Shown here: piece by piece, positions 1-64,000 of the stretch | Position numbering within the stretch: position 1 is the stretch's first letter | Layout: each line of letters starts with the position of its first letter | Assembly (NCBI GenBank): GCA_951802115.1 | Contig: CATOPL010000016.1 | Coordinates: 16,523 to 80,522 of the forward strand | DNA from: an uncultured Lachnospiraceae bacterium | Lineage (GTDB): Bacteria > Bacillota > Clostridia > Lachnospirales > Lachnospiraceae | Reading direction: 5' to 3' | DNA length: 64,000 bases | Translations under genes and position numbers: made by a program | The notes under the pieces: generated by a model | What the model was told of the DNA's origin: nothing | The model's input: only the letters and a program-made list of their open reading frames with translations | Database searches by the model: none

Positions 1-261
1 GGAAGCTGTCTGGCAGGGAAGCTTGCCGGCGGTCTGGGTCAGACGGTCTACTACGATACTACGTTTGGCAACAGCCAGAGAACAATGCAGGCAGAAACAA
101 TGCAGGAGCGTACAGAGGAAGGCGTTCTGGAAACTCCGTTTCTGGCAGCGCTTCAGAATGCGTTTTTGATTCTGGCGGCAGGTGCGGGGATTTCCGGTGT
201 GGGGATTGTTCTGAACCTTCGTCAGGAGCCGATGCAGATGTTCGGGAGCAGGAAAGAATAG
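1..261 (+). CDS. C-terminal end of an integral membrane protein (partial)
   Basis: The reading frame is open from base 1 and stops at TAG 259-261, giving the last 86 residues of a protein that begins outside the window. A hydrophobic stretch (about residues 53-75, starting near PFLAALQNAFLILAAGAG) reads as one transmembrane helix, followed by a short polar tail ending in GSRKE. A final helix with a short cytoplasmic tail would suit a multi-helix transporter such as a DHA2-type major facilitator, but this fragment has no diagnostic motif, so the family is a guess. Confidence 0.6.
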   Translation, partial: GSCLAGKLAGGLGQTVYYDTTFGNSQRTMQAETMQERTEEGVLETPFLAALQNAFLILAAGAGISGVGIVLNLRQEPMQMFGSRKE

Positions 262-297
262 ATAGAAAACTGTAAAAAGCTGTCAACAGAAAAGATA

Positions 298-325
298 TTG
301 ACAAAATATTTAAAAATGTTATTAT
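298..325 (+). promoter_or_regulatory. Sigma-A-type promoter of the lipoprotein gene
   Basis: TTGACA at 298-303 and TATTAT at 320-325, separated by 16 bases, lie just upstream of the lipoprotein gene. The ATG at 324 overlaps the -10 element, so it cannot be the start of a gene read from this promoter; that supports the start at 372. Confidence 0.7.
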
Positions 326-371
326 GGACTGGCGAGGAGATTTCCTGAGTAAAGAAAAAGGAGAGAAGATT

Positions 372-1307
372 ATGAAAAAGAGAAACAGATTTCTGGCGCT
401 GATTCTGACTGCGGCTTTGTCCATGTCAATGGCTGCATGCGGAAGCAGCGGCGCTGACAGCGAGACATCAGGAGATGCAGGCGTGGAGACAGAAGCAGAA
501 GGCGGCGCTGCAGAGGAGACAGAAGCTCCGGCAGAGCAGGAAGAAGCTGCGGATCCTTTTGCAGCTGCACAGGAGAATATGGCATCCGTTACCAGTCTTG
601 ATGCATCATTGAATATGGAGATGGACATGACAATGAGCGCTGACGGACAGGAACAGAACTTGGAAAGCGTTACGACGATGGAGATGAGCTGCATCTATGA
701 TCCTCTGCAGATAAAGATGGATATGACGGTGGATGCCGGCGAGGCGGGAAGCGCAACTACAAGTATTTATATGGAAAATACAGATGACGGCTATATGGCG
801 TACATGAATGACGGCAGCGGCTGGCAGTCCCAGCAGATCTCTGCAGCTGAGATAGATGAATACGATTTCAGTACGGATATGAGTCTTTATCTGAATGGAA
901 ATTATAATTTCCAGGCAGAAGGAAAAGATGAAGTAGACGGTGCAGCTGCATATAAATATACAGGAGCTATTACCGGCGATGAGATGAAAGAACTGATGCT
1001 TTCCTCCGGAGCTCTGAATTCTGTCAGCCAGTTTGGTGTTGATACCAGTCAGATTGACGGGATGCTGGACGGCCTGGGGGACCTGAAAATTGATCTGTGG
1101 ATTGATGAGGCAACCCTTTATCCGGTCAAATATGAGATTGATATGACTGAGCCGATGAATACGCTGATGGGCAACATGGTCGAAGCTCTGGGCGAGCAGG
1201 CGCAGGGAGTATCCATGAGCATTCCGAAGATGGTGATGAGCATGACCTGTTCTAACTATAATGGTGTGACAGAGATTGTTGTTCCTGAGGAAGCAAAAGC
1301 GAACTAA
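372..1307 (+). CDS. Secreted lipoprotein, DUF6612/LppX-like
   Basis: A 311-residue lipoprotein. The start at 372 has AAAGGAG about 7 bases upstream and opens with a basic n-region (MKKRNR), a hydrophobic core and a lipobox-like end (SMAAC at about residues 17-21). Next comes an acidic, Ala/Glu-rich linker (to about residue 60), typical of a tether between lipid anchor and folded domain. The remaining ~250 residues are methionine-rich with alternating beta-strand character and end in a motif I associate with DUF6612-type Clostridia lipoproteins, structurally related to LolA/LppX folds. It is probably attached to the outer face of the membrane. No substrate can be deduced. It is transcribed alone, between its own promoter and terminator. 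Confidence 0.75.
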   Translation: MKKRNRFLALILTAALSMSMAACGSSGADSETSGDAGVETEAEGGAAEETEAPAEQEEAADPFAAAQENMASVTSLDASLNMEMDMTMSADGQEQNLESVTTMEMSCIYDPLQIKMDMTVDAGEAGSATTSIYMENTDDGYMAYMNDGSGWQSQQISAAEIDEYDFSTDMSLYLNGNYNFQAEGKDEVDGAAAYKYTGAITGDEMKELMLSSGALNSVSQFGVDTSQIDGMLDGLGDLKIDLWIDEATLYPVKYEIDMTEPMNTLMGNMVEALGEQAQGVSMSIPKMVMSMTCSNYNGVTEIVVPEEAKAN

Positions 1308-1323
1308 AAAACAAAAGAAAGAT

Positions 1324-1379
1324 ATCCTCTCGGAAATCTGTATTCTGACAGTGTCGGCAGATTCCTGAGAGGATTTTTT
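1324..1379 (+). terminator. Intrinsic terminator of the lipoprotein gene
   Basis: The arms ATCCTCTC (from 1324) and GAGAGGAT (to about 1374) form a stem extended by AAATCTG/CAGATT, followed directly by a run of six T. Confidence 0.85.
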
Positions 1380-1430
1380 GGATTCATATTTTTCGCGCAA
1401 CCCAGCCTTGCCAATTATCTAAAAAGGTGA

Positions 1431-1572
1431 TAGACTATAGCCAGAGCGTGTTTGAAAATTCATTTCCGCTGTCTGCACATTCCGCAAATTGTGGCAAACG
1501 ACCGGTGGAAAGTAATTTTCAAACACACTCTGGTGTACTGGCTGGCTGACAATCAGACAGTATACTAGTCTA
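1431..1572. repeat. Long imperfect palindrome, MITE-like or REP-like
   Basis: Inverted arms at 1441-1460 and 1514-1533 match at 19 of 20 positions (CCAGAGCGTGTTTGAAAATT against the reverse complement). The pairing continues less perfectly inward (TTTCC and GGAAA). An outer pair, TAGACTATAG at 1431-1440 and CTAGTCTA at 1565-1572, also matches. There is no coding frame inside. The structure fits a small non-autonomous mobile element or an extragenic palindrome. It sits immediately before the NUDIX gene, so it may form that gene's leader. Confidence 0.65.
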
Positions 1573-1603
1573 TGAGGCACACCAATCGACAGGAGGAATT
1601 GCA

Positions 1604-2053
1604 GTGATAGAAGCAACGAGCTGCGGCGGTGTGGTAATATTTCGCGGAAAGATTCTGCTTTTGTACAAAAATTACAAGAATAAGTATGAAGGCTGGGTAT
1701 TGCCGAAAGGAACTGTAGAACCGGGTGAGGAACACTGCCAGACAGCGGTACGTGAAGTTCGGGAAGAAACAGGAGTTGATGCAAGAATTGTAAAATACGT
1801 CGGAAAGAGTCAGTATACGTTCAATGTGCCGGAGGATGTGGTGGAGAAGGATGTACACTGGTATCTGATGACGTCAGACAGTTATTACAGTAAACCACAG
1901 CGTGAAGAATACTTTATGGACTCCGGATATTACAAATATCATGAAGCATATCATCTGCTGAAATTTCCGAATGAGAAGCAGATCCTGGAAAAAGCCTACA
2001 ATGTGTATATTGAGATGAAGAAAAGTAATCTCTGGGGGAATCGTAAACAGTAG
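1604..2053 (+). CDS. NUDIX hydrolase
   Basis: A 149-residue NUDIX protein that should cleave a nucleoside diphosphate linked to another group; the substrate cannot be read from sequence. The full Nudix box (GX5EX7REUXEEXGU) lies at residues 36-58, with the metal-binding REVREE at 50-55. It starts at GTG 1604, chosen because AGGAGG lies at 1591-1596 with 7-base spacing. The C-terminal 60 residues are rich in Tyr and Lys, and resemble the diadenosine-polyphosphate hydrolase group only loosely. It lies just after the palindromic repeat and is closed by its own terminator, so it appears monocistronic. Confidence 0.85.
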   Translation: MIEATSCGGVVIFRGKILLLYKNYKNKYEGWVLPKGTVEPGEEHCQTAVREVREETGVDARIVKYVGKSQYTFNVPEDVVEKDVHWYLMTSDSYYSKPQREEYFMDSGYYKYHEAYHLLKFPNEKQILEKAYNVYIEMKKSNLWGNRKQ

Positions 2054-2095
2054 AGAACATGTTTTTCCTGTTTTCTGCTGTCATGAATAAGAGAA

Positions 2096-2124
2096 GGGGT
2101 TGTTGGCAACGACAGCCTCTTTTT
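2096..2124 (+). terminator. Intrinsic terminator with GCAA tetraloop
   Basis: GGGGTTGTTG (2096-2105) pairs through several G-U pairs with CGACAGCCTC (2110-2119) around a GCAA loop, followed by TTTTT. A perfect 20-base palindrome at 2115-2134 (GCCTCTTTTT and its complement) overlaps the downstream arm and could compete with it. Confidence 0.75.
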
Positions 2125-2144
2125 AAAAAGAGGCAGGATAGAAG

Positions 2145-2474
2145 ATGAGATGGTATCAGGATCTGTATCTGGGTCCGAATGCAGGACAGAATATTAGCAA
2201 TATCAGGAAGAAGGCAGCTTCCGGTCAATGGATGGCAGGAATTTATTATATAACACTGGCTTCGGTTCCGGGGAATCTTCTGGATATTTTCCATAATGGA
2301 ATGCTCAGGCAGCCTCTGTTTCTGCAGAGACAGTGTTTGGATGTCATCGGGATAGCGCAGGGCAGGATGGAAGCGCTCAGACTTGCCGAACAGATCATAT
2401 GGGACCTGTACCGGAACACAGAAGGGTTCGACATCCGGTCTTACTTTCGATCAGAGGATTTTGTGGAGGATTAA
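2145..2474 (+). CDS. Conserved hypothetical protein, 109 residues
   Basis: I do not recognise a domain. The protein is probably soluble and mostly helical, with a short hydrophobic stretch near residues 28-45 (WMAGIYYITLASVPGN) and an acidic end (SEDFVED). The opening MRWYQDLYLGPNAG followed by a Lys/Arg-rich helix is of a type I recall in other Lachnospiraceae, without a function. It starts at ATG 2145 after AGGATAGAAG. It ends 11 bases before the ytfI-like gene, so it is probably the first gene of the operon containing ytfI and ytfJ, which would point to sporulation. Confidence 0.6.
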   Translation: MRWYQDLYLGPNAGQNISNIRKKAASGQWMAGIYYITLASVPGNLLDIFHNGMLRQPLFLQRQCLDVIGIAQGRMEALRLAEQIIWDLYRNTEGFDIRSYFRSEDFVED

Positions 2475-2485
2475 ATAACATCTGT

Positions 2486-3502
2486 ATGCTGCATGTCATA
2501 TTGTTAATTTTTAAAATATTGGGAATCATTTTTCTTGTAGCAGTCGGACTCGTTCTGCTGATTTTGTATGCGGTGTTATTTGCGGCGGTTTCCTACCGCG
2601 CGGATATAAGAAAAAAGGAAAATCTAAAAGTTGTGTTTTTTGCATCCTGGCTTTTTCGGGTTGTGACAGTCCGGTTTTTCCTGAACAGCGAGAATCACTG
2701 GGAGCCGGAATTTCAGATGCGGTTGCTGGGTTATCCGATGTGGAAGAATACAGAAAAAGAGTCAAGATGGAAAAGGCTGAAGCAGTTTCGAACATGGATC
2801 AAAAAGAAATTTGCGTCGTGGCGAAAGAGGAAAAGAAAGACAGAAGAAGGAAAGGACAACAGAGAGTTCCGCATAGATGAAAGCCTGGCTCAGAACAGAA
2901 AAACGCTGACTCAGAAGCCGGCAGAGAGTTCCGAAAATCTGGCAGAAGAGAGCGGCAGGCATCAGGAAGACGGTATTCAGAGTTCAGATCATGAAAAAAC
3001 AACAGGATCATCAGATTATACAGAACGTCAGAAAAAGAGAACGATCTTCCGGAAAGTTGTCGATACGGTTCACAGTATCTGCAGAAAAGTAAAACAGATC
3101 TGGAAAAAAATAACAGGACCGGAAAATGTGTTTCGAAAGCTTCGAAATCAAATAAGCGGTTTTTTGGAGTTCTGGAATCTGGAGGAACACGTACGCGCCA
3201 GAAAAAAAATATGGAGTGAGTTTCAGTATCTGTGGAAAAAATCAAGGCCCAAAAAGGTCAGAGGAAGGATTGTCTTTGGTTTTTCTGATCCCGCTGATAC
3301 GGGACTCTGTATGGGGGCTGTGGGTATGCTGTGCGCATGGTATCCCAAAAAGCTGGAGATCATTCCGAATTTTGAGAGAGAGATTTTGGAAGGAGAACTG
3401 CTGATCAGAGGAAAAGTGCGTTTTTACGTGTTTGTCCGTGTATTATGGAGAGTTTACAGAGATAAGGATATTCGTCATATGTATCGGCATTGGCGGGAAT
3501 GA
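2486..3502 (+). CDS. ytfI: DUF2953 membrane protein, YtfI-like
   Basis: A 338-residue protein with one strong N-terminal transmembrane segment (about residues 4-32) and a YRADI motif directly after it, as in DUF2953 proteins. The middle (about 95-230) is a highly charged Lys/Glu/Arg linker, much longer and more polar than in B. subtilis YtfI. The C-terminal part (from about residue 255, with GFSDPADTG) is the conserved DUF2953 region. Start at ATG 2486; a GGAGG lies about 16 bases upstream, farther than ideal. The gene is followed after 12 bases by ytfJ, the same order as in B. subtilis, which supports the identification and suggests a role in sporulation. Confidence 0.8.
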   Translation: MLHVILLIFKILGIIFLVAVGLVLLILYAVLFAAVSYRADIRKKENLKVVFFASWLFRVVTVRFFLNSENHWEPEFQMRLLGYPMWKNTEKESRWKRLKQFRTWIKKKFASWRKRKRKTEEGKDNREFRIDESLAQNRKTLTQKPAESSENLAEESGRHQEDGIQSSDHEKTTGSSDYTERQKKRTIFRKVVDTVHSICRKVKQIWKKITGPENVFRKLRNQISGFLEFWNLEEHVRARKKIWSEFQYLWKKSRPKKVRGRIVFGFSDPADTGLCMGAVGMLCAWYPKKLEIIPNFEREILEGELLIRGKVRFYVFVRVLWRVYRDKDIRHMYRHWRE

Positions 3503-3514
3503 CAGGAGGTTTTT

Positions 3515-3916
3515 ATGAGCGAAAAAAAAGTCAACAGTTTTGAGACAACCGTTTCTTCCCTGTTTCAGGGGATGGATCATTTTATTTCCAGTAAGACGGT
3601 AGTAGGAGATGCAATCACAGTCGGAGACACGATTCTTTTGCCTCTGGTAGATGTTTCCTTCGGAGTCGGCGCCGGAGCCAGTTCCAGCGACAGCAAGAAC
3701 AACGGTGCGGGCGGGCTGGGAGGAAAAATCTCACCGAGCGCGGTACTGGTGATCAAGGACGGCAATATTCGTCTGGTCAATGTGAAAAATCAGGATGCGG
3801 TGACCAAGATTCTGGATATGGTACCGGATGTAATCAACAAATTTACAGCGGGAAAATCGAAAGACAGTTCTGATCCGGAAGTGGACAGGGCGGTGGATAA
3901 GATTTTGAATTCCTGA
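3515..3916 (+). CDS. ytfJ: Spore protein YtfJ / GerW family
   Basis: A 133-residue YtfJ/GerW-family protein, full length for the family. Typical features are the N-terminal ETTVSSLFQGMDHF, the VGDTILLPLVDVSFGVGAGAS core and a glycine-rich loop (NNGAGGLGGKISPSA), followed by a strand carrying VLVIKDGNIRLVNV. In B. subtilis GerW is made in the forespore and is needed for normal germination; the same role is inferred here. The start at 3515 has AGGAGG about 8 bases upstream (GACAGGAGGTTTTT). It is the last gene of the ytfI-ytfJ unit. Confidence 0.88.
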   Translation: MSEKKVNSFETTVSSLFQGMDHFISSKTVVGDAITVGDTILLPLVDVSFGVGAGASSSDSKNNGAGGLGGKISPSAVLVIKDGNIRLVNVKNQDAVTKILDMVPDVINKFTAGKSKDSSDPEVDRAVDKILNS

Positions 3917-3983
3917 TCCGGACAGGCTCTGTCAACCGTTCATGTATGCAGGGACGAAGAAGAGAGATAACAGGAATAAAGAT

Positions 3984-4499
3984 ATGGAGTTAATCAAATA
4001 TCCAAGAACTCCTCATCTGTCCGGTTCCAGGCTTCAGCCGGGACAGGAGCTGTATGATGATACATGGGGAGAAGTGGTTCTTATGGCCGGACTTCCCGGT
4101 ACTGGAAAGGATACCTGGATTCGGGAGAATCTCCCGGAACTGCCGATGATCTCTCTGGATGAAGTCAGAAAAGAGATACACATTCTGCCCCGGGAGCCTC
4201 AGGGGCCTGTGGCAGCGGCGGCCAGAGAAAAAGCAAGGGAGCATTTGCGCAGGCAGGAGAGTTTTGTGTGGAATGCTACCAATGTAACGCCATCGATTCG
4301 GGAAAAGCAGATTCGGTTGTTTCAGGCATATCACGCTGCGGTGAGGATTGTCTACCTGGAGACGGAATGGAAAGAGCAGCTTCGCAGGAATCACAGCCGG
4401 GAGGAAACGGTGCCCCAAGAGGAGATCGACAGGATGATGAGGAATCTTGTGCTGCCGGAACGGTTCGAGGCGGAACGGGTGGAGTGGTTTTGCGTATAA
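3984..4499 (+). CDS. P-loop polynucleotide-kinase-like ATPase
   Basis: A 171-residue P-loop protein of the AAA_33/zeta-toxin/T4 polynucleotide-kinase group. It has a Walker A motif (GLPGTGKD, about residues 36-43), a conserved Asp after a strand (ISLDEVRKE), a WNATN motif (about residues 96-100) of the kind that closes the nucleotide site in Pnkp-like kinases, and a basic lid helix (QLRRNHSR). The first ~20 residues (KYPRTPHL-GSRLQPG) resemble the start of some RNA-ligase-family proteins. A 5'-hydroxyl RNA or DNA kinase role in nucleic-acid repair is inferred, not shown. Start chosen at 3984 (AGGAA about 9 bases upstream); an upstream ATG at 3942 is in frame but has a poorer site. Confidence 0.65.
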   Translation: MELIKYPRTPHLSGSRLQPGQELYDDTWGEVVLMAGLPGTGKDTWIRENLPELPMISLDEVRKEIHILPREPQGPVAAAAREKAREHLRRQESFVWNATNVTPSIREKQIRLFQAYHAAVRIVYLETEWKEQLRRNHSREETVPQEEIDRMMRNLVLPERFEAERVEWFCV

Positions 4500-4585
4500 G
4501 ACAGAATGCTGGATCGCAGGTGTTTGCTGCAGTACGGAAGATTGGAATGAAATATGCATAAAATGCAGAAAAAGTAAAATTTTGC

Positions 4586-4614
4586 TTGCAAATTATAAAA
4601 GTTTCTGGTAGAAT
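4586..4614 (+). promoter_or_regulatory. rpmB promoter
   Basis: TTGCAA at 4586-4591 and TAGAAT at 4609-4614 with a 17-base spacer, about 50 bases upstream of rpmB. Confidence 0.7.
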
Positions 4615-4666
4615 GACAAGAGTTATGAGCCTGTAAGGTTCAAATAAGCCTAAGGGAGGTGCAATG

Positions 4667-4852
4667 ATGGCTAAATGTGCAATTTGTGACAAGAGTGTTC
4701 ACTTTGGAAACAATGTGAGTCATTCCCATAGAAAATCCAGTAAAATGTGGAGATCCAATGTGAAATCCGTGAAAGTGAAAGTAAACGGCGGAGCAAAGAA
4801 AATGTATGTATGCACTTCTTGCTTAAAGTCCGGTAAAGTGGAAAGAGCTTAA
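4667..4852 (+). CDS. rpmB: Large ribosomal subunit protein bL28
   Basis: A 61-residue bL28, the usual length. It contains the signature HSHRKSSKMWRSN (about residues 20-32) and two cysteine pairs (CAIC near the start, CTSC near residue 50), so this is the zinc-binding (C+) form of L28 rather than the Zn-free paralog. Two ATGs are in frame, 4664 and 4667; GGAGGT ending at 4660 gives 3- and 6-base spacing, so 4667 is preferred and yields the usual MAKC start. It has its own promoter and terminator, and it is followed by yloU-yloV-recG as in many Firmicutes. Confidence 0.95.
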   Translation: MAKCAICDKSVHFGNNVSHSHRKSSKMWRSNVKSVKVKVNGGAKKMYVCTSCLKSGKVERA

Positions 4853-4881
4853 TCGGCTGTCATTTGATAGGACTGCATGGA

Positions 4882-4909
4882 GGGGTTGTCGATGTGACAG
4901 CCCTTTTTC
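4882..4909 (+). terminator. rpmB terminator
   Basis: GGGGTTGTC (4882-4890) pairs with GACAGCCC (4896-4903), followed by TTTTTC. The same stem family occurs at 2096-2124 and 51650-51712. Confidence 0.8.
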
Positions 4910-4993
4910 TTTATTTTGCGGACAATGTGCCATGTATCTGTGCAGCAGTCCTGACAAGTTACCGGCCTGCTGTCGGGAAGATTCATGCAAGGA

Positions 4994-5140
4994 TCAGCAG
5001 CTGAAAAAGCACTGATAACCGCAGAGAATCAGGACAGCAGAAAGGAAGATGCGGAGGAACAGATTGTCTTCCGGTAAAAACAGAGTGATAAATATCCCGA
5101 TACCGACCCAGAACAGAATGAAACCGATGGTCTTTTTCAT
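4994..5140 (-). CDS. Small membrane protein, 48 residues
   Basis: On the minus strand, ATG at 5140-5138 opens a 48-codon frame ending in TGA at 4996-4994. The product starts MKKTIGFILFWVGIGIFITL, followed by a polar turn (PEDN) and a second hydrophobic segment ending CGYQCFFSC: two predicted membrane helices making a hairpin. An AGGAT lies about 10 bases upstream of the start. A very similar pattern (MKK-IGFILFW, acidic turn, second helix, Cys-rich end) is one I recall for short conserved Clostridia proteins, function unknown. It sits between rpmB and yloU in the opposite orientation and is easily missed because of its size. Confidence 0.65.
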   Translation of the reverse strand: MKKTIGFILFWVGIGIFITLFLPEDNLFLRIFLSAVLILCGYQCFFSC

Positions 5141-5219
5141 AAACAGCCATCCTGACAGCAGAAGATGTTTATTCTATTTATATGCAGGAATTCAGAAAAA
5201 TAGAAAAAACAAAATTTTA

Positions 5220-5248
5220 TTTCATTTTTGCAGGATATCGGGTATAAT
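5220..5248 (+). promoter_or_regulatory. Probable promoter of yloU-yloV
   Basis: A perfect TATAAT at 5243-5248, 70 bases upstream of yloU, with a weak -35 (TTTCAT at 5220-5225, 17-base spacing) in a very AT-rich stretch. Confidence 0.5.
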
Positions 5249-5317
5249 AGTTAATAATTATGTGTACTTGTGAAATGGTGACTGTTTCATAAGAGAATAG
5301 AACTGGGAGGTATTCAT

Positions 5318-5674
5318 ATGCAGGGACAGATTAGTACAGAACTTGGCAATATCACAATTGATGCGGATGTGATTGCTACTTATGCGGGCTCTGTTGCGAT
5401 CGGATGCAGCGGGATTGTAGGTATGGCATCGCTGGATATGCGGGATGGTCTGATGAAGCTGTTAAAAAAGGACAGTATTAAAAGAGGCATTGAGGTTGCA
5501 ATTCAGGATAATGAAATCTATCTGGCATTTCATATGATCGTGGCTTACGGAGTCAATATTCCTGTTGTCTCCGAGAATCTGATTGATTCCGTCAGATATC
5601 AGGTGGAAGCATTTACCGGGATGAAGATTGGAAAAATAGACATCTTTGTAGAAGGCGTAAGAGTGATTGACTAA
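5318..5674 (+). CDS. yloU: Asp23/Gls24 family envelope stress protein YloU
   Basis: A 118-residue Asp23/Gls24 (DUF322) protein of normal length. It contains the domain core ITIDADVIATYAG, the ECSGIVG-like GCSGIVGMAS, and a C-terminal VRYQVEAFTGMKIGKIDIFVEGV. Proteins of this family are cytoplasmic, and some are membrane-tethered through partners in cell-envelope homeostasis. It starts at ATG 5318 after GGGAGGT. It lies 18 bases before the DAK2-domain gene, and the rpmB-yloU-yloV-recG order matches B. subtilis, where yloU and yloV are likewise adjacent. Confidence 0.9.
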   Translation: MQGQISTELGNITIDADVIATYAGSVAIGCSGIVGMASLDMRDGLMKLLKKDSIKRGIEVAIQDNEIYLAFHMIVAYGVNIPVVSENLIDSVRYQVEAFTGMKIGKIDIFVEGVRVID

Positions 5675-5692
5675 CGAGGGAGGAATTGTGTT

Positions 5693-7354
5693 GTGATTAA
5701 GACAATTAATGCTCAGATTGTTGCAAAGATGTTTCTGGGCGGTGCCAAAAATCTTGAGTCCAAAAAAGAGTGGATTAACGAATTGAATGTATTTCCGGTG
5801 CCGGATGGAGATACGGGTACCAATATGACACTGACGATTACGGCTGCAGCGGGTGAAGTCGGTAATCTGGAAAAGATGAATATGGAAACACTGGCAAAAT
5901 GTATTTCCTCAGGTTCTCTTCGCGGTGCGCGGGGGAATTCCGGTGTGATTCTGTCGCAGCTTTTAAGAGGCTTTACAAAAGGGATCAAGGATCAGGAAGA
6001 GCTGGATGTAATTGATCTTGCAAATGCCATGCAAAAGGCGGTGGAAACCGCATATAAGGCGGTTATGAAGCCTAAAGAGGGTACGATTCTGACCGTTGCA
6101 AAAGGAGCTGCGCTGAAAGCGGCGGAGCTTGCCCAGACAGTAGAAGATATTGAAGAATTCTGCCGACTGGTTATTGAGGAGGCAGAAGAAGTTCTGTCAA
6201 GGACGCCGGACATGCTGCCGGTTCTGAAAGAAGCCGGCGTAGTGGATTCAGGCGGACAGGGACTGGTCGAAGTGCTGAAAGGATGTTATGACGCGCTCAC
6301 AGGAAAAGAAGTGGACTATTCTTTTGAAACGCCGAAAACAGAGCATGCGGTCCGGATCAGTGAGCAGACGGAAGCGGATATTCGTTTTGGGTACTGTACA
6401 GAATTTATCATTATGCTGGAAAAGACGTTTGATGAGAAGACAGAGCTGGAATTTAAAGCATTTCTGGAGTCTATCGGAGATTCTATCGTAGTGGTGTCGG
6501 ATGACGATATCGTCAAAGTGCACGTACATACGAACGATCCCGGACTTGCCATCCAGAGAGCGCTTACGTATGGAGCACTGTCGCGTATGAAAATTGACAA
6601 TATGCGTCTGGAGCATGAGGAAAAGCTGATCAAAGATGCTTCGCGTATTGCTGCGGAACAAAAGCAGGAAGAAGTAAAAAAAGAAGCACCCCGTAAAGAA
6701 ATGGGCTTTATCTCGGTATCCATCGGGGAAGGAGTCGGAGAGATCTTTAAAGGACTGGGCGTTGATTATCTGATTGAAGGCGGACAGACGATGAATCCCA
6801 GCACAGAGGATATGCTGGAGGCCATTAATCAGGTAAATGCAGATCACATTTTCATTCTTCCCAACAATAAGAACATTATTCTGGCAGCGAACCAGGCCAG
6901 TTTTCTGACATCCGACAAGAAGGTGATTGTAATTCCGACCAAGACGATTCCTCAGGGGATTACGGCTATGGTCAATTATATTCCGGAGGAGACGCCAGAG
7001 GAGAATGAGACTCGGATGCAGGCAGAGATTGAGAATGTGAAAACCGGACAGGTAACTTACGCGGTCCGGGACACAAAGATCGATGATAAGGAGATTCATC
7101 TGGGAGATATCATGGGTATCGGAGATCACGGGATTCTGGCTGTGGGAAAAGGAATTCAGAAGACGACGCTTGCCATGATGGAGCAGCTTGTTGATGCGGA
7201 TTCAGAGATCATTGGGATTTACTATGGCGAAGAAGTGTCCGAAAAAGATGCGCAGGTACTTGGTGAAAAGATTGCAGAAAAGTATCCGAATGCAGAAGTG
7301 GAAGTCCATTATGGAGGACAGCCGATCTATTATTATGTGGTATCAGTTGAATAG
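5693..7354 (+). CDS. yloV: DAK2-domain kinase, YloV/FakA family
   Basis: A 553-residue YloV/FakA-family protein, the expected length. The N-terminal DAK2/DhaL ATP-binding domain (about residues 8-200) carries NVFPVPDGDTGTNM (Mg-binding aspartates) and GSLRGARGNSGVILSQ; a middle region (about 230-310) and a C-terminal DegV-like domain (about 330-550) follow. In staphylococci FakA phosphorylates fatty acids bound by FakB for phospholipid synthesis; the same chemistry is inferred here, although no fakB is in the window. Translation starts at GTG 5693 after GGGAGGAATTGTGTT; other nearby start codons run straight into stops. Confidence 0.88.
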   Translation: MIKTINAQIVAKMFLGGAKNLESKKEWINELNVFPVPDGDTGTNMTLTITAAAGEVGNLEKMNMETLAKCISSGSLRGARGNSGVILSQLLRGFTKGIKDQEELDVIDLANAMQKAVETAYKAVMKPKEGTILTVAKGAALKAAELAQTVEDIEEFCRLVIEEAEEVLSRTPDMLPVLKEAGVVDSGGQGLVEVLKGCYDALTGKEVDYSFETPKTEHAVRISEQTEADIRFGYCTEFIIMLEKTFDEKTELEFKAFLESIGDSIVVVSDDDIVKVHVHTNDPGLAIQRALTYGALSRMKIDNMRLEHEEKLIKDASRIAAEQKQEEVKKEAPRKEMGFISVSIGEGVGEIFKGLGVDYLIEGGQTMNPSTEDMLEAINQVNADHIFILPNNKNIILAANQASFLTSDKKVIVIPTKTIPQGITAMVNYIPEETPEENETRMQAEIENVKTGQVTYAVRDTKIDDKEIHLGDIMGIGDHGILAVGKGIQKTTLAMMEQLVDADSEIIGIYYGEEVSEKDAQVLGEKIAEKYPNAEVEVHYGGQPIYYYVVSVE

Positions 7355-7573
7355 GTGAAGCAGTGAACAGACAGGACTGCCGTAACATGTAATTCTGTCT
7401 GTGTTTTCAGCGCATTGGGGCGGGCCGAGGTCTTGAACCGGCTGACCGTTATAGTTTATACAAGCGCTGAGTACACAGATGGGATACATATTGCGGCAGT
7501 TTTGTCCTTTGGGTGTGCAGTTTTGCTGCGAAAGCTCTGACCGTATTTGCTGCTGGTGTATGGAGGAAAGGAT

Positions 7574-9631
7574 ATGAAACTTCGGGATTCAATTACAAAA
7601 ATAAAAGGAATCGGGGAGAAAACAGCAGTTCTTTTTGCAAAAGCAGGCATCCATACCATAGAGGATCTGGTACAGTATTATCCACGTGCATATGAAACAT
7701 ATGGAGAACCGGTGGAGCTGTCAGAGGCTGAGGACGGGAAAAAATGTGCAGTTTTTGGATATATTCTGTCTGTGTCGTCAGTGAAAAAGTATACAAAATA
7801 TCAGGTTTTTACGGCTCAGATCAAAGCAGGCGGAGAAGTTATGCAGGGGACCTGGTTTAATATGCCGTTTTTGCGGAATTATTTTCAGCGGGGCGGACAG
7901 TATATATTCAGAGGAGTACTCTGCCGGCGGGGAAATCAGTACCGGATGGAACAGCCGGAAACTTATTCGCTGGGAGATTATGAAAAACTGCTTCATGTGA
8001 TGCAGCCGAAGTATTCGCTGACGGCAGGGCTGACGGGCAAAATGGTGACGAAGGCGGTCCGGCAGGTACTGGATGACGGAGAAATCAATATGGAAGAACA
8101 TCTTCCCGAAGAAATAAGAAAATGCTATGGACTTCTGCCAAAATGGCAGGCGGTTCGGCAGGTACATTTTCCCGCTTGCGAGGATGAAATGAGAAGAGCA
8201 AGAGACCGTCTGGTGTTTGACGAATTTTTGTTTTTCATTCTGGGAATCCGAAGGATGAAAGAAAGTTGGGCCAGGCTTTCAAATGAAGCGCGGATGCTGG
8301 AAGTTCCGGAGACGGAGAGACTGATCGGAATGCTTCCTTATGACTTGACAGGAGCGCAGAAAAAGGTTTGGAAGGAAATCAGTGCAGACATGACAGGCAG
8401 TCATATTATGAGTCGCCTGGTACAAGGAGACGTTGGATCCGGAAAGACGGTACTGGCAGTGCTGGCGCTTGTCATGGCAGGCTGTAATGGTTATCAGGGA
8501 GCGCTGATGGTGCCCACGGAGGTGCTGGCAAAACAGCATTTTCAGTCCATTCAGGAACTGTTAATCAAGTATGAGATTCCGTTAAAGCCGGTTCTTCTGA
8601 CCGGCTCCATGACTGCAAAAGAGAAAAGGATGGCTGGTGAAAAGATTGCATGCGGAACAGTACAGATTGTGATCGGGACGCATGCGCTGATCCAGGAGAA
8701 CGTGAACTATCACCGCCTTGGTCTGGTAGTGACAGATGAACAGCACAGATTTGGTGTGCGCCAGAGGGAGATGCTGGCGGGTAAGGGACAGCATCCGCAT
8801 GTACTGGTTATGAGCGCCACACCGATTCCGCGGACACTGGCGATTATTGTTTATGGCGATCTGGATATTTCGGTGGTGGATGAGCTTCCGGCACGTCGTC
8901 TGCCGATCAAAAATTGTGTGGTAGACGAGTCTTATCGTTCCAGCGCTTACCGGTTTATGGAAAAAGAAACGGCCATGGGATATCAGGTATATATCATCTG
9001 TCCTATGGTAGAAGAAAGCGATGAGATGGAGCTGGAAAATGTCACTGATTACACAAAAAAACTAAAGGATCTGCTGCCGGAGCTCCGGATTGCGTGCCTG
9101 CATGGAAAGATGAAGGCAAAAGAAAAAAATCAGATTATGGAACAGTTCGCAGAAGGACAGATTCAGATTCTGGTATCTACAACCGTCATTGAAGTGGGCA
9201 TCAATGTGCCCAACGCAACTGTCATGATGGTGGAAAATGCAGAGCGGTTTGGCCTGGCACAGTTGCACCAGCTTCGGGGCCGTGTGGGGAGGGGAACTGC
9301 GCAGTCTTACTGCATTTTTATGAGCGGCAGCAAAGGAAAGGAGACCAAGAAGAGGCTGGAGGTACTGAACCAGTCCAACGATGGTTTTTATATAGCAGGC
9401 GAGGACTTGAAACTGCGGGGGCCGGGAGATCTGTTCGGGATACGGCAGAGCGGGATTCTGGAATTTAAACTGGGAGATGTGTTTCAGGATGCAAAAGTAC
9501 TGAAGGCGGCAGGTGAGGCGGCGGGCAGGATTCTGGACAAAGATCCGCAGCTGGAATTATCGGAACACCGGCTGCTGGCAGAAAGACTGGAGAGCTGCCT
9601 GAAAAAAGGCGGCGAGGGGATAAGTCTGTAA
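7574..9631 (+). CDS. recG: ATP-dependent DNA helicase RecG
   Basis: A 685-residue RecG, which remodels stalled replication forks and branched recombination intermediates. It shows an N-terminal helix-hairpin-like KIKGIGEKTAVLFAKAGI, the OB-fold wedge domain (about residues 60-160), Walker A GDVGSGKT, motif III-like MSATPIPRT, a DEQHRFG box (DEAH variant typical of RecG), and motif VI QLRGRVGRG. Start chosen at ATG 7574, where GGAGGAAAGG ends three bases upstream; an upstream in-frame start at 7547 lacks a site. The 219 bases before it contain only an imperfect hairpin (ACAGAC/GTCTGT, 7367-7407) followed by TTTT, possibly ending the yloV transcript. Confidence 0.95.
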   Translation: MKLRDSITKIKGIGEKTAVLFAKAGIHTIEDLVQYYPRAYETYGEPVELSEAEDGKKCAVFGYILSVSSVKKYTKYQVFTAQIKAGGEVMQGTWFNMPFLRNYFQRGGQYIFRGVLCRRGNQYRMEQPETYSLGDYEKLLHVMQPKYSLTAGLTGKMVTKAVRQVLDDGEINMEEHLPEEIRKCYGLLPKWQAVRQVHFPACEDEMRRARDRLVFDEFLFFILGIRRMKESWARLSNEARMLEVPETERLIGMLPYDLTGAQKKVWKEISADMTGSHIMSRLVQGDVGSGKTVLAVLALVMAGCNGYQGALMVPTEVLAKQHFQSIQELLIKYEIPLKPVLLTGSMTAKEKRMAGEKIACGTVQIVIGTHALIQENVNYHRLGLVVTDEQHRFGVRQREMLAGKGQHPHVLVMSATPIPRTLAIIVYGDLDISVVDELPARRLPIKNCVVDESYRSSAYRFMEKETAMGYQVYIICPMVEESDEMELENVTDYTKKLKDLLPELRIACLHGKMKAKEKNQIMEQFAEGQIQILVSTTVIEVGINVPNATVMMVENAERFGLAQLHQLRGRVGRGTAQSYCIFMSGSKGKETKKRLEVLNQSNDGFYIAGEDLKLRGPGDLFGIRQSGILEFKLGDVFQDAKVLKAAGEAAGRILDKDPQLELSEHRLLAERLESCLKKGGEGISL

Positions 9632-9696
9632 AAAACAGGTAGAAAAAAGAAGAATTATGCGTTATACTGAAAAAATAACAGAGAGGAGAGTGCAAA

Positions 9697-10338
9697 ATGA
9701 AAAAACGTATGTGGAGACATGGTTCGCTGCTTGTTCTGCTGCTGACGGTACTGACAGTGACCGGATGCTCGGGCGGCAGTAAAACAGAACCGGAGCCGGA
9801 AGTAGAGGAACCGGTGTACACGGTTTCTATTGGGGATACCCAGATTCGTGTTGGGGAGACAAAGGTTCAGGCGCTGCTGGATGCAGGGATGAATGTTACC
9901 TGGTCGGAAATGACATCAGATAACCAGATTCAGGAGTATACGGTCGATCCCGAGATGGAGCTGGAAGCGAATTCCTATTACACCGGCGGTTCCGTCTGGA
10001 TTACAGAATCTACATTTGCCCATGTTTCGTTTGCAACAGAGGACGAGTCTGTAAAATTAGGAGACGCTGTGATTGCGAGGATGGAATTTAACCTTTCTTT
10101 CAGAGAGGAAGATAAAGAGGCGCAGGCGGAGATTGCTTTTGACGGAGTCCCTGTTACAGAGATGACGCGGGAAAAAGCCGGCGAACTCTATCCGGACTTT
10201 ACCGGTGACGAAGTGATGTGGTTCAGTACAGGGCTGAAAAATTACGATTATGGCCTGTATTTTGATTCTTCCAGCGGAGGACTTATGAAATTTTCAGCCG
10301 AATACAGGTACGACGTAGACTGGAGCGGCGGTAACTGA
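9697..10338 (+). CDS. Lipoprotein, paralog of the one at 39568-40206
   Basis: A 213-residue secreted lipoprotein with signal MKKRMWRHGS, hydrophobic core LLVLLLTVLTVTG and lipobox Cys at about residue 24, followed by a Glu/Pro-rich tether. The folded part contains IGDTQIRVGETKVQALLDAG, a GGSVWITESTFAHVSF strand pair, LGDAVIARMEF and ELYPDF. These motifs recur in order in the minus-strand lipoprotein at 39568-40206, so the two are paralogs. No known domain recognised; the start after GAGAGGAGAG at about 9680-9689 is good. It lies 65 bases after recG and may be transcribed separately. Confidence 0.75.
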   Translation: MKKRMWRHGSLLVLLLTVLTVTGCSGGSKTEPEPEVEEPVYTVSIGDTQIRVGETKVQALLDAGMNVTWSEMTSDNQIQEYTVDPEMELEANSYYTGGSVWITESTFAHVSFATEDESVKLGDAVIARMEFNLSFREEDKEAQAEIAFDGVPVTEMTREKAGELYPDFTGDEVMWFSTGLKNYDYGLYFDSSSGGLMKFSAEYRYDVDWSGGN

Positions 10339-10487
10339 GACGTTTAAAAAAGATTAAAAAATCTGTCAGAAAATGAAGGAATTGTCAGTGTATTTGCCTG
10401 CGGAGTACATATACTATAGTCGTAACAAACAACAACAAATTGCGAAGCACCAAAGATAATCTGTTTCGCAGTAAGGAGGAGTTTATT

Positions 10488-10691
10488 ATGTCTAATTCTA
10501 CAAACAGAGCAGCAGTACCAGAAGCGAAGGGAGCACTTGACCGTTTTAAATATGAGGTGGCAAGCGAGATCGGCGTACCGTTGACAGACGGATATAACGG
10601 CGACCTGACTTCCAAACAGAACGGTTCTGTAGGCGGATATATGGTGAAGAAGATGATCGAGGCGCAGGAGCGCCAGATGGCAGGTAAATAA
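10488..10691 (+). CDS. Alpha/beta-type small acid-soluble spore protein
   Basis: A 67-residue SASP that coats spore DNA and is degraded by the germination protease GPR. Recognised by the GPR-cleavage region FKYEVASEIGV (about residues 20-30) and the conserved DGYNGDLTSKQNGSVGGYMVKKMIE segment (long enough that only its ends need quoting: DGYNG, GGYMVKKMI). The start at 10488 follows AAGGAGGA with good spacing; an earlier in-frame ATG at 10440 lacks one. Upstream at about 10400-10430 is a CATATACTA sequence that loosely resembles a forespore sigma-factor -10 element; this is only suggestive. The gene is monocistronic and shows that the organism can sporulate. Confidence 0.93.
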   Translation: MSNSTNRAAVPEAKGALDRFKYEVASEIGVPLTDGYNGDLTSKQNGSVGGYMVKKMIEAQERQMAGK

Positions 10692-10701
10692 GAACGAGGA
10701 G

Positions 10702-10736
10702 ACAGGGATGCTGAAGTAAACGGCATCCCTGTTTTT
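10702..10736 (+). terminator. SASP gene terminator
   Basis: ACAGGGATGC (10702-10711) pairs perfectly with GCATCCCTGT (10723-10732), followed by a T run to 10736. Confidence 0.92.
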
Positions 10737-10817
10737 CTGTCCTGAAGTGTGTCTGAGCATGGTATACATGCAAACGATCACCTTATTTGGAAAACAATTT
10801 TAAATGCCGGAAGATAT

Positions 10818-10846
10818 TTGACTTGTCAGGATGATGGCAGTACAAT
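10818..10846 (+). promoter_or_regulatory. Promoter of the MoxR/DUF5682/vWA/SWIM/DUF4132 cluster
   Basis: TTGACT at 10818-10823 and TACAAT at 10841-10846 with an exact 17-base spacer, 41 bases before the first gene of the cluster. Confidence 0.75.
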
Positions 10847-10886
10847 AGATACAGGTTAAATCAGGGACAAGGAGAGGAATCTGCAT

Positions 10887-12002
10887 ATGGAACGAAAAGC
10901 ACAGATCAAGCCGCCGGTAGAGGTACGGTATGAGAAAGAGCTTGCGGCTCTTGCGGCTCTGGATCAGGGAAAAAAACCATTAAACTGGAAACTGTCGCCC
11001 AGAGCAGTGAGGACATTTATTCTGGGAAATCATGAGCCTTTGATCTGGAACGGAGAAAAGATAGTTGTCCGCAAAAAATATCTGGGAAACGATGCGCTGG
11101 TAGAGCGCTGTATTATCACGCTTGCCGGCAACCGAGGGCTGATGCTGGTAGGAGAGCCGGGAACGGCCAAAACCATGCTGTCGGAGCTTTTATCAGCCGC
11201 TGTCAGCGGCAGCAGTACCAATACAATTCAGGGTACGGCGGGAACGACGGAAGACATGATAAAGTACAGCTGGAATTATGCGCTTTTGCTGGCAAAAGGG
11301 CCGGTAAGAGAGGCGTTGGTGCCTTCTCCTCTTTATGTAGGGATGGAACAGGGGATTCTGACCCGTTTTGAAGAGATTACCCGTACACCGGCAGAGATTC
11401 AGGACAGTCTGATCAGCGTACTCAGTGATAAAGTACTGAATGTCCCGGAACTTGGTGAGGAAGGGCTGCTTTTTGCCAGGGCAGGTTTTAATGTAATTGG
11501 CACTGCAAACACAAGAGACAAGGGTGTTAATGAGATGAGCAGCGCCCTGAAACGCCGCTTTAATTTTGAGACTGTAATGCCGGTACGGGATGTGGCACTG
11601 GAAAAGCAGATCATCATCAACGAAGTGCAGGAGCTGGCGGAAGCAAGCAGGATTGATATGCCTGTAGATGAGGATGTGGCAGAACTTCTTGCGTCGACTT
11701 ATCATGAGCTGCGGGAAGGAATTTCGTCTATGGGTCATCGGATTGACCGTCCGGCATCGGTCATGAGCACGGCGGAGGCAGTATCGGTCTATTACCAGAC
11801 GATGATGACGGCTTATTATTATGGAGATTCCCGAATGGATCTGGGCTGTCTGGTACAGAATCTGGTAGGTGCTGTACAGAAAGAAAACAGAGACGATCTG
11901 GAAAAGCTCCGCAGTTATTTCCAGACGGTGGTACGGGATAAGGGAGGCAAAGAGGGGCAGCTATGGGACAGTTATTACGAGGCGAGGAAGTACCTCAGAT
12001 AA
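10887..12002 (+). CDS. MoxR-family AAA+ ATPase, YehL-like
   Basis: A 371-residue AAA+ ATPase of the MoxR group. Walker A GEPGTAKT is at residues 89-96, the Walker B region reads TRFEEITRTP, and sensor-1/arginine-finger regions include GTANTRDKGVNEMSSALKRRF. MoxR ATPases act as chaperone-like machines that work with vWA-domain partners. The gene heads a five-gene cluster with DUF5682, vWA, SWIM and DUF4132 proteins, the same set as E. coli yehL, yehM, yehP, yehQ and yehI, which is why I call it YehL-like. Start at ATG 10887 after AAGGAGAGG. The next gene begins inside its 3' end, suggesting translational coupling. The cellular target is unknown. Confidence 0.88.
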   Translation: MERKAQIKPPVEVRYEKELAALAALDQGKKPLNWKLSPRAVRTFILGNHEPLIWNGEKIVVRKKYLGNDALVERCIITLAGNRGLMLVGEPGTAKTMLSELLSAAVSGSSTNTIQGTAGTTEDMIKYSWNYALLLAKGPVREALVPSPLYVGMEQGILTRFEEITRTPAEIQDSLISVLSDKVLNVPELGEEGLLFARAGFNVIGTANTRDKGVNEMSSALKRRFNFETVMPVRDVALEKQIIINEVQELAEASRIDMPVDEDVAELLASTYHELREGISSMGHRIDRPASVMSTAEAVSVYYQTMMTAYYYGDSRMDLGCLVQNLVGAVQKENRDDLEKLRSYFQTVVRDKGGKEGQLWDSYYEARKYLR

Positions 12003-14452
12003 CGATGGAAGAAAATACAGACGGGATAATGGTTCAGAATTTTTTTGATCTTAAAGAACCGGTTCTGTATTTTCCGATTCGGCATCACAGCCCTGCGTGT
12101 GCCTGGCATTTGAAAAAAACAGTTGAAGCTTATAATCCGGACTGTATTCTGATTGAAGGCCCGTGCAATGCGCAGGAACAGATTCCCATACTTGCTCACA
12201 AGGATACAAAAGCGCCGATCGCTCTTTATTATTTCTATAAGGATAAAAAAGGGTTGTTAAGCGGGGAAAAAGAAAGCTACAAATGTTATTATCCGTTTCT
12301 GGACTGTTCTCCGGAACTGGTCGCCTTACGTGCGGCAGCGGAGCGTGGGATTGCTGCACAATTTATTGATCTGCCTTACGGAGAGATTTTGATCGGTACA
12401 GAAGAAAAGAAGGGTATTCGGACAGAACGTGAAAAACAGACTTATAACGATGATTATCTGCTGAGCCAAAGCCGTTATTTTGAACGTCTCTGCCAGAAGA
12501 CGGGACTTCGGAGTTTTGATGAGCTGTGGGAAAAATATTTTGAAATCGGAGGGCTTTTTCAGACTACAGAGGAATTTGTGCGCCAGATGAATATCTATTG
12601 TTATCTTTCCAGAATTCATACGCCGGAAGAAGAGCTGGAAGCTGACGGATGCCTTCTGCGGGAACGGTATATGGCAGAGCAGATTGCAAAAGCTTCTGAA
12701 AGCGGTAAAAAGCTTCTGGTGGTAACAGGAGGATTTCATACATATGGGATCAGAGAACTGTTGAAAGGCAGTCTCTGCCCGGAGACGGCCCCAAAAAAAG
12801 CGGGTGAGAAGTCATGCGGAGAAGACGCTGTCCGGTATGTGGCAGATCCGGCAGTGCTTCATGGCCTGTCGGACCAGGAGCAGGGAGTTTATCCGCTGGC
12901 TTATTCCATGGAAGCGACGGACGCGCTGAACGGATATGCGAGCGGTATGCAGTCACCGGGATTTTATCAGCAGGTGTGGGAACGGCTGGTCAAAGGGGAG
13001 TCGGCAGCCGGGGCTTATGAAGATGCGGTTTTGCATCAGCTTGTGAGTGCAGGACGCAGAGCGAGACAGAAAAAAGAAAGTCTTTCTTCCTATGATGTGA
13101 TCTGTGCTTTTTCTATGGCGAAAGGTCTGGCAGCACTGCGCGGTAAAAAAGAACCGGGCCTGTATGAGCTTCGGGATGCTGCCCTGTCTTCTTTTGTAAA
13201 AGGAGAATACAGTCCTTCTACAGACCTGTCACTTCGGATTCTTGAGAACCTGAACACGGGAAAGCAGGTGGGAAAGCTGTGTGAAGACGCTCTGCGTCCG
13301 CCGCTGCTTGTGGACTTTGAAGAACAGTGCAGAGTGTTCAGGCTGAAAATACAGGCGGCAGGGCAGCAGGAAGTCATACTGGAACTTTTTACCAAGAAAA
13401 AACATCTTGCCATAAGTCGTTTTCTGTATCAGATGGATTTTCTGGGCACAGGTTTTGCAAAACGGACCAAAGGGGCTGATCTGCTGAAACGGAAAGACCG
13501 GAATCGCATCCGGGAGACCTGGAGCTATCGTTTTACAGGTCAGGTGCTTTCAGCCCTGGTGGATGTATCCATGCTGGGCGGTACGGTGGCGGAAGCGTCA
13601 CGCACTCGTCTGCTGCGGGAGTTTGCCAGAAGCGAAAGCAGTCAGGAGGCGGCAGGGCTTCTGACCAGAGGTTTTCTGATGGGATTTCTGGAAGAGCAGG
13701 CGGGGATGGGCGCACATATCCGGGAAGTTCTGGCTGCAGACGGAGATTTTTTTTCTTTGGCGGAAGGGTTTTCTCATCTGCGGATGTTATATGAACTGCA
13801 GGAGCTGTATGAAGTGGAGGATGAAACAGAGCTAGAAGAACTGATCGGTATCTGTTTTCAGAAAATTGTGCAGCTTTTGCCGTCCATGTCACAGGTGAAG
13901 GACGAACAGCAGCAGTCATGTATGGAAAGCTGTCTGTCGCTCTATCAGATTACCGGCAGAAGTGGTTTTTCTCATTTTCGTCAGGTTTTGCTGGAAGCTT
14001 TTGAACGCCTTCTCGAACAGCCAAAAATACAGCCGGGACTGGAAGGAAGCGTGCTGGGGTTGCTTTATGGATATGACAGCAGTTATGATGAACGAATCCA
14101 GAAGACAGCGTCCGGATATCTTCAGGGGACGGATGAGATGAGAATGAAAAGTGCGCTGTTCTTACGGGGACTGTTTTTTACTGCAAGAGATTTTGTATTT
14201 GTACATGAGAATTTTCTTGGTATGATTGACGGCCTGCTGGCAAAACTGCAGACAGAAGCGTTTATGAAGCTGCTTCCGGAACTCCGTCAGGCTTTCGGAT
14301 ATTTTACTCCGCTTGAAACGGATCGTATTGCGGAGAAAGCAGCGGCTATCCACGGTGTGAAAAGGCAGGAGCTTTTAAGAGGAAGGATGGTATCGCCAGA
14401 GGAATATGAGTATGGAGAAATGCTGGACGCGTATGCGGTGAGGAGCCTTTAA
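11963..14452 (+). CDS. DUF5682 family protein, YehM-like
   Basis: An 829-residue protein of the DUF5682 family, which accompanies MoxR and vWA genes. Family-like features are PIRHHSPACAWHLKKTVE near the N terminus, ILIEGPCNAQEQIPIL, and GGFHTYGIREL at about residues 255-265. These His/Glu/Gly patterns recall the TraB/ChaN/EreA-like hydrolase fold; that comparison is inference. The C-terminal two thirds look helical. The start at 11963 lies inside the MoxR gene with AGAGGGG five bases upstream; ATGs at 12005 and 12029 are alternatives with poorer sites. It overlaps the ATPase gene by 40 bases in another frame and ends 185 bases before the vWA gene. Confidence 0.8.
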   Translation: MGQLLRGEEVPQITMEENTDGIMVQNFFDLKEPVLYFPIRHHSPACAWHLKKTVEAYNPDCILIEGPCNAQEQIPILAHKDTKAPIALYYFYKDKKGLLSGEKESYKCYYPFLDCSPELVALRAAAERGIAAQFIDLPYGEILIGTEEKKGIRTEREKQTYNDDYLLSQSRYFERLCQKTGLRSFDELWEKYFEIGGLFQTTEEFVRQMNIYCYLSRIHTPEEELEADGCLLRERYMAEQIAKASESGKKLLVVTGGFHTYGIRELLKGSLCPETAPKKAGEKSCGEDAVRYVADPAVLHGLSDQEQGVYPLAYSMEATDALNGYASGMQSPGFYQQVWERLVKGESAAGAYEDAVLHQLVSAGRRARQKKESLSSYDVICAFSMAKGLAALRGKKEPGLYELRDAALSSFVKGEYSPSTDLSLRILENLNTGKQVGKLCEDALRPPLLVDFEEQCRVFRLKIQAAGQQEVILELFTKKKHLAISRFLYQMDFLGTGFAKRTKGADLLKRKDRNRIRETWSYRFTGQVLSALVDVSMLGGTVAEASRTRLLREFARSESSQEAAGLLTRGFLMGFLEEQAGMGAHIREVLAADGDFFSLAEGFSHLRMLYELQELYEVEDETELEELIGICFQKIVQLLPSMSQVKDEQQQSCMESCLSLYQITGRSGFSHFRQVLLEAFERLLEQPKIQPGLEGSVLGLLYGYDSSYDERIQKTASGYLQGTDEMRMKSALFLRGLFFTARDFVFVHENFLGMIDGLLAKLQTEAFMKLLPELRQAFGYFTPLETDRIAEKAAAIHGVKRQELLRGRMVSPEEYEYGEMLDAYAVRSL

Positions 14453-14538
14453 AATACGTGTAAGCTGGAGGAAATCCATGACTGTGGCGGAACGAAGAAA
14501 ATGAATTTTCAGACACGATCCGGATCAGTCTGCGATGA

Positions 14539-14567
14539 TTGACAGCATATGACATGCGTGCTATTCT
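14539..14567 (+). promoter_or_regulatory. Internal promoter before the vWA gene
   Basis: TTGACA (14539-14544) and TATTCT (14562-14567) with a 17-base spacer lie in the 185-base gap between the DUF5682 and vWA genes, the only sizeable gap in the cluster. It would allow the vWA-SWIM-DUF4132 half to be transcribed independently. Confidence 0.6.
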
Positions 14568-14637
14568 GACATTTAAGAATAGCTACTGGCAGGTCAGACA
14601 AGGATAAAAGAGTGGTTTAGGGAAGGGGAATTCGGAT

Positions 14638-15771
14638 ATGAGTGCAGATACCGGTCAGTTGAACAGATGGCGACTCATACTTGGAAGCTATTCCAGGAAG
14701 CAGATTGGTTTTGAAGGCGGGGCATCTCTGGAAAACGGAATTTCCTGTATAGATCTGGAGGAAGCGCTGGATTTTTTGTATAACAGGGAGCAGGGGGAAG
14801 ATGTACGCAGACAAGGCGGAACGGAAGCCAGCCGCCTGACTGCTGCGACCTGGATCACGCGGATCCGGAAGCTTTTTCCCAGAGAAACAGTGGAAATACT
14901 GGAGCGTCATGCGCTGGACTGTTACGGGATGACAGAACTTCTGACAGACAAAGAGGTGCTGGAAAAGCTGGAGCCGAATCAGGAGCTTCTGAAAACGATT
15001 CTGCAGCTGAAGCATCTGATGAAAGGAGACGTACTGGATACAGCGCGCCGGATCGTAAAGAAGGTAGCGGAGGAGATTGCAGAGAAACTGAACCAGGATA
15101 TCAGAAAATCGCTGCTTGGAAAAATAGACCGTAATTTAAACAGTCCGGTCCGTTCGATTCGGAATCTGGATATTCAAAAAACGATCCGCAGAAATCTGAA
15201 ACATTTTGACCGTGAAAATGGCAGGCTGATGCTGGAACAGGTGTATTTTAACGGCAGGACCAGAAAATACAGCCAGTGGCGGGTAGTGATCGCGGTAGAC
15301 GAGAGCGGATCCATGCTTGATTCAGTTATTCACAGTGCAGTGATGGCAGGGATCTTTGCGAAGCTTCCCATGCTGGATACAAGACTGGTAATTTTCGATA
15401 CACAGGTGGTAGATCTGAGCGGTCATCTGGAAGATCCGGTAGCGACTTTGATGAGCATTCAGCTGGGAGGCGGAACTTATATTACGGGAGCGCTGCAGTA
15501 CTGCGAAACGCTGGTTGACAATCCGCATCGGACAATGGTAGTGCTGGTATCGGACCTTTGTGAAGGCGGCAGTGTGTCCGCTCTTCTGGGAGTAAGCAGA
15601 GGAATAATTGAAAGCGGGGCGAAACTGATCTGTCTGACGGCACTGGATATGGAGGCAAATCCGGTCTATGACAGGCATACGGCACAGAAGCTTGCGGATC
15701 TGGGTGCCCATGTAGGAGCCATGACTCCGGAAGCACTTGGAGATTTTATGGGAAAGCTCATGAATGAATAA
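14638..15771 (+). CDS. vWA-domain protein, YehP-like
   Basis: A 377-residue protein with a helical N-terminal half and a C-terminal von Willebrand A domain. The metal-ion-dependent adhesion site is complete: D221-x-S223-x-S225 in AVDESGSM, Thr280 in GGGTYITGA and Asp306 in LVSDLCEG. Such proteins bind a divalent metal and a partner, and commonly act as adaptors for MoxR ATPases. There is no signal peptide or membrane segment, so it is cytoplasmic. The start at 14638 has GGGAAGGGG upstream. The SWIM gene starts 22 bases after its stop. Role in the cluster: probably the substrate adaptor or metal-sensing partner of the ATPase (inference). Confidence 0.88.
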   Translation: MSADTGQLNRWRLILGSYSRKQIGFEGGASLENGISCIDLEEALDFLYNREQGEDVRRQGGTEASRLTAATWITRIRKLFPRETVEILERHALDCYGMTELLTDKEVLEKLEPNQELLKTILQLKHLMKGDVLDTARRIVKKVAEEIAEKLNQDIRKSLLGKIDRNLNSPVRSIRNLDIQKTIRRNLKHFDRENGRLMLEQVYFNGRTRKYSQWRVVIAVDESGSMLDSVIHSAVMAGIFAKLPMLDTRLVIFDTQVVDLSGHLEDPVATLMSIQLGGGTYITGALQYCETLVDNPHRTMVVLVSDLCEGGSVSALLGVSRGIIESGAKLICLTALDMEANPVYDRHTAQKLADLGAHVGAMTPEALGDFMGKLMNE

Positions 15772-15793
15772 AATCTGTCAGGAGGTTTCAGAA

Positions 15794-17941
15794 ATGAATT
15801 TAAAGGAGATGCTGAAGCAGGCAGATGATGATTATCTGACAGGACTTTGCAATAAGGGAACTGTAAAACGTGCTTATAAAGATCTGGGACAGGAGACTCC
15901 GGTGTCAAAGTGGAAAGAGGAAGAAGCTGAAGTGACGCTGAAGGAGGAGACTTGCGTGATCCGGATGCCGCTGGGAGAGAGTAGTTGTTCCTGTCCGTCA
16001 AGAAGTATCTGCCGTCACATTGTGACGGCAATCCTGTGGCTGAAAAAAGATCTGGAAGAAACTACTGCCGATACGGCAGAAGAAGTATCAAATTCCCCCG
16101 GGCAGGAAATCGAAAAAGCAGGAAAACAGGCGGAAACACAGTTGCTGGAAGAGATATTGCAGATCCCGTCTGCCCGATTGAAGAGAGTGTGCAGAGGGAG
16201 AAGGTTTGAACGGTTTCTGTCGCATCTGAATGCGGGAGAGTTTCCGCTGATAGAGGAAAGTTCAATCGTTACGGTGACGATTCCATGGGAAGAGGCGACG
16301 GTCAGACTTCTGGAACCGTTTGCTTATTCCAGCTGCAGCTGTCACAGCAAAGAGCTCTGTATTCACAAAGCGCAGGCAGTCCTCGCTTATCAGATCAGAA
16401 AAGGGCGGATCACTCTGGAGGGGCTTTCGGAATTTCGGGAGTCAGAACATATATGGGATGAAGAACAGCTAAAAAAAACCTGCACAGCTGTCTGTGAATC
16501 TGTAATTCATCAGATGTATACCGGGCTCTCCAGACAGTCGCCGGAGATATCAGCCAGCCTGGAACGTCTGGCAGTTATAACGCACCGGGCGGGTCTTCCT
16601 TCCCTGGAAAGCAGGCTTCGGGAAGCAGCATCAGAATATCAGCAGTATTTTGCCAGATCAGCAGCATTTCGAAATGAGATGCTGCTGGGAAAGCTGCTGT
16701 GGCTGTATGAAAGGGCGCAGCAGCTTTGCCATGCAAAGGGCCAGAAGGAAATCCGCGCTCTTGCAGGAAACTTTCGGGATACTTATGAATCTGTGGGAAC
16801 ACTGCACCTTCTGGGGATGGGAGGCAGATCTTTTTCCAGCAAGACAGGATATGAGGGAGAGATTTATTATTTTCTGGAGCCGGAAAAGAAAAAGTGGTAT
16901 ACATGGACGGACGCCCGGCCTGCTTTTTATGAAGGGGTCCGAAGGAGACCGCCTGCCTCATCCGAAAATGTCTCTGCTCCTTGGGGGCTGAACTGCAGCA
17001 GAGAACAGCTTCAGGACCTGGAATTTGAACTGATCAACGCCCGGGCCGCCTCCGGAGGACGTCTGTCTGTAAGTAAGGACAGCAGAGGGGAAGCGCTTGG
17101 CTGCAGAAGTCTGGAAACGGAAGGACTCAGAGAAATGATTGTGTGGGACTATGAGGAGCTTCTTGTTCAAAATTTCGGAAAAACGGACCAAAAGGCTGAT
17201 GAGGAAACAGACAACCGTGCGGAAGGCAGGCGGGAAAAACTCGTTCTTGCAGGTGCAGTTCGCTGGGGAGAGACAGATTTTGACACGGTGGAACAGCGTT
17301 TTTCCTGGAAGCTTTTTGATCAGGAGGGAAGAAGCCTTTTTGTAGCTCTGCGTTATACAAAAGAAGAACGGCTGGTGATTCATATGCTGGAGAGGCTGGA
17401 GCGGAGGCTGAAAAAGCGCAGACAGAAGGCCATAGTATGTTTCGGCGCTCTATATCTGGACGAAGACGGCAGAATGTGTCTGTATCCTGTAGAATTTCTG
17501 CTGAAAGGTGTGGAAGAAGTCCTGGAAGACAGCAGGGGCTGGGGAAAACAGGTTACCGGCGCAGGGGTGTCAGTAAAAGACAGAAAGTTTCCGTCTAAAG
17601 AAACAGTTTATGTGATGGAACGATATCAGAACGAAGCTGTACGCCAGCTGTCGGATCTTTTCGTCAGCGGGTTTTCATCTGTTCAGGAAGATACGCTGCA
17701 TCAACTGTCTGTATTGTCAGAAGACGGTGAGCGTCTCGGACTGCATCGGGCAGCTGACGAATTTGGCAGTATCCGCAGAGTTCTGGAAAGGAAACGTCAT
17801 CAGATAGAATTTTCACCGGAGCCGGTTCTGGAGTCGGAAATCAGACTTTATAAATATTTTGCGGCATGCAGAAAAAAACTTTCCTGTGATATGGCGCTGC
17901 TGCAGCAAACAGCGTCGATGCAGGGTGAATTTTCAACCTGA
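15794..17941 (+). CDS. SWIM zinc-finger protein, YehQ-like
   Basis: A 715-residue protein with two SWIM-type zinc fingers of identical spacing (CxCx5CxH): Cys65, Cys67, Cys73, His75 and Cys181, Cys183, Cys189, His191. SWIM domains usually mediate contacts with DNA, RNA or proteins. The remaining ~500 residues have no motif I recognise. Start chosen at ATG 15794, eight bases after AGGAGG (15780-15785), rather than the in-frame ATG at 15764 that overlaps the vWA stop. It is flanked by the vWA and DUF4132 genes, matching the YehQ position in the E. coli-type set. Two SWIM motifs in one protein are worth noting. Confidence 0.85.
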   Translation: MNLKEMLKQADDDYLTGLCNKGTVKRAYKDLGQETPVSKWKEEEAEVTLKEETCVIRMPLGESSCSCPSRSICRHIVTAILWLKKDLEETTADTAEEVSNSPGQEIEKAGKQAETQLLEEILQIPSARLKRVCRGRRFERFLSHLNAGEFPLIEESSIVTVTIPWEEATVRLLEPFAYSSCSCHSKELCIHKAQAVLAYQIRKGRITLEGLSEFRESEHIWDEEQLKKTCTAVCESVIHQMYTGLSRQSPEISASLERLAVITHRAGLPSLESRLREAASEYQQYFARSAAFRNEMLLGKLLWLYERAQQLCHAKGQKEIRALAGNFRDTYESVGTLHLLGMGGRSFSSKTGYEGEIYYFLEPEKKKWYTWTDARPAFYEGVRRRPPASSENVSAPWGLNCSREQLQDLEFELINARAASGGRLSVSKDSRGEALGCRSLETEGLREMIVWDYEELLVQNFGKTDQKADEETDNRAEGRREKLVLAGAVRWGETDFDTVEQRFSWKLFDQEGRSLFVALRYTKEERLVIHMLERLERRLKKRRQKAIVCFGALYLDEDGRMCLYPVEFLLKGVEEVLEDSRGWGKQVTGAGVSVKDRKFPSKETVYVMERYQNEAVRQLSDLFVSGFSSVQEDTLHQLSVLSEDGERLGLHRAADEFGSIRRVLERKRHQIEFSPEPVLESEIRLYKYFAACRKKLSCDMALLQQTASMQGEFST

Positions 17942-18064
17942 TAATTTATTGGATTTCTGCCGTCTGTACGTCCTGCAGACAGTAACGCGCAGATGTCAGA
18001 AACAGTTTTCAGACATGATTTGGAACAACCGCAGAAACAAAACAGAAAAAAGGAGGATGGGGCT

Positions 18065-21000
18065 ATGAATTTGAGTGAAGAACGCGGTCGCCAGAAACTT
18101 TTAGAAGTTCTGGAACTTTTAGAATTATCAGATAAAAACAGGATACTGGCAGAGAAATATCTGGAACTGGATACGGAGGAGAACAGAGAACTTCTGGCCG
18201 GGGCTGAACCGCAGGACTTTTCCAGACTTGGCAAAGAAGTGTTTGATAAATGCAGAGGATATAAGAGCCATTGTCAGAAACGGAACCGGAAAGAAGAACT
18301 GGAGCGTTTTGTTCGTTTTACGGCGGCGGTTGGAGGTTCGACCGCTTATTATGTGCTGGTATCTTATGGATGGAATATTAATACCATTCTGGAATATCTG
18401 ACAACAGAGCAGGCGGCAGCAATCCGGGCAGAAGGAATCGCTTGGAATATTTACGGTATTAAAAGCGTTCTGACCGGAGTTGTGCAGAAGACGCCGCAGG
18501 TGTTAAGAGACGCCATGGAACTGTGCTATCATAAAAGTGATAATGCCAGGTCGCTTTTGGCAGCGGTATCCCTGTATTATACAAAGCCGGAAAAATCTGC
18601 CGGAGGAGTTTTAAAATCGCTGTTTTCGGGCAGTAATGCGGAGCAGATTAAAAAGACAGTGCAGTATCTGGAATCCAATCAGGTGGAGAGCATAGAAAAT
18701 ATATTTATGGGAAGCGCACCCTCCGGCGAGGATATGAAAAAACTTGTTTCATTTGTGAAATTGTCCTCCGCAGAACAGCCGCTGCCGCCGGAAATTATTC
18801 AGATTCTGAAGGGAAGGCAGGTATCTGACTATCTGATCACTCTGCTTGCAGGGGAAGCGTTTCTGGCGATTGAGCACTCCCGGCAGTTCGCGGCATTTTT
18901 AAAACTTGCGATTGCTATGGATACGGAATGGAACCGGACCACTACTCTGGATATATGCCTGAATATTGGCGGACAGTCATGGTTTTTTCAACATATTGGA
19001 GCATTGGAGGACACGATTCCGATGCCGCGGGAAAACTATGTAATCTGGTGCCTGAAAAACTGTAAATATGGAAGTCCGGTAAAACGGGTTGTAAAAAATC
19101 ATCCGCAGGTGATCCGTCAGTTAATTGCAAAAGTATCTTCTGAAGAATATCAGCATCTGCTTGCGATGGCAAAAGATATGAATCCTATGCTTTACAGGGA
19201 GCTGAGCAGCAAAGGTTCCGGTGAGTTCCGAGTAAAGCTGGCACAGGAGCTGACCGCTCATTATGGAAAGGGCCAGGCGGAAGCAGCACAGTATCTGCTG
19301 GGTGAAGCAGAGTTGGAGTCGCTTTATCCTTATTTGAAAGAATGGCGCGGCGACTGGGATTATGATACCAGGAAATGTCAGAAAATACAGGCTTTGAAAA
19401 AAAATGACCTGGAGAGAGAGATGTATCAAAGGGCCGTCGTTTTGGAAGGGCTCTGTATGAAAGCCAGGTATTTCTGCAGTTACTGGCACGGTTCCTGGAA
19501 GAAGATGGACCGGACAACGATCGCAGAAATCATAGAGCTGTTTGAAGAACAGTCTGTACCGGTGTCTTATCAGCTGGAAGCGCTCAGTGGAATTTACGAC
19601 AGTTATTATTCTGAAAAAGACAAGACAGATTTTATAAATGAATGTTCCTGGGTGATCCGTCAGAAAAAGGACAAATGGGGAGAAGCTCTGGCTGTTCTGG
19701 CGAGAGAAGGAAGTGCAGTCGTTCGTTTTCTCTGTATCCGGGTGCTGGAAATATACGGGCAGGAATACAAGGAGGTTCTTTTGTCCTGTGCCGTGGATAG
19801 CAGCAGGCAGGTACGGGAGCTTCTGGTAGCAGTCTATGAAGGAATCAGGGACTGGGAACCGGATATCAGGCAGATGCTGTCGTCGAGAAAGTCTCAGGAA
19901 CGGGAGATGGCCATACTGGTTATGAAGCGCTGGGGCACTGATTTGTACAGGGAAGAATTCAAAGCAGCGCTTGAGAAAGAAAAGAGTAAAAAGATCAGGG
20001 AACTTCTGGAAGGGTGTCTTGGTATTGAAAACAGTCCGGCAGGAGTTAAAAAAGAGCAGACTCTGGATGAACTTATCAAAGAAGTTCTGAAAGGTGGAAA
20101 AAAACGGAAAATATCGTGGGTGTTTGAAAAGACGTTTCCGGAGATACACAGGCAAGACGGAACGCCTGCGCCGGAAGATCATCTGGCTGCGATTCTTGTA
20201 TGTTATGCCAATATGGGAATTCCGGGTATGAATAAAGAAGCGGCAGTTCTGGCGGCAGATCTGGACTCCGAGGAGCTGGCCCGCTGTATGAGTCTTCTTT
20301 TTGAAAGATGGATGGAGACGGGGGCTGAGGCAAAGAAAAAGTGGGTTCTTTACGCAGTGGCTGTACATGGGGGAGAAGCGGTTATTCCTGTACTGCATGC
20401 GCAGATCCAGGAATGGCCGAAAGCATCCCGAGGAGCGATGGCAGCGGAAGCAGTAAAGGCGCTGGCTTTAAACGGAAGCTCGACCGCGCTGCTTCTGGTA
20501 GATCAGATTTCCCGTAAATTTAAATTCCGTCAGGTAAAAACCGCGGCTTTGGAGGCACTTTCTTATGCGGCGGAGCAGCTTGGTATTACGAAGGCGGAAC
20601 TGGAGGATCGGATTGTACCAAATCTTGGATTTAATGATCAGATGGAGCAGGTGTTTGATTATGGGACGAGGCAGTTTCAGGTGCTTCTGACTCCGGCGCT
20701 GGAACTGGAGGTCTATGACGGAAACGGCAAAAAGCTTAAAAATCTGCCGGCGCCGGGCAAAAAAGATGATCCGGATCAGGCAAAGGCTGCCAGCGATGCT
20801 TACAAGCTTCTGAAAAAACAGCTGAAAACAGTAGTTGCCAATCAGAAGCTGAGGCTGGATCAGGCTATGAGTACAGAACGGATATGGCAGGCAGAGCAGT
20901 GGAGGGAGCTGTTTGTAAAGAATCCGGTCATGCATCAGTTTGCGATTGGACTGATCTGGGGAATATATGAAGAAAAAATTCTGAAAAGCACTTTCCGCTA

Positions 21001-21595
21001 TATGGAAGACGGAAGCTTTAATACAGTGGACGAAGAAGAATTTGAACTGCCGCAGGCGGGATGTATCGGTCTTGTACATCCTATTGAGCTGGATGAAGAA
21101 AGTCTGGCAGCATGGAAGGAGCAGCTGGCTGATTATGAGGTGACACAGCCGATCGAACAGATGGACCGGCAGGTGTACCGTCCGACAGAGGAAGAATGCG
21201 TTCAGTCGGAGCTTACGCGTTTTGGAGGAAAGTTGTTAAACGGGCTGTCTCTGTCCGGTAAACTCCAGAGTATGGGGTGGTATCGGGGAAGCGTGCAGGA
21301 TGCAGGCGGATATTATACTTTTTACCGGGAAGACGGAGATATCGGTGTGGAACTGGAATTTTCCGGCTGTTATGTCGGAGATGAAAATGAGGAAGTGACG
21401 GTTTACGGCGCACAGTTTTATAAAGCGGGCACGGTACAAAGAGGCAGTTATGTCTATGATACTGTAAAAGAAGAACACCGGTATAAACCGGGAGAAGTAA
21501 GTCCGCGGTATTTTAGCGAGATTGTACTGCAGCTTACAAAAGCAACAGCGTCTTCCCAGGAGCAGCTGGCCTATCCGGAGTGTAAAAATAATTGA
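18065..21595 (+). CDS. DUF4132 protein, YehI-like
   Basis: A 1176-residue, probably soluble protein made largely of helical repeats that read like degenerate HEAT-type repeats (for example around residues 560-700 and 760-880). The C-terminal region carries the DUF4132 signature: LSYAAEQLGITKAELEDRIVP, LGFND, and a following stretch with KNLPAPGKKDDP and RIWQAEQWRELFVKNPVM. E. coli YehI has the same domain, and the family was once annotated as molybdate-metabolism regulator, without a clear function. I see no WGR domain. Start at ATG 18065 with AAGGAGG at 18049-18055; a further in-frame ATG at 17993 lacks a site. Last gene of the cluster, 24 bases before the asparaginase gene. Confidence 0.85.
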   Translation: MNLSEERGRQKLLEVLELLELSDKNRILAEKYLELDTEENRELLAGAEPQDFSRLGKEVFDKCRGYKSHCQKRNRKEELERFVRFTAAVGGSTAYYVLVSYGWNINTILEYLTTEQAAAIRAEGIAWNIYGIKSVLTGVVQKTPQVLRDAMELCYHKSDNARSLLAAVSLYYTKPEKSAGGVLKSLFSGSNAEQIKKTVQYLESNQVESIENIFMGSAPSGEDMKKLVSFVKLSSAEQPLPPEIIQILKGRQVSDYLITLLAGEAFLAIEHSRQFAAFLKLAIAMDTEWNRTTTLDICLNIGGQSWFFQHIGALEDTIPMPRENYVIWCLKNCKYGSPVKRVVKNHPQVIRQLIAKVSSEEYQHLLAMAKDMNPMLYRELSSKGSGEFRVKLAQELTAHYGKGQAEAAQYLLGEAELESLYPYLKEWRGDWDYDTRKCQKIQALKKNDLEREMYQRAVVLEGLCMKARYFCSYWHGSWKKMDRTTIAEIIELFEEQSVPVSYQLEALSGIYDSYYSEKDKTDFINECSWVIRQKKDKWGEALAVLAREGSAVVRFLCIRVLEIYGQEYKEVLLSCAVDSSRQVRELLVAVYEGIRDWEPDIRQMLSSRKSQEREMAILVMKRWGTDLYREEFKAALEKEKSKKIRELLEGCLGIENSPAGVKKEQTLDELIKEVLKGGKKRKISWVFEKTFPEIHRQDGTPAPEDHLAAILVCYANMGIPGMNKEAAVLAADLDSEELARCMSLLFERWMETGAEAKKKWVLYAVAVHGGEAVIPVLHAQIQEWPKASRGAMAAEAVKALALNGSSTALLLVDQISRKFKFRQVKTAALEALSYAAEQLGITKAELEDRIVPNLGFNDQMEQVFDYGTRQFQVLLTPALELEVYDGNGKKLKNLPAPGKKDDPDQAKAASDAYKLLKKQLKTVVANQKLRLDQAMSTERIWQAEQWRELFVKNPVMHQFAIGLIWGIYEEKILKSTFRYMEDGSFNTVDEEEFELPQAGCIGLVHPIELDEESLAAWKEQLADYEVTQPIEQMDRQVYRPTEEECVQSELTRFGGKLLNGLSLSGKLQSMGWYRGSVQDAGGYYTFYREDGDIGVELEFSGCYVGDENEEVTVYGAQFYKAGTVQRGSYVYDTVKEEHRYKPGEVSPRYFSEIVLQLTKATASSQEQLAYPECKNN

Positions 21596-21619
21596 AGAAG
21601 GGAGGACAGACAGCCGACG

Positions 21620-22636
21620 ATGAAAAAACGGATTTTACTGATAGCGACCGGCGGTACGATTGCTTCCAGACATACAGCAGAAGGTCTGGAACCGCAGATT
21701 ACAGCAGATGAGCTGCTGGCCTATATTCCGGAGGCAAAAGAATTCTGCCGGGTGACGGCGGTTCAGCCGTTCAGTCTGGACAGTACCAATATATGCTCGC
21801 AGCACTGGCTGAAGATTGCCGGAATTATCGAAAAACATTATGATTTTTACGACGGTTTTGTCATCTGCCACGGGACGGATACTATGGCGTATACAGCGGC
21901 TGCTCTGTCTTATCTGATTCAGAATAATCTGAAACCGGTTGTGATCACCGGAGCACAGAAGCCCGTCAATCTGGAGATTACAGACGCAAGGCTGAATCTT
22001 CGGGACAGTCTGCGGTTTGCTGCGGATGAAAGGGCGCACGGAGTAAACATTGTGTTCGGCGGAAAAGTAATTGCAGGAACCCGGGCCAAAAAAGAACGAT
22101 CCAAGAGCTACAATGCGTTTTCCAGTATCAATTATCCGGATATTGCGGTTATACAGGATCATCGTACAATCTTCTATATCGACGACCGGAGCCGAATCCG
22201 GGATCGGGTAAGGTTTTATCACAGGATGAATGAAAGAGTCTTTCTGCTGAAATTGATTCCCGGCATGGACGGACGAATATTAAACCGGATGACAAAGGAT
22301 TATGATGCGGTGATCATTGAGTCTTTTGGCGTGGGAGGTCTTCCGGTTTACGGGAGTCAGAGCTTTCCGGATGCCATAGACAGATGGTGCGTGCAGGGGA
22401 AAAAAGTGATTATGGCCACACAGGTGACGCATGAAGGCAGCGATATGGAAGTGTATCAGGTGGGAAAATCCATCAAAGAGCGTTTTCCTGTGGTGGAAGC
22501 TTTTGATATGACCCTGGAAGCGACAGTGACTAAAACCATGTGGCTTCTGGGATGTGGTATCTCAGAAGAGGCTTTTTCTGCTGCATTCTACAGAACAGTC
22601 AACCATGATATACTTCTGGCGGAACAGCCGGACTGA
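21620..22636 (+). CDS. ansA: Type I L-asparaginase
   Basis: A 338-residue asparaginase that hydrolyses L-asparagine to aspartate and ammonia. Both catalytic threonine regions are present: ATGGTIASRHTAEG near residue 10 and CHGTDTMAYTAAALS near residue 87, plus VITGAQKP and THEGSDMEVY. No signal peptide, so the enzyme is cytoplasmic and of the AnsA type. The start at 21620 follows GAAGGGAGGACAG. Only 24 bases separate it from the DUF4132 gene, so it could be co-transcribed with that cluster, though its function does not suggest a link. A phosphatase gene follows after 32 bases. Confidence 0.9.
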   Translation: MKKRILLIATGGTIASRHTAEGLEPQITADELLAYIPEAKEFCRVTAVQPFSLDSTNICSQHWLKIAGIIEKHYDFYDGFVICHGTDTMAYTAAALSYLIQNNLKPVVITGAQKPVNLEITDARLNLRDSLRFAADERAHGVNIVFGGKVIAGTRAKKERSKSYNAFSSINYPDIAVIQDHRTIFYIDDRSRIRDRVRFYHRMNERVFLLKLIPGMDGRILNRMTKDYDAVIIESFGVGGLPVYGSQSFPDAIDRWCVQGKKVIMATQVTHEGSDMEVYQVGKSIKERFPVVEAFDMTLEATVTKTMWLLGCGISEEAFSAAFYRTVNHDILLAEQPD

Positions 22637-22668
22637 AAAATTCAAAAAGGTATTTTAAGGAGAGGATT

Positions 22669-23280
22669 ATGAATATCTATCTGATCAGACACGGAGAGAC
22701 TGATTACAACAGAGCACGGCGTCTGCAGGGAGTGACAGATATACCACTCAATGCCCGCGGTATCGAGCTGGCGGAAAAAACGGCTGAAAAATTGAAAGAC
22801 ATACAGTTTGACAGGATTTACAGCAGTCCTTTAATCCGGGCCTGGAAAACGGCAGAGATCATCAGAGGGAACAGAGACATTGAAATAATTCCGACAGAGG
22901 GGTTAAGAGAGATCAGCTTTGGCGATTATGAGGGGCTGACAATCCTGGATGAAAAATATAATATTCCTGATCCGGATTTCTGTGATTTTTTTAATGCTCC
23001 TGAGAAATATCATACTCCGCCAAACGGGGAAAGCATCGAACAGCTGAAAAAGAGAACGACTGCTTTTATGTGGGAGATCATCCGGGCGCCGGAATATCAG
23101 GATCTGACAATTCTGATGTCATCACACGGAGCAGCCATCAGAGGTATGCTTTTTGGGCTTCAGAATCTGCCGGTTTCGCAGTTCTGGGGAAGCGGGGTAC
23201 ATAAAAACTGTGCAGTGACGCTTATCCGTGCAGAACAGGGAAGATTTCAAATCGAATTTGAAAACAAAATATATTATTAA
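22669..23280 (+). CDS. Histidine phosphatase family protein (phosphoglycerate-mutase-like)
   Basis: A 203-residue member of the histidine phosphatase (PhoE/GpmB/CobC) branch. The phosphohistidine motif LIRHGETDYN is at the N terminus; the matching catalytic parts are YSSPLIRAWKTAEI, the acidic ISFGDYEGL and the C-terminal SSHGAAIRGML. These enzymes hydrolyse phosphate monoesters; the real substrate cannot be told. RBS AAGGAGAGG precedes the start. Probably co-transcribed with ansA. No clear terminator follows; the next 230 bases are AT-rich and hold only the promoter of the sensor kinase. Confidence 0.88.
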   Translation: MNIYLIRHGETDYNRARRLQGVTDIPLNARGIELAEKTAEKLKDIQFDRIYSSPLIRAWKTAEIIRGNRDIEIIPTEGLREISFGDYEGLTILDEKYNIPDPDFCDFFNAPEKYHTPPNGESIEQLKKRTTAFMWEIIRAPEYQDLTILMSSHGAAIRGMLFGLQNLPVSQFWGSGVHKNCAVTLIRAEQGRFQIEFENKIYY

Positions 23281-23510
23281 AATACGGGACTTCTCCAGCT
23301 GTGCGGTCCTCCCCTCAATACACGACAGACGCATGAGTAAATAAACGGTGAATATTCTGTAAACAGATACCATCTTAAATTTTTGTGAAAGACTTCTGGA
23401 ACTGAAAATTGAAGAAAATCAAAAATAATGTGTTGATCAATATTAACAAAAGTGATATGTTTACAAATCGTTCATTTATGCGTTTGTGGTGGCCTCAATA
23501 TAAATTTTTC

Positions 23511-23539
23511 TGGACATAGGAGCAGTGATATTCTATAAT
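23511..23539 (+). promoter_or_regulatory. Promoter of the hybrid sensor kinase
   Basis: TGGACA (23511-23516) and a perfect TATAAT (23534-23539) with a 17-base spacer, 60 bases before the kinase gene. The rest of the 318-base gap 23281-23598 is AT-rich with no gene seen. Confidence 0.7.
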
Positions 23540-23598
23540 ATACGATAATGAAATATGAGTGTTAATATATCTTAATTGTATATAGTAGGAGTAGGTGA

Positions 23599-26139
23599 AT
23601 GTTCAAACAAACGAAAAAATTTTTATTTTCCAGTGTGTGCTGTCTGATCGTCCTCTGTGTCACTGTTTTTTTGTGGGTAAGTATATATATGAGCGCGAGG
23701 AGCGAGGACGCAATCAGTGAAATCGGCATGATCTACATGTCGGAGATGAGTAAACAGCTCCAGCAGAAGTTTGATGCTGTCATTGATCTGCGTTTATCTC
23801 AGGCAGAGGGAATCGTAAGAATGCTTCCGCCTGGAAAGCTGGAGCATGAAGAGCTCAGAACCGGTCTTGCAGCGAATGCAGAAGTCTGCGGCTTTACATA
23901 TCTTGGTCTTTTTACAGAGGATGGTGAATGCGAGATCGTCTGCGGAGGAGCAGTGGAAGCTGTTGATCAAAAAGAATTTCTGGAAGTACTTCATGAAGAA
24001 GGAAAGCGGGTCAGCAGCGGGTTTGATGAAAACGGAGACAAGGTTCTTTTGCTGTCGGTTGATGCCGAGTATCCTATGGAAAACGGCGATATGAGTTCTC
24101 TGATGGTAGTAGGACTGCCCATGGAATATCTGAATACCGCACTCGTTCTGGAAGAGGAGGATTCTATGGTGTATTACCATATCATCCGTAAAGACGGAAC
24201 GTTTGTCATCCGCAGCGGGGAAGCATACAGAGATAATTATTTTACCCGTATAAAAGAGATGTTTTCTGAATTCGGAGGAAAAACGCCGGAACAGTATACG
24301 CAGGAGCTTCAGGAAGCGATCAATAAAAATGTGGATTATTCGACTCTGGCAAAGATTGATGGAGTACACAGGCATCTTTACTGTTCGCCGCTTCCGAATT
24401 CAGAATGGTATCTGGTAGCAGTCATGCCTTATGGAACACTGGATGATGCGATTGATCATCTTGGTATTCAGAGACAGAATACTATGCTCGGCGCATGCGG
24501 CATTATACTTCTGGCTGTGCTGGTGATTTTTGTGCTTTATTACAGGATGTCTCAGCAGCAGCTTCGGGAGCTGAACAGAGCAGAACAGGCTGCTGTACGG
24601 GCAAATCGCGCCAAGAGTGAATTCCTTTCCAATATGAGCCATGATATTCGAACACCGATGAATGGTATTGTAGGCATGACGGCGATTGCCATGTCGGATA
24701 TTGATGATACAGCCCGTGTTCAGGATTGTCTCAGAAAAATTACATTGTCCAGCAGACATCTGCTGGGACTGATCAACGACGTTCTGGATATGTCCAAAAT
24801 TGAGAGCGGAAAACTGTCTCTGAATCTGAATCAGGTATCGCTTCATGAGACGATGGACAGTATTGTCAATATTGTAAAGCCGCAGATTGAATCAAGAAAG
24901 CAGCATTTTGATATTTTAATTCAGGATATTCAGGCTGAAGAGGTATACTGTGACAGTGTGCGTCTGAACCAGATTCTGATCAACCTTTTGTCCAACGCAA
25001 TTAAATTCACGTCGGAGGGAGGCAGGATCAATGTCTATCTGAGACAGGAAGCATCACCGCTGGGGGATCGATACATAAGATGCTGTTTTCGGGTCAGAGA
25101 CAATGGGATTGGCATGACACCGGAATTCCAGAAGACGATTTTTGACACTTTTACCAGAGAAAAGACAGAACGGGTGGAGCGGACAGAAGGAACCGGTCTG
25201 GGGATGGCGATTACAAAATGCATTGTGGATGCCATGAAAGGAACGATTGAGCTGCAGAGCGAACCGGGCAAGGGCAGCGAGTTCTGCGTGACTCTGGATT
25301 TTGAAAAAGCTGTGGATAAAATTGAAGATATGATTCTTCCGCCATGGAGGATGCTTGTAGTAGATAATAATGAGGAACTTTGCCTGAGTGCGGTATCTTC
25401 GTTGAAGGAGATTGGTATCAGTGCGGAATGGGCGACAGATGGAAGAACAGCGGTCGAGCTGACTCAAAAGCGTCACCAGGAAAATGAAGACTTTGAAATC
25501 ATTCTTCTGGACTGGAGGATGCCGGGAATGGATGGTCTTCAGACGGCAAAAGAGATTCGTAAGATTCTGGGAGAAGAGACACCGATTCTGATTATCTCTG
25601 CATATGACTGGAGTGATATAGAAAAGGAAGCTCTGGAAGCAGGAATTCATGGATTTATTTCCAAGCCGCTGTTCAAATCCAATCTTTTTGTCGGACTCAG
25701 CCGCTATATGCTGAATGAAACAGTGGAAGAAGAGCAGGAACAGGAGGAAGCAGAGTCTTTTACAGGAAAACGTATTCTTCTTGCGGAAGATAATGATCTC
25801 AACTGGGAGATTGCAGAAGATATTCTGTCAGAGGCAGGATTTGAACTGGAACGGGCGGAAAACGGAAAAATATGTGTGGAAAAGTTTAAAGAATCTGCAG
25901 AAAAGTATTACGACGTCATTCTGATGGATATTCGTATGCCAGTGATGAGCGGATATGATGCGGCATCTGAGATCCGCGCACTTACACGTTCTGATGCAGC
26001 TCTTCCGATCATTGCCATGACGGCGGATGCATTTTCAGAGGATATTGAGCACTGTAAACAGTGTGGTATGAATGAACATGTGTCAAAGCCCATAGATGTG
26101 GATCGTCTGATTCAGTTACTGAGGAAATATCTAAAATAA
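23599..26139 (+). CDS. Hybrid sensor histidine kinase with two receiver domains
   Basis: An 846-residue membrane-bound hybrid kinase. Order: transmembrane helix (about 9-30), extracellular sensor of Cache-like size (about 35-290), second transmembrane helix (about 297-318), HisKA with MSHDIRTPMNG (His348), HATPase_c with NLLSNAIKF, DNGIGM and GTGLGMAITK, then receiver 1 (Asp638 in LLDWRMPGMDG) and receiver 2 (Asp777 in LMDIRMPVMSG). Both receivers keep the phosphorylatable Asp. There is no output domain and no response-regulator gene beside it, so it must signal through phosphorelay to an unlinked partner. Start at ATG 23599 after TAGGAGTAGGTG. Confidence 0.9.
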   Translation: MFKQTKKFLFSSVCCLIVLCVTVFLWVSIYMSARSEDAISEIGMIYMSEMSKQLQQKFDAVIDLRLSQAEGIVRMLPPGKLEHEELRTGLAANAEVCGFTYLGLFTEDGECEIVCGGAVEAVDQKEFLEVLHEEGKRVSSGFDENGDKVLLLSVDAEYPMENGDMSSLMVVGLPMEYLNTALVLEEEDSMVYYHIIRKDGTFVIRSGEAYRDNYFTRIKEMFSEFGGKTPEQYTQELQEAINKNVDYSTLAKIDGVHRHLYCSPLPNSEWYLVAVMPYGTLDDAIDHLGIQRQNTMLGACGIILLAVLVIFVLYYRMSQQQLRELNRAEQAAVRANRAKSEFLSNMSHDIRTPMNGIVGMTAIAMSDIDDTARVQDCLRKITLSSRHLLGLINDVLDMSKIESGKLSLNLNQVSLHETMDSIVNIVKPQIESRKQHFDILIQDIQAEEVYCDSVRLNQILINLLSNAIKFTSEGGRINVYLRQEASPLGDRYIRCCFRVRDNGIGMTPEFQKTIFDTFTREKTERVERTEGTGLGMAITKCIVDAMKGTIELQSEPGKGSEFCVTLDFEKAVDKIEDMILPPWRMLVVDNNEELCLSAVSSLKEIGISAEWATDGRTAVELTQKRHQENEDFEIILLDWRMPGMDGLQTAKEIRKILGEETPILIISAYDWSDIEKEALEAGIHGFISKPLFKSNLFVGLSRYMLNETVEEEQEQEEAESFTGKRILLAEDNDLNWEIAEDILSEAGFELERAENGKICVEKFKESAEKYYDVILMDIRMPVMSGYDAASEIRALTRSDAALPIIAMTADAFSEDIEHCKQCGMNEHVSKPIDVDRLIQLLRKYLK

Positions 26140-26160
26140 ATATAGCCGTTTTAAAAGGGT

Positions 26161-26208
26161 TGCCAGGAGATTACAGTCAGAGAAGGATATCCTGGCAGCT
26201 TCTTTTTT
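26161..26208 (+). terminator. Terminator of the hybrid kinase gene
   Basis: TGCCAGGA (26161-26168) pairs with TCCTGGCA (26190-26197); a run of six T follows at 26203-26208 after a short gap. Confidence 0.75.
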
Positions 26209-26213
26209 GGGGT

Positions 26214-26248
26214 AAAAAAGTAAAAAGCAGCTACCTCGGCAGCTGCTT
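26214..26248 (-). terminator. Terminator of the MntR-type gene
   Basis: On the minus strand AAGCAGCT (26248-26241) pairs with AGCTGCTT (26232-26225), followed by a T-rich run. The hairpin includes the stop codon region of the regulator, so the coding end and terminator overlap. Confidence 0.8.
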
Positions 26249-26590
26249 GATTTTTTCAAAACTTTCATCGCTGATCACATGTTCTATTCGACAGGCATCT
26301 TTTTTTGCAGTTGCTTCGTCTACGCCGATGGAGATCAGAAACTGGGTAAGCACCAGATGTTTTTCATATATGTTCAGAGCTATCGCCAGTCCGGAACCAG
26401 TCAGAATCAGATGTCCGTTTTCGTCCAGGGTGATATACCCGTTTTCACGCAACCGTTTCATAGCGACACTGATACTGGGCTTACTGTAACCCAAATGGTT
26501 CGCCACATCAATAGAACGTACGTCTCCAAGTTCCCGGGACAGAACCAGGATGGCTTCCAGATAATCTTCCGGTGATTCCTGCATTTTCAT
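26231..26590 (-). CDS. mntR: Metal-dependent regulator, MntR/DtxR family
   Basis: A 119-residue DtxR/MntR-type repressor. The winged helix-turn-helix (about residues 7-60: DYLEAILVLS, VANHLGYSKPSISVAMKRL) is followed by the metal-binding and dimerisation region (KHLVLTQFLISIGVDEATAKKDACRIEHVIS), with the expected His, Glu and Cys positions. It lacks the SH3-like third domain of IdeR/DtxR, so it is the short form that is usually manganese- or iron-responsive; the metal is not certain. Start at 26590 with AAGGGGGAA upstream. Its likely targets (an uptake transporter) are not in the window. It is convergent with the sensor-kinase gene, and its promoter faces the vWA operon. Confidence 0.85.
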   Translation of the reverse strand: MKMQESPEDYLEAILVLSRELGDVRSIDVANHLGYSKPSISVAMKRLRENGYITLDENGHLILTGSGLAIALNIYEKHLVLTQFLISIGVDEATAKKDACRIEHVISDESFEKIKQLPR

Positions 26591-26634
26591 ATAGAATTCC
26601 CCCTTATGGCATATTGTGGATATGGACTGGTATC

Positions 26635-26663
26635 AGAATAACATATGGGCAGGGTATTTTCAA
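26635..26663 (-). promoter_or_regulatory. Promoter of the MntR-type gene
   Basis: Minus-strand TTGAAA (26663-26658) and TATTCT (26640-26635) with a 17-base spacer, 45 bases upstream of the regulator start. Confidence 0.65.
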
Positions 26664-26760
26664 TATATGTGAAAGACTCGCCAAATAACAGGTACGAAAA
26701 CGACGGTTGTCCGGATTATTGTATGTTTGTAGTCGGAGGTCAGAAAGAAGGGATGTAAAA

Positions 26761-28086
26761 ATGATAACAGGAGAAGACAGACAGACTCTGGCGGGAGAAG
26801 TGCTGAAGCTGGCGCAGCTTCATCTGCAGAAAAGACTACCGGTTTTTGGAGCGGCATTTTTGATTCCGGAAGTGAAGTGGACAGAAAAGACTACCGGTAC
26901 GGATGCAGAAATGATATACTGGAATACAGATGAACTACTGGCATTATTTAGAAAGGGAATGGCAGAGCTGGAAAGGAAATATCTGCATCTGATCTTGCAC
27001 GGTATGTACCTGCACCGGTTCCGTAAATATGACTGTCCGGAACGGATCTGGTGGCTGGCCTGTGATCTGGCGACGGAGTATCGGATTGACAGAATGCATG
27101 TTCCTGGATTTGACTGGCCGATACCGGCCGAAAGAAGCAGGTATTACCGTAAGATTAAAGAGTCCGGAGTGGTATTCTATGAGAGAACACTGACAGAATG
27201 GCTTTTGAGGGTGACGGAATCCGAACTTCAGGAACTTGAGAGGCTGTTTCGAAAAGATAATCATGAATGGTGGAAAAAAGAAACGGTTTCTGAATGGAGA
27301 AAGATGGAAAGACAGGAGCGGGCGGAAGAACTGCGGAAGCTGTCGGATGCCGTTCATCGCTGGCGTACGGTGTTTGAACAGCTGGAGATCAGACAGGAAG
27401 AACACCGAAGGCAGGCAGGAGGAAGCGCCGGCTCCCAGACCGAACAGATTGTTATTCAGAAGGAACAGGGCTATGATTATCGCCGGTTTTTAAAGCAGTT
27501 TGCAGTGAGGCAGGAGGAACTGTCTGTGGATATGGACAGTTTTGATTATATTCCATATGATTACAGCAGGAGGATGTATGAGCGGCTGGTACTTTTAGAA
27601 CCTCTGGAATATCGGGAAAGGAAAAAGCTACAGGAATTTGTGATTGCGATTGATACTTCAGGTTCCTGTTCCGGAGAGATTGTACGCCGTTTTTTGACGG
27701 AAACCTGGGAAATTTTTCAGGAAAGGGATAATTTTTTTCAGAGTATGCGGATTCATCTGATCCAATGTGACTGTCTGGTACAGGAGCATGTCTGCGTGAC
27801 CTGTGAAGAGGAGTGGAAGAATTACCTGGAACATATGACGGTAAAAGGACATGGAGATACGGATTTTACGCCGGTATTCCGGCTGGTGGATAAAATGATG
27901 CAGGAGAAGGAAGTGAAAAATTTAAAAGGACTTCTTTACTTTACAGATGGGGATGGAATTTATCCGGACCACAGACCGGAATATGATACAGCGTTTGTGT
28001 TTTTAAATGAAGAACTGAGAAAGGGCAGGGCTCCGGACTGGGCTCTGACTCTGACTCTGGATATAGAATTGGGGACTGGAAAATGA
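26761..28086 (+). CDS. vWA-like protein with DUF2201 N-terminal domain
   Basis: A 441-residue protein. The N-terminal half is a DUF2201-type putative metallopeptidase-like domain (HLILHGMYLHRFR near residue 78, the zinc-peptidase-like HxxxH pattern, and WWLACDLATEYRID). The C-terminal half is a vWA-like domain with DTSGSCSGE (MIDAS DxSxS), GHGDTDFTPVF and FTDGDG (conserved Asp). No signal peptide. Start chosen at ATG 26761 with GAAGGGATG about 8 bases upstream. The ATPase gene that follows starts with an ATGA overlap, so the two are translationally coupled. The N-terminal metallopeptidase-like fold makes this a different pair from the cluster at 10.9-21.6 kb. Function unknown. Confidence 0.85.
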   Translation: MITGEDRQTLAGEVLKLAQLHLQKRLPVFGAAFLIPEVKWTEKTTGTDAEMIYWNTDELLALFRKGMAELERKYLHLILHGMYLHRFRKYDCPERIWWLACDLATEYRIDRMHVPGFDWPIPAERSRYYRKIKESGVVFYERTLTEWLLRVTESELQELERLFRKDNHEWWKKETVSEWRKMERQERAEELRKLSDAVHRWRTVFEQLEIRQEEHRRQAGGSAGSQTEQIVIQKEQGYDYRRFLKQFAVRQEELSVDMDSFDYIPYDYSRRMYERLVLLEPLEYRERKKLQEFVIAIDTSGSCSGEIVRRFLTETWEIFQERDNFFQSMRIHLIQCDCLVQEHVCVTCEEEWKNYLEHMTVKGHGDTDFTPVFRLVDKMMQEKEVKNLKGLLYFTDGDGIYPDHRPEYDTAFVFLNEELRKGRAPDWALTLTLDIELGTGK

Positions 28087-29624
28087 ATATAAGGGAAGCG
28101 AAGGAAGAGATTGTACGAACGGTACGTGCATATACAGCAAAGGACAGCAGAGGAAGTTATCGGATTGCTCCGGTACGTCAGCGTCCTGTGCTTTTGATTG
28201 GCCCGCCGGGGATTGGCAAGACAGCGATCATGGAGCAGGCGGCGGATGAATGTCAGGTTGGGCTGCTGGCTTATACGATTACTCATCATACCAGGCAGAG
28301 CGCAGTGGGACTGCCCCAGCTGGTGACAAAGATATTTGACAAAATGGAGTGCACAATGACAGAATATACCATGAGTGAGATCGTGGGTTCTGTGTATGAA
28401 TATCAGGAACGTACCGGTTACCGGGAGGGAATCCTGTTTATTGATGAGATTAACTGCGTCTCCGAGACGCTGGCGCCGACCATGCTGCAGTTTTTACAGT
28501 ATAAAACTTTTGGAAATCACAAGGTTCCCAAAGGCTGGATCATCGTGGCGGCAGGCAATCCGCAGGAGTATAACCGGTCGGTACGGGAACTGGATATGGC
28601 GGCGCTGGACCGGGTCAGGATGCTGAAAGTAGAGGCGGATTTTTCCGTATGGAAAGATTATGCGCAGCAGCAGGGCATTCATCCGTCTGTTCTCTCCTAT
28701 CTGGAGCTTCATCCGGAACATTTTTATCAGGTAACGCTTACCAGAGAAAAGCAGGAATTTGTTACAGCAAGAGGCTGGGAGGATCTTTCCGTGCTGCTTT
28801 TCGAATATGAACGACAAAAGTTTTCTGTTGACCGAAGCTTTATGGAAGAATTTCTCCGCGTGCCGAAAATTGCTTCTGATTTTGCATCTTATTATCAGCT
28901 GTGCAGAACTTATCAGGGTGTTTACCGGATGAAAGAGCTTCTGGAGGACAGACTTACAGATGAGGAAAAAGAAACACTTAAAATACAGCTTGGGGAGACG
29001 GCAGGAGAGGTTCGGTGTGTTTTTGTTCGGCATTTGCTGTCGGCGGCATCGGAGCGGATGACTTCTTACGGCAGATATTACCGGTATCATGAAAGAGTGA
29101 AGGAGGTTCTTGCACAGTTTTCGGCCTATGTAAAAGGAGAGGGAAAAGATAATCCGGAAGGTTATCTGGAGAGACGTGCCCATGCGCTTCAGATACGCAG
29201 AGAAAATGACCTGATCAAATCCTGGGAAGAGCGGACAGAGCTGGATGTGGATGAACGGTTAAAACACCTGGTTTTTGGTTCCGGAAGGGTAAAATTTTTA
29301 GAGGAGCTGGCAGAATGCAGTGCTGCAGATGAGACGAATCTGCCTTCTGCAGGACTTCTCGAGGAGCAAAAAAAGCTTGAGGAACAAAAGGAAAAGCTGA
29401 TGAATTTTCTGAATCAGATGACAGATTTTCTGGAGGGCGCTTTTGGAAAAGATCTGGAACTTTCCGACTGGATTCATGGAATTAAAAATCATAGGGACAG
29501 TCGGCTGATTGCATTTAAGCGGCCGGATCTGGAAAGTTTTCTGGATCAGAAAGAACAGGAAGCAAGACTGAGAAAAAAGATTGAACAGATGGAGGATTTA
29601 TATGAGACTGGTGATTGCAGGTGA
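28083..29624 (+). CDS. MoxR-family AAA+ ATPase, partner of the vWA protein
   Basis: A 513-residue AAA+ ATPase. Walker A GPPGIGKT is near residue 40, Walker B ILFIDEIN near residue 120, followed by the AAGNPQEYNRS sensor region and LDRVRML arginine region. Beyond about residue 260 it has a long helical tail ending in a Glu/Lys-rich coiled coil (LLEEQKKLEEQKEKLMN near residue 430) that the first MoxR protein in this window lacks. It overlaps the vWA stop (ATGA at 28083-28086), and the phosphodiesterase gene overlaps its own end. It should form a hexameric machine with the vWA protein as adaptor; the client is unknown. Confidence 0.88.
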   Translation: MNIREAKEEIVRTVRAYTAKDSRGSYRIAPVRQRPVLLIGPPGIGKTAIMEQAADECQVGLLAYTITHHTRQSAVGLPQLVTKIFDKMECTMTEYTMSEIVGSVYEYQERTGYREGILFIDEINCVSETLAPTMLQFLQYKTFGNHKVPKGWIIVAAGNPQEYNRSVRELDMAALDRVRMLKVEADFSVWKDYAQQQGIHPSVLSYLELHPEHFYQVTLTREKQEFVTARGWEDLSVLLFEYERQKFSVDRSFMEEFLRVPKIASDFASYYQLCRTYQGVYRMKELLEDRLTDEEKETLKIQLGETAGEVRCVFVRHLLSAASERMTSYGRYYRYHERVKEVLAQFSAYVKGEGKDNPEGYLERRAHALQIRRENDLIKSWEERTELDVDERLKHLVFGSGRVKFLEELAECSAADETNLPSAGLLEEQKKLEEQKEKLMNFLNQMTDFLEGAFGKDLELSDWIHGIKNHRDSRLIAFKRPDLESFLDQKEQEARLRKKIEQMEDLYETGDCR

Positions 29625-30162
29625 TCTTCACGGTTCTGCATATTTTTGCAGAAAACTTCTGGAAGCCTATGAAAGGGAGCAGGCAGATAAGCTGATATTG
29701 CTGGGAGATATTCTTTACCATGGTCCGCGCAATGATCTGCCGAGGGAATATGCACCCAAAGAAGTGATGAAAATGCTAAATGAAAGAAAATGTGAGATTT
29801 TGTGTGTGCGCGGAAACTGCGACACGGAAGTCGATCAGATGGTGCTGGAATTTCCAGTTCTGGCAGAATATGGATTTCTGTATGAAAAGGGGCGGATGTT
29901 TTTTTTAACACATGGACATGTATTTCATGAAAAAAATCTTCCGATGCTGAAAAAAGGGGATATTCTTCTGCATGGCCACACCCATGTTCCGGTCTGCAGA
30001 GAACATGAGGACTATGTTTATATGAATCCCGGCTCTGTATCCATTCCTAAAGAAGGAAGTGCGCACAGCTATATCGTCTATGAAAACGGCAGGTTTTCCT
30101 GGAAAGATCTGGAAGGAGACATGTATCTGGATTATAAGATCCGGGATTTTACAAAAATTTAA
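29602..30162 (+). CDS. Metallophosphoesterase, YfcE/MJ0936 family
   Basis: A 186-residue calcineurin-like phosphoesterase. The dimetal site motifs are in order: GDLHG (about residue 7), LLGDILYHGPRND, VRGNCD, THGH and HGHTHVP, ending MNPGS as in YfcE proteins. Such enzymes cleave small phosphodiesters; the physiological substrate is unknown. Start at 29602 (ATG after GATGGAGG), overlapping the last bases of the MoxR gene by 23, so it is in the same operon. It is followed after 58 bases by larB. Confidence 0.9.
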   Translation: MRLVIAGDLHGSAYFCRKLLEAYEREQADKLILLGDILYHGPRNDLPREYAPKEVMKMLNERKCEILCVRGNCDTEVDQMVLEFPVLAEYGFLYEKGRMFFLTHGHVFHEKNLPMLKKGDILLHGHTHVPVCREHEDYVYMNPGSVSIPKEGSAHSYIVYENGRFSWKDLEGDMYLDYKIRDFTKI

Positions 30163-30220
30163 TGGAAAATGCGGGAAGAAAAAGGTATACTGTCTAAGTG
30201 TATATAAAGGAGCGGATTGT

Positions 30221-30982
30221 ATGGATGTAAATGTGATTTTGGAACGTGTGAAATCCGGTGCAATGGAGATACAGGAGGCAGAAGAACTTTTGAAAAAGCT
30301 TCCCTATGAAGATTTGGGTTACGCAAAAATCGATCACCACAGAAAAGTCCGTCAGGGTTTTGAGGAGGTTATTTACTGTCAGGGAAAAGAGATCGGGCAT
30401 CTGGTGGGGATCTGCAGACGCATGACAGAGGAACGGATCAATGTACTTGGAACCAGGGCCTCAGAAAAGCAGGCAGAAGCGGTTATAAAGGAACTGCCGG
30501 CATTTTCCTATGAACCGGTATCACGACTTTTAAAAGCAGAATTCAGGAAGCCGAAGGCCATTGGGAAGATCGTGGTCTGTACCGGTGGAACTGCTGATAT
30601 TCCGGTGGCAGAAGAAGCAGCAGGCGCAGCTGAATTTTTCGGAACCAATGTGGCACGGCTGTATGACGTAGGAGTTGCGGGGATACACCGGCTTTTGAAA
30701 AATCTGGATGTGTTCGTGGCTGTAAACTGTGTCATTGCTGTAGCCGGTATGGAGGGAGCTCTTCCTGGTGTAGTTGCCGGCCTCGTGGATGTGCCGGTGA
30801 TTGCAGTGCCAACCAGCGTGGGATACGGAGCCAGCTTCGGAGGTCTTTCCGCCCTTCTGACGATGATCAATTCGTGTGCTAACGGCATTACTGTGGTAAA
30901 TATCGACAATGGATATGGAGCCGGATATGTGGCGACTCAGATCAATCGACTGGCGGTGCGTGGTTATGAAAAGAATCAGTAA
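30221..30982 (+). CDS. larB: Nickel pincer cofactor biosynthesis protein LarB
   Basis: A 253-residue LarB. The N-terminal part has LPYEDLGYAKIDHHRKVRQG (GYAKIDHHR motif), and the C-terminal PurE-like domain has VCTGGTADIPVAEEA, GVAGIHRLL and SVGYGASFGGLSALL. LarB carboxylates nicotinic acid adenine dinucleotide as the first step in making the nickel pincer nucleotide used by lactate racemase and relatives. Start at ATG 30221 after AAAGGAG (30206-30213). larC and larE, needed for the rest of the pathway, are not in the window. The cardiolipin-synthase gene begins 17 bases before its stop. Confidence 0.9.
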   Translation: MDVNVILERVKSGAMEIQEAEELLKKLPYEDLGYAKIDHHRKVRQGFEEVIYCQGKEIGHLVGICRRMTEERINVLGTRASEKQAEAVIKELPAFSYEPVSRLLKAEFRKPKAIGKIVVCTGGTADIPVAEEAAGAAEFFGTNVARLYDVGVAGIHRLLKNLDVFVAVNCVIAVAGMEGALPGVVAGLVDVPVIAVPTSVGYGASFGGLSALLTMINSCANGITVVNIDNGYGAGYVATQINRLAVRGYEKNQ

Positions 30983-32498
30983 GATCCTCAAAAGCAGGCT
31001 GGTTTTTGTGGGGCTTGCCATATTGCTGCAGGTACTTTGGTGGGCGCTTTTTGTCGGCAGACTGACCCGGTATTCGATGTTCATCAATGCGCTTTTTCGA
31101 ATTGTCAGCATCAGTATTCTTCTGTATTTAATACGGAAAGATGAAAACTCATCTTATAAAATTGCCTGGATCATTGTGGTCATGGGAGTTCCGCTGTTCG
31201 GAGGAATCCTCTATGTGATGATAGGAAATAAAAAGCCGAGTAAACGTCTGGCTGTGAAGATGGCGGCTGTAAAAGCAGAGATGAAAAGCTCCATGGCCCA
31301 GAATCAGTGGATCTTAAAGGAGATACAGGCGCAGGACCCGGCAGCGGCGGGAAATATCCGCTATATTGGAGAGTTTGGTCCCTATCCGGTGTGGAAAAAT
31401 ACAGAAGTTACTTATTATCCGTTAGGAGAAGAGATGTTTTCTGCCATGCTGGAAGATCTGAAAAAAGCAGAGCATTATATTTTTCTTGAATATTTCATCA
31501 TTCAGGAAGGCCTTATGTGGGACTGGATTCTGGAGATTCTGGAACAGAAAGTAAAAGAAGGGGTGGATGTACGGCTGATCTATGACGATGTAGGCTGCGT
31601 CTCTCTGCTCCCGTTTCATTATGCGGATACTATGGAGAAAAAAGGGATTAAATGTCTTGCATTCAACCGTTTTATCCCGATGATCTCCCTGGTTATGAAC
31701 AATCGGGATCACAGAAAGATCATGGTGATAGACGGCCATACGGCTTATAACGGCGGAATCAATCTGGCGGATGAATATATTAACAAGAAACTGCGGTTTG
31801 GACACTGGAAAGATACCGGAGTTCGAATCCATGGGGATGCAGTCTTTAACTTTACCCTGATGTTTCTGGAAGTATGGAATGCATTCAAAGTGCCGGATCT
31901 GGATTACAGCATTTTCAGGCCGCGCAGATGGCATGAAGAGACATTTGAGAGCGACGGATATGTTGCGCCGTATGCGGATACGCCTCTGGATAACGAGTCG
32001 CTGGGAGAAAATGTCTATATCAATATTCTGAATCAGGCGAAAGACTATGTGTATATTGCGACTCCTTATCTGCTGATCAGTGATGAAATGGAAAATGCGC
32101 TCTGTCTGGCGGCAAAACGGGGAGTGGATGTCCGCATTCTGATGCCTGGTATTCCGGATAAGCCCACCGTGTTTTTTATGGCCAAATCTTATTATCCGCC
32201 GCTTTTAAAAGCAGGAGTGCAGATTTATGAATATACACCGGGATTTGTACATGCCAAATCTTATGTATGCGATGACAGAATTGCGACGGTAGGCACGATC
32301 AACATGGACTTTCGGAGTCTGTATCTGCATTTTGAATGTGGAACGTTTCTCTACAGATGCAGGGCAGTGCTGGATGTGAAAAAAGATATGGAGGAGTGTT
32401 TTCCTCAATGTCATCAGGTTACTCCCGGCGACTGCAGACAGGGGCTGATTGGAAATATGCTGACTTCAGTACTTCGGGTACTGGCGCCGCTGATGTAA
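30966..32498 (+). CDS. cls: Cardiolipin synthase
   Basis: A 510-residue phospholipase-D-type cardiolipin synthase. Two N-terminal membrane helices (about residues 9-31 and 37-55, then IVVMGVPLFGGILY) anchor it, and two HKD motifs follow: NRDHRKIMVIDG and VHAKSYVCDD, the catalytic His/Lys/Asp of the two half-sites. It condenses two phosphatidylglycerol molecules into cardiolipin and glycerol. Start chosen at ATG 30966, overlapping larB by 17 bases, because this gives a MKR start and a normal length; an in-frame start at 30909 would add a non-homologous tail. Confidence 0.93.
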   Translation: MKRISKILKSRLVFVGLAILLQVLWWALFVGRLTRYSMFINALFRIVSISILLYLIRKDENSSYKIAWIIVVMGVPLFGGILYVMIGNKKPSKRLAVKMAAVKAEMKSSMAQNQWILKEIQAQDPAAAGNIRYIGEFGPYPVWKNTEVTYYPLGEEMFSAMLEDLKKAEHYIFLEYFIIQEGLMWDWILEILEQKVKEGVDVRLIYDDVGCVSLLPFHYADTMEKKGIKCLAFNRFIPMISLVMNNRDHRKIMVIDGHTAYNGGINLADEYINKKLRFGHWKDTGVRIHGDAVFNFTLMFLEVWNAFKVPDLDYSIFRPRRWHEETFESDGYVAPYADTPLDNESLGENVYINILNQAKDYVYIATPYLLISDEMENALCLAAKRGVDVRILMPGIPDKPTVFFMAKSYYPPLLKAGVQIYEYTPGFVHAKSYVCDDRIATVGTINMDFRSLYLHFECGTFLYRCRAVLDVKKDMEECFPQCHQVTPGDCRQGLIGNMLTSVLRVLAPLM

Positions 32499-32546
32499 GT
32501 GCGGGATAATTTCAGACAGGATAAAAAGACAGAGTGGAGGGGTAGG

Positions 32547-32972
32547 ATGAACGTATTGTTTTTTTTGACGCCGAAAAGTGAGGTTGCTCATCTGCATGAT
32601 GACTGGACGCTTCGGCAGGCGATTGAAAAGCTGGAGCACAGCGGTTATACGGCGGTTCCGCTGATCGACAGAAAAGGACATTATATAGGGACCGTGACAG
32701 AAGGCGATATTCTGTGGACGCTGAAGAAACGGTATGACACGAATTTAAAAACGGCAGAAAGCGTGTCTGTCCTGACAGTGGAGCGACGGATGAATTTTCA
32801 CCCGGTGTCTATCAATGCGTCTATGGAAGATCTGGTACAGATGGCGATGAACCAGAATTTTGTGCCGGTGATTGACGACAATAAAATATTTATCGGAATT
32901 GTAACGAGAAAAGATATTATCCGGTTTTGCTATGAAGGATATTTGAAAAGTAAAAAAGTTCAGGAGGAATAG
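32547..32972 (+). CDS. CBS-domain protein
   Basis: A 141-residue protein made of two CBS motifs (about residues 8-70 and 80-135; signature stretches AVPLIDRKGHYIGTVTEGDIL and VPVIDDNKIFIGIVTRKDIIRF). A pair of CBS motifs forms a Bateman module that binds adenosine nucleotides and usually regulates a partner; as a stand-alone protein its partner is unknown. GGAGGGGTAGG lies directly upstream of ATG 32547. It is 4 bases ahead of the YqeY gene and probably co-transcribed with it. Confidence 0.85.
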   Translation: MNVLFFLTPKSEVAHLHDDWTLRQAIEKLEHSGYTAVPLIDRKGHYIGTVTEGDILWTLKKRYDTNLKTAESVSVLTVERRMNFHPVSINASMEDLVQMAMNQNFVPVIDDNKIFIGIVTRKDIIRFCYEGYLKSKKVQEE

Positions 32973-32976
32973 AAAG

Positions 32977-33414
32977 ATGAGACTGGAAATCTTACAGAAA
33001 GCAATGATTGATGCAATGAAAGCAAAGGATAAGTCGAGAAAGGATTCCATTTCTTCACTTGTATCAGCGGTGAAAAAGGCAGGGATTGATGCGGGATGCC
33101 GGGAGGATATTCCGGAAGCTATGGTAGATCAGGTCATTTTGAAGGAAATGAAGACGGTGAAAGAACAGATAGATACCTGCCCGGCGGATCGTCCGGAGCT
33201 TCTAAAAGAGTACAAGGCACGCTATGAAGTGATGAGTGAATTTGCTCCCAGACTTTTAGATGCAGATGAGGTAAAAGCGATTCTCACAGAAAAATTTTCA
33301 GAAATACTGGCTACAAAAAATAAGGGAATGATCATGAAAACCGTGATGGCGGAGCTGAAGGGCAAAGCGGATGGGAAAGTGATCAATCAGGTGGTAGCGG
33401 AACTGACAAAATAA
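32977..33414 (+). CDS. yqeY: YqeY / GatB-like protein
   Basis: A 145-residue YqeY-family protein of normal length, homologous to the C-terminal tRNA-binding region of GatB amidotransferase. Features: MIDAMKAKDKSRKDSISSLVSAVKKA, KEMKTVKEQIDTCPADRPELLKEYKARYEVMSEF (only ends quoted here as landmarks) and the ending MKTVMAELKGKADGKVINQVVAEL. Its role is uncertain, perhaps tRNA-dependent amidotransfer or related. RBS AGGAGGA precedes ATG 32977, and it follows the CBS gene by 4 bases. Confidence 0.88.
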   Translation: MRLEILQKAMIDAMKAKDKSRKDSISSLVSAVKKAGIDAGCREDIPEAMVDQVILKEMKTVKEQIDTCPADRPELLKEYKARYEVMSEFAPRLLDADEVKAILTEKFSEILATKNKGMIMKTVMAELKGKADGKVINQVVAELTK

Positions 33415-33430
33415 CAGGGAGAATATATAA

Positions 33431-33487
33431 AATCTTAAGAAATCTTAATGGAATCTCTCTCTAATAATATGATATGATTGCTATAAT
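33431..33487 (+). promoter_or_regulatory. Promoter and probable response-regulator binding repeats
   Basis: AATCTTA at 33431 and 33441, and AATCTCT at 33452, form three AATCT repeats spaced 10 and 11 bases, one helical turn apart, as OmpR-type regulators bind. A perfect TATAAT follows at 33482-33487 with a poor -35, which is typical of an activated promoter. It lies just upstream of the response regulator, so autoregulation is likely. Confidence 0.55.
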
Positions 33488-33535
33488 TGACGCAGGAAGA
33501 CTGTAAAATACAATTTGAAAAAGAAAGGAAATCAT

Positions 33536-34240
33536 ATGATGGGGGAGAAAATACTGGTGGTGGACGACGAGCGGGAAATCGCGGATCTGGTGGCCGTCTA
33601 TCTGGAAAATGAGAACTATACGGTGCACCGGTTTTATTCAGCGGACGATGCGCTTGCCTGCATCCAGACAGAAGAGCTGGATCTGGCAATTCTGGATGTG
33701 ATGATGCCGGGGATGAGCGGTTATGATCTGTGTCGAGAGATTCGTAAAAAGAATACCTATCCAGTGATTATGCTGACGGCAAAAGATGCGGAAATTGACA
33801 AGATTACCGGATTGACGCTGGGAGCAGACGACTATATTACAAAACCGTTTCGCCCGCTGGAGATGATGGCCAGGGTAAAAGCGCAGCTTCGCAGATATAA
33901 AAAATATAATCCGGCGATTGCTCTGCAGGAAGAAAATACAGTCATCTGTCACGCGGGTCTGGTGATTGATGTGACAAGCCATGAGTGTATGCTGAATGAA
34001 CGAAAGCTGGATCTGACGCCGACAGAGTTTGAGATTTTAAAAATTTTATGTATGCGAAAAGGAAAAGTGGTCAGTTCTGAGGATCTGTTTCATGAAATCT
34101 GGAAAGATGAGTATTATCAGAAGTCTAATAATACGATAACCGTTCATATTCGTCACCTGCGGGAGAAGCTGGGAGATACAACAGAACGCCCGAAGTATAT
34201 TCATACTGTGTGGGGAGTGGGTTATAAAATTGAGAATTGA
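33536..34240 (+). CDS. VanR-like OmpR-family response regulator
   Basis: A 234-residue response regulator: receiver domain with acidic pocket VVDDERE, phosphoacceptor Asp in AILDVMMPGMSGYD, and Lys in DYITKPFRP; then a winged-helix C-terminal DNA-binding domain ending RHLREKLGD...WGVGYKIEN. The overall sequence resembles the VanR group. Start at ATG 33536 with AAAGGAA five bases upstream; ATG 33539 is an alternative. Its kinase gene follows after 4 bases. There are no vanHAX-type resistance genes near, so the pair probably acts on the cell wall or another stress (inference). Confidence 0.88.
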   Translation: MMGEKILVVDDEREIADLVAVYLENENYTVHRFYSADDALACIQTEELDLAILDVMMPGMSGYDLCREIRKKNTYPVIMLTAKDAEIDKITGLTLGADDYITKPFRPLEMMARVKAQLRRYKKYNPAIALQEENTVICHAGLVIDVTSHECMLNERKLDLTPTEFEILKILCMRKGKVVSSEDLFHEIWKDEYYQKSNNTITVHIRHLREKLGDTTERPKYIHTVWGVGYKIEN

Positions 34241-34244
34241 ATGG

Positions 34245-35345
34245 ATGAAATCCGGTTATGGTAAGCTCAGAAGAAAAATTTTTCTTCAGATTTTGCTGAT
34301 GATCCCAGGGGTATGGATTCTGCTCATAATTGTAGTCAATGTTTTGTCAGGGCATATAGCAGAGGGACTGGTTACACTAATCCAGAAGATACTTTTTATA
34401 GAATATCAGGATGCACTGTACATTTATCAGTTTTATATACGCAATAACATAGATCAGTTCCTTATCATTTTCATAGTATTGTCTTTTTTCCTGTTTTTTT
34501 ATATGTCCCTGAGCTGGTTTGTTAAATATTTCCGGCAGATTGACAAAGGATTGGACGCGCTGCTTGCAGGGCGGGAAATCGTATTGTCGCCGGAGATGGA
34601 AACGATGGAGAAGAAGATGAATCAGGCACGACAGACGCTGGAAAGGCGGGAGACAGAGACCAAGCTTGCAGAAAAGCGAAAAGACGAACTGGTTATGTAT
34701 CTGGCGCATGACATTAGGACGCCGCTCACTTCAGTGATCGGTTATCTGAGTCTTCTCGACGAAGCGCCGGATATGCCTGCAGAGCAAAAGAGCAAATATG
34801 TACATATTACGCTGGAAAAAGCATGTCGTCTGGAAATGCTGGTCAACGAATTTTTTGAAATCACCAGATACGATCTTTCTCAGAATACAGTAGAGAAAGA
34901 ATCTATTGATCTGTCCTATATGCTGATGCAGATGGCGGAAGAATTTTATCCGATTATGTCCGGGAAAGGAAATAAGATAGAGCTTCAGATGGATGAGGAT
35001 ATCCACGTAAATGGAGATCCGGCAAAGCTTGCAAGAGTATTTCAGAATATTCTGAAAAATGCAGCCGCTTACAGTTCAGAAATGACGACAATCACTGTGC
35101 GGGCGGAGGAACATGCAGACTTCGTGCGTGTGTCTTTTGAAAATATGGGAAAAACCATACCAAAGCAGAAACTTAACTCCATTTTTGAAAAGTTCTGTCG
35201 GCTGGATGATTCTCGGGGAACGAAAGACGGAGGCTCCGGACTGGGACTGGCCATTGCAAAAGAAATCGTGCAGCTTCATGGCGGCAGAATATGGGCGGAA
35301 AGCAGAGACGGAAAAACTGTATTTTGGGTAGAACTTCCAAAATAA
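34245..35345 (+). CDS. VanS-like sensor histidine kinase
   Basis: A 366-residue sensor kinase with two transmembrane helices (about residues 14-38 and 65-88) flanking a very short external loop, as in VanS-type kinases. HisKA has VMYLAHDIRTPLTSVIGYLS (His in LAHDIRTPLT); the ATPase domain has N box ILKNAAAYSS, and GSGLGLAIAKEIV. The sensor loop of only about 25 residues suggests that the membrane or a partner senses the signal. Start chosen at ATG 34245; an in-frame TTG at 34230 overlaps the response-regulator stop. No terminator is evident. The end of the gene is followed by a decayed aminotransferase fragment. Confidence 0.85.
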   Translation: MKSGYGKLRRKIFLQILLMIPGVWILLIIVVNVLSGHIAEGLVTLIQKILFIEYQDALYIYQFYIRNNIDQFLIIFIVLSFFLFFYMSLSWFVKYFRQIDKGLDALLAGREIVLSPEMETMEKKMNQARQTLERRETETKLAEKRKDELVMYLAHDIRTPLTSVIGYLSLLDEAPDMPAEQKSKYVHITLEKACRLEMLVNEFFEITRYDLSQNTVEKESIDLSYMLMQMAEEFYPIMSGKGNKIELQMDEDIHVNGDPAKLARVFQNILKNAAAYSSEMTTITVRAEEHADFVRVSFENMGKTIPKQKLNSIFEKFCRLDDSRGTKDGGSGLGLAIAKEIVQLHGGRIWAESRDGKTVFWVELPK

Positions 35346-35388
35346 AAAATGGTGGGTACAAATACAAAGTAAAAAGTGTAGTTTTTGA

Positions 35389-35511
35389 TACAAACAGTGC
35401 CAATCCGGACGTCCGTTCCACAGACCCTTTGCCATTCGCTTAAATCTGGCTCTGCCGTACAGTCTGGTGGCTGAAGCTATGGAGCGTCTGAAAAATTATG
35501 TATTTGTGTAG
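35389..35511 (+). pseudogene. C-terminal remnant of a class I/II aminotransferase
   Basis: The frame with codons from 35389 reads a protein-like ending: FAIRLNLALPYSLVAEAMER, then LKNYVFV and a stop (TAG 35509-35511). This resembles the C-terminal end of MalY/PatB-type (class I/II) aminotransferases, where a conserved FRLNxA-P-L...A-ERL occurs. Only about 40 residues remain, the frame is closed by TGA at 35386, and there is no start codon. It lies between the VanS-like gene and the lyxose isomerase; an old insertion/deletion left the tail. The similarity is from memory. Confidence 0.6.
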
Positions 35512-35646
35512 ATGATAGCGTTATCTGACAAATATCCAAATGCAGTTTGCTACAGGGTATCTATATTTGTAAATCAGTGGTATAATGATCAAAGAACCGG
35601 CTGTCAGGACCGGTGAAAACAGACAGGAAAATAAGGAGGTTCAGGT

Positions 35647-36333
35647 ATGAAACGAAGCGAAGTAAATAAGGCGTTGAAGGAAATGGAGCAGATGATCCGG
35701 GATTACCGGATATCTTTGCCGCCGTTTTGTCATTTTACTCCGGAAGAGTGGAAGGAAAAAGGGCATGACTATGATGAAGTCCGTGATAATATGCTGGGAT
35801 GGGATATTACAGATTATGGACTTGGAGACTTTGAAAAGGTAGGATTTTCTCTGATCACGATCCGAAACGGAAATCTGAAAATGAAGGAAAAGTATACAAA
35901 AAGTTATGCAGAGAAGCTTCTGTATATTAAAGAAGGGCAGTATTCACCGATGCATTTTCACTGGAGTAAAATGGAAGATATTATCAATCGCGGCGGGGGA
36001 AATCTGCTGATTCGTGTCTATAATTCCACCAAAGATGAGGATCTGGATAAGGTAAATGAAGTTCAGGTACATCTGGATGGCAGAGAAATCTCAGTTCCGG
36101 CCGGGACCCAGGTAAAGCTGACACCTGGAGAGAGCATCAGCATCTATCCGTATATGTATCATGATTTTGAAGTGGAGAAAGGAACAGGACCGGTTCTGAT
36201 CGGGGAAGTCAGTCAGTGCAACGATGACAATACAGATAACCGGTTTTATGAGAAGATGGGGCGTTTCCCGACGATTGAGGAGGATGAAGCACCTTACCGG
36301 CTTTTATGCAACGAATACCCGGCGGCAGAATAA
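35647..36333 (+). CDS. D-lyxose ketol-isomerase
   Basis: A 228-residue D-lyxose/D-mannose isomerase family protein of the single-domain cupin type. Metal-ligand motifs in order: YSPMHFHWSKMEDIINRGGG (His, His and Glu), then YMYHDFEV (His). These enzymes convert D-lyxose to D-xylulose and D-mannose to D-fructose. Start at ATG 35647 after AAGGAGG with 6-base spacing. A promoter is suggested by TATAAT at 35581-35586, with a weak -35. It stands alone with no sugar kinase or transporter around, so the physiological substrate is uncertain. Confidence 0.88.
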   Translation: MKRSEVNKALKEMEQMIRDYRISLPPFCHFTPEEWKEKGHDYDEVRDNMLGWDITDYGLGDFEKVGFSLITIRNGNLKMKEKYTKSYAEKLLYIKEGQYSPMHFHWSKMEDIINRGGGNLLIRVYNSTKDEDLDKVNEVQVHLDGREISVPAGTQVKLTPGESISIYPYMYHDFEVEKGTGPVLIGEVSQCNDDNTDNRFYEKMGRFPTIEEDEAPYRLLCNEYPAAE

Positions 36334-36360
36334 TACATTTATATGAAGGCAGAAAACAGC

Positions 36361-36393
36361 AAGGGGATGGATTGTATTTTACAGCATCCCCTT
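36361..36393 (+). terminator. Hairpin after the lyxose isomerase gene
   Basis: AAGGGGATG (36361-36369) pairs with CATCCCCTT (36385-36393); there is no clear T run, so termination may be weak or involve Rho. Confidence 0.4.
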
Positions 36394-36549
36394 CCTTGCG
36401 TCTTCTGCAGTTTCTGTACAGCATCCGGAAATAAACGATATTGTATCAACGTAACAGGCGCTCAGGATGCTGCTACGGATTGCAGGGCGTGGTGAGAATG
36501 GCAGGAACGCAGAGTTTAAACAGCGAACAGAGGAGGAGATGAGAATCGT

Positions 36550-39483
36550 ATGACAGAAGAAGAGGGAAAGAGATGGGGCGGACAGAGTGAAGACTGCAGA
36601 GAAAGTGGTCAGGAGACCCAAAAGACAACTTTCAGAAAAAGTTTCGTCTGGAATCAGGAAGAAGAAAATCCTTTTCGGCGTAAAGCGGGTATTCGAAAAT
36701 TTCGGGAGATTTATACAGGAAAGCGTAGAAATGACAGGACTGCATGGTCGGACTATTTTGTGTCGGCAGATTTTCTGGAAGGATACAGAGAAGGGCGGTT
36801 TGCACAGCTTCTTTTGGAGACCGTACAGGAGAATCAGGAAACGTATGGCCTGAGCAAAGGATTTTTGACAGAGCTTTCGATTGCCTACGGAGTACTAAAT
36901 GTAAGACTGGGGGACAGTCTGCAGCTTCAGGTTGAAAACAACGCTTATTTTTACGGGATTGAATATATTTATGAGATTGTACAGATGAGCTCCTCTGCCA
37001 CCCGTTTTCGTGGAAATGATTACGCCATGTTGGCAGGATTTCGGGATTACCGGGAACTTCTAATGCTTGCTGTGAGTGATTGGGATGATGATACCTTATT
37101 AAAGCTTGGAAGTCTGATCGATCATTATATACTTCACAATCTTTCTGACCGTCCGATAAAAAATGCAGAACAATATGAGCTGTCACAGCGTCACCCAAAA
37201 TCTCTGAAGTTGATCACATATTTTTTCTCTGCCTGGGAACTGCCAAAAAAAGTCTGTCAGGTATTGTGGAATCACCTGCGTCTGGAAAATGCGACGCTTG
37301 GAAAAGAAAAGCTGTTTTATGGAGCGCTTCGTGAGGAAGTGCTTGCCCGTGTACCGGGACTGGGAGAAAAACCACGTCCCAGCTACAAAGAACTTCTGCG
37401 GGAATTCAATAATTATGACACCGGTTCAGGTTATTATAATAATGGTGGAAGAACACCAGAGGAACGGCAGAAAATGGATCGTTTTTTTGAGCGCAGCGAT
37501 GTGGCAGAGGCTTTAAATGATGCGGCGTTTGTAGAAGAACAGGTTCTGCGTTACTGGATTACCAAAAGCAGCGGAATTTATCTTTTGAAGAAGCTTCATG
37601 AGTATTATGCCGTCCGTCCGGAGGCTCCTTTTGCAGAACGGGTTTTACGGCAGATCGACGGAATGTCGCAATACAGGCAGGTAGAGACAGAGTTTGAGGA
37701 GGACAGACATTCTGCTTTGATCAGAGGAAATTTTGATTTTCAAAAGAGGTCATATGTTCGCTATTATCTGAATACTGCCTTCCATCTTGCGCGGGGAATC
37801 CAAAATCATATACTGCTTCGGACATATCTTGAGGAATGGATGCCATATTCTCCGGAATGGGGCAGAAAGCTTTCTGCTCCGGAAATAGGAGGGTTTTCAC
37901 CTGAGAATCCGATTCGGATTTGGTTTGGAAAAGATGAACTTCAGATTTTTTTCTTTCCAAAGCATATTGAGTACCGGTGGAACGGAAGTATGCAGGTACC
38001 GTTTTATCCGGGCGAGGAGCTGGCAGGCATTGAGGATGAATGTATGTTCTGGCTGCTGGTGCCTGTAGCAGCAGCTTCCATTGAGCAACAGCAGAAGATT
38101 CGTGCGGAATTGATGAAAAGACTGTCTTTACTTCCGGTTCGGAGGGATGATATTCCGGTCATTGCAGACTGTATCACCGGATATATCTGCCGCATTGGCA
38201 AAGATGCGATTCCGGTCTGCAGTTTTTATGCGGAAAAAGAGGACCATTTGTACGGCTGTGATATTTACAATGATTTTAATCAAAAAATCTATGAGGAGAC
38301 TGCAGGTGAGAAGCTGTATCTGCCAAATGGAAGCAGCCTGGCGCCTGATATGGAGGCGGCGCTGCAGATGGGAAAACGGTTTCTTGAAGAGCTTGTGACA
38401 GAGAAGCAGACCAATACAAGTATGCAGCTTCTGCCGGAGCATGTGCTGGCAGAAAAAGGCCGGAATATGATTCAGACATTTTCAGGTATGGAAATAACAG
38501 AAAAAACAGTCAGCAAAATTCTCTCTCAGTATTTTGAAGGAAACTTAAGCCGTGTGGAGCTGGCATGGACAGGTCGTTCGCTTTTGTTTATCAAAAGTGA
38601 ACAGCAATATGCATGTTTTTATTTTGAACATGATACGCAGAACTGGTATGCGCTCGTATCAATGCCGGAGGTTTATTTCGTAGTAGAGAGTGACGACGTC
38701 ATATATAAACCGTTTGCTCTTGGAATGCTTCCCGATTATCTGATTCATCCGAATCCGAATCATATCATGAAGGAGCTGAAAAATATACTGGCGCAGATTG
38801 CCCGGGAAAATCCCTGTCCTAAGAGTATGATGTGGTCTCCTCAGATCTATCGGTTTGAGACCCGGCAAAGATACAGACTGGCAAAACGTCAGTTTGGCGG
38901 TTATCCGGAAGATCAGACGCAGAATCAGATTCAGGACCGGTTTTATATCCCCAGGCTTCCGGAGTATCTGTGCTATACAGATCTTGAGGGAAACAGTTCC
39001 GGTAAAAAAGCAGTTCTTAAAAATAAGGCAAAACTGCAGCAGATTCTGCTGGATTATATGGCAGGCAGGCTTTCTCAGCTTGTTCTTGTCTGGCAGCATG
39101 AAACCGGAAAAGCATATGAAGGAATCGTTATCCGGAAGCGCTGCATAATGTTGAGGCAGGATCAGGGCAATCATATGCTGATCTGGCTGGAGGATGGCAG
39201 TAAAGGGATGGAATATCTGGTATCAGACGTCAATGAGTATTTGAATGATGACGGGAAAAAATACAGGAAGGTCTTTTTTGAAGGGAAAAGTGTACCTGGA
39301 TATTTGATTCATACAGATATGCGCAGGATTCGCAACTGTCTGGATCTTCTGATTCCGCAGATGCAGTATGAGCTTGTGAACAACGGAGGATTTGGAGAAT
39401 TTTCCTATGAAAGCGGGGGAGAGTATGAAAAAATAAAGTCAGATCTGGATCGGATGGACAGAGAAAGCGATACTCCACTGTAA
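36550..39483 (+). CDS. Large protein of unknown function, 977 residues
   Basis: No domain I can name with certainty. The N terminus is charged and low-complexity (about 1-60), then comes a WSDYFVSADFLEGYREGRF...FLTELSIAYG segment (about residues 72-110) that I recall from large J-domain proteins of Lachnospiraceae, where it follows the J domain. A J domain (HPD motif) is absent here. The remainder is helical, with aromatic-rich stretches and many Tyr/Phe/Trp residues; no signal peptide or membrane helix. RBS GGAGGAG precedes ATG 36550. It is 216 bases downstream of the isomerase and appears to be single. The function is unknown, and a chaperone link is only an inference. Confidence 0.6.
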   Translation: MTEEEGKRWGGQSEDCRESGQETQKTTFRKSFVWNQEEENPFRRKAGIRKFREIYTGKRRNDRTAWSDYFVSADFLEGYREGRFAQLLLETVQENQETYGLSKGFLTELSIAYGVLNVRLGDSLQLQVENNAYFYGIEYIYEIVQMSSSATRFRGNDYAMLAGFRDYRELLMLAVSDWDDDTLLKLGSLIDHYILHNLSDRPIKNAEQYELSQRHPKSLKLITYFFSAWELPKKVCQVLWNHLRLENATLGKEKLFYGALREEVLARVPGLGEKPRPSYKELLREFNNYDTGSGYYNNGGRTPEERQKMDRFFERSDVAEALNDAAFVEEQVLRYWITKSSGIYLLKKLHEYYAVRPEAPFAERVLRQIDGMSQYRQVETEFEEDRHSALIRGNFDFQKRSYVRYYLNTAFHLARGIQNHILLRTYLEEWMPYSPEWGRKLSAPEIGGFSPENPIRIWFGKDELQIFFFPKHIEYRWNGSMQVPFYPGEELAGIEDECMFWLLVPVAAASIEQQQKIRAELMKRLSLLPVRRDDIPVIADCITGYICRIGKDAIPVCSFYAEKEDHLYGCDIYNDFNQKIYEETAGEKLYLPNGSSLAPDMEAALQMGKRFLEELVTEKQTNTSMQLLPEHVLAEKGRNMIQTFSGMEITEKTVSKILSQYFEGNLSRVELAWTGRSLLFIKSEQQYACFYFEHDTQNWYALVSMPEVYFVVESDDVIYKPFALGMLPDYLIHPNPNHIMKELKNILAQIARENPCPKSMMWSPQIYRFETRQRYRLAKRQFGGYPEDQTQNQIQDRFYIPRLPEYLCYTDLEGNSSGKKAVLKNKAKLQQILLDYMAGRLSQLVLVWQHETGKAYEGIVIRKRCIMLRQDQGNHMLIWLEDGSKGMEYLVSDVNEYLNDDGKKYRKVFFEGKSVPGYLIHTDMRRIRNCLDLLIPQMQYELVNNGGFGEFSYESGGEYEKIKSDLDRMDRESDTPL

Positions 39484-39560
39484 ACAGTGGAGTATCCGAA
39501 ATGATTGAGATTGAATAAAGGCCGGCAACAGTAATCATTCTTCTGTAAACAGTGGAGTAT
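39471..39560. repeat. Stem-loop with a duplicated half at the end of the 977-residue gene
   Basis: TACTCCACTG (39471-39480), a TAAA loop holding the stop codon, and CAGTGGAGTA (39485-39494) make a perfect 10-bp hairpin. An 18-base stretch (CTGTAAACAGTGGAGTAT) recurs at 39478-39495 and 39543-39560, so the first arm can pair with either copy. In between, AATGATT/AATCATT form another small inverted pair. It lies between two convergent genes and may serve as a two-way terminator. Confidence 0.6.
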
Positions 39561-39567
39561 TTAAAAT

Positions 39568-40206
39568 TTACCAGATAGTAGAGGGCGGAAGGATAGACTC
39601 TTCTTTTGGTCCTTTTACGAGTGAGAACTGATACAGGGCATAAGTACCGGGACTGAACATCAGAGTACATCTGTAATCTTCTCCCTGCTGCATGACTGAA
39701 AGATCGTCCTGTTCAAAATCCGGAAACATCTGCGCAGCTCTGGTGCGCGACAGTTCTGTGATCGAAACGCCGTCTATGAATATATAATCCGGCAGCGTAT
39801 CCGTCAGATGTGAAAGATGTAGAGCCAGACGTGAAATGGTGGCGTCTCCCATGCGGATATCCGATTCTCCGGCTTCAACAGAAATACGTGCAAAAACAGA
39901 ATCCGTAATCCAGAAAGAGATTTCTGTCATGCTGGTGCCTGCTGCCAGCGTTTCATTGGAATCAATTTCGCGTTCTTCCACATGATCGTCGACCCATTCA
40001 GATACGATGATCGGGAGATCGGCGTCAAGAAGAGGCTGTAAAGTAGTAGTACCGACTACGATTTCAAGATCATCGATGATTACCGGAACGGAATGCTGTG
40101 CAAGCATCAGTGGTTCCGGTAATGTCTCTTCCTCCTTTTTAGAACAGCCAGTCAGAAGTGTCACGAACAGAATAAAAGCAAATCCGCTTAGTAAAATCTT
40201 TTTCAT
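39568..40206 (-). CDS. Lipoprotein, paralog of the one at 9697-10338
   Basis: A 212-residue secreted lipoprotein. Signal MKKILLSGFAFILFVTLLTGC (lipobox LLTGC, Cys at residue 21) and a short Glu-rich linker. Conserved parts shared in order with the 9697 lipoprotein: IIDDLEIVVGTTTLQPLLDADL, the EISFWITDSVFARISV strand pair, MGDATISRL and QMFPDFEQD. Start at 40206 on the minus strand after GAGGAGG. Transcribed against the 977-residue gene. Function unknown; the paralogy suggests a lineage-specific surface protein family. Confidence 0.75.
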   Translation of the reverse strand: MKKILLSGFAFILFVTLLTGCSKKEEETLPEPLMLAQHSVPVIIDDLEIVVGTTTLQPLLDADLPIIVSEWVDDHVEEREIDSNETLAAGTSMTEISFWITDSVFARISVEAGESDIRMGDATISRLALHLSHLTDTLPDYIFIDGVSITELSRTRAAQMFPDFEQDDLSVMQQGEDYRCTLMFSPGTYALYQFSLVKGPKEESILPPSTIW

Positions 40207-40364
40207 CTGAAAATTATCCTCCTCATATAAAAATATAATCTTAAAGTCCCTCCGGGGGATGCAGTTGATCTGTCGACATTATAACATAGACAGCCAGAAT
40301 TTTAAATTCTTTTTTGCGGCAGATATTGCTGCTGTCTGTGCGATATACTTCAAATAATTTTCAG

Positions 40365-40393
40365 GTGACAACTGGTTACAGGCATTTTATAAT
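40365..40393 (+). promoter_or_regulatory. Promoter of the sensor-kinase/VanY operon
   Basis: GTGACA (40365-40370) and TATAAT (40388-40393) with a 17-base spacer, about 125 bases before the response-regulator gene. The rest of the 311-base gap 40207-40517 shows no gene. Confidence 0.55.
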
Positions 40394-40517
40394 GAAAACT
40401 GCGGACAATGGATAAACACTGCAACTTTTTTGGTATGAATACAATCTAATAAACAGATACAAATATGATGCAAACCGATTATATGCTTATGTCAGCTTTA
40501 GAGGGGACAGAAAAATC

Positions 40518-41177
40518 ATGTTGAAAATACTGATTGCAGAAGATGAAGAGCCGATCGCAAATCTGATCCGTATGAATTTAACAAAGGCAGGATACAGCTG
40601 TACCTGCGCTTTTGACGGTGAAGAAGCGGCTGATCTTATGGAAGGAGGTCGATATGACCTGCTGCTTCTGGACATCATGCTGCCGAAAATCAGCGGCTAT
40701 GAATTGATGGAGTACGCGCGTACGCTGGAACTCCCGGTTATTTTTATTACTGCTATGGGAAGTACGGATCATAAAGTAACGGGACTCAAAATGGGTGCAG
40801 AAGACTATATTACAAAACCATTTGAAATAGTGGAGCTGCTGGCAAGAGTTGAGACTGTATTACGGCGCTATAATAAAATCGGAAAGACTATCCGGGTTCT
40901 GGATGTGGAGATTGATCTGATTTCCAGGATTGTGCTGCAAAATGGGAAACAGATTCTGCTGACTTTAAAAGAATATGAACTTTTGCTGTTTTTTGCAAGA
41001 AATCCGAATATTGCACTGTATCGGGAAGTGATCTATGAGCAGGTATGGGAAAAAGAATATACCGGAGACAGCAGAACCGTGGATCTGCATGTGCAGCGTC
41101 TGAAGAAAAAACTTTCATGGGAACGTTATATCTGTGCGGTGTATAAAATCGGGTATCGGCTGGAGATATCACAATGA
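40518..41177 (+). CDS. OmpR-family response regulator
   Basis: A 219-residue response regulator: acidic pocket AEDEE, phosphoacceptor Asp in LLLDIMLPKISGYEL, Lys in DYITKPFEI, and a winged-helix output domain ending RLKKKLSWERYICAVYKIGYR. The DNA-binding part is a little divergent: the usual REKL is RLKKKLSW. Start at ATG 40518 preceded by GAGGGG. The kinase gene overlaps its stop by ATGA (41174-41177). Its targets probably include this same operon, with the carboxypeptidase gene downstream. Confidence 0.87.
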   Translation: MLKILIAEDEEPIANLIRMNLTKAGYSCTCAFDGEEAADLMEGGRYDLLLLDIMLPKISGYELMEYARTLELPVIFITAMGSTDHKVTGLKMGAEDYITKPFEIVELLARVETVLRRYNKIGKTIRVLDVEIDLISRIVLQNGKQILLTLKEYELLLFFARNPNIALYREVIYEQVWEKEYTGDSRTVDLHVQRLKKKLSWERYICAVYKIGYRLEISQ

Positions 41178-42598
41178 GATTCTTCTGGAAAGTTTATTTT
41201 TCGTTCACGGTCCTTCTGCTTTTGTCGTTTGGCTTTTTTGGAGTGTGGATGATTCAGCTTACTTTTGAAAAATCCTATCAGCGGGCGCTGGCAGAAGCAG
41301 AGCGTGAGAATCGGATGTTTCAGCTTTCTTTTGAGATGAATATGAATGCACTCGATGAAATATATCAAAACGATGCGATTATTCCGGTCACGGCAGCTTC
41401 TATCGTGGAGAATCTGGCAGACTCCGGGGGCATCTATCAAATTTATAACAGTTCTCAGGAGCTGTTGTATGAAAACAAAACACACAAAATTTCCGGTGAT
41501 TCTTTAAGAATAACACTGGAAATAGAAGAGGTTCCCTGCGGTTATCAGATTTTAAAAGATCAGGGGGATACATGGCTTCTGTTTGCATGCCGTTCTTCTG
41601 TTGGAAACCGAGTTTATTATCTGGAAAATATCCGCAATATTTCGGGCATCTATCAGGAGCGTGAAGAGTATTATGACTGGTACAGCATTGTAATGCTGGT
41701 GCTTACGGGAGTTACGGCAATTCTTGTGTTTCTCGTTACTCATATGCTGACCCGTTCGATCCGGGGACTTTCCCGTACAACCAGAAGATTTTCCAGGGGA
41801 GATTACGAGGTGCGCGCTTCAGAAAAAGGGCGGGACGAAATCTCCGATCTGGCCAGAGATTTTAATCATATGGCGGACACAATCTCGGAAAAAATGGATG
41901 AGCTGACCATGCAGGCAAAGCGGCAGGAAGATTTTACGGCTTCCTTTGCGCATGAGCTGAAAACACCGCTGACATCGATCATAGGATATGCCGATATGCT
42001 GCGGACTATGGACTGTACCAGAGAAGAGACGCTGGAGGCGGTCAATTACATTTTTCATCAGGGAAAGAGATTGGAAAGTCTGTCATTCAAGCTTCTGGAG
42101 TTAATCGTATCGGATAAACAGATTTATAAATTCCGTTCTCTTTCTGTCAGAAAGCTGGCAGGAAATGCCATAAAAATGACCGCCATGAAAAGAAGGGAAA
42201 AGAATATCTTATTGTGGATTGGGATGGAAGATGGCTTTATAAAAGGGGAAAAAGATCTTTTGATTTCTGTGTTCACAAATCTTCTTGACAACGCAAGAAA
42301 GGCGGCAGAACCGGGTGGAAAGATTCTTGTAAGGGGAAGGCAGTATGCCGGAAGTTATCTGTTTTGTGTCATGGACGACGGATGCGGTATGGAGCAGGCG
42401 GAGATTGCCCGTATAACAGAAGCTTTTTATATGGTAGACAAGTCCAGAGCCAGAAAAGAAGGAGGGGCAGGACTGGGAATGACACTTTGCAGCAGGATTC
42501 TTGCAATTCATGATGCCAGATGGAGAATCTTCAGTATTCCCGGAAAAGGTACGGCCATCGCCATAAAATTTCTGACAAAGAAGGGAAAAAGAAAATGA
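41174..42598 (+). CDS. Sensor histidine kinase
   Basis: A 474-residue kinase with two transmembrane helices (about residues 8-27 and 172-192), an external domain of about 140 residues between them, a HAMP linker (TRSIRGLSRTTRRFSRGDYEVRA), HisKA with SFAHELKTPLTSIIGYAD (His in AHELKTP), and an ATPase domain with NLLDNARKAAEPG, DDGCGM and GAGLGMTLC. It partners the response regulator immediately upstream and is translationally coupled to it and to the following gene. Confidence 0.87.
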   Translation: MRFFWKVYFSFTVLLLLSFGFFGVWMIQLTFEKSYQRALAEAERENRMFQLSFEMNMNALDEIYQNDAIIPVTAASIVENLADSGGIYQIYNSSQELLYENKTHKISGDSLRITLEIEEVPCGYQILKDQGDTWLLFACRSSVGNRVYYLENIRNISGIYQEREEYYDWYSIVMLVLTGVTAILVFLVTHMLTRSIRGLSRTTRRFSRGDYEVRASEKGRDEISDLARDFNHMADTISEKMDELTMQAKRQEDFTASFAHELKTPLTSIIGYADMLRTMDCTREETLEAVNYIFHQGKRLESLSFKLLELIVSDKQIYKFRSLSVRKLAGNAIKMTAMKRREKNILLWIGMEDGFIKGEKDLLISVFTNLLDNARKAAEPGGKILVRGRQYAGSYLFCVMDDGCGMEQAEIARITEAFYMVDKSRARKEGGAGLGMTLCSRILAIHDARWRIFSIPGKGTAIAIKFLTKKGKRK

Positions 42599-43548
42599 GA
42601 AAACAAAACGGCGTTTTCTGGTTCTGTCTTGCAGGTACTGTGCTGCTGACCTGGGGAGTTATTTTTCTTCCCAGATATTTAAGCCGCAGTCTGGATATGC
42701 GCTCCATTGGGCAGGTTGAAATGTCAGGGAGAGATGGTTTTTCGTTTCTGGAGGCCGGTTCTAACGATATTCTGGGGGTGGTCCGGGCATTTCAGTATCT
42801 GGAAAAGGATGGGGAAAACCCCATTTTGATCACTTCGATAGAAGAGCCTGCACAGATAGACAGAGAAATGCTGGATCATATATATGAGGAAGTAGCTTAT
42901 GCGTCTGAATTCGGAATGCTTCCCGGATTGGAAATCAGAGAAAAATATAAAGAAACGTATGATGCATTGGAACTTGTATATACTAACTGGTCAGAGCAGG
43001 TTAAATATGCCAGATATTACAGCCTGACTTATGAATCTATAGAAAATCCCAATAAAAAGGAAATGCTGAACTTCTGGTATCTGCGTTTTTCGGACGGTGT
43101 CAGATTTGACTATTATTTTATTGTCAATGCGGTCACATGGCAGATTTACTATGCGGAGATCTATAATGAATTAACAGAAAACATCATAGCGGATGGGACT
43201 TTATATGCAAGGGATGCCAGTATTTCTCAGAACAGTGTGATCGGAGGAGACATGGAGATATCAGAGAATATCCATTACATAGACGGAATTGGAATCACGT
43301 GTTCTGCTGCGTGCATGGCTTATTATGAAGCATTGGACTGGGAATATATCAAACAGACAGAGCAGAAGACACTGAACGAAAAAATTGGCATCATTATTTT
43401 GTATTGCCAGGAAGAGGAAGAAATGGGGAATATCAGAAATGTATATATAGAAATAAATACCAGAAAAGAGTCAGTAATTGATGGGTTCAGAGGGATCAGT
43501 ATAGGATTTCAGGATCTGTCCGGATGGGCGGAGTATCTTGATCAATAA
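42595..43548 (+). CDS. Membrane-anchored protein of unknown function in a two-component operon
   Basis: A 317-residue protein with one N-terminal membrane helix (about residues 7-27) and a long extracellular domain, probably of mixed alpha/beta structure. I recognise no family. The gene overlaps the kinase stop by ATGA (42595-42598), with GAAGGGAAAAAG upstream, and it is followed by the carboxypeptidase gene after 27 bases. That places it in a surface-signalling operon; it could modify or extend the sensor function, or act with the carboxypeptidase. That is inference from position only. Confidence 0.65.
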   Translation: MRKQNGVFWFCLAGTVLLTWGVIFLPRYLSRSLDMRSIGQVEMSGRDGFSFLEAGSNDILGVVRAFQYLEKDGENPILITSIEEPAQIDREMLDHIYEEVAYASEFGMLPGLEIREKYKETYDALELVYTNWSEQVKYARYYSLTYESIENPNKKEMLNFWYLRFSDGVRFDYYFIVNAVTWQIYYAEIYNELTENIIADGTLYARDASISQNSVIGGDMEISENIHYIDGIGITCSAACMAYYEALDWEYIKQTEQKTLNEKIGIIILYCQEEEEMGNIRNVYIEINTRKESVIDGFRGISIGFQDLSGWAEYLDQ

Positions 43549-43575
43549 GCACCGGAAGAGAAGGAGAGATGGAAG

Positions 43576-44382
43576 ATGAATCATGTAAAAGAGAGAAAAC
43601 GTCGCAGAAAAAGAAGAGCCATGCGGAGAATGTTCTGGCGTAGTATGATATCGCTATTTGGCATTTCGATTCTTTTACTGACATGGAATCTTACTTCCTG
43701 CGCACTTCGTTATTTGTCACCGCCTGAAGAAAGAAATCATGAGGAATATGTTGCTGGAGGAGAGGGTAGCCATACGGCAGATTTTTCAGAAGAAGCCATG
43801 GAGACTGCTGCAGATGTATCCGGGTTGTTGCTTGTCAATAAAAGTCATCCGCTGGAACAGTCGTACAGTCCTGATCTGACTAGAATACGGGAATATGGAG
43901 TAGAGGTGGATGATTCAATCTGCGAACCGCTGAAGAACATGCTGGCAGCCGGAGAAAAAGAAGGGCTTTCCTTTTGGATTGCGTCTGCTTATCGAAGTAC
44001 GGAACGTCAGCGGGAACTTCTGGATGAAGATATTGAAACGCTGATTCGCCGGGGATACTCGTATTCGGAAGCATATGAAGAAGTGGTAAAGGAAACGATG
44101 CCGGTAGGGTGCAGTGAGCATGCGACAGGGCTTGCAGTGGATATTGTGTCAAAAGATTATCAGATTCTGGATGAAAAACAGGCTGGGACAGATGAGATTA
44201 TCTGGCTGCAGCAAAACTGCAGCCAGTATGGATTCATTCTGCGTTATCCGGAGGGAAAAGAAGATATTACCAAAGTATCTTATGAATCCTGGCATTTTCG
44301 ATATGTAGGCGTGAACGCGGCGAAAGCAATCATGAGCCAGGGAATTACTCTGGAGGAATATCTGGACCTGGCAGGCGTCTGA
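43576..44382 (+). CDS. VanY-type D-alanyl-D-alanine carboxypeptidase
   Basis: A 268-residue membrane-anchored peptidase of the VanY (M15B) family. After a very basic start (MNHVKERKRRRKRR) and a hydrophobic helix (about 24-38), the peptidase domain holds GCSEHATGLAVDIV (His182, Asp189) and SWHFRYVG (His240), the zinc ligands. VanY trims the terminal D-Ala of peptidoglycan stems. A possible lipobox (LTSC, Cys42) follows the helix, so lipid attachment is an alternative to a membrane helix anchor. Start ATG 43576 after GAAGGAGAG. Co-transcribed with the kinase operon. Confidence 0.88.
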   Translation: MNHVKERKRRRKRRAMRRMFWRSMISLFGISILLLTWNLTSCALRYLSPPEERNHEEYVAGGEGSHTADFSEEAMETAADVSGLLLVNKSHPLEQSYSPDLTRIREYGVEVDDSICEPLKNMLAAGEKEGLSFWIASAYRSTERQRELLDEDIETLIRRGYSYSEAYEEVVKETMPVGCSEHATGLAVDIVSKDYQILDEKQAGTDEIIWLQQNCSQYGFILRYPEGKEDITKVSYESWHFRYVGVNAAKAIMSQGITLEEYLDLAGV

Positions 44383-44414
44383 AAACAGACCGGATATACG
44401 GCAGGGCCGCGTCG

Positions 44415-45032
44415 CTAACTGAACAGTCTGAATACACCGAATACTTTTCCAAGAATGGTTACTTCGTCTGCAATGATCGGGTTCATCGAATCATTTTCCG
44501 GTTGAAGACGATAGTGACCATTTTCTTTATAAAATGTTTTGACTGTGGCTTCATCATCGATAAGCGCTACGACAATCTCGCCGTTTTTGGCTGTATTCTG
44601 TTGCTGGACAAGAATCTGGTCTCCGTTGAATATTCCGGCGTTCACCATACTTTCTCCTTTTACTTTCAGCATAAAAGTGTCCGTATTCGGCACATATTCC
44701 GATGGGATCGGAAAATAGGATTCGATATTCTCGGCAGCAAGGATCGGCTGTCCGGCGGCAACCGTTCCAATCAGCGGTACATTGACCATCTCATGCCGGA
44801 GCATATAAAAGTTCTCATCCATGATCTCAATGGCACGTGGTTTGGTAGGATCTCTGCGGATATAGCCGTTTTTTTCCAGCGTTTCCAGATGGGAGTGAAC
44901 AGAAGAAGTGGATTTCAGACGGACTGCTTCACAAATGTCACGGACTGCGGGCGGATAGCCTTTTTTTAATATCTCGGATTTGATGAAATCAAGAATTTCC
45001 TGTTGTTTCTGAGTGATTTTTCCATATTCCAT
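44415..45032 (-). CDS. lexA: LexA repressor
   Basis: A 205-residue LexA. The N-terminal winged helix (about residues 1-65, with [21 protein letters not shown]) is followed by the S24 self-cleavage domain: cleavage site Ala93-Gly94 in VAAGQP, catalytic Ser128 in KGESM and Lys165 in EATVKTF. It represses DNA-repair genes until RecA filaments stimulate its cleavage. Start at 45032 with AGGAGGT five bases upstream (minus strand), rather than an upstream start at 45185 that would add a non-homologous hydrophobic tail. LexA boxes are in its own promoter. Confidence 0.95.
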
Positions 45033-45061
45033 ATGATACCTCCTGGTGGTATTGATGATGT

Positions 45062-45118
45062 CGAACATTCGTTTTTTTATTATAACATGATTATCCAAAA
45101 AAAGCAAACAGATATTCG
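45062..45118 (-). promoter_or_regulatory. lexA promoter with two SOS boxes
   Basis: Two LexA-box-like sites fit CGAAC-N4-GTTYN: 45062-45075 (CGAACATTCGTTTT) and 45105-45118 (minus strand CGAATATCTGTTTG). The minus-strand -35 TTGCTT (45107-45102) overlaps one box, and the -10 TATAAT (45084-45079) lies between them, with a 17-base spacer. Binding at either site would block transcription, i.e. autoregulation. Confidence 0.7.
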
Positions 45119-45187
45119 AAAAACAGCGATTGTAAATTACAATTAAAAAATAAACAAATTCTAAACAAATATTTTCATAAACCAATC

Positions 45188-45215
45188 TTGCATTTTTCAG
45201 ATAACGTACTATAAT
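45188..45215 (+). promoter_or_regulatory. Promoter of the ATP synthase operon
   Basis: TTGCAT (45188-45193) and TATAAT (45210-45215), with a 16-base spacer, about 120 bases before atpB. Close to, but in the opposite direction from, the lexA promoter. Confidence 0.65.
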
Positions 45216-45337
45216 ATGATTCGTACGAGGGATAAGGCCTTTTTTCTTATTTTACACTTATTGCACTGCTAATGTCCAGTAAGGTACAGAAAGGCTGTAT
45301 CAAATTACGGCAAAATATCAAGAAAGGAAGTGTGGTT

Positions 45338-46015
45338 ATGGGGAATCTGGGCGAAACTCTGATGGAAGAGCTGAACTGTGAGACCGTATGTACCATAGGC
45401 GGAATCGGGATTGCGGAATCGGTGGTTGTCACATGGATCATTATGGCAGCGGTTGTTCTGCTGTCCATACTGCTGACCAGGAATCTGAAGGTCGAGCATC
45501 CCGGACGTGGACAGCTCATGCTTGAGTATGTGGTCACATGGCTTCAGGACATCGGAAAAAGCATTGTCGGAGAAGAAGGTGCGCAATATGCGTCTTATCT
45601 GACTTCTGTTCTGATCTATCTGGGTATAGCCAATCTGATCGGTGTTCTGGGATTTAAGCCTCCCACCAAGGATTTGAATGTAACGGCGGCACTGGCGATC
45701 ATGAGTATCATTCTTATTGAAGCGGCAGGCATCCGTAAAAAGGGTGTAAAACGATGGCTTAAAAGTTTTGTAGAGCCGGTGGTTCTGGTAACGCCCATCA
45801 ATGTGTTGGAAATATTTATTAAGCCGCTGTCACTTTGTATGCGGCTGTTCGGAAACGTGCTTGGAGCGTTTGTCATCATGAAGCTGATTGAAAGCATCCT
45901 TCCGGTGGGACTGCCGGTGCTGTTCAGTATGTACTTTGATTTGTTTGACGGGCTGATCCAGGCTTATGTGTTTGTGTTTCTGACAGGATTATTTATTAAA
46001 GAAGCAGTTGAATAA
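45338..46015 (+). CDS. atpB: F-type ATP synthase subunit a
   Basis: A 225-residue subunit a, the stator part of the membrane proton channel. It has about five membrane helices. The essential arginine is Arg169 in SLCMRLFGN, and the family pattern GDLTP is replaced by a divergent LGFKPPTKDLN loop. It starts at ATG 45338 with AAAGGAAG upstream, excluding an in-frame ATG at 45272 with no site. It is the first gene of the operon, which runs a-c-b-(delta-alpha)-gamma-beta-epsilon, without a uncI-type gene upstream. Confidence 0.92.
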   Translation: MGNLGETLMEELNCETVCTIGGIGIAESVVVTWIIMAAVVLLSILLTRNLKVEHPGRGQLMLEYVVTWLQDIGKSIVGEEGAQYASYLTSVLIYLGIANLIGVLGFKPPTKDLNVTAALAIMSIILIEAAGIRKKGVKRWLKSFVEPVVLVTPINVLEIFIKPLSLCMRLFGNVLGAFVIMKLIESILPVGLPVLFSMYFDLFDGLIQAYVFVFLTGLFIKEAVE

Positions 46016-46147
46016 AAAACAAATGTTCAGAGCTTGAAAATAGTACATTGTTCAATAATCATCTGAAACGAATGCAGGGCAGTTTACAAATGCAGACAGA
46101 ACGGGAAAGATGATGATAGAGTTTAAATATTCAGGAGGAGAAAAATT

Positions 46148-46372
46148 ATGTCAACTTTAATCGCGATTGGAGCAGGTATTGCAGTATTTACAGGTATCGG
46201 GGCAGGTATTGGTATCGGGATTGCCACATCGAAGGCGGCAGAAGCTGTGGCAAGGCAGCCGGAGGCAGAGGGCAAGATTATGAAGATGCTGGTATTCGGC
46301 GCGGCGCTGGCAGAGGCGACGGCAATCTATGGTTTTGTTGTGGCGCTTCTGATTATTATTCTTCTGGCCTGA
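46148..46372 (+). CDS. atpE: F-type ATP synthase subunit c
   Basis: A 74-residue subunit c: two membrane helices joined by the polar ARQPE loop. The ion-carrying glutamate is Glu56 (AALAEATAIYG). Sodium-binding c subunits have Gln in the first helix and Ser after the Glu; here these are Ile23 and Ala57, so the ring is probably proton-coupled. The Gly-rich first helix (GAGIGIGIA) packs the ring. RBS AGGAGGAGAAAAA ahead of ATG 46148. A 132-base AT-rich stretch separates it from atpB. Confidence 0.95.
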   Translation: MSTLIAIGAGIAVFTGIGAGIGIGIATSKAAEAVARQPEAEGKIMKMLVFGAALAEATAIYGFVVALLIIILLA

Positions 46373-46397
46373 GAATAAAAGAAAGGCGGATATCAGT

Positions 46398-46880
46398 ATG
46401 TTGAGATTAGATATTAATCTGCTGTTTACAGCAGCCAATCTTCTGATCTGGTTTGTTCTGATCCGAAAATTTCTGTTTAAGCCGGTCAACGCTGTGATCA
46501 GCAAACGGGAAGAGGCGATCGCTTCTCAGTATGAAAAAGCACAGAAGCTTCAGGAAGAGGCAAAGGCCGAGAAAGACAGATGCAGCGAATTTCAGACGCA
46601 GATTGAAAAGGAGAAAGCGGCAGCAGTCAGTAAAGCGCAGGAGAAAGCCCGGACAGAGTATGACCGTATCGTGACAGAGGCCAAAGATAAAGCGGAGCAG
46701 ATCGTGGAAGCTTCCAGGAAAGAGGCAGAGATTGAGAAAGCGCGGATCGTAGGAAAAGCAGAGCAGGAGATTCGTTCCGTAATTATGGACGCGGCGGTAA
46801 AATCGATGCAGTCAGGTGCGGGTGATCATGCACTCTATGACCAATTTTTGACAAAAGCAGGTGAGACCCATGCAGAATGA
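46398..46880 (+). CDS. atpF: F-type ATP synthase subunit b
   Basis: A 160-residue subunit b: one N-terminal membrane helix (about residues 6-28) and a long charged coiled coil (about residues 35-150) that forms the peripheral stalk. The coiled coil is rich in EAE/KAE heptads (KAEKD, KARTEYD). Typical length. Start at ATG 46398 after GAAAGGCGG. Its end overlaps the start of the delta-alpha gene by 11 bases. Confidence 0.92.
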
Positions 46881-48885
46881 CAAATATATGGAACAGCTTA
46901 CCCGTATGGAGGTAAAACCGGAGGTTCTTTTAACCGCTCTGGACATTTTAAAGACGGTACCTCAGATACAGACTGAACTGGAGAATCCTTCTGTTTCCGG
47001 AGAGAAGAAGGAAAATATTATCCAGAAAATTTTTCCGCAGGCTTCCCGCCCGTTTCTTCTGTCTCTTGCGCAGGACGGAGCACTTGGCATGCTGGAAGAG
47101 CTTGTCAGGGAATACACACAGAAACCGGAGGCAGAACGGGGGCCTCTGGAATGTATGCTGGAATATGTAACGCCTCCGGATGAACAGCAGTTTGCCGGAA
47201 TCAAAAGGTTCCTGGAGCAGAAATATCCGGGAAGAGTGCTTTCTGTTCAGAAAAAAGAGAATCCGTCTTTGGGGAGCGGTTTTGTTCTCAGGGCCGGTAC
47301 TGAGGAATATGACTGGAGTCAGGAAGGCCGCAAGAGGCTTCTGGAAGAGAAACTGGATGCGTTGAATGTCACCGGTGCAGAGTCGCTGCTGGCTGAAAAG
47401 GGTATCATCAGTATCCTGAAAGGGAGCCTGGAGGACGTGGATATTGAAAGTCAGGAGATCGGTGTTGTCAGACGGGTCGGAGACGGTATTGCCTATATTG
47501 ACGGTGTTGATCACGCCATGTACGGCGAAATTCTGATTTTTGAAAACGGATTAAAAGGCATGGTTCAGGATATCCGCAGAGATGAAATCGGCTGTATTCT
47601 TTTTGGAAAAGAGACGGATATCTGTGAAGGTAGCAAAACGGTCCGTACCGGACGAATGGCAGGTATCTCGGTTGGGGACGGATTTATTGGCAGGGTCGTA
47701 GATGCACTGGGAGCTCCCCTGGACGGAAAAGGTCCGGTGGAAGCTTCGGATTATCGGCCGGTAGAAGAGCCGGCGCCGGGCATTACGGACCGGAGTCCTG
47801 TGGATACTCCTCTGGAAACCGGTATTCTTGCCATTGACTCCATGTTTCCGATCGGACGGGGACAGAGGGAGCTGATCATCGGCGACAGACAGACAGGAAA
47901 GACTTCTATTGCAGTGGATACGATTCTGAACCAGAAGGGAAAAAATGTCGTCTGTATTTATGTGGCTATTGGTCAGAAGAACTCCACTGTAGCCAAGATG
48001 GTTCATACTTTTGAAAAATATGGCGCCATGGAATATACGATCGTGTTGTCTGCATCGGCCAGTGATCCGGCTCCGCTGCAGTATATTGCACCTTATTCAG
48101 GGACGGCACTGGCAGAATATTTCATGCACAGAGGTCAGGATGTACTGATCGTTTATGATGACCTGTCCAAACATGCAGTGGCGTACCGTTCTCTTTCTCT
48201 TTTGCTGGAGCGATCTCCGGGACGTGAGGCTTATCCGGGCGATGTGTTTTATCTGCATTCCAGACTGCTGGAACGTTCCAGCCGGCTGAAAGACGAGTTG
48301 GGGGGCGGATCAATTACAGCTCTTCCGATCATCGAAACACAGGCAGGAGATGTGTCTGCCTACATTCCGACAAATGTGATTTCCATCACGGACGGGCAGA
48401 TCTTCCTGGAGAGCGATTTGTTTTTTGCAGGTATGAGGCCGGCGGTCAATGTAGGGCTTTCCGTGTCCCGCGTGGGTGGTGCGGCACAGACAAAAGCCAT
48501 GAAAAAGGCGGCGGGAAGCATTCGTATTGATCTGGCGCAGTACCGGGAGATGGAGGTGTTCACACAGTTCAGCTCTGATCTGGATGCAGTGACCAAGGAG
48601 CAGCTTCAGTATGGAAAAGGACTGATGGAGCTGTTAAAACAGCCGCTGTGCGAGCCGATGTCTCTGCATGAGCAGGTGATCACGCTGTGCGCTGCCAATC
48701 AGAGGCTTTTGCTGGATGTTCCGCTAAGGGAGATGAAAAAGTTTCAAAGAGCGATGCTGATGTGGATTGATGAGCATTATCCGCGGATCGGAGACGAAAT
48801 CGATCGAATGCAGGTTCTTGACGAGCATCTGACCGGGGAAATCATTAAGGCTGTAAAGGAATATAAAGAGCAGGTGGTGAAATAA
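46870..48885 (+). CDS. atpHA: Fused F-type ATP synthase delta-alpha subunit
   Basis: A single 671-residue frame. Residues about 1-165 resemble subunit delta (OSCP): the [16 protein letters not shown] helix and the C-terminal [16 protein letters not shown] strand; the first helix appears shortened. From about residue 176 it is subunit alpha ([12 protein letters not shown]...[17 protein letters not shown]), with Walker A GDRQTGKT at 338-345 and the rest of alpha complete. No stop or shift separates the halves. Normally one delta sits on three alphas, so a fusion raises a stoichiometry problem; an internal GTG at 47437, preceded by GGAG, could give free alpha. Start at ATG 46870; the earlier GTG 46861 is possible. 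Confidence 0.85.
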
Positions 48886-48886
48886 C

Positions 48887-49768
48887 ATGGCAGGCCTTCG
48901 AGAGATTCAGAGCCGGATCAGAAGCATCCAGGATACAAGGAAGATTACCAACGCCATGTACATGATCTCCTCAACCAAGATGAAAAAGGCAAAGCAGGCA
49001 CTGGAGGCGACGGAACCGTATTTTTATACCCTGCAGTCAACGATTGCAAGGATTCTGCGGCATCTTCCGGAAATGGAACATATGTATTTCGAAAAACCGG
49101 AAAAGAAGCGTACGAAGATCGGACTTCTTGTGATCACCGGAGACAAAGGACTTGCAGGGGCTTATAATCACAATATCCTCAATCTGGCCCAGAAATTTCT
49201 GGATGACTCAGACAACCAGGTAAAACTTTTTATCGTAGGAGAGCTTGGACGGCAGTATTTTACTGCCAGAAATATTCCCATAGAAGAGAATTTCCGTTAT
49301 ACTGTACAGAGTCCGAACTTTAACAGGGCCCGCTGGATCAGTGAAAAGATTCTGGATCAATATCGAGATGGTGAGCTGGATGAAATTCACGTGATCTATA
49401 CCCGTATGGAGAACAGCATGCAGAGCATACCGGAAGATGAGATGCTGCTTCCTATCAAAAGGCCTTCTCTGGCTCATATTCCGGCGGATGTTTATCAGGA
49501 AGAGTTTTTCCTGATCCCGTCTGCAGAAGAAGCGGTAGATACCATTATTCCCAATTACATTACCGGATTTATCTATGGAGCGCTGGTGCAGGCTTTCTAT
49601 ACAGTGCACAATGCAAGGATGACGGCCATGGAAGCGGCCACGAACAATGCAGATGAGCTGCTTCGCGAATTGAAGATTATGTACAACCGCGCAAGGCAGG
49701 CAGCAATTACGCAGGAAATTACGGAGGTGTGCAGCGGAGCGAAAGCACAGCGGAATAAAAAGAGCTGA
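48887..49768 (+). CDS. atpG: F-type ATP synthase subunit gamma
   Basis: A 293-residue gamma, the rotor shaft. N-terminal AGLREIQSRIRSIQDTRKITNAM and C-terminal EAATNNADELLRELKIMYNRARQAAITQEITEV are the coiled-coil ends of the shaft; a Rossmann-like middle has GDKGLAGAYN. The alternative residue Ala in GDKGLAG instead of the usual Cys/Cys region is within the family range. Start at ATG 48887, one base after the alpha stop, with AGGTGGTGAAA upstream. Confidence 0.93.
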   Translation: MAGLREIQSRIRSIQDTRKITNAMYMISSTKMKKAKQALEATEPYFYTLQSTIARILRHLPEMEHMYFEKPEKKRTKIGLLVITGDKGLAGAYNHNILNLAQKFLDDSDNQVKLFIVGELGRQYFTARNIPIEENFRYTVQSPNFNRARWISEKILDQYRDGELDEIHVIYTRMENSMQSIPEDEMLLPIKRPSLAHIPADVYQEEFFLIPSAEEAVDTIIPNYITGFIYGALVQAFYTVHNARMTAMEAATNNADELLRELKIMYNRARQAAITQEITEVCSGAKAQRNKKS

Positions 49769-51220
<1,452 letters not shown>

Positions 51221-51227
51221 CAAAGCT

Positions 51228-51641
51228 ATGGCAACGTTTCGTTTGAAAATTATCACCAGCCGCCGGATTTTTTATAACGGTCCCTGTCATATGCTGGTTA
51301 TACCGGCACTTGATGGAGAAAAGGCAGTCATGGCGCATCATGAGGAGATGATCATAGCCATCAGGCCAGGGGAAATGAGAATTCAGTTTGAGGAAAACGG
51401 CGAGTGGGAATATGCAGCGGTGGGACAGGGATTCTGCCAGATTGCAAATAACCGTGCGACGCTTCTTGCAGATCTGATTGAACGTCCCGAGGAAGTGGAT
51501 GCAAACCGTGCAAGGGAAGCGCTGGAGCGTGCCCAGGAGCGGCTGCGTCAAAAACAGAGTGTTCAGGAGTTTCATATGACGCAGGCGGCTATGGCAAGAG
51601 CGCTGGTGAGACTGAAAGAGACAGAGAGATTTATCAATTAA
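51228..51641 (+). CDS. atpC: F-type ATP synthase subunit epsilon
   Basis: A 137-residue epsilon: N-terminal beta-sandwich (about residues 1-85, including the conserved-type FRLKIITSRRIFYNGP and MAHHEEMIIAIRPGEMRI) and a C-terminal helical hairpin (about residues 90-135, rich in Arg/Glu) that can inhibit ATP hydrolysis. It is the last gene of the operon, 7 bases after atpD. RBS AGAGGTGAC. Confidence 0.92.
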   Translation: MATFRLKIITSRRIFYNGPCHMLVIPALDGEKAVMAHHEEMIIAIRPGEMRIQFEENGEWEYAAVGQGFCQIANNRATLLADLIERPEEVDANRAREALERAQERLRQKQSVQEFHMTQAAMARALVRLKETERFIN

Positions 51642-51649
51642 AGTTCAGA

Positions 51650-51712
51650 GGGGCTGTTGCAGAACGTACTCCTGTTGAGCAGACAGGCTTACATTTTGCG
51701 ACAGTCTCTTTT
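51650..51712 (+). terminator. ATP synthase operon terminator
   Basis: GGGGCTGTTGCA (51650-51661) pairs with TGCGACAGTCTC (51697-51708), with an internal hairpin CCTGTTGAGCAGACAGG, followed by TTTT. Same stem family as 2096-2124 and 4882-4909. Confidence 0.75.
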
Positions 51713-51849
51713 CGATTTATCAACCCTGCTGCTGTACGTTCGATTTTCACGGCAACAGATGAAAGAGTACTGGATGTTCTTTGCCAGGAGACGATATTCC
51801 TGGCTATTGAGAGTATGGATAAAACATACAGGAAACAGGTGCAGATTTT

Positions 51850-52887
51850 ATGAACAGGCGAAAGTTAGCAGCGTTTTTGGGAATTGTATTTGTGATTTTT
51901 CTTGCAGGTTATTTTGTTCGGTGCCATGTGACGGGCCGTCAACAGTCCTGTACAAAACAGTTTTTTGCCATGGATACGTTTATGAGTTTTACTGCCTACG
52001 GAAAAGACAGTGAGGCAGCGGTAAATGCAGCTGTACTGGAGGTGCAACGTCTGGATGCGCTGCTGTCAGCGGGCAGTGTATCCAGTGAGATATCTGCACT
52101 TAATGCATCAGGCAGCAAAGAACTGTCAGAAGATACAATGCGGATTCTTGAGAGGGCTCAGCGGATTTATCAGGATACAGGGGGATTGTTTGACGTTACG
52201 ATATATCCACTGATGAAGCTGTGGGGGTTTCCGACCCGGGAGTACCATGTGCCGGATGAAGAGGAATTGTCAGAGATTCTTCCTCTGGTGGACGCTTCAA
52301 AACTACAGCATGATCAGACGACATTCATCCTGGGAGAGGGACAGCAGGTCGATCTGGGCGGAATTGCCAAAGGTTATGCTTCTTCACAGGTGATGGATAT
52401 TTTCCACTCCTATGAAATTGAGTCAGGAATGGTGTCTCTGGGGGGGAATGTTCAGGTGATCGGGCGCAGGCCGGATGGAAACAGATGGCAGGTAGGCATT
52501 CAGGATCCCAAAAGCGTTCGCGGTGAGGTGCTGGCAGTACTGGAAACGGAAGACAGGGCGGTTATCACTTCCGGCGGTTATGAAAGGTATTTTGAGGAAG
52601 ACGGAAAAACATATATCCATATCATTGATCCCAGGACAGGATATCCGGCGGACAGTGATCTGGAATCTGTGACGGTAGTGTCGTCGGACGGAATGCTGGC
52701 AGACGCACTGTCTACAGCACTCTATATTATGGGGTATGATGGTGCGGTGGATTACTGGAAAGCTCATAAAGAAGAGTTTGATATGATTTTGATTACCGAT
52801 TCAGGAGCGATCTGTGTGACAGAAGGAATTCAGGAGGGAATTCGTTCAGATGCACAATATTCAGTGGTAAGCAGTGATGGAGTGTAG
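51850..52887 (+). CDS. apbE: FAD:protein FMN transferase, ApbE family
   Basis: A 345-residue ApbE. N-terminal membrane segment (about residues 7-23) with a possible Cys anchor (VRCHV), then the transferase domain with SSEISALN, DLGGIAKGYA (FAD-binding), ITSGGYERYF and the metal-binding end HIIDPRTGYPA...ADALSTALY. It attaches FMN to a Thr in flavoproteins such as Rnf/Nqr-type subunits; no Rnf gene is in the window. Start at ATG 51850, after AGGTGCAG. It lies 209 bases after atpC. Confidence 0.9.
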   Translation: MNRRKLAAFLGIVFVIFLAGYFVRCHVTGRQQSCTKQFFAMDTFMSFTAYGKDSEAAVNAAVLEVQRLDALLSAGSVSSEISALNASGSKELSEDTMRILERAQRIYQDTGGLFDVTIYPLMKLWGFPTREYHVPDEEELSEILPLVDASKLQHDQTTFILGEGQQVDLGGIAKGYASSQVMDIFHSYEIESGMVSLGGNVQVIGRRPDGNRWQVGIQDPKSVRGEVLAVLETEDRAVITSGGYERYFEEDGKTYIHIIDPRTGYPADSDLESVTVVSSDGMLADALSTALYIMGYDGAVDYWKAHKEEFDMILITDSGAICVTEGIQEGIRSDAQYSVVSSDGV

Positions 52888-52978
52888 TGTGGTAAGTTTT
52901 TGATAGGGCAGAAAGGGAATGCTCCAGTTAGTGATAACTGACTGCATGAAAATATTTTTGGAGTGAGAAAGCAAAGGA

Positions 52979-53896
52979 TCAAATATTGGATAAGGTCTGA
53001 CGATTCAGGCACAGTTTCTGAAATTCACTGGGGGTACAGCCTCTGAGTTTTCGAAAAGTTTTAGTGAAATAGCTGACGTCCTGGAATCCGCACCGGAATG
53101 CGACTTCTGAGATTTGGATCGGACTTTCTGCCAGAAGCTGTGCGGCCCGTTCAATCCGGTATTCTCTCAGATACTGAATGGGAGTTGTGCCGATTACTGT
53201 GCGGAAGCAGCGCAGGCATTCACTTTCACTGACAGACGCGCTTGATGCGATGACGGCAGTATTCAGCTCCTCAGAAAAGTTTTCCTGGATAAATTTCAGC
53301 ATTTGTTTTATTCGTTCTGCGCTTCTGAGCAATCCGGCATTCGGCTTTGTCTGCTCTGCGGGCATATGGTCGCACAGGTCAGCTATCAGCTTGGACAAAC
53401 AGTTTCGTATTTGCAGTTCAAAGTGCAGAGGCTCCTGCACGCCTGTCTGCCATGCCAGCTCAGCGGTTTTTAATGCCGTCGCTTGCCAGGGAATCTCCCT
53501 GTCAAGAAAATAAACATCCATGGTTTGGTGTTTCACTATTGGCTGTACATATTTTTGATAAAAGATACTTTCCATGCTCCCGCCCACCAGACGGGGATGA
53601 AATACCAGAGAATGAAGACGACAGACGCTCCCGGACCGGGTATGATAGCTGTGGAGAGTGCCGGTATTGACCAGAAAACCGTTTCCGGTACAGATGTCTT
53701 GCGTTCTGCTGCCGACGATGACAGTGGCCTGACCTTCCGCGACAATGACAATCTCAAATTCCTCATGCCAGTGCCAGGAGACACTTTTAAGCTCAAGATC
53801 ATCCAGATAACAAGCTGCAGGAAAAGCGGTGGTTCTATGTTTTAATTGTTCCTGATCGTATTGATCTACAGTGAAGCTGCTGCAGTCGGAGAGCAT
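52979..53896 (-). CDS. AraC-family transcriptional regulator
   Basis: A 305-residue regulator: N-terminal cupin-type sensor domain (HWHEEFEIVIVAEGQATV, typical of AraC-type ligand pockets) and C-terminal AraC DNA-binding domain with two helix-turn-helix motifs (YRIERAAQLLAESPIQISEVA and CGFQDVSYFTKTFRKLRGCTPSEFQ). Start at 53896 (minus strand) with GGGAAGAGG upstream. Neighbouring genes give no clear target; it is beside apbE in convergent orientation. Ligand unknown. Confidence 0.87.
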   Translation of the reverse strand: MLSDCSSFTVDQYDQEQLKHRTTAFPAACYLDDLELKSVSWHWHEEFEIVIVAEGQATVIVGSRTQDICTGNGFLVNTGTLHSYHTRSGSVCRLHSLVFHPRLVGGSMESIFYQKYVQPIVKHQTMDVYFLDREIPWQATALKTAELAWQTGVQEPLHFELQIRNCLSKLIADLCDHMPAEQTKPNAGLLRSAERIKQMLKFIQENFSEELNTAVIASSASVSESECLRCFRTVIGTTPIQYLREYRIERAAQLLAESPIQISEVAFRCGFQDVSYFTKTFRKLRGCTPSEFQKLCLNRQTLSNI

Positions 53897-54129
53897 AGTA
53901 AAACCTCTTCCCTGCGTACTTCAGTATGTTACCGAGGCGGCAAGGTAGTATCTTTATAATGGGATATAAGACTGCGGCAGAGAGAAATGTAAACCGCTTA
54001 TTTAATACAAAGGGAATGAACAGAATATCGGGAAAAACGTTGAAAACGAGGGGGTTTGGCACATTGGGTGTTGCTAGAATCCCTTGTTTGTTTTTGGAGT
54101 TGTGCCGGGGAAGCGCGCGAGCGGCAGTT

Positions 54130-54213
54130 ACAAGCAGCCACAGTGGTCACAAATCTGACCCCTATGGCTGTAAATGTGACCCCTGTGGTCACGGTTTTGA
54201 CACCTCCGTTTGT
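54130..54213. repeat. Degenerate 21-base tandem repeat, about four units
   Basis: Units at 54130-54150, 54151-54171, 54172-54192 and 54193-54213; the second and third share GACCCCT-TGG, and the first and third end in GTGGTCAC. Twenty-one is a multiple of three, so it could be a 7-residue peptide repeat, but no gene with a start and RBS covers it. It lies in the 372-base gap (53897-54268) between the AraC and LacI genes; the rest of the gap shows no gene. Confidence 0.6.
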
Positions 54214-54268
54214 CTGGTCTGTCCCCTTCTTATGGAAAAATATTTATGAAATAATAAGATACAGTCAT

Positions 54269-55294
54269 CTATTCCGTTGTTTCCCGCCTGATTAAAATAG
54301 GCGTTATCTTCTTGTGAATCAGTTCTGTTTGCGGTTGGGGGCGTCGTTTCTTTCTTTCATCCATTAGTGTTACCAATAACTCCATTGCCTCATATGCTAT
54401 TTTGTCAATTTGCTGTCCGACAGTGCTGATCGGAAGGATTGCCTGTGCTGCAATGGGGGAGTCGTCGAAACCAATAATACGATATTCATTTGATAGTGAC
54501 CCATATTCCCGAAAAATAATATTCAGTATACTGTTGGCATGGGTATCAGTTGACATGAATAATCCTTTTCTTTGGTTGGGGTATTTTCTATTCAAATACT
54601 CATATATTTCTGTCATAATTTTATGAATTTCCTGTGGGGAGTGCCCTAAATCCCTTAAAATCAACTCATGCTTGATGTCATTTTCTTTGCAGGTGTCTTC
54701 AAAACCCTGAATACGGCCATAGGCAGGGATGTCTTTTGAGAAATCAGAGTTGACATGTACTAAAACGTCGCAATCGCTTTTAGATAGCAGGCTGGTCGCC
54801 TGGACGGCTCCCATATAGTTATCTGTGTTTACACTGTTTATATATTGGTCTTCGCGTTCGATGGCGACGATTGGGAGATGATAGGAGGCAAGTTCGCTGG
54901 AGGGAATGGCATGGCTTAGAATGATCATGCCCTCAATCTTGTATGCAAGCAATTCCTGAATGTATTCCCGTTCTGTTTCTGCATTGCCCCTGCTCATAAA
55001 AACCAGGAATTTATATCCGAAGGTTTTGTAGGTATTTAAAATCTGGTTTAACATTTCAGCATAATAATGCAGGTAAAGGTTAGGGATGATAATGCCGACG
55101 AATTCACTTTTTCCGTTCGCCAGCACTTTGGCAAGTTTGTTTTTTTGATAGCCTAAATCAATGAGTGCCTGTGCGATTATATCCTGATTTTCTACGGTAA
55201 GGGAATCCGGGTTATTAAAATACCGCGATATTGTTGTTTTAGAAAAATGGGTGTATTTTGCTATATCGTCAAATGTTACTTTTTTTTTCTCCAT
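54269..55294 (-). CDS. LacI-family repressor of the sucrose/fructoside locus
   Basis: A 341-residue LacI/GalR regulator: N-terminal helix-turn-helix (VTFDDIAKYTHFSKTTISRYFNNP) and periplasmic-binding-protein-like sugar domain with VGIIIPNLY and IIGFDDSPIAAQAILPISTV. Start at 55294 with GGAGG five bases upstream. It is divergent from the GH32 operon, and palindromic AACCGGTT-type operators lie between, so it most likely represses this operon until sugar (or a sugar phosphate) binds. Confidence 0.9.
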   Translation of the reverse strand: MEKKKVTFDDIAKYTHFSKTTISRYFNNPDSLTVENQDIIAQALIDLGYQKNKLAKVLANGKSEFVGIIIPNLYLHYYAEMLNQILNTYKTFGYKFLVFMSRGNAETEREYIQELLAYKIEGMIILSHAIPSSELASYHLPIVAIEREDQYINSVNTDNYMGAVQATSLLSKSDCDVLVHVNSDFSKDIPAYGRIQGFEDTCKENDIKHELILRDLGHSPQEIHKIMTEIYEYLNRKYPNQRKGLFMSTDTHANSILNIIFREYGSLSNEYRIIGFDDSPIAAQAILPISTVGQQIDKIAYEAMELLVTLMDERKKRRPQPQTELIHKKITPILIRRETTE

Positions 55295-55387
55295 ATGAAC
55301 CTCCAAAATTGGGTATTACAGCAAGAACATTTCTCTCAATTATTTTTAGTATAGCAGTGTAAAACAGAAAAATCAATCCTAATTAAA

Positions 55388-55490
55388 AACTGGTTAAGTA
55401 ACCGGTTATATTTTTTTAGAAAACCTCTTGACATTGCGATAAATAGGTGGTACTGTAAATACATAAAGTAACCGGTTACTAAACCGGTTG
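55388..55490 (+). promoter_or_regulatory. Sucrose-operon promoter with AACCGGTT operators
   Basis: Palindromes built on AACCGGTT: TAACCGGTTA (55399-55408, preceded by AACTGGTT at 55388), AGTAACCGGTTACT (55467-55480, perfect) and AAACCGGTTG (55481-55490). The promoter TTGACA (55428-55433), 17 bases, TACTGT (55451-55456) lies between the first and the others. LacI-type binding on both sides would block or loop the promoter. Confidence 0.8.
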
Positions 55491-55539
55491 CAAAATCGAT
55501 TATCTTAAGGATGAAATTTACAGGGAAAGGATGGGAACT

Positions 55540-57030
55540 ATGGAGCAGGTGAAAAGCGGCCAGTTAGATCTGGCCCGGAAAATCGAAAGAAAAGGCATTT
55601 CGGAAATCCCTGCTGAAACCAGGCCGGTATATCATCTGTCATCACCAGTGGGCTGGATGAATGATCCAAATGGATTTTCCGTTTATCAGGAAGAATATCA
55701 TTTGTTTTTCCAGTATCATCCATTCAGCAAGGCGTGGGGACCGATGCACTGGGGGCATAGTAAGAGCAGGGACTTTATTCGATGGGAATATCTGCCAATA
55801 GCAATGGCGCCGGATAAAAGGTATGATAAGGGAGGATGCTACTCCGGAAGTGCGATAGAAGCCGAGGGTGAACATGTGCTGATGTATACAGGTGTAATGG
55901 ATCAGTATCTGGAAGATGGGACGCATGATTACTGCCAGGTGCAGTGTATGGCAAAGGGAGATGGACTGAATTATACCAAGTATGATGGAAACCCTGTCAT
56001 TGCTGGTGATGGTCTTCCGGAGGGAGGCAGCACGGAAAATTTTAGAGACCCTAAAATATGGAAAGAGGGGGAATATTATTATCTGGTAGTCGGTAACTGT
56101 AATGCAGATGGGGATGGGCAGGTTCTGCTGTATCGTTCCGGTAATTTGGAACAGTGGGAGTTTCTTACTGTGCTGGATCAGAGCAGGAGCAAGTATGGAA
56201 AGATGTGGGAATGCCCGGATTTTTTTCCGTTAGGAAACCGCCAGATTTTAATGGTTTCCCCGCAGGATATGCGGGCGGCAGGTTATGAGTTCCATAATGG
56301 AAATAATTCTGTATTTATATATGGACATTATGATAAGCTCACATACCAATTTGAAAGGGAGAAAGTCACGTCCGTAGATTATGGGCTGGATTTCTATGCC
56401 CCTCAGACCTTGCAGACAGCAGACGGCAGGCGGATTATGGTTGGATGGATGCAGTCATGGGATGCCAAGTTAGCGAATGATTTCTGTAATTGGACTGGAA
56501 TGATGACGCTGCCAAGAGAACTGGTTTTGAAGGAAGGAAAGATTTATCAAAGTCCTGTCCGGGAATTGGAGTTTTACCGTAAAAATAAAATTGAATATAT
56601 CGGAAAGAGGATATCTGAAACGACTGTACTGGAGGGAATCAGGGGCAGGGTAATTGATCTGCAGGTCGATATTACGGAATTTGGTTTTCATCATTTTGCC
56701 ATTCATTTTGCACACAATGAGGAATACGAAATGCTTCTCCAATACAATCATTTGAGAAAATGCCTGACCATTGACAGGACTCATTCCGGACTTGTGCGCG
56801 ATGTGGTATGCCGCAGGAAAATGACGGCGGAGCCATTTGTTTTGGAGACACAGGAGAAAGTATTGGGTCTGCGCCTGTTTTTGGACCGGTATTCGGTTGA
56901 AGTATTTCTAAATGGAGGGGAAAAGGTGATGTCTGCCATCTTTCATACTCCTATGGAGGCAGATGGGATCGTTTTTGATACAGATGGAACAGTCTGTATG
57001 AATGTTGTTAAATATGATATCTGTATTTAA
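55540..57030 (+). CDS. GH32 beta-fructofuranosidase / sucrose-6-phosphate hydrolase
   Basis: A 496-residue GH32 enzyme. Catalytic motifs: WMNDPNG (nucleophile Asp), FRDPK (transition-state Asp) and WECPDFF (acid/base Glu). Beta-propeller plus C-terminal beta-sandwich, normal length. It cleaves terminal fructose from sucrose, sucrose-6-phosphate or fructans; co-location with a PTS makes the phosphorylated form likely. No signal peptide, so intracellular. Two in-frame starts, 55531 and 55540; AAAGG sits next to 55531, so 55540 with 9-base spacing is preferred. First gene of the sucrose operon. Confidence 0.9.
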   Translation: MEQVKSGQLDLARKIERKGISEIPAETRPVYHLSSPVGWMNDPNGFSVYQEEYHLFFQYHPFSKAWGPMHWGHSKSRDFIRWEYLPIAMAPDKRYDKGGCYSGSAIEAEGEHVLMYTGVMDQYLEDGTHDYCQVQCMAKGDGLNYTKYDGNPVIAGDGLPEGGSTENFRDPKIWKEGEYYYLVVGNCNADGDGQVLLYRSGNLEQWEFLTVLDQSRSKYGKMWECPDFFPLGNRQILMVSPQDMRAAGYEFHNGNNSVFIYGHYDKLTYQFEREKVTSVDYGLDFYAPQTLQTADGRRIMVGWMQSWDAKLANDFCNWTGMMTLPRELVLKEGKIYQSPVRELEFYRKNKIEYIGKRISETTVLEGIRGRVIDLQVDITEFGFHHFAIHFAHNEEYEMLLQYNHLRKCLTIDRTHSGLVRDVVCRRKMTAEPFVLETQEKVLGLRLFLDRYSVEVFLNGGEKVMSAIFHTPMEADGIVFDTDGTVCMNVVKYDICI

Positions 57031-57069
57031 AAGGGAGTGGAAAATCTACCATGAAGAAAGGAGAGAGCT

Positions 57070-57903
57070 ATGGAAATACAGTATTTGGGTACTGCCGCAG
57101 CGGAAGGGTTGCCGGCCCTGTTCTGCGACTGCGGAGTCTGCAAAAATGCAAGAGACACCGGCGGAAAGGAGGTGCGTACCAGAACGCAGTCAGTCGTGGA
57201 TGGAACAATCCTCATTGATTTTCCGCCGGACACATATACACATGCCCTCAGTTATTCGTTGAAGCTGGGGCAGATTCAGCATCTGCTGATAACCCATTCC
57301 CATATGGATCATTTTTTTCCTGTTGAGCTGATTCACAGGCATGAACACTTTGGGCATAATGCAAAAGGGATGTTACATGTATATGGCAATGCGGCAGTGG
57401 AAAAGGCGTTTTATGATGCTGTGCTGATCGACCGATTTAAGGTGCATCCTTTGGATGATGCGGTCCGATTCATCAGGCTGGAGCCGTTTGCTGATTTTAT
57501 GGCGGATGGTTATCATATTATCCCTGTTCCCGCAGACCATGACAAGAGGGAAACCTGCCTGATCTATATCATCGAAAAGGATGGGAAGTGCCTCTTATAT
57601 GGCCATGATACAGGCATGAATCTAAGCGATGAGGCATGGGAGTGCATCTTCGGCCATAAATATGACCTGATATCCTTAGATGCCACTATGGGGAGGAAGC
57701 AGATTGGTGGATACCATATGGGGTTGCCAGATGATATTGCATTTGCGGAAATACTTAAGGAGCGTGGATGTATCCATAAAGATACGGTAAAAGTAATCAG
57801 CCATTTTTCACATAATGGTGAAATGACGCATCAGCAGTTGGAAGAGTTCGCAATGGGGCATGGGATGGTTGCGGCCTATGATGGAATGAAAGTGTTATTT
57901 TAA
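57070..57903 (+). CDS. Metallo-beta-lactamase-fold hydrolase, PhnP-like
   Basis: A 277-residue MBL-fold hydrolase. Dimetal site: THSHMDHF (about residues 75-82), a DHDKRET region, HDTG, and SHFSHNG at the end. An N-terminal CDCGVC motif (about residues 18-23) resembles PhnP-type cyclic phosphodiesterases. The true substrate is unknown. It is within the sucrose operon, 39 bases after the GH32 gene and 85 bases before the PTS gene, an unusual position that suggests a phosphorylated sugar by-product as substrate (inference). RBS GAAAGGAGAGAG precedes ATG 57070. Confidence 0.8.
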   Translation: MEIQYLGTAAAEGLPALFCDCGVCKNARDTGGKEVRTRTQSVVDGTILIDFPPDTYTHALSYSLKLGQIQHLLITHSHMDHFFPVELIHRHEHFGHNAKGMLHVYGNAAVEKAFYDAVLIDRFKVHPLDDAVRFIRLEPFADFMADGYHIIPVPADHDKRETCLIYIIEKDGKCLLYGHDTGMNLSDEAWECIFGHKYDLISLDATMGRKQIGGYHMGLPDDIAFAEILKERGCIHKDTVKVISHFSHNGEMTHQQLEEFAMGHGMVAAYDGMKVLF

Positions 57904-57987
57904 AACGTGCTGCCCGGGTTGCAGGCTAAAGCAGCACGGAATAGTACAAAAAACAGTGCTGTACATGGCACGGAAAGAGAGGAAGAT

Positions 57988-59898
57988 ATGGATTATAGGA
58001 AAGTCGCAGAACAAATCTATGAAAAAGTGGGAAAAAAAGAAAATCTGGTTTCCGCAGCGCATTGTGCGACGCGCCTGCGTCTCGTAATTGCAGACAATAA
58101 TAAGTGTGATAGCAAGGCAGTAGAAGAAATTGAGGGTGTAAAAGGCGTATTTTTTGCATCGGGACAGCTTCAGATTATTCTTGGCACAGGTACGGTAAAT
58201 AAAGTATATGATGAATTCCTCCAGGTCTCCGGGTTGTCTGCCGCTACAAAGGCAGAAGTAAAGCAGGCGGCGGCCGCACAGCAGAATGTTTTCAAGCGGG
58301 CGATCAAGACGCTGGGGGATATTTTTGTTCCTATTATCCCGGCAATCGTTGCCAGCGGTTTCCTGATGGGTATCATGGAAGCATTAAATTTCATGGTGAA
58401 TAATGGGTTTGTGGCATTGGATACCAGCAGTTCTATCTTCGTGTTTGCGAATCTGTTCAGCAATGTGGCTTATGTGTTCCTGCCGATTTTAATTGCATAC
58501 AGTGCAGCGAAGGCATTTGGGGGCAATCCTTATCTGGGTGCAGTCATTGGTATGTTGATGATCCATCCAAACCTGCAGAATGCCTGGACGGTTGCAACAG
58601 AAGGTGTGCAGGTAAAACAGAGTGTGTGGTTCGGGCTGTATGAAATTGACTTAATCGGTTATCAGGGGCATGTGATCCCGGTCATCATTGCTGTGTGGGT
58701 AATGTGTTTTATCGAAAAGAAACTGCATAAGATTGTGCCGGAAATGTTTGATTTATTCGTGACGCCTCTGGTGAGTGTGTTTGTGACAGGTTATTTGACG
58801 TATTCCGTGATCGGCCCTCTGTTTGTTGTGGTGGAAAATGGAATTATTGACGGGATACAATGGCTGATTGCGCTGCCGTTGGGAATCGGTAGCTTTATTA
58901 TGGGCGCGTTCTATGCGCCGACGGTTGTTGCGGGAATCCATCATATGTATACGATTATAGATGTCGGTCAGCTGGCAAAATACGGGGTTACATACTGGCT
59001 GCCTCTGGCATCCGCCGCAAATCTGGCACAGGGTGCGGCGACACTTGCTGTTGCCGTAAAGACCAAAAATGCAAGGACAAAATCCATGGCGCTTCCTTCC
59101 GCATTCAGCGCGTTTATGGGGATTACGGAACCGGCAATTTTCGGTGTAAACATGCGCTATTTTAAACCATTTGTCTGTGGCTGTATCGGCGGTGCATGCG
59201 GAGCCCTTTTTGCCTCCATTACACAGCTTGGCGCAAGCGGAACGGGTGTAACGGGTTTGTTTGGTATCTTGCTCTGCCTGAATATGCCGGTTCAGTATAT
59301 TTTGATGATGACAATTTCTATCGGCGTTTCATTTGCACTGACATGGATGTTCGGATACAAGGACGAAGAGGCGCAGGCTTCAAGTGCATCGGAAAATTCA
59401 GTTGAGGGAGAATATCCGGTAATAGAAGAAACAGCGCAGGAAAATGTGGAAAAAGTGATTTTTGCCCCAATTCAGGGGAATGTGATTCCGAGAGAAAATA
59501 TTCCGGATGAAACCTTCGCGTCCGGTGTTTTAGGGGATGGCGTTGGCATTGAGCCGGAAACAGGGGAAGTTGTAGCGCCTTTTGATGGGGAAATATCTTC
59601 TGTTACAGAGACACGACATGCTATCGGGATTACCGGACCAGGCGGAATGGAGCTGTTGATTCATGTGGGGGTAGACACTGTAAAGATGAACGGCGATGGG
59701 TTTACAGTTCTGGTATCCGAGGGAGATAAGGTCAAGGCAGGACAGAAGCTTATGACATTTGATATTTCCAAAATTAAAGCTGCCGGGTACAGTACGACAT
59801 CCGCTGTACTTCTGACAAACAGCGATGACTACCAGTCCTGTAATGTAGTAAAGACAGGCAAGTCAAAACATATGGAGAAGATCATTACGGTTGAGTAA
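57988..59898 (+). CDS. PTS sugar transporter, fused IIBCA (sucrose/beta-glucoside family)
   Basis: A 636-residue phosphotransferase transporter. IIB (residues ~1-85) carries Cys26 in AAHCATRLRL; IIC (about 105-470) has about ten membrane helices; IIA (about 485-636) carries the phosphorylated His559 in LLIHVGVDTVKM and His544 in TRHAIG. It transports and phosphorylates a sugar at the membrane. Gene neighbours point to sucrose or a related fructoside. Start chosen at ATG 57988 (GAGAGGAAG upstream); an earlier in-frame start at 57907 would add an unlikely tail. Confidence 0.92.
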   Translation: MDYRKVAEQIYEKVGKKENLVSAAHCATRLRLVIADNNKCDSKAVEEIEGVKGVFFASGQLQIILGTGTVNKVYDEFLQVSGLSAATKAEVKQAAAAQQNVFKRAIKTLGDIFVPIIPAIVASGFLMGIMEALNFMVNNGFVALDTSSSIFVFANLFSNVAYVFLPILIAYSAAKAFGGNPYLGAVIGMLMIHPNLQNAWTVATEGVQVKQSVWFGLYEIDLIGYQGHVIPVIIAVWVMCFIEKKLHKIVPEMFDLFVTPLVSVFVTGYLTYSVIGPLFVVVENGIIDGIQWLIALPLGIGSFIMGAFYAPTVVAGIHHMYTIIDVGQLAKYGVTYWLPLASAANLAQGAATLAVAVKTKNARTKSMALPSAFSAFMGITEPAIFGVNMRYFKPFVCGCIGGACGALFASITQLGASGTGVTGLFGILLCLNMPVQYILMMTISIGVSFALTWMFGYKDEEAQASSASENSVEGEYPVIEETAQENVEKVIFAPIQGNVIPRENIPDETFASGVLGDGVGIEPETGEVVAPFDGEISSVTETRHAIGITGPGGMELLIHVGVDTVKMNGDGFTVLVSEGDKVKAGQKLMTFDISKIKAAGYSTTSAVLLTNSDDYQSCNVVKTGKSKHMEKIITVE

Positions 59899-59990
59899 TG
59901 AGGAGAGACAGCCTACATAATTGGCTGGCAGGATAAGCTGCCGATGGATTTCTATGCAAAATAAGATATATGTAAAAGGAAAAGAAGAAC

Positions 59991-60248
59991 ATGAAAAATT
60001 TTAACTATGTAATTAAAGATGAGGTGGGGATTCATGCAAGGCCGGCGGGGATTCTGGTGAAAGAGGCAAAGAAATACCAGAGCAAGATTGTCATTGTCAA
60101 AGACGGGAAAAAAGCAGAAGCAACAAAACTGATGGCGTTGATGGGGCTTGGCGTCAAATGCGGCGATGAGGTCACAGTAGAGGTTTCTGGAGAGGATGAA
60201 GACACTGCGAGCCAGGAGATTAAGGCATTCTTTGAAAACAATCTGTAA
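59991..60248 (+). CDS. HPr-like phosphocarrier with Lys at the Ser46 position
   Basis: An 85-residue HPr. His15 in GIHARPAG, phosphorylated by Enzyme I, is intact. The regulatory serine of Gram-positive HPr (Ser46 in KSIMGVM) is replaced: residues 45-49 read T-K46-L-M-A. So it can probably pass phosphate to the PTS but not be modified by HPr kinase, and thus not drive CcpA repression. It ends the sucrose operon, 93 bases after the transporter gene, as a dedicated phosphocarrier. Start at ATG 59991 after AAAGGAAAAG. Confidence 0.85.
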   Translation: MKNFNYVIKDEVGIHARPAGILVKEAKKYQSKIVIVKDGKKAEATKLMALMGLGVKCGDEVTVEVSGEDEDTASQEIKAFFENNL

Positions 60249-60440
60249 TCAGCTTGTGCCTGGCCGGAAGCCATACTTGCATTTTCCCGATCTTTTGTGT
60301 TTATGCTGGTTATGATGATGATACTGCCTGTGATCCTGGGGGTGAACGGCATCTGGCTGGGAACACCTGCAGCAAAGCTTCTGGCATTTGCGCTGTCCGT
60401 CTGCATCTATTTGAAATACAGAAAGGCTTATGGTTATTAA
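60249..60440 (+). pseudogene. C-terminal remnant of a MATE-family transporter
   Basis: Directly after the HPr stop, in the same reading frame, bases 60249-60440 encode a 63-residue sequence with two hydrophobic segments, including VILGVNGIWLGTPAAKLL, and a final YLKYRKAYGY. This matches the C-terminal end of MATE efflux transporters as I recall them. There is no start of its own, since the frame is closed by the HPr stop at 60246-60248, so it is a broken end of a gene. A rearrangement appears to have joined the sucrose operon to it. Confidence 0.65.
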
Positions 60441-60446
60441 AAACAG

Positions 60447-60484
60447 CCACCCTGACGATTAAAAAATGTAAATCGGCAGGGTGG
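60447..60484. terminator. Hairpin after the MATE remnant
   Basis: CCACCCTG-CGATT (60447-60460) pairs with AATCG-CAGGGTGG (60471-60484). Few T follow (TTTGCTG), so termination is possible but weak. Confidence 0.5.
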
Positions 60485-60508
60485 TTTGCTGTATCTATTT
60501 CAAGTTGA

Positions 60509-61127
60509 ATTCATATTAATATTTGGGATATGCAATGTAACATTTATCACAAATTTATCAGAACTACTCCGGTGGACTGTTCCTCACACACAGCGCCCCA
60601 TACCTCGCGTATGCCAAATTAATGTTACAAACTTTTTCGTTTTTTTGAATGAAATCTCCGGAAACCTGCATAACTTCGTGAGAAGTATGGTATGTTAGTG
60701 CCAAGCCTATGCAAAACTAACGGAGAATTAGTGTCAGGTTGTTTACGAGTTTTCTTTCTCGCTCTCACTAATCACAAATAATAACTTATTAAAATAGCTC
60801 TGTTATAGTTTATCCTGAATAATTCTATATATTGAGATAAATACAGCGCCTAGATTTTATTGTACTTCACAACTGACGGTTATTCAATGTGTTTTCCAGA
60901 AACATTTATCTTTCTTAAAATCTGAATTCTTTGAATTAACTCTCTGATCTGAAATATTTTTAAAACACGTTTTTGCAGAAACCGTGCATTCCTTTGTCCA
61001 CTGAAAGTATGTTTTCCAGAGAAAATCTTTTGTTTTCGTGTTCTTAAGAAATGTCAGCTATATAAAATGTTCAAATATGAGACTATATGTTTCCTGCAGC
61101 CGGAGCAGATGAAACAGTAAAAAATCC
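60509..61127. other. AT-rich non-coding stretch
   Basis: About 620 bases with no convincing gene. It contains the inverted pair GTAACATT near 60537 and AATGTTAC near 60612, and a TGTTTTCCAGA repeat near 60889 and 61011. G+C is clearly lower than in the flanking genes. I see no promoter that I would commit to. Confidence 0.5.
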
Positions 61128-61241
61128 ATGACACTGCAACAGAGAATATATAAAATCAGATACTACAGAGAAGAAACAGATCGTACCAACATATTCTATA
61201 GAGAAAAAGAGAAATTCCAACATGAAAGGCCGTTTTTATAT

Positions 61242-62933
61242 ATGAATGACCAGAAAATTGAAAATCAGCTGAACCTGGCTCTGGAAGCCACAGAGGAAGA
61301 GCGAGAGAAATCGGTTGTACTGAATACCGGATACAATAAGGAGGAACGGACATGGGAACTGATCGTAAAATACACGGGGGATCTGCAAAGGATTGCTTTC
61401 GAAGATATCCAGGTGACAAAACTTCTGAATGAATATGCAATTCTGGTAGTGCCGGAATCCCTGATCGGATGGCTGGCCAATATTCCGGAAATCGAATATA
61501 TCGAGAAACCAAAACGACTTTATTTTGCAAGGCTGGAAGGAAAACGGGCTTCCTGCATGACACCGGTGCAGCGTCCGCCCCTGTCTCTGACCGGAAAAGG
61601 AGTGCTGGTGGCAGTGCTGGATTCCGGTGCGGATTATCGTCATCCGGAATTTCGGAATCTGGATGGAAGTTCCAGAATTCGTGCACTGTGGGACCAGACA
61701 GGTACAGGAGCGCCTCCGGAAGGATATCATGTGGGCACAGAATACACACAGGAACAGTTAAATGAAGCGTTGATGCAGGAAAAAACACCTCCTGTCAGTC
61801 AGGATGTGAGCGGACATGGTACTGGTGTTCTGGCCATTGCCGCCGGAAATAACGGGGTGGCTTTTGAAAGCGAGCTGATTGTGGTAAAACTTGGAATTCC
61901 CAGAACGGACAGCTTTCCACGAACGACAGAACTGATGATGGGAATTAATTATGTGATTGAGAAAGCGCTGCAATACCGGATGCCGGTGGCCATCAATATC
62001 AGCTTTGGCAATACCTATGGATCCCATACAGGAAAAAGTCTTCTGGAAACTTATATGGATGATATCAGTAATCTTTGGAAATCCGTGTTCTGCGTGGGAA
62101 GCGGAAACGAGGGTGCTTCAGCCGGTCATGCAGGAGGAAGGCTCACGACCGGAGAGATTCAGAATGTAGAATTTTCAGTAGGAAACTACGAGCATACGCT
62201 GAGTCTGCAGATCTGGAAAAATTATGTGGATACCTTTGATATTTTTCTGATCCATCCAAATGGGACTGTTTTGGGTCCTTTTTACGAACGTCCGGCTACT
62301 CAGAGATATCGGGCTGGGAAAACGGAACTTCTGGTCTACTATGGAGAACCCAGTCCGTACAGTATAGAACAGGAAATCTATGTGGATTTTCTTCCTCAAG
62401 AAACTTATATCGATTCCGGTGTCTGGAACATTCGGCTGGTGCCGGGAAAAATCGTGGACGGCAGTTATCAAATCTGGTTTCCCAGCAGTGCCGCCACAGG
62501 AAATGCTACCAGGTTTCTGCGTCCCAGAGAAAGTGATACGCTGACAATTCCTTCTACTGCTGCCAATGTGATTACGGTAGGTGCATACAATGCGGCAACG
62601 GACGCCTACGCAGATTTCTCCGGACGGGGAACTGAAAGAAACGGGTTACAAAAGCCTTCACTTGTGGCGCCGGGAGTCAACATTGAGACTGCGGCACCAG
62701 ACGGCAGATATGTGAGTCAGACCGGGACCTCTTTTGCCACGCCCTTCGTAACCGGTGCGGCAGCACTGCTTATGCAATATGGAATTGTGAATGGAGAGGA
62801 TCCGTTTTTGTATGGGGAGAAGGTGAAGGCGTATCTGCAGAGGGGTGCGCGGGCACTGCCGGGGATCATGGAGTATCCGAATAATCAGGTGGGGTATGGG
62901 TCGATTTGTGTCGAAAATAGTCTACCGAAGTAG
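61242..62933 (+). CDS. S8 family subtilisin-like protease
   Basis: A 563-residue S8 protease with the complete catalytic triad: Asp127 (AVLDSGADYRHPEF), His192 (SGHGTGVLAI) and Ser497 (GTSFATPFVTGAAALL). A large insertion between His and Ser (about residues 230-430) makes it resemble the Csp proteases of clostridial germination, but I would not name it as one. The N-terminal ~100 residues look like a pro-region (VVLNTGYNKEERTWELIVKY). Start chosen at 61242, where homologs as I recall begin (NDQKIENQLNLAL); 61128 also opens the frame, but both have weak ribosome sites. No obvious signal peptide; intracellular or mother-cell use is possible. Confidence 0.8.
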   Translation: MNDQKIENQLNLALEATEEEREKSVVLNTGYNKEERTWELIVKYTGDLQRIAFEDIQVTKLLNEYAILVVPESLIGWLANIPEIEYIEKPKRLYFARLEGKRASCMTPVQRPPLSLTGKGVLVAVLDSGADYRHPEFRNLDGSSRIRALWDQTGTGAPPEGYHVGTEYTQEQLNEALMQEKTPPVSQDVSGHGTGVLAIAAGNNGVAFESELIVVKLGIPRTDSFPRTTELMMGINYVIEKALQYRMPVAINISFGNTYGSHTGKSLLETYMDDISNLWKSVFCVGSGNEGASAGHAGGRLTTGEIQNVEFSVGNYEHTLSLQIWKNYVDTFDIFLIHPNGTVLGPFYERPATQRYRAGKTELLVYYGEPSPYSIEQEIYVDFLPQETYIDSGVWNIRLVPGKIVDGSYQIWFPSSAATGNATRFLRPRESDTLTIPSTAANVITVGAYNAATDAYADFSGRGTERNGLQKPSLVAPGVNIETAAPDGRYVSQTGTSFATPFVTGAAALLMQYGIVNGEDPFLYGEKVKAYLQRGARALPGIMEYPNNQVGYGSICVENSLPK

Positions 62934-63132
62934 AAATGAGGGGATTTTGGGATAATAAGCACTTTATTTTGTGGTACATTGTGTCGAATGAAGTACTAAT
63001 TATGTGTTAGTTCAGGATAAATCGAATGAAATAAACATATGAGATATGAAAAATTCAAATTGTATTTCAAATATAGTTGTGTATACAGTATGATAATGAT
63101 ATGATGTAAATAAGAAATACGGAGGATTGTAT

Positions 63133-64000
63133 ATGGGAAATATATATGATGGAGCGTTTCGGACAATTTTAAATGATTGCAGACAGATGATTATTCCGGT
63201 AATCAATGAGATTTTCAAGGAAGACTATACAGGAAATGAAATAATAGAGTTCCATCCCAATGAACATTTTATTGACCAACAGGATGCAGCAGATAAGGAA
63301 AGAATAACAGATACTAATTTTATAATCTATGGGAAGAAAAAGAAGAAATATCATCTGGAATGTGAGAGTAGCCTGCCGGATGGGCGGATGACAATCAGGT
63401 TGTTTGAATATGATGCTCAGATCGCTTTAGATGAAGGTGAAGTTATCAATGAAATATTGACAGTGACATTTCCCAATACAGCAGTCCTATATCTAAGGAA
63501 TTATAAAAAGACACCTGATAAAATGCGGTATGTGATAAAAACGCCGGGTGGCACCGTAGAGTATGATGTGCCAATTATGAAGGTGCAGGAATATACTCTG
63601 GAAGATATTTTTTCAAAGGGCTTGTTGCTGTTAATTCCGTTTTATATTTTTTCACATGAAAAGAACTTTAAGGTGTATAATAGTAATGAACAGAGATTGG
63701 CAGAGTTGAAAGCAGAATACCGAAGTATATTGGAGAGACTTGATAAACTGGAGCAGGAAGGGATTATTGGGGCGTTTGACAAACGTACTATTATAGAACT
63801 TTCTGGTGATGTGATCAGAGAAATTGCACAGAAGTATGAGAATGTGCAGAAAGGAATAGGTGGAATGATGAGTGGAGCGTTACTTGAGACAGAAGCGAGG
63901 ACGATTTTGAACAGAGGAAAAGATGAAGGCAGGAACCAAACTAAAAAGGAAACTGCTCTTAGAATGTTGCAGGATGGAGAGTTACCGATTGATAAGATTG
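63133..64000 (+). CDS. Rpn/PD-(D/E)XK-nuclease-like protein (partial, runs off the window)
   Basis: From ATG 63133 (GGAGG at 63121-63125, 7 bases upstream) the frame stays open for 289 codons to the end of the window. The start MGNIYDGAFRTILNDC is typical of the PD-(D/E)XK Rpn-type family, often annotated as putative transposase. A YHLECESSLPDGRM stretch (E-x-E with preceding strand) is the likely nuclease core. The C-terminal part has a coiled-coil-like RGKDEGRN repeat. Such proteins are widespread, laterally mobile and poorly understood. Confidence 0.7.
   Translation, partial: MGNIYDGAFRTILNDCRQMIIPVINEIFKEDYTGNEIIEFHPNEHFIDQQDAADKERITDTNFIIYGKKKKKYHLECESSLPDGRMTIRLFEYDAQIALDEGEVINEILTVTFPNTAVLYLRNYKKTPDKMRYVIKTPGGTVEYDVPIMKVQEYTLEDIFSKGLLLLIPFYIFSHEKNFKVYNSNEQRLAELKAEYRSILERLDKLEQEGIIGAFDKRTIIELSGDVIREIAQKYENVQKGIGGMMSGALLETEARTILNRGKDEGRNQTKKETALRMLQDGELPIDKI

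What the first reader, a model, noticed from the sequence alone, without database searches (positions are those of the whole stretch)
10887..21595. Five-gene MoxR / DUF5682 / vWA / SWIM / DUF4132 cluster: candidate undescribed system
Seen: a single strand carries, in order, a MoxR ATPase, a DUF5682 protein, a vWA protein with complete MIDAS, a protein with two SWIM fingers, and a 1176-residue DUF4132 protein, with a strong promoter at 10818-10846. Known from memory: E. coli yehL, yehM, yehP, yehQ and yehI have the same families and no settled function. The combination of an ATP-driven remodeller, a metal-binding adaptor, a nucleic-acid or protein-binding zinc-finger protein and a large helical-repeat protein looks like a conserved machine, perhaps in stress or foreign-DNA response (inference).
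Basis: partly seen in the sequence, partly recalled or inferred. Interest (0 to 1): 0.8.

Follow-up and report, generated by a model that had tools for sequence, protein, structure and literature searches.

The report
ATP-driven machine around a predicted hydrolase
Five neighbouring bacterial genes, of the same five families as the uncharacterised yehL, yehM, yehP, yehQ and yehI genes of E. coli, likely encode one ATP-powered machine built around a protein (DUF5682) that is predicted to fold like the Tiki/TraB/erythromycin-esterase hydrolases, which would give these unexplained genes a testable job.

The parts
10818..10846 (+). promoter-like site TTGACT-17-TACAAT, 40 bp before the MoxR start
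   Evidence: 10 of 12; not conserved in 14 other loci
10887..12002 (+). MoxR AAA+ ATPase, YehL type, 371 aa
   Evidence: Pfam AAA_5 6.3e-33; 48% identical to YehL over 367 columns
11151..11174 (+). Walker A GEPGTAKT of MoxR
   Evidence: P91, G92, T93, A94 and K95 in 112 of 112 aligned proteins
11355..11384 (+). Walker B region ILTRFEEITR; the usual Asp is Glu
   Evidence: R160, E162 and E163 in 112 of 112
11963..14452 (+). DUF5682 protein, 829 aa, relative of YehM; overlaps the MoxR gene by 40 bp
   Evidence: Pfam 1.9e-102; 26% identical to YehM
12044..13000 (+). N-terminal domain of DUF5682 (aa 28-346), predicted Tiki/TraB/EreA/ChaN fold
12080..12085 (+). R40-H41, first predicted active-site motif (PIRHHSP here, GIRHHSP in YehM)
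   Evidence: 119 of 120 each, the other row gapped
12155..12157 (+). E65, predicted active-site Glu at the end of strand 2
   Evidence: 119 of 120, the other row gapped
12659..12664 (+). R233-E234, predicted active-site Arg and neighbour
   Evidence: 120 of 120 each
12728..12739 (+). G256-G-F-H259, second GxxH motif
   Evidence: G256 and H259 in 120 of 120
13400..14449 (+). C-terminal helical part of DUF5682 (about aa 480-829), perhaps an alpha-solenoid
14539..14567 (+). second promoter-like site TTGACA-17-TATTCT in the gap before vWA
14638..15771 (+). vWA (CoxE-type) protein, 377 aa, relative of YehP
   Evidence: Pfam VWA_CoxE 2.8e-43; 43% identical to YehP
15298..15312 (+). MIDAS DESGS (with T280 and D306)
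15764..17941 (+). two-SWIM zinc-finger protein, relative of YehQ (probable start 15794, 715 aa)
   Evidence: Pfam SWIM 9.9e-5; YehQ N-terminal match E 4e-9; database copy of 715 aa
15986..16018 (+). SWIM motif 1, CSCPSRSICRH
16334..16366 (+). SWIM motif 2, CSCHSKELCIH
18065..21595 (+). DUF4132 protein, 1176 aa, relative of YehI
   Evidence: Pfam 8.6e-54; 33% identical to YehI over 362 columns
20726..21280 (+). DUF4132 domain

Best explanation
These five genes encode a MoxR AAA+ ATPase, a vWA protein, a DUF5682 protein whose N-terminal domain is predicted to fold like Tiki/TraB/EreA hydrolases, a DUF4132 protein predicted to be a helical-repeat scaffold and a SWIM zinc-finger protein, and they likely form one ATP-driven machine in which the MoxR-vWA motor would switch on the DUF5682 hydrolase against a target picked by the SWIM and DUF4132 subunits. 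Shown by sequence: the five families, their linkage across phyla, intact ATPase and MIDAS motifs, and a nearly invariant R-H/E/R-E/GxxH set in DUF5682. Predicted: the Tiki fold. Inferred from NorQD and CbbQO: a MoxR hexamer gripping a finger of the vWA protein and twisting it, here to remodel or load DUF5682 rather than a nitric oxide reductase or rubisco. Inferred: hydrolysis of a peptide or ester bond. Unknown: the target and the trigger.
Confidence: 0.5

Rival explanations
1. DUF5682 is not a hydrolase but a metal or haem carrier of Tiki fold, like ChaN, and MoxR-vWA inserts its cofactor into an enzyme encoded elsewhere.
Against: The conserved residues form an R-H/E/R-E/H set as in catalytic relatives; among the recurrent neighbour clusters that I scanned none is a metalloenzyme (representatives of 7 of the 40 clusters listed).
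Confidence: 0.2
2. A stress or DNA-damage machine in which SWIM and DUF4132 bind nucleic acid or damaged complexes and MoxR-vWA strips them; DUF5682 is accessory.
For: A DUF4132 gene and a WGR gene of Deinococcus are up-regulated on DdrO depletion (PMC8533742, passage); E. coli has a WGR protein (YehF) next to yehH-yehI.
Against: LexA-type patterns are not above chance in the window (20 against 22.1 expected) and absent at up to 3 mismatches in the E. coli region; the N-domain of DUF5682 keeps its own near-invariant residues in all builds aligned.
Confidence: 0.15
3. An anti-phage defence system.
For: Patchy presence: 24 of 250 genomes of the family, 8 of 17 in the genus; defence-type genes inside a few cassettes (AbiEii in L056, RloB and AAA_21 in L156); a restriction-modification set beyond the Iodobacter cassette.
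Against: PADLOC: nothing better than E 0.012. Viral contigs: 16 pattern matches, none confirmed, though two peptide patterns reach only similar relatives; one unannotated record in the phage collection at 24% identity. yehLMPQ at 80% coverage or more in 5162 of 5426 E. coli genomes. Most recurrent neighbours scanned are transporters and kinases.
Confidence: 0.08
4. The genes are only co-regulated and do not form one complex.
For: No interaction data.
Against: Five gene orders keep the set together; one apparent SWIM::DUF5691 fusion; the ~1200-aa DUF4132 was not seen without the cassette in 250 genomes.
Confidence: 0.07

Closest known systems
E. coli yehI-yehK-yehL-yehM-yehP-yehQ region
   Same: Same five families; L-M-P-Q order identical; identities 48% (MoxR), 26% (DUF5682), 43% (vWA).
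   Different: DUF4132 lies upstream, with a WGR gene and a second, broken DUF4132 gene (yehF, yehH); no function found in print.
NorQ-NorD, CoxD-CoxE and CbbQ-CbbO MoxR-vWA chaperones
   Same: MoxR ATPase with a CoxE-type vWA protein with intact MIDAS.
   Different: None of their known clients is in the cassette; three further subunits, one a predicted Tiki-fold protein.
MoxR-vWA ternary conflict systems (Kaur et al. 2020, PMC7159879, passages seen)
   Same: MoxR-vWA core plus further components.
   Different: No VMAP, iSTAND, FtsH or beta-propeller partner found by Pfam; the terms Yeh, Tiki, TraB, zinc finger, DUF5682 and SWIM have no occurrence in the held main text.
Tiki superfamily (TraB/PrgY, ChaN, EreC)
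   Same: Predicted fold and the order H...E...R...H of conserved residues.
   Different: No Glu two residues before the first His; a long helical C-terminal half; genomic tie to an AAA+ motor.

Membership tests
YehL subfamily of MoxR AAA+ ATPases | AAA+ motor motifs intact | tested here: met
   Walker A lysine, sensor-1 N208 and R223/R224 in 112 of 112 (roles recalled); Walker B Asp replaced by Glu in all 112
YehL subfamily of MoxR AAA+ ATPases | Close to E. coli YehL in sequence, with a vWA gene nearby | tested here: met
   48% over 367 columns; vWA gene, relative of yehP at 43%
YehL subfamily of MoxR AAA+ ATPases | Placement in a tree of all seven MoxR subfamilies | not tested
   no tree built
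Tiki superfamily | Parallel beta-sheet core flanked by helices, Tiki fold | tested here: met
Tiki superfamily | Two GxxH motifs with a Glu and an Arg between (signature recalled; Glu, His and Arg roles read in passages of PMC6254334) | tested here: inconclusive
   second GxxH, E65 and R233 in 119-120 of 120; first motif has Gly in 26 of 29 proteins outside the window's branch but Pro in the window and 90 of the 91 in its branch
Ere/RRSP-type catalytic 2His/2Glu set | Glu two residues before the first His | tested here: not met
   position 39 is V in 49 and I in 18 of 67; so not filed as an Ere-type esterase or RRSP-type endopeptidase
MoxR-vWA ternary conflict systems | Third partner VMAP, iSTAND, FtsH or beta-propeller | tested here: not met
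   Pfam scan of the five proteins; bpMoxR and nSTAND3 only below their cut-offs
CoxDE/NorQD metal-insertion chaperones | Acts on a metalloenzyme client | tested here: inconclusive
   no known client in the cassette; DUF5682 could be one
Known anti-phage defence systems | Matches a PADLOC family | tested here: not met
   best E 0.012, to IetA, on residues 81-105 of MoxR only

The most novel reading that the evidence does not exclude
A new class of ATP-dependent bacterial hydrolase machine: a MoxR-vWA motor that powers a Tiki-fold protease or esterase, with swappable large scaffolds (DUF4132, HEAT, DUF5691) and SWIM zinc-finger adaptors for targeting, spread over several phyla and standing in almost every E. 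coli genome without a known function.
Probability: 0.4. Interest if true: 0.85.

Novelty: new variant of a known kind. Interest (0 to 1): 0.62.

Why it matters
I found no function in print for yehL, yehM, yehP, yehQ and yehI, although yehLMPQ is nearly universal in E. coli. If DUF5682 is a Tiki-fold hydrolase coupled to a MoxR-vWA motor, MoxR chaperones gain a built-in enzyme and the Tiki fold, known from TraB, ChaN and EreC, gains an ATP-driven context. The claim comes with a few residues to mutate in a laboratory strain.

Tried and rejected
PDB sequence searches with DUF5682 alone gave no match, and with its profile and the SWIM profile only matches of E 0.09 or worse. The E. coli TraB protein YbaP found no clear PDB relative (best E 0.53), so I could not name the Tetrahymena chain by sequence; that it is the TraB-family subunit is inferred from a figure legend saying that complex IV holds one (PMC10060162, passage). 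The full-length DUF5682 model gave mostly helical-repeat rows in Foldseek and one Tetrahymena row on top in VIA; only the domain alone was clear.

DNA-damage control: LexA-type patterns were not above chance. Riboswitches: no Rfam family in the window. Defence island: of the recurrent neighbour clusters seven representatives were an ABC transporter, a hybrid kinase, MatE, an ABC/AAA_15-type ATPase, a tRNA synthetase, a leucine-rich-repeat protein and a GntR regulator. Genes inside cassettes are heterogeneous (epimerase, RhuM, AbiEii, aminotransferase, Schlafen-type, two ADP-ribosylglycohydrolases), so no accessory effector is claimed. A cobalamin link of the long DUF4132 proteins did not recur in the few neighbours scanned. 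The window's recG neighbourhood is shared by 1 of the 7 other genus members that have the cassette; in those without it the contigs ended near recG or were not examined, so neither an empty site nor a mobile element was shown.

Dropped rows: one search kept 120 of 153 DUF5682 hits (shared tails or under 650 aa dropped; the 120 include the window's own). L168 and L182 were left out of the branch-B count because the contig ends. yehQ of L237 is annotated as frameshifted and was left out of dN/dS; yehQ elsewhere was compared over 600 codons. Of 31 plasmid records with a YehM match I read 8.

Full report
What is there. On the + strand of 10887-21595 five genes follow each other: MoxR (371 aa), DUF5682 (829 aa, overlapping MoxR by 40 bp), vWA of CoxE type (377 aa), a SWIM zinc-finger protein (715 aa from the start at 15794) and DUF4132 (1176 aa). 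The window lies in an unnamed 3.3-Mb genome with a single DUF5682 match and five DUF4132 matches. Upstream are recG, a lipoprotein gene and a small spore-protein-like gene (these three named by eye); downstream is an asparaginase gene.

Relation to E. coli. The K-12 region holds yehF (WGR), yehH (pseudogene), yehI (DUF4132), yehK, yehL (MoxR), yehM (DUF5682), yehP (vWA) and yehQ (SWIM). BLASTP identities: 48%, 26%, 43%, 26% over 208 columns of the SWIM N-terminus (E 4e-9), and 33% over 362 columns of DUF4132. yehLMPQ DNA is found in 5301 of 5426 complete E. coli genomes, in 5162 at 80% coverage or more, and dN/dS between K-12 and divergent strains is 0.03-0.20 (four strains for yehL, M and P, three for yehQ). 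The genes are kept by selection, although the searches found no function in print; the word DUF5682 occurs in none of 5.39 million held papers.

Is the linkage real? 63 of the 80 loci hold all five genes, all on one strand, 62 in the window's order; 11 of the others are cut by a contig or locus end, and six (L015, L026, L049, L070, L077, L092) lack one or more genes despite room. Median gaps are -3 and 19 bp in the 63 and 26 bp in the 60 with SWIM before DUF4132. The 80 are related genomes chosen through DUF5682, so they are not independent. A second view: among 250 genomes of the family, 24 have DUF5682 and 24 have DUF4132, 11 both. Ten carry the window's branch of DUF5682, and these ten are the ones with a ~1200-aa DUF4132 (Fisher 5e-18; phylogeny not corrected; a 364-aa frame in G486 not classed). 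Most other DUF4132 frames are about 1500-1800 aa; the two of this genome are DUF5724-DUF4132-DUF7737 proteins. No ~1200-aa DUF4132 was seen without the cassette in these 250, yet extra copies sit elsewhere: two in tandem in this genome (L163), two on other contigs in G410, whose cassette has none beside it, and four near the cassette in L155/L156.

Other builds. In four loci of another family of the phylum (f33) the order is MoxR-DUF5682-vWA-DUF4132-SWIM (L151-L154). A second DUF5682 branch has SWIM-HEAT protein-MoxR-DUF5682-vWA: the HEAT protein (a 277-aa piece in L179) stands next to MoxR in 15 of 15 loci with room, the SWIM-like protein beyond it in 14 of 15; no vWA was recognised in L167 (L168 and L182 left out). 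Its HEAT protein resembles part of DUF4132 (probability 82%, E 1e-5). Of 31 plasmid records with a YehM match I read eight: Iodobacter and Allorhizobium carry the five families in two further orders; Deinococcus and Rhizobium carry SWIM-DUF5691-MoxR-DUF5682-vWA; Methylosinus the same without an annotated vWA; Hymenobacter a protein with DUF5691 and a sub-threshold SWIM match; Streptomyces an odd version without annotated vWA or SWIM; the eighth is E. coli. DUF5691 is not detectably related to DUF4132 or to the HEAT protein. So the constant parts are MoxR and DUF5682, nearly always with vWA and SWIM; the fifth slot is filled by one of three large proteins.

Active site. In 120 DUF5682 proteins (91 of the window's branch, 29 others), R40, H41, E65 and D136 are present in 119 (the other row is gapped there), and R233, E234, G256 and H259 in 120. 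H41 follows strand 1, E65 lies in strand 2, R233 in the helix before the strand that H259 follows. PMC6254334 reports for one active member a His, a Glu 28 residues later, and an Arg 29 residues before a second His; here the distances are 24 and 26. The extra Glu two residues before the first His of that member is missing (I/V39). This supports a hydrolase-like site but not membership in the Ere/RRSP catalytic branch. No residue-level superposition was made.

How it probably works. MoxR keeps Walker A, sensor-1 and arginine residues in 112 of 112 aligned proteins, with Glu for Asp in Walker B; vWA keeps the MIDAS in 113-114 of 114. In NorQD the vWA finger sits in the MoxR pore and is twisted to remodel a linker, and the authors presume the binding mode to be general (PMC13036017, abstract and discussion). 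I infer that the same motor here acts on DUF5682, whose gene lies between the two motor genes in every build where both were seen, and activates it against a target chosen by the SWIM protein and the scaffold. The rate gradient fits: motor parts 81-87% identical between the window and two relatives, DUF5682 62-70%, SWIM and DUF4132 51-62%. Peptide or ester hydrolysis, the complex and the target are inferences.

Defence or stress? Little here supports phage defence: no PADLOC match better than E 0.012, no confirmed viral contig, one unannotated phage-collection record at 24% identity, mostly generic neighbours, near-universal presence in E. coli; a few cassettes do hold defence-type genes. Patchiness (8 of 398 genomes of the phylum over the cut-off, the window's own among them; 8 of 17 in the genus) is compatible with an accessory stress function. 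The only functional hint in print that I saw is the up-regulation of a DUF4132 gene and a WGR gene on DdrO depletion in Deinococcus (PMC8533742, one passage).

Verdict. The new elements are the Tiki-fold assignment of DUF5682 with its conserved site and the cross-phylum five-slot layout. I rate this a new variant of the MoxR-vWA kind.

Noticed in passing
L163 (G000:C5:28000-47000), 8199-11747 and 12728-16237: Two tandem ~1175-aa DUF4132 genes away from the cassette in the window's own genome; in 250 genomes of the family this form was seen only where the cassette is present.
   Followed up: partly
L081:12523-13431; L156:81-1838: ADP-ribosylglycohydrolase genes inside or beside the cassette in two loci, one fused to a Macro domain; E. 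coli has a WGR gene (yehF) in the same region. A possible ADP-ribosylation link.
   Followed up: partly
L164 (G000:C11) and L165 (G000:C4): Two ~1700-aa DUF5724-DUF4132-DUF7737 proteins; one lies among cobalamin and tetrapyrrole genes (CbiD, a HemCD-type fusion, a CobB/CobQ-type protein); the neighbours scanned of the other are not of that kind.
   Followed up: partly
L037-L042, L044-L046, L050, L051, L053, L054 and others: The SWIM protein is read as two frames (mostly 540-680 aa plus about 100-240 aa) in many loci, with the small piece just before DUF4132.
   Followed up: no
L001:13101-14945 against L192, L236, L238, L239: K-12 YehQ is annotated at 614 aa, four other E. coli records at 666-667 aa; one strain (L237) has it marked as frameshifted.
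   Followed up: no
window 14453-14637: A 185-bp gap before vWA with a promoter-like site bearing a TG before the second hexamer, where 63 relatives have a median gap of -3 bp.
   Followed up: no
window MoxR 11355-11384: Walker B reads RFEE: Asp replaced by Glu in 112 of 112 aligned proteins, unusual for an AAA+ ATPase (recalled).
   Followed up: partly
window 10489-10692: Small acid-soluble spore protein-like gene with a terminator-like hairpin behind it, both named by eye, just upstream of the cassette.
   Followed up: no
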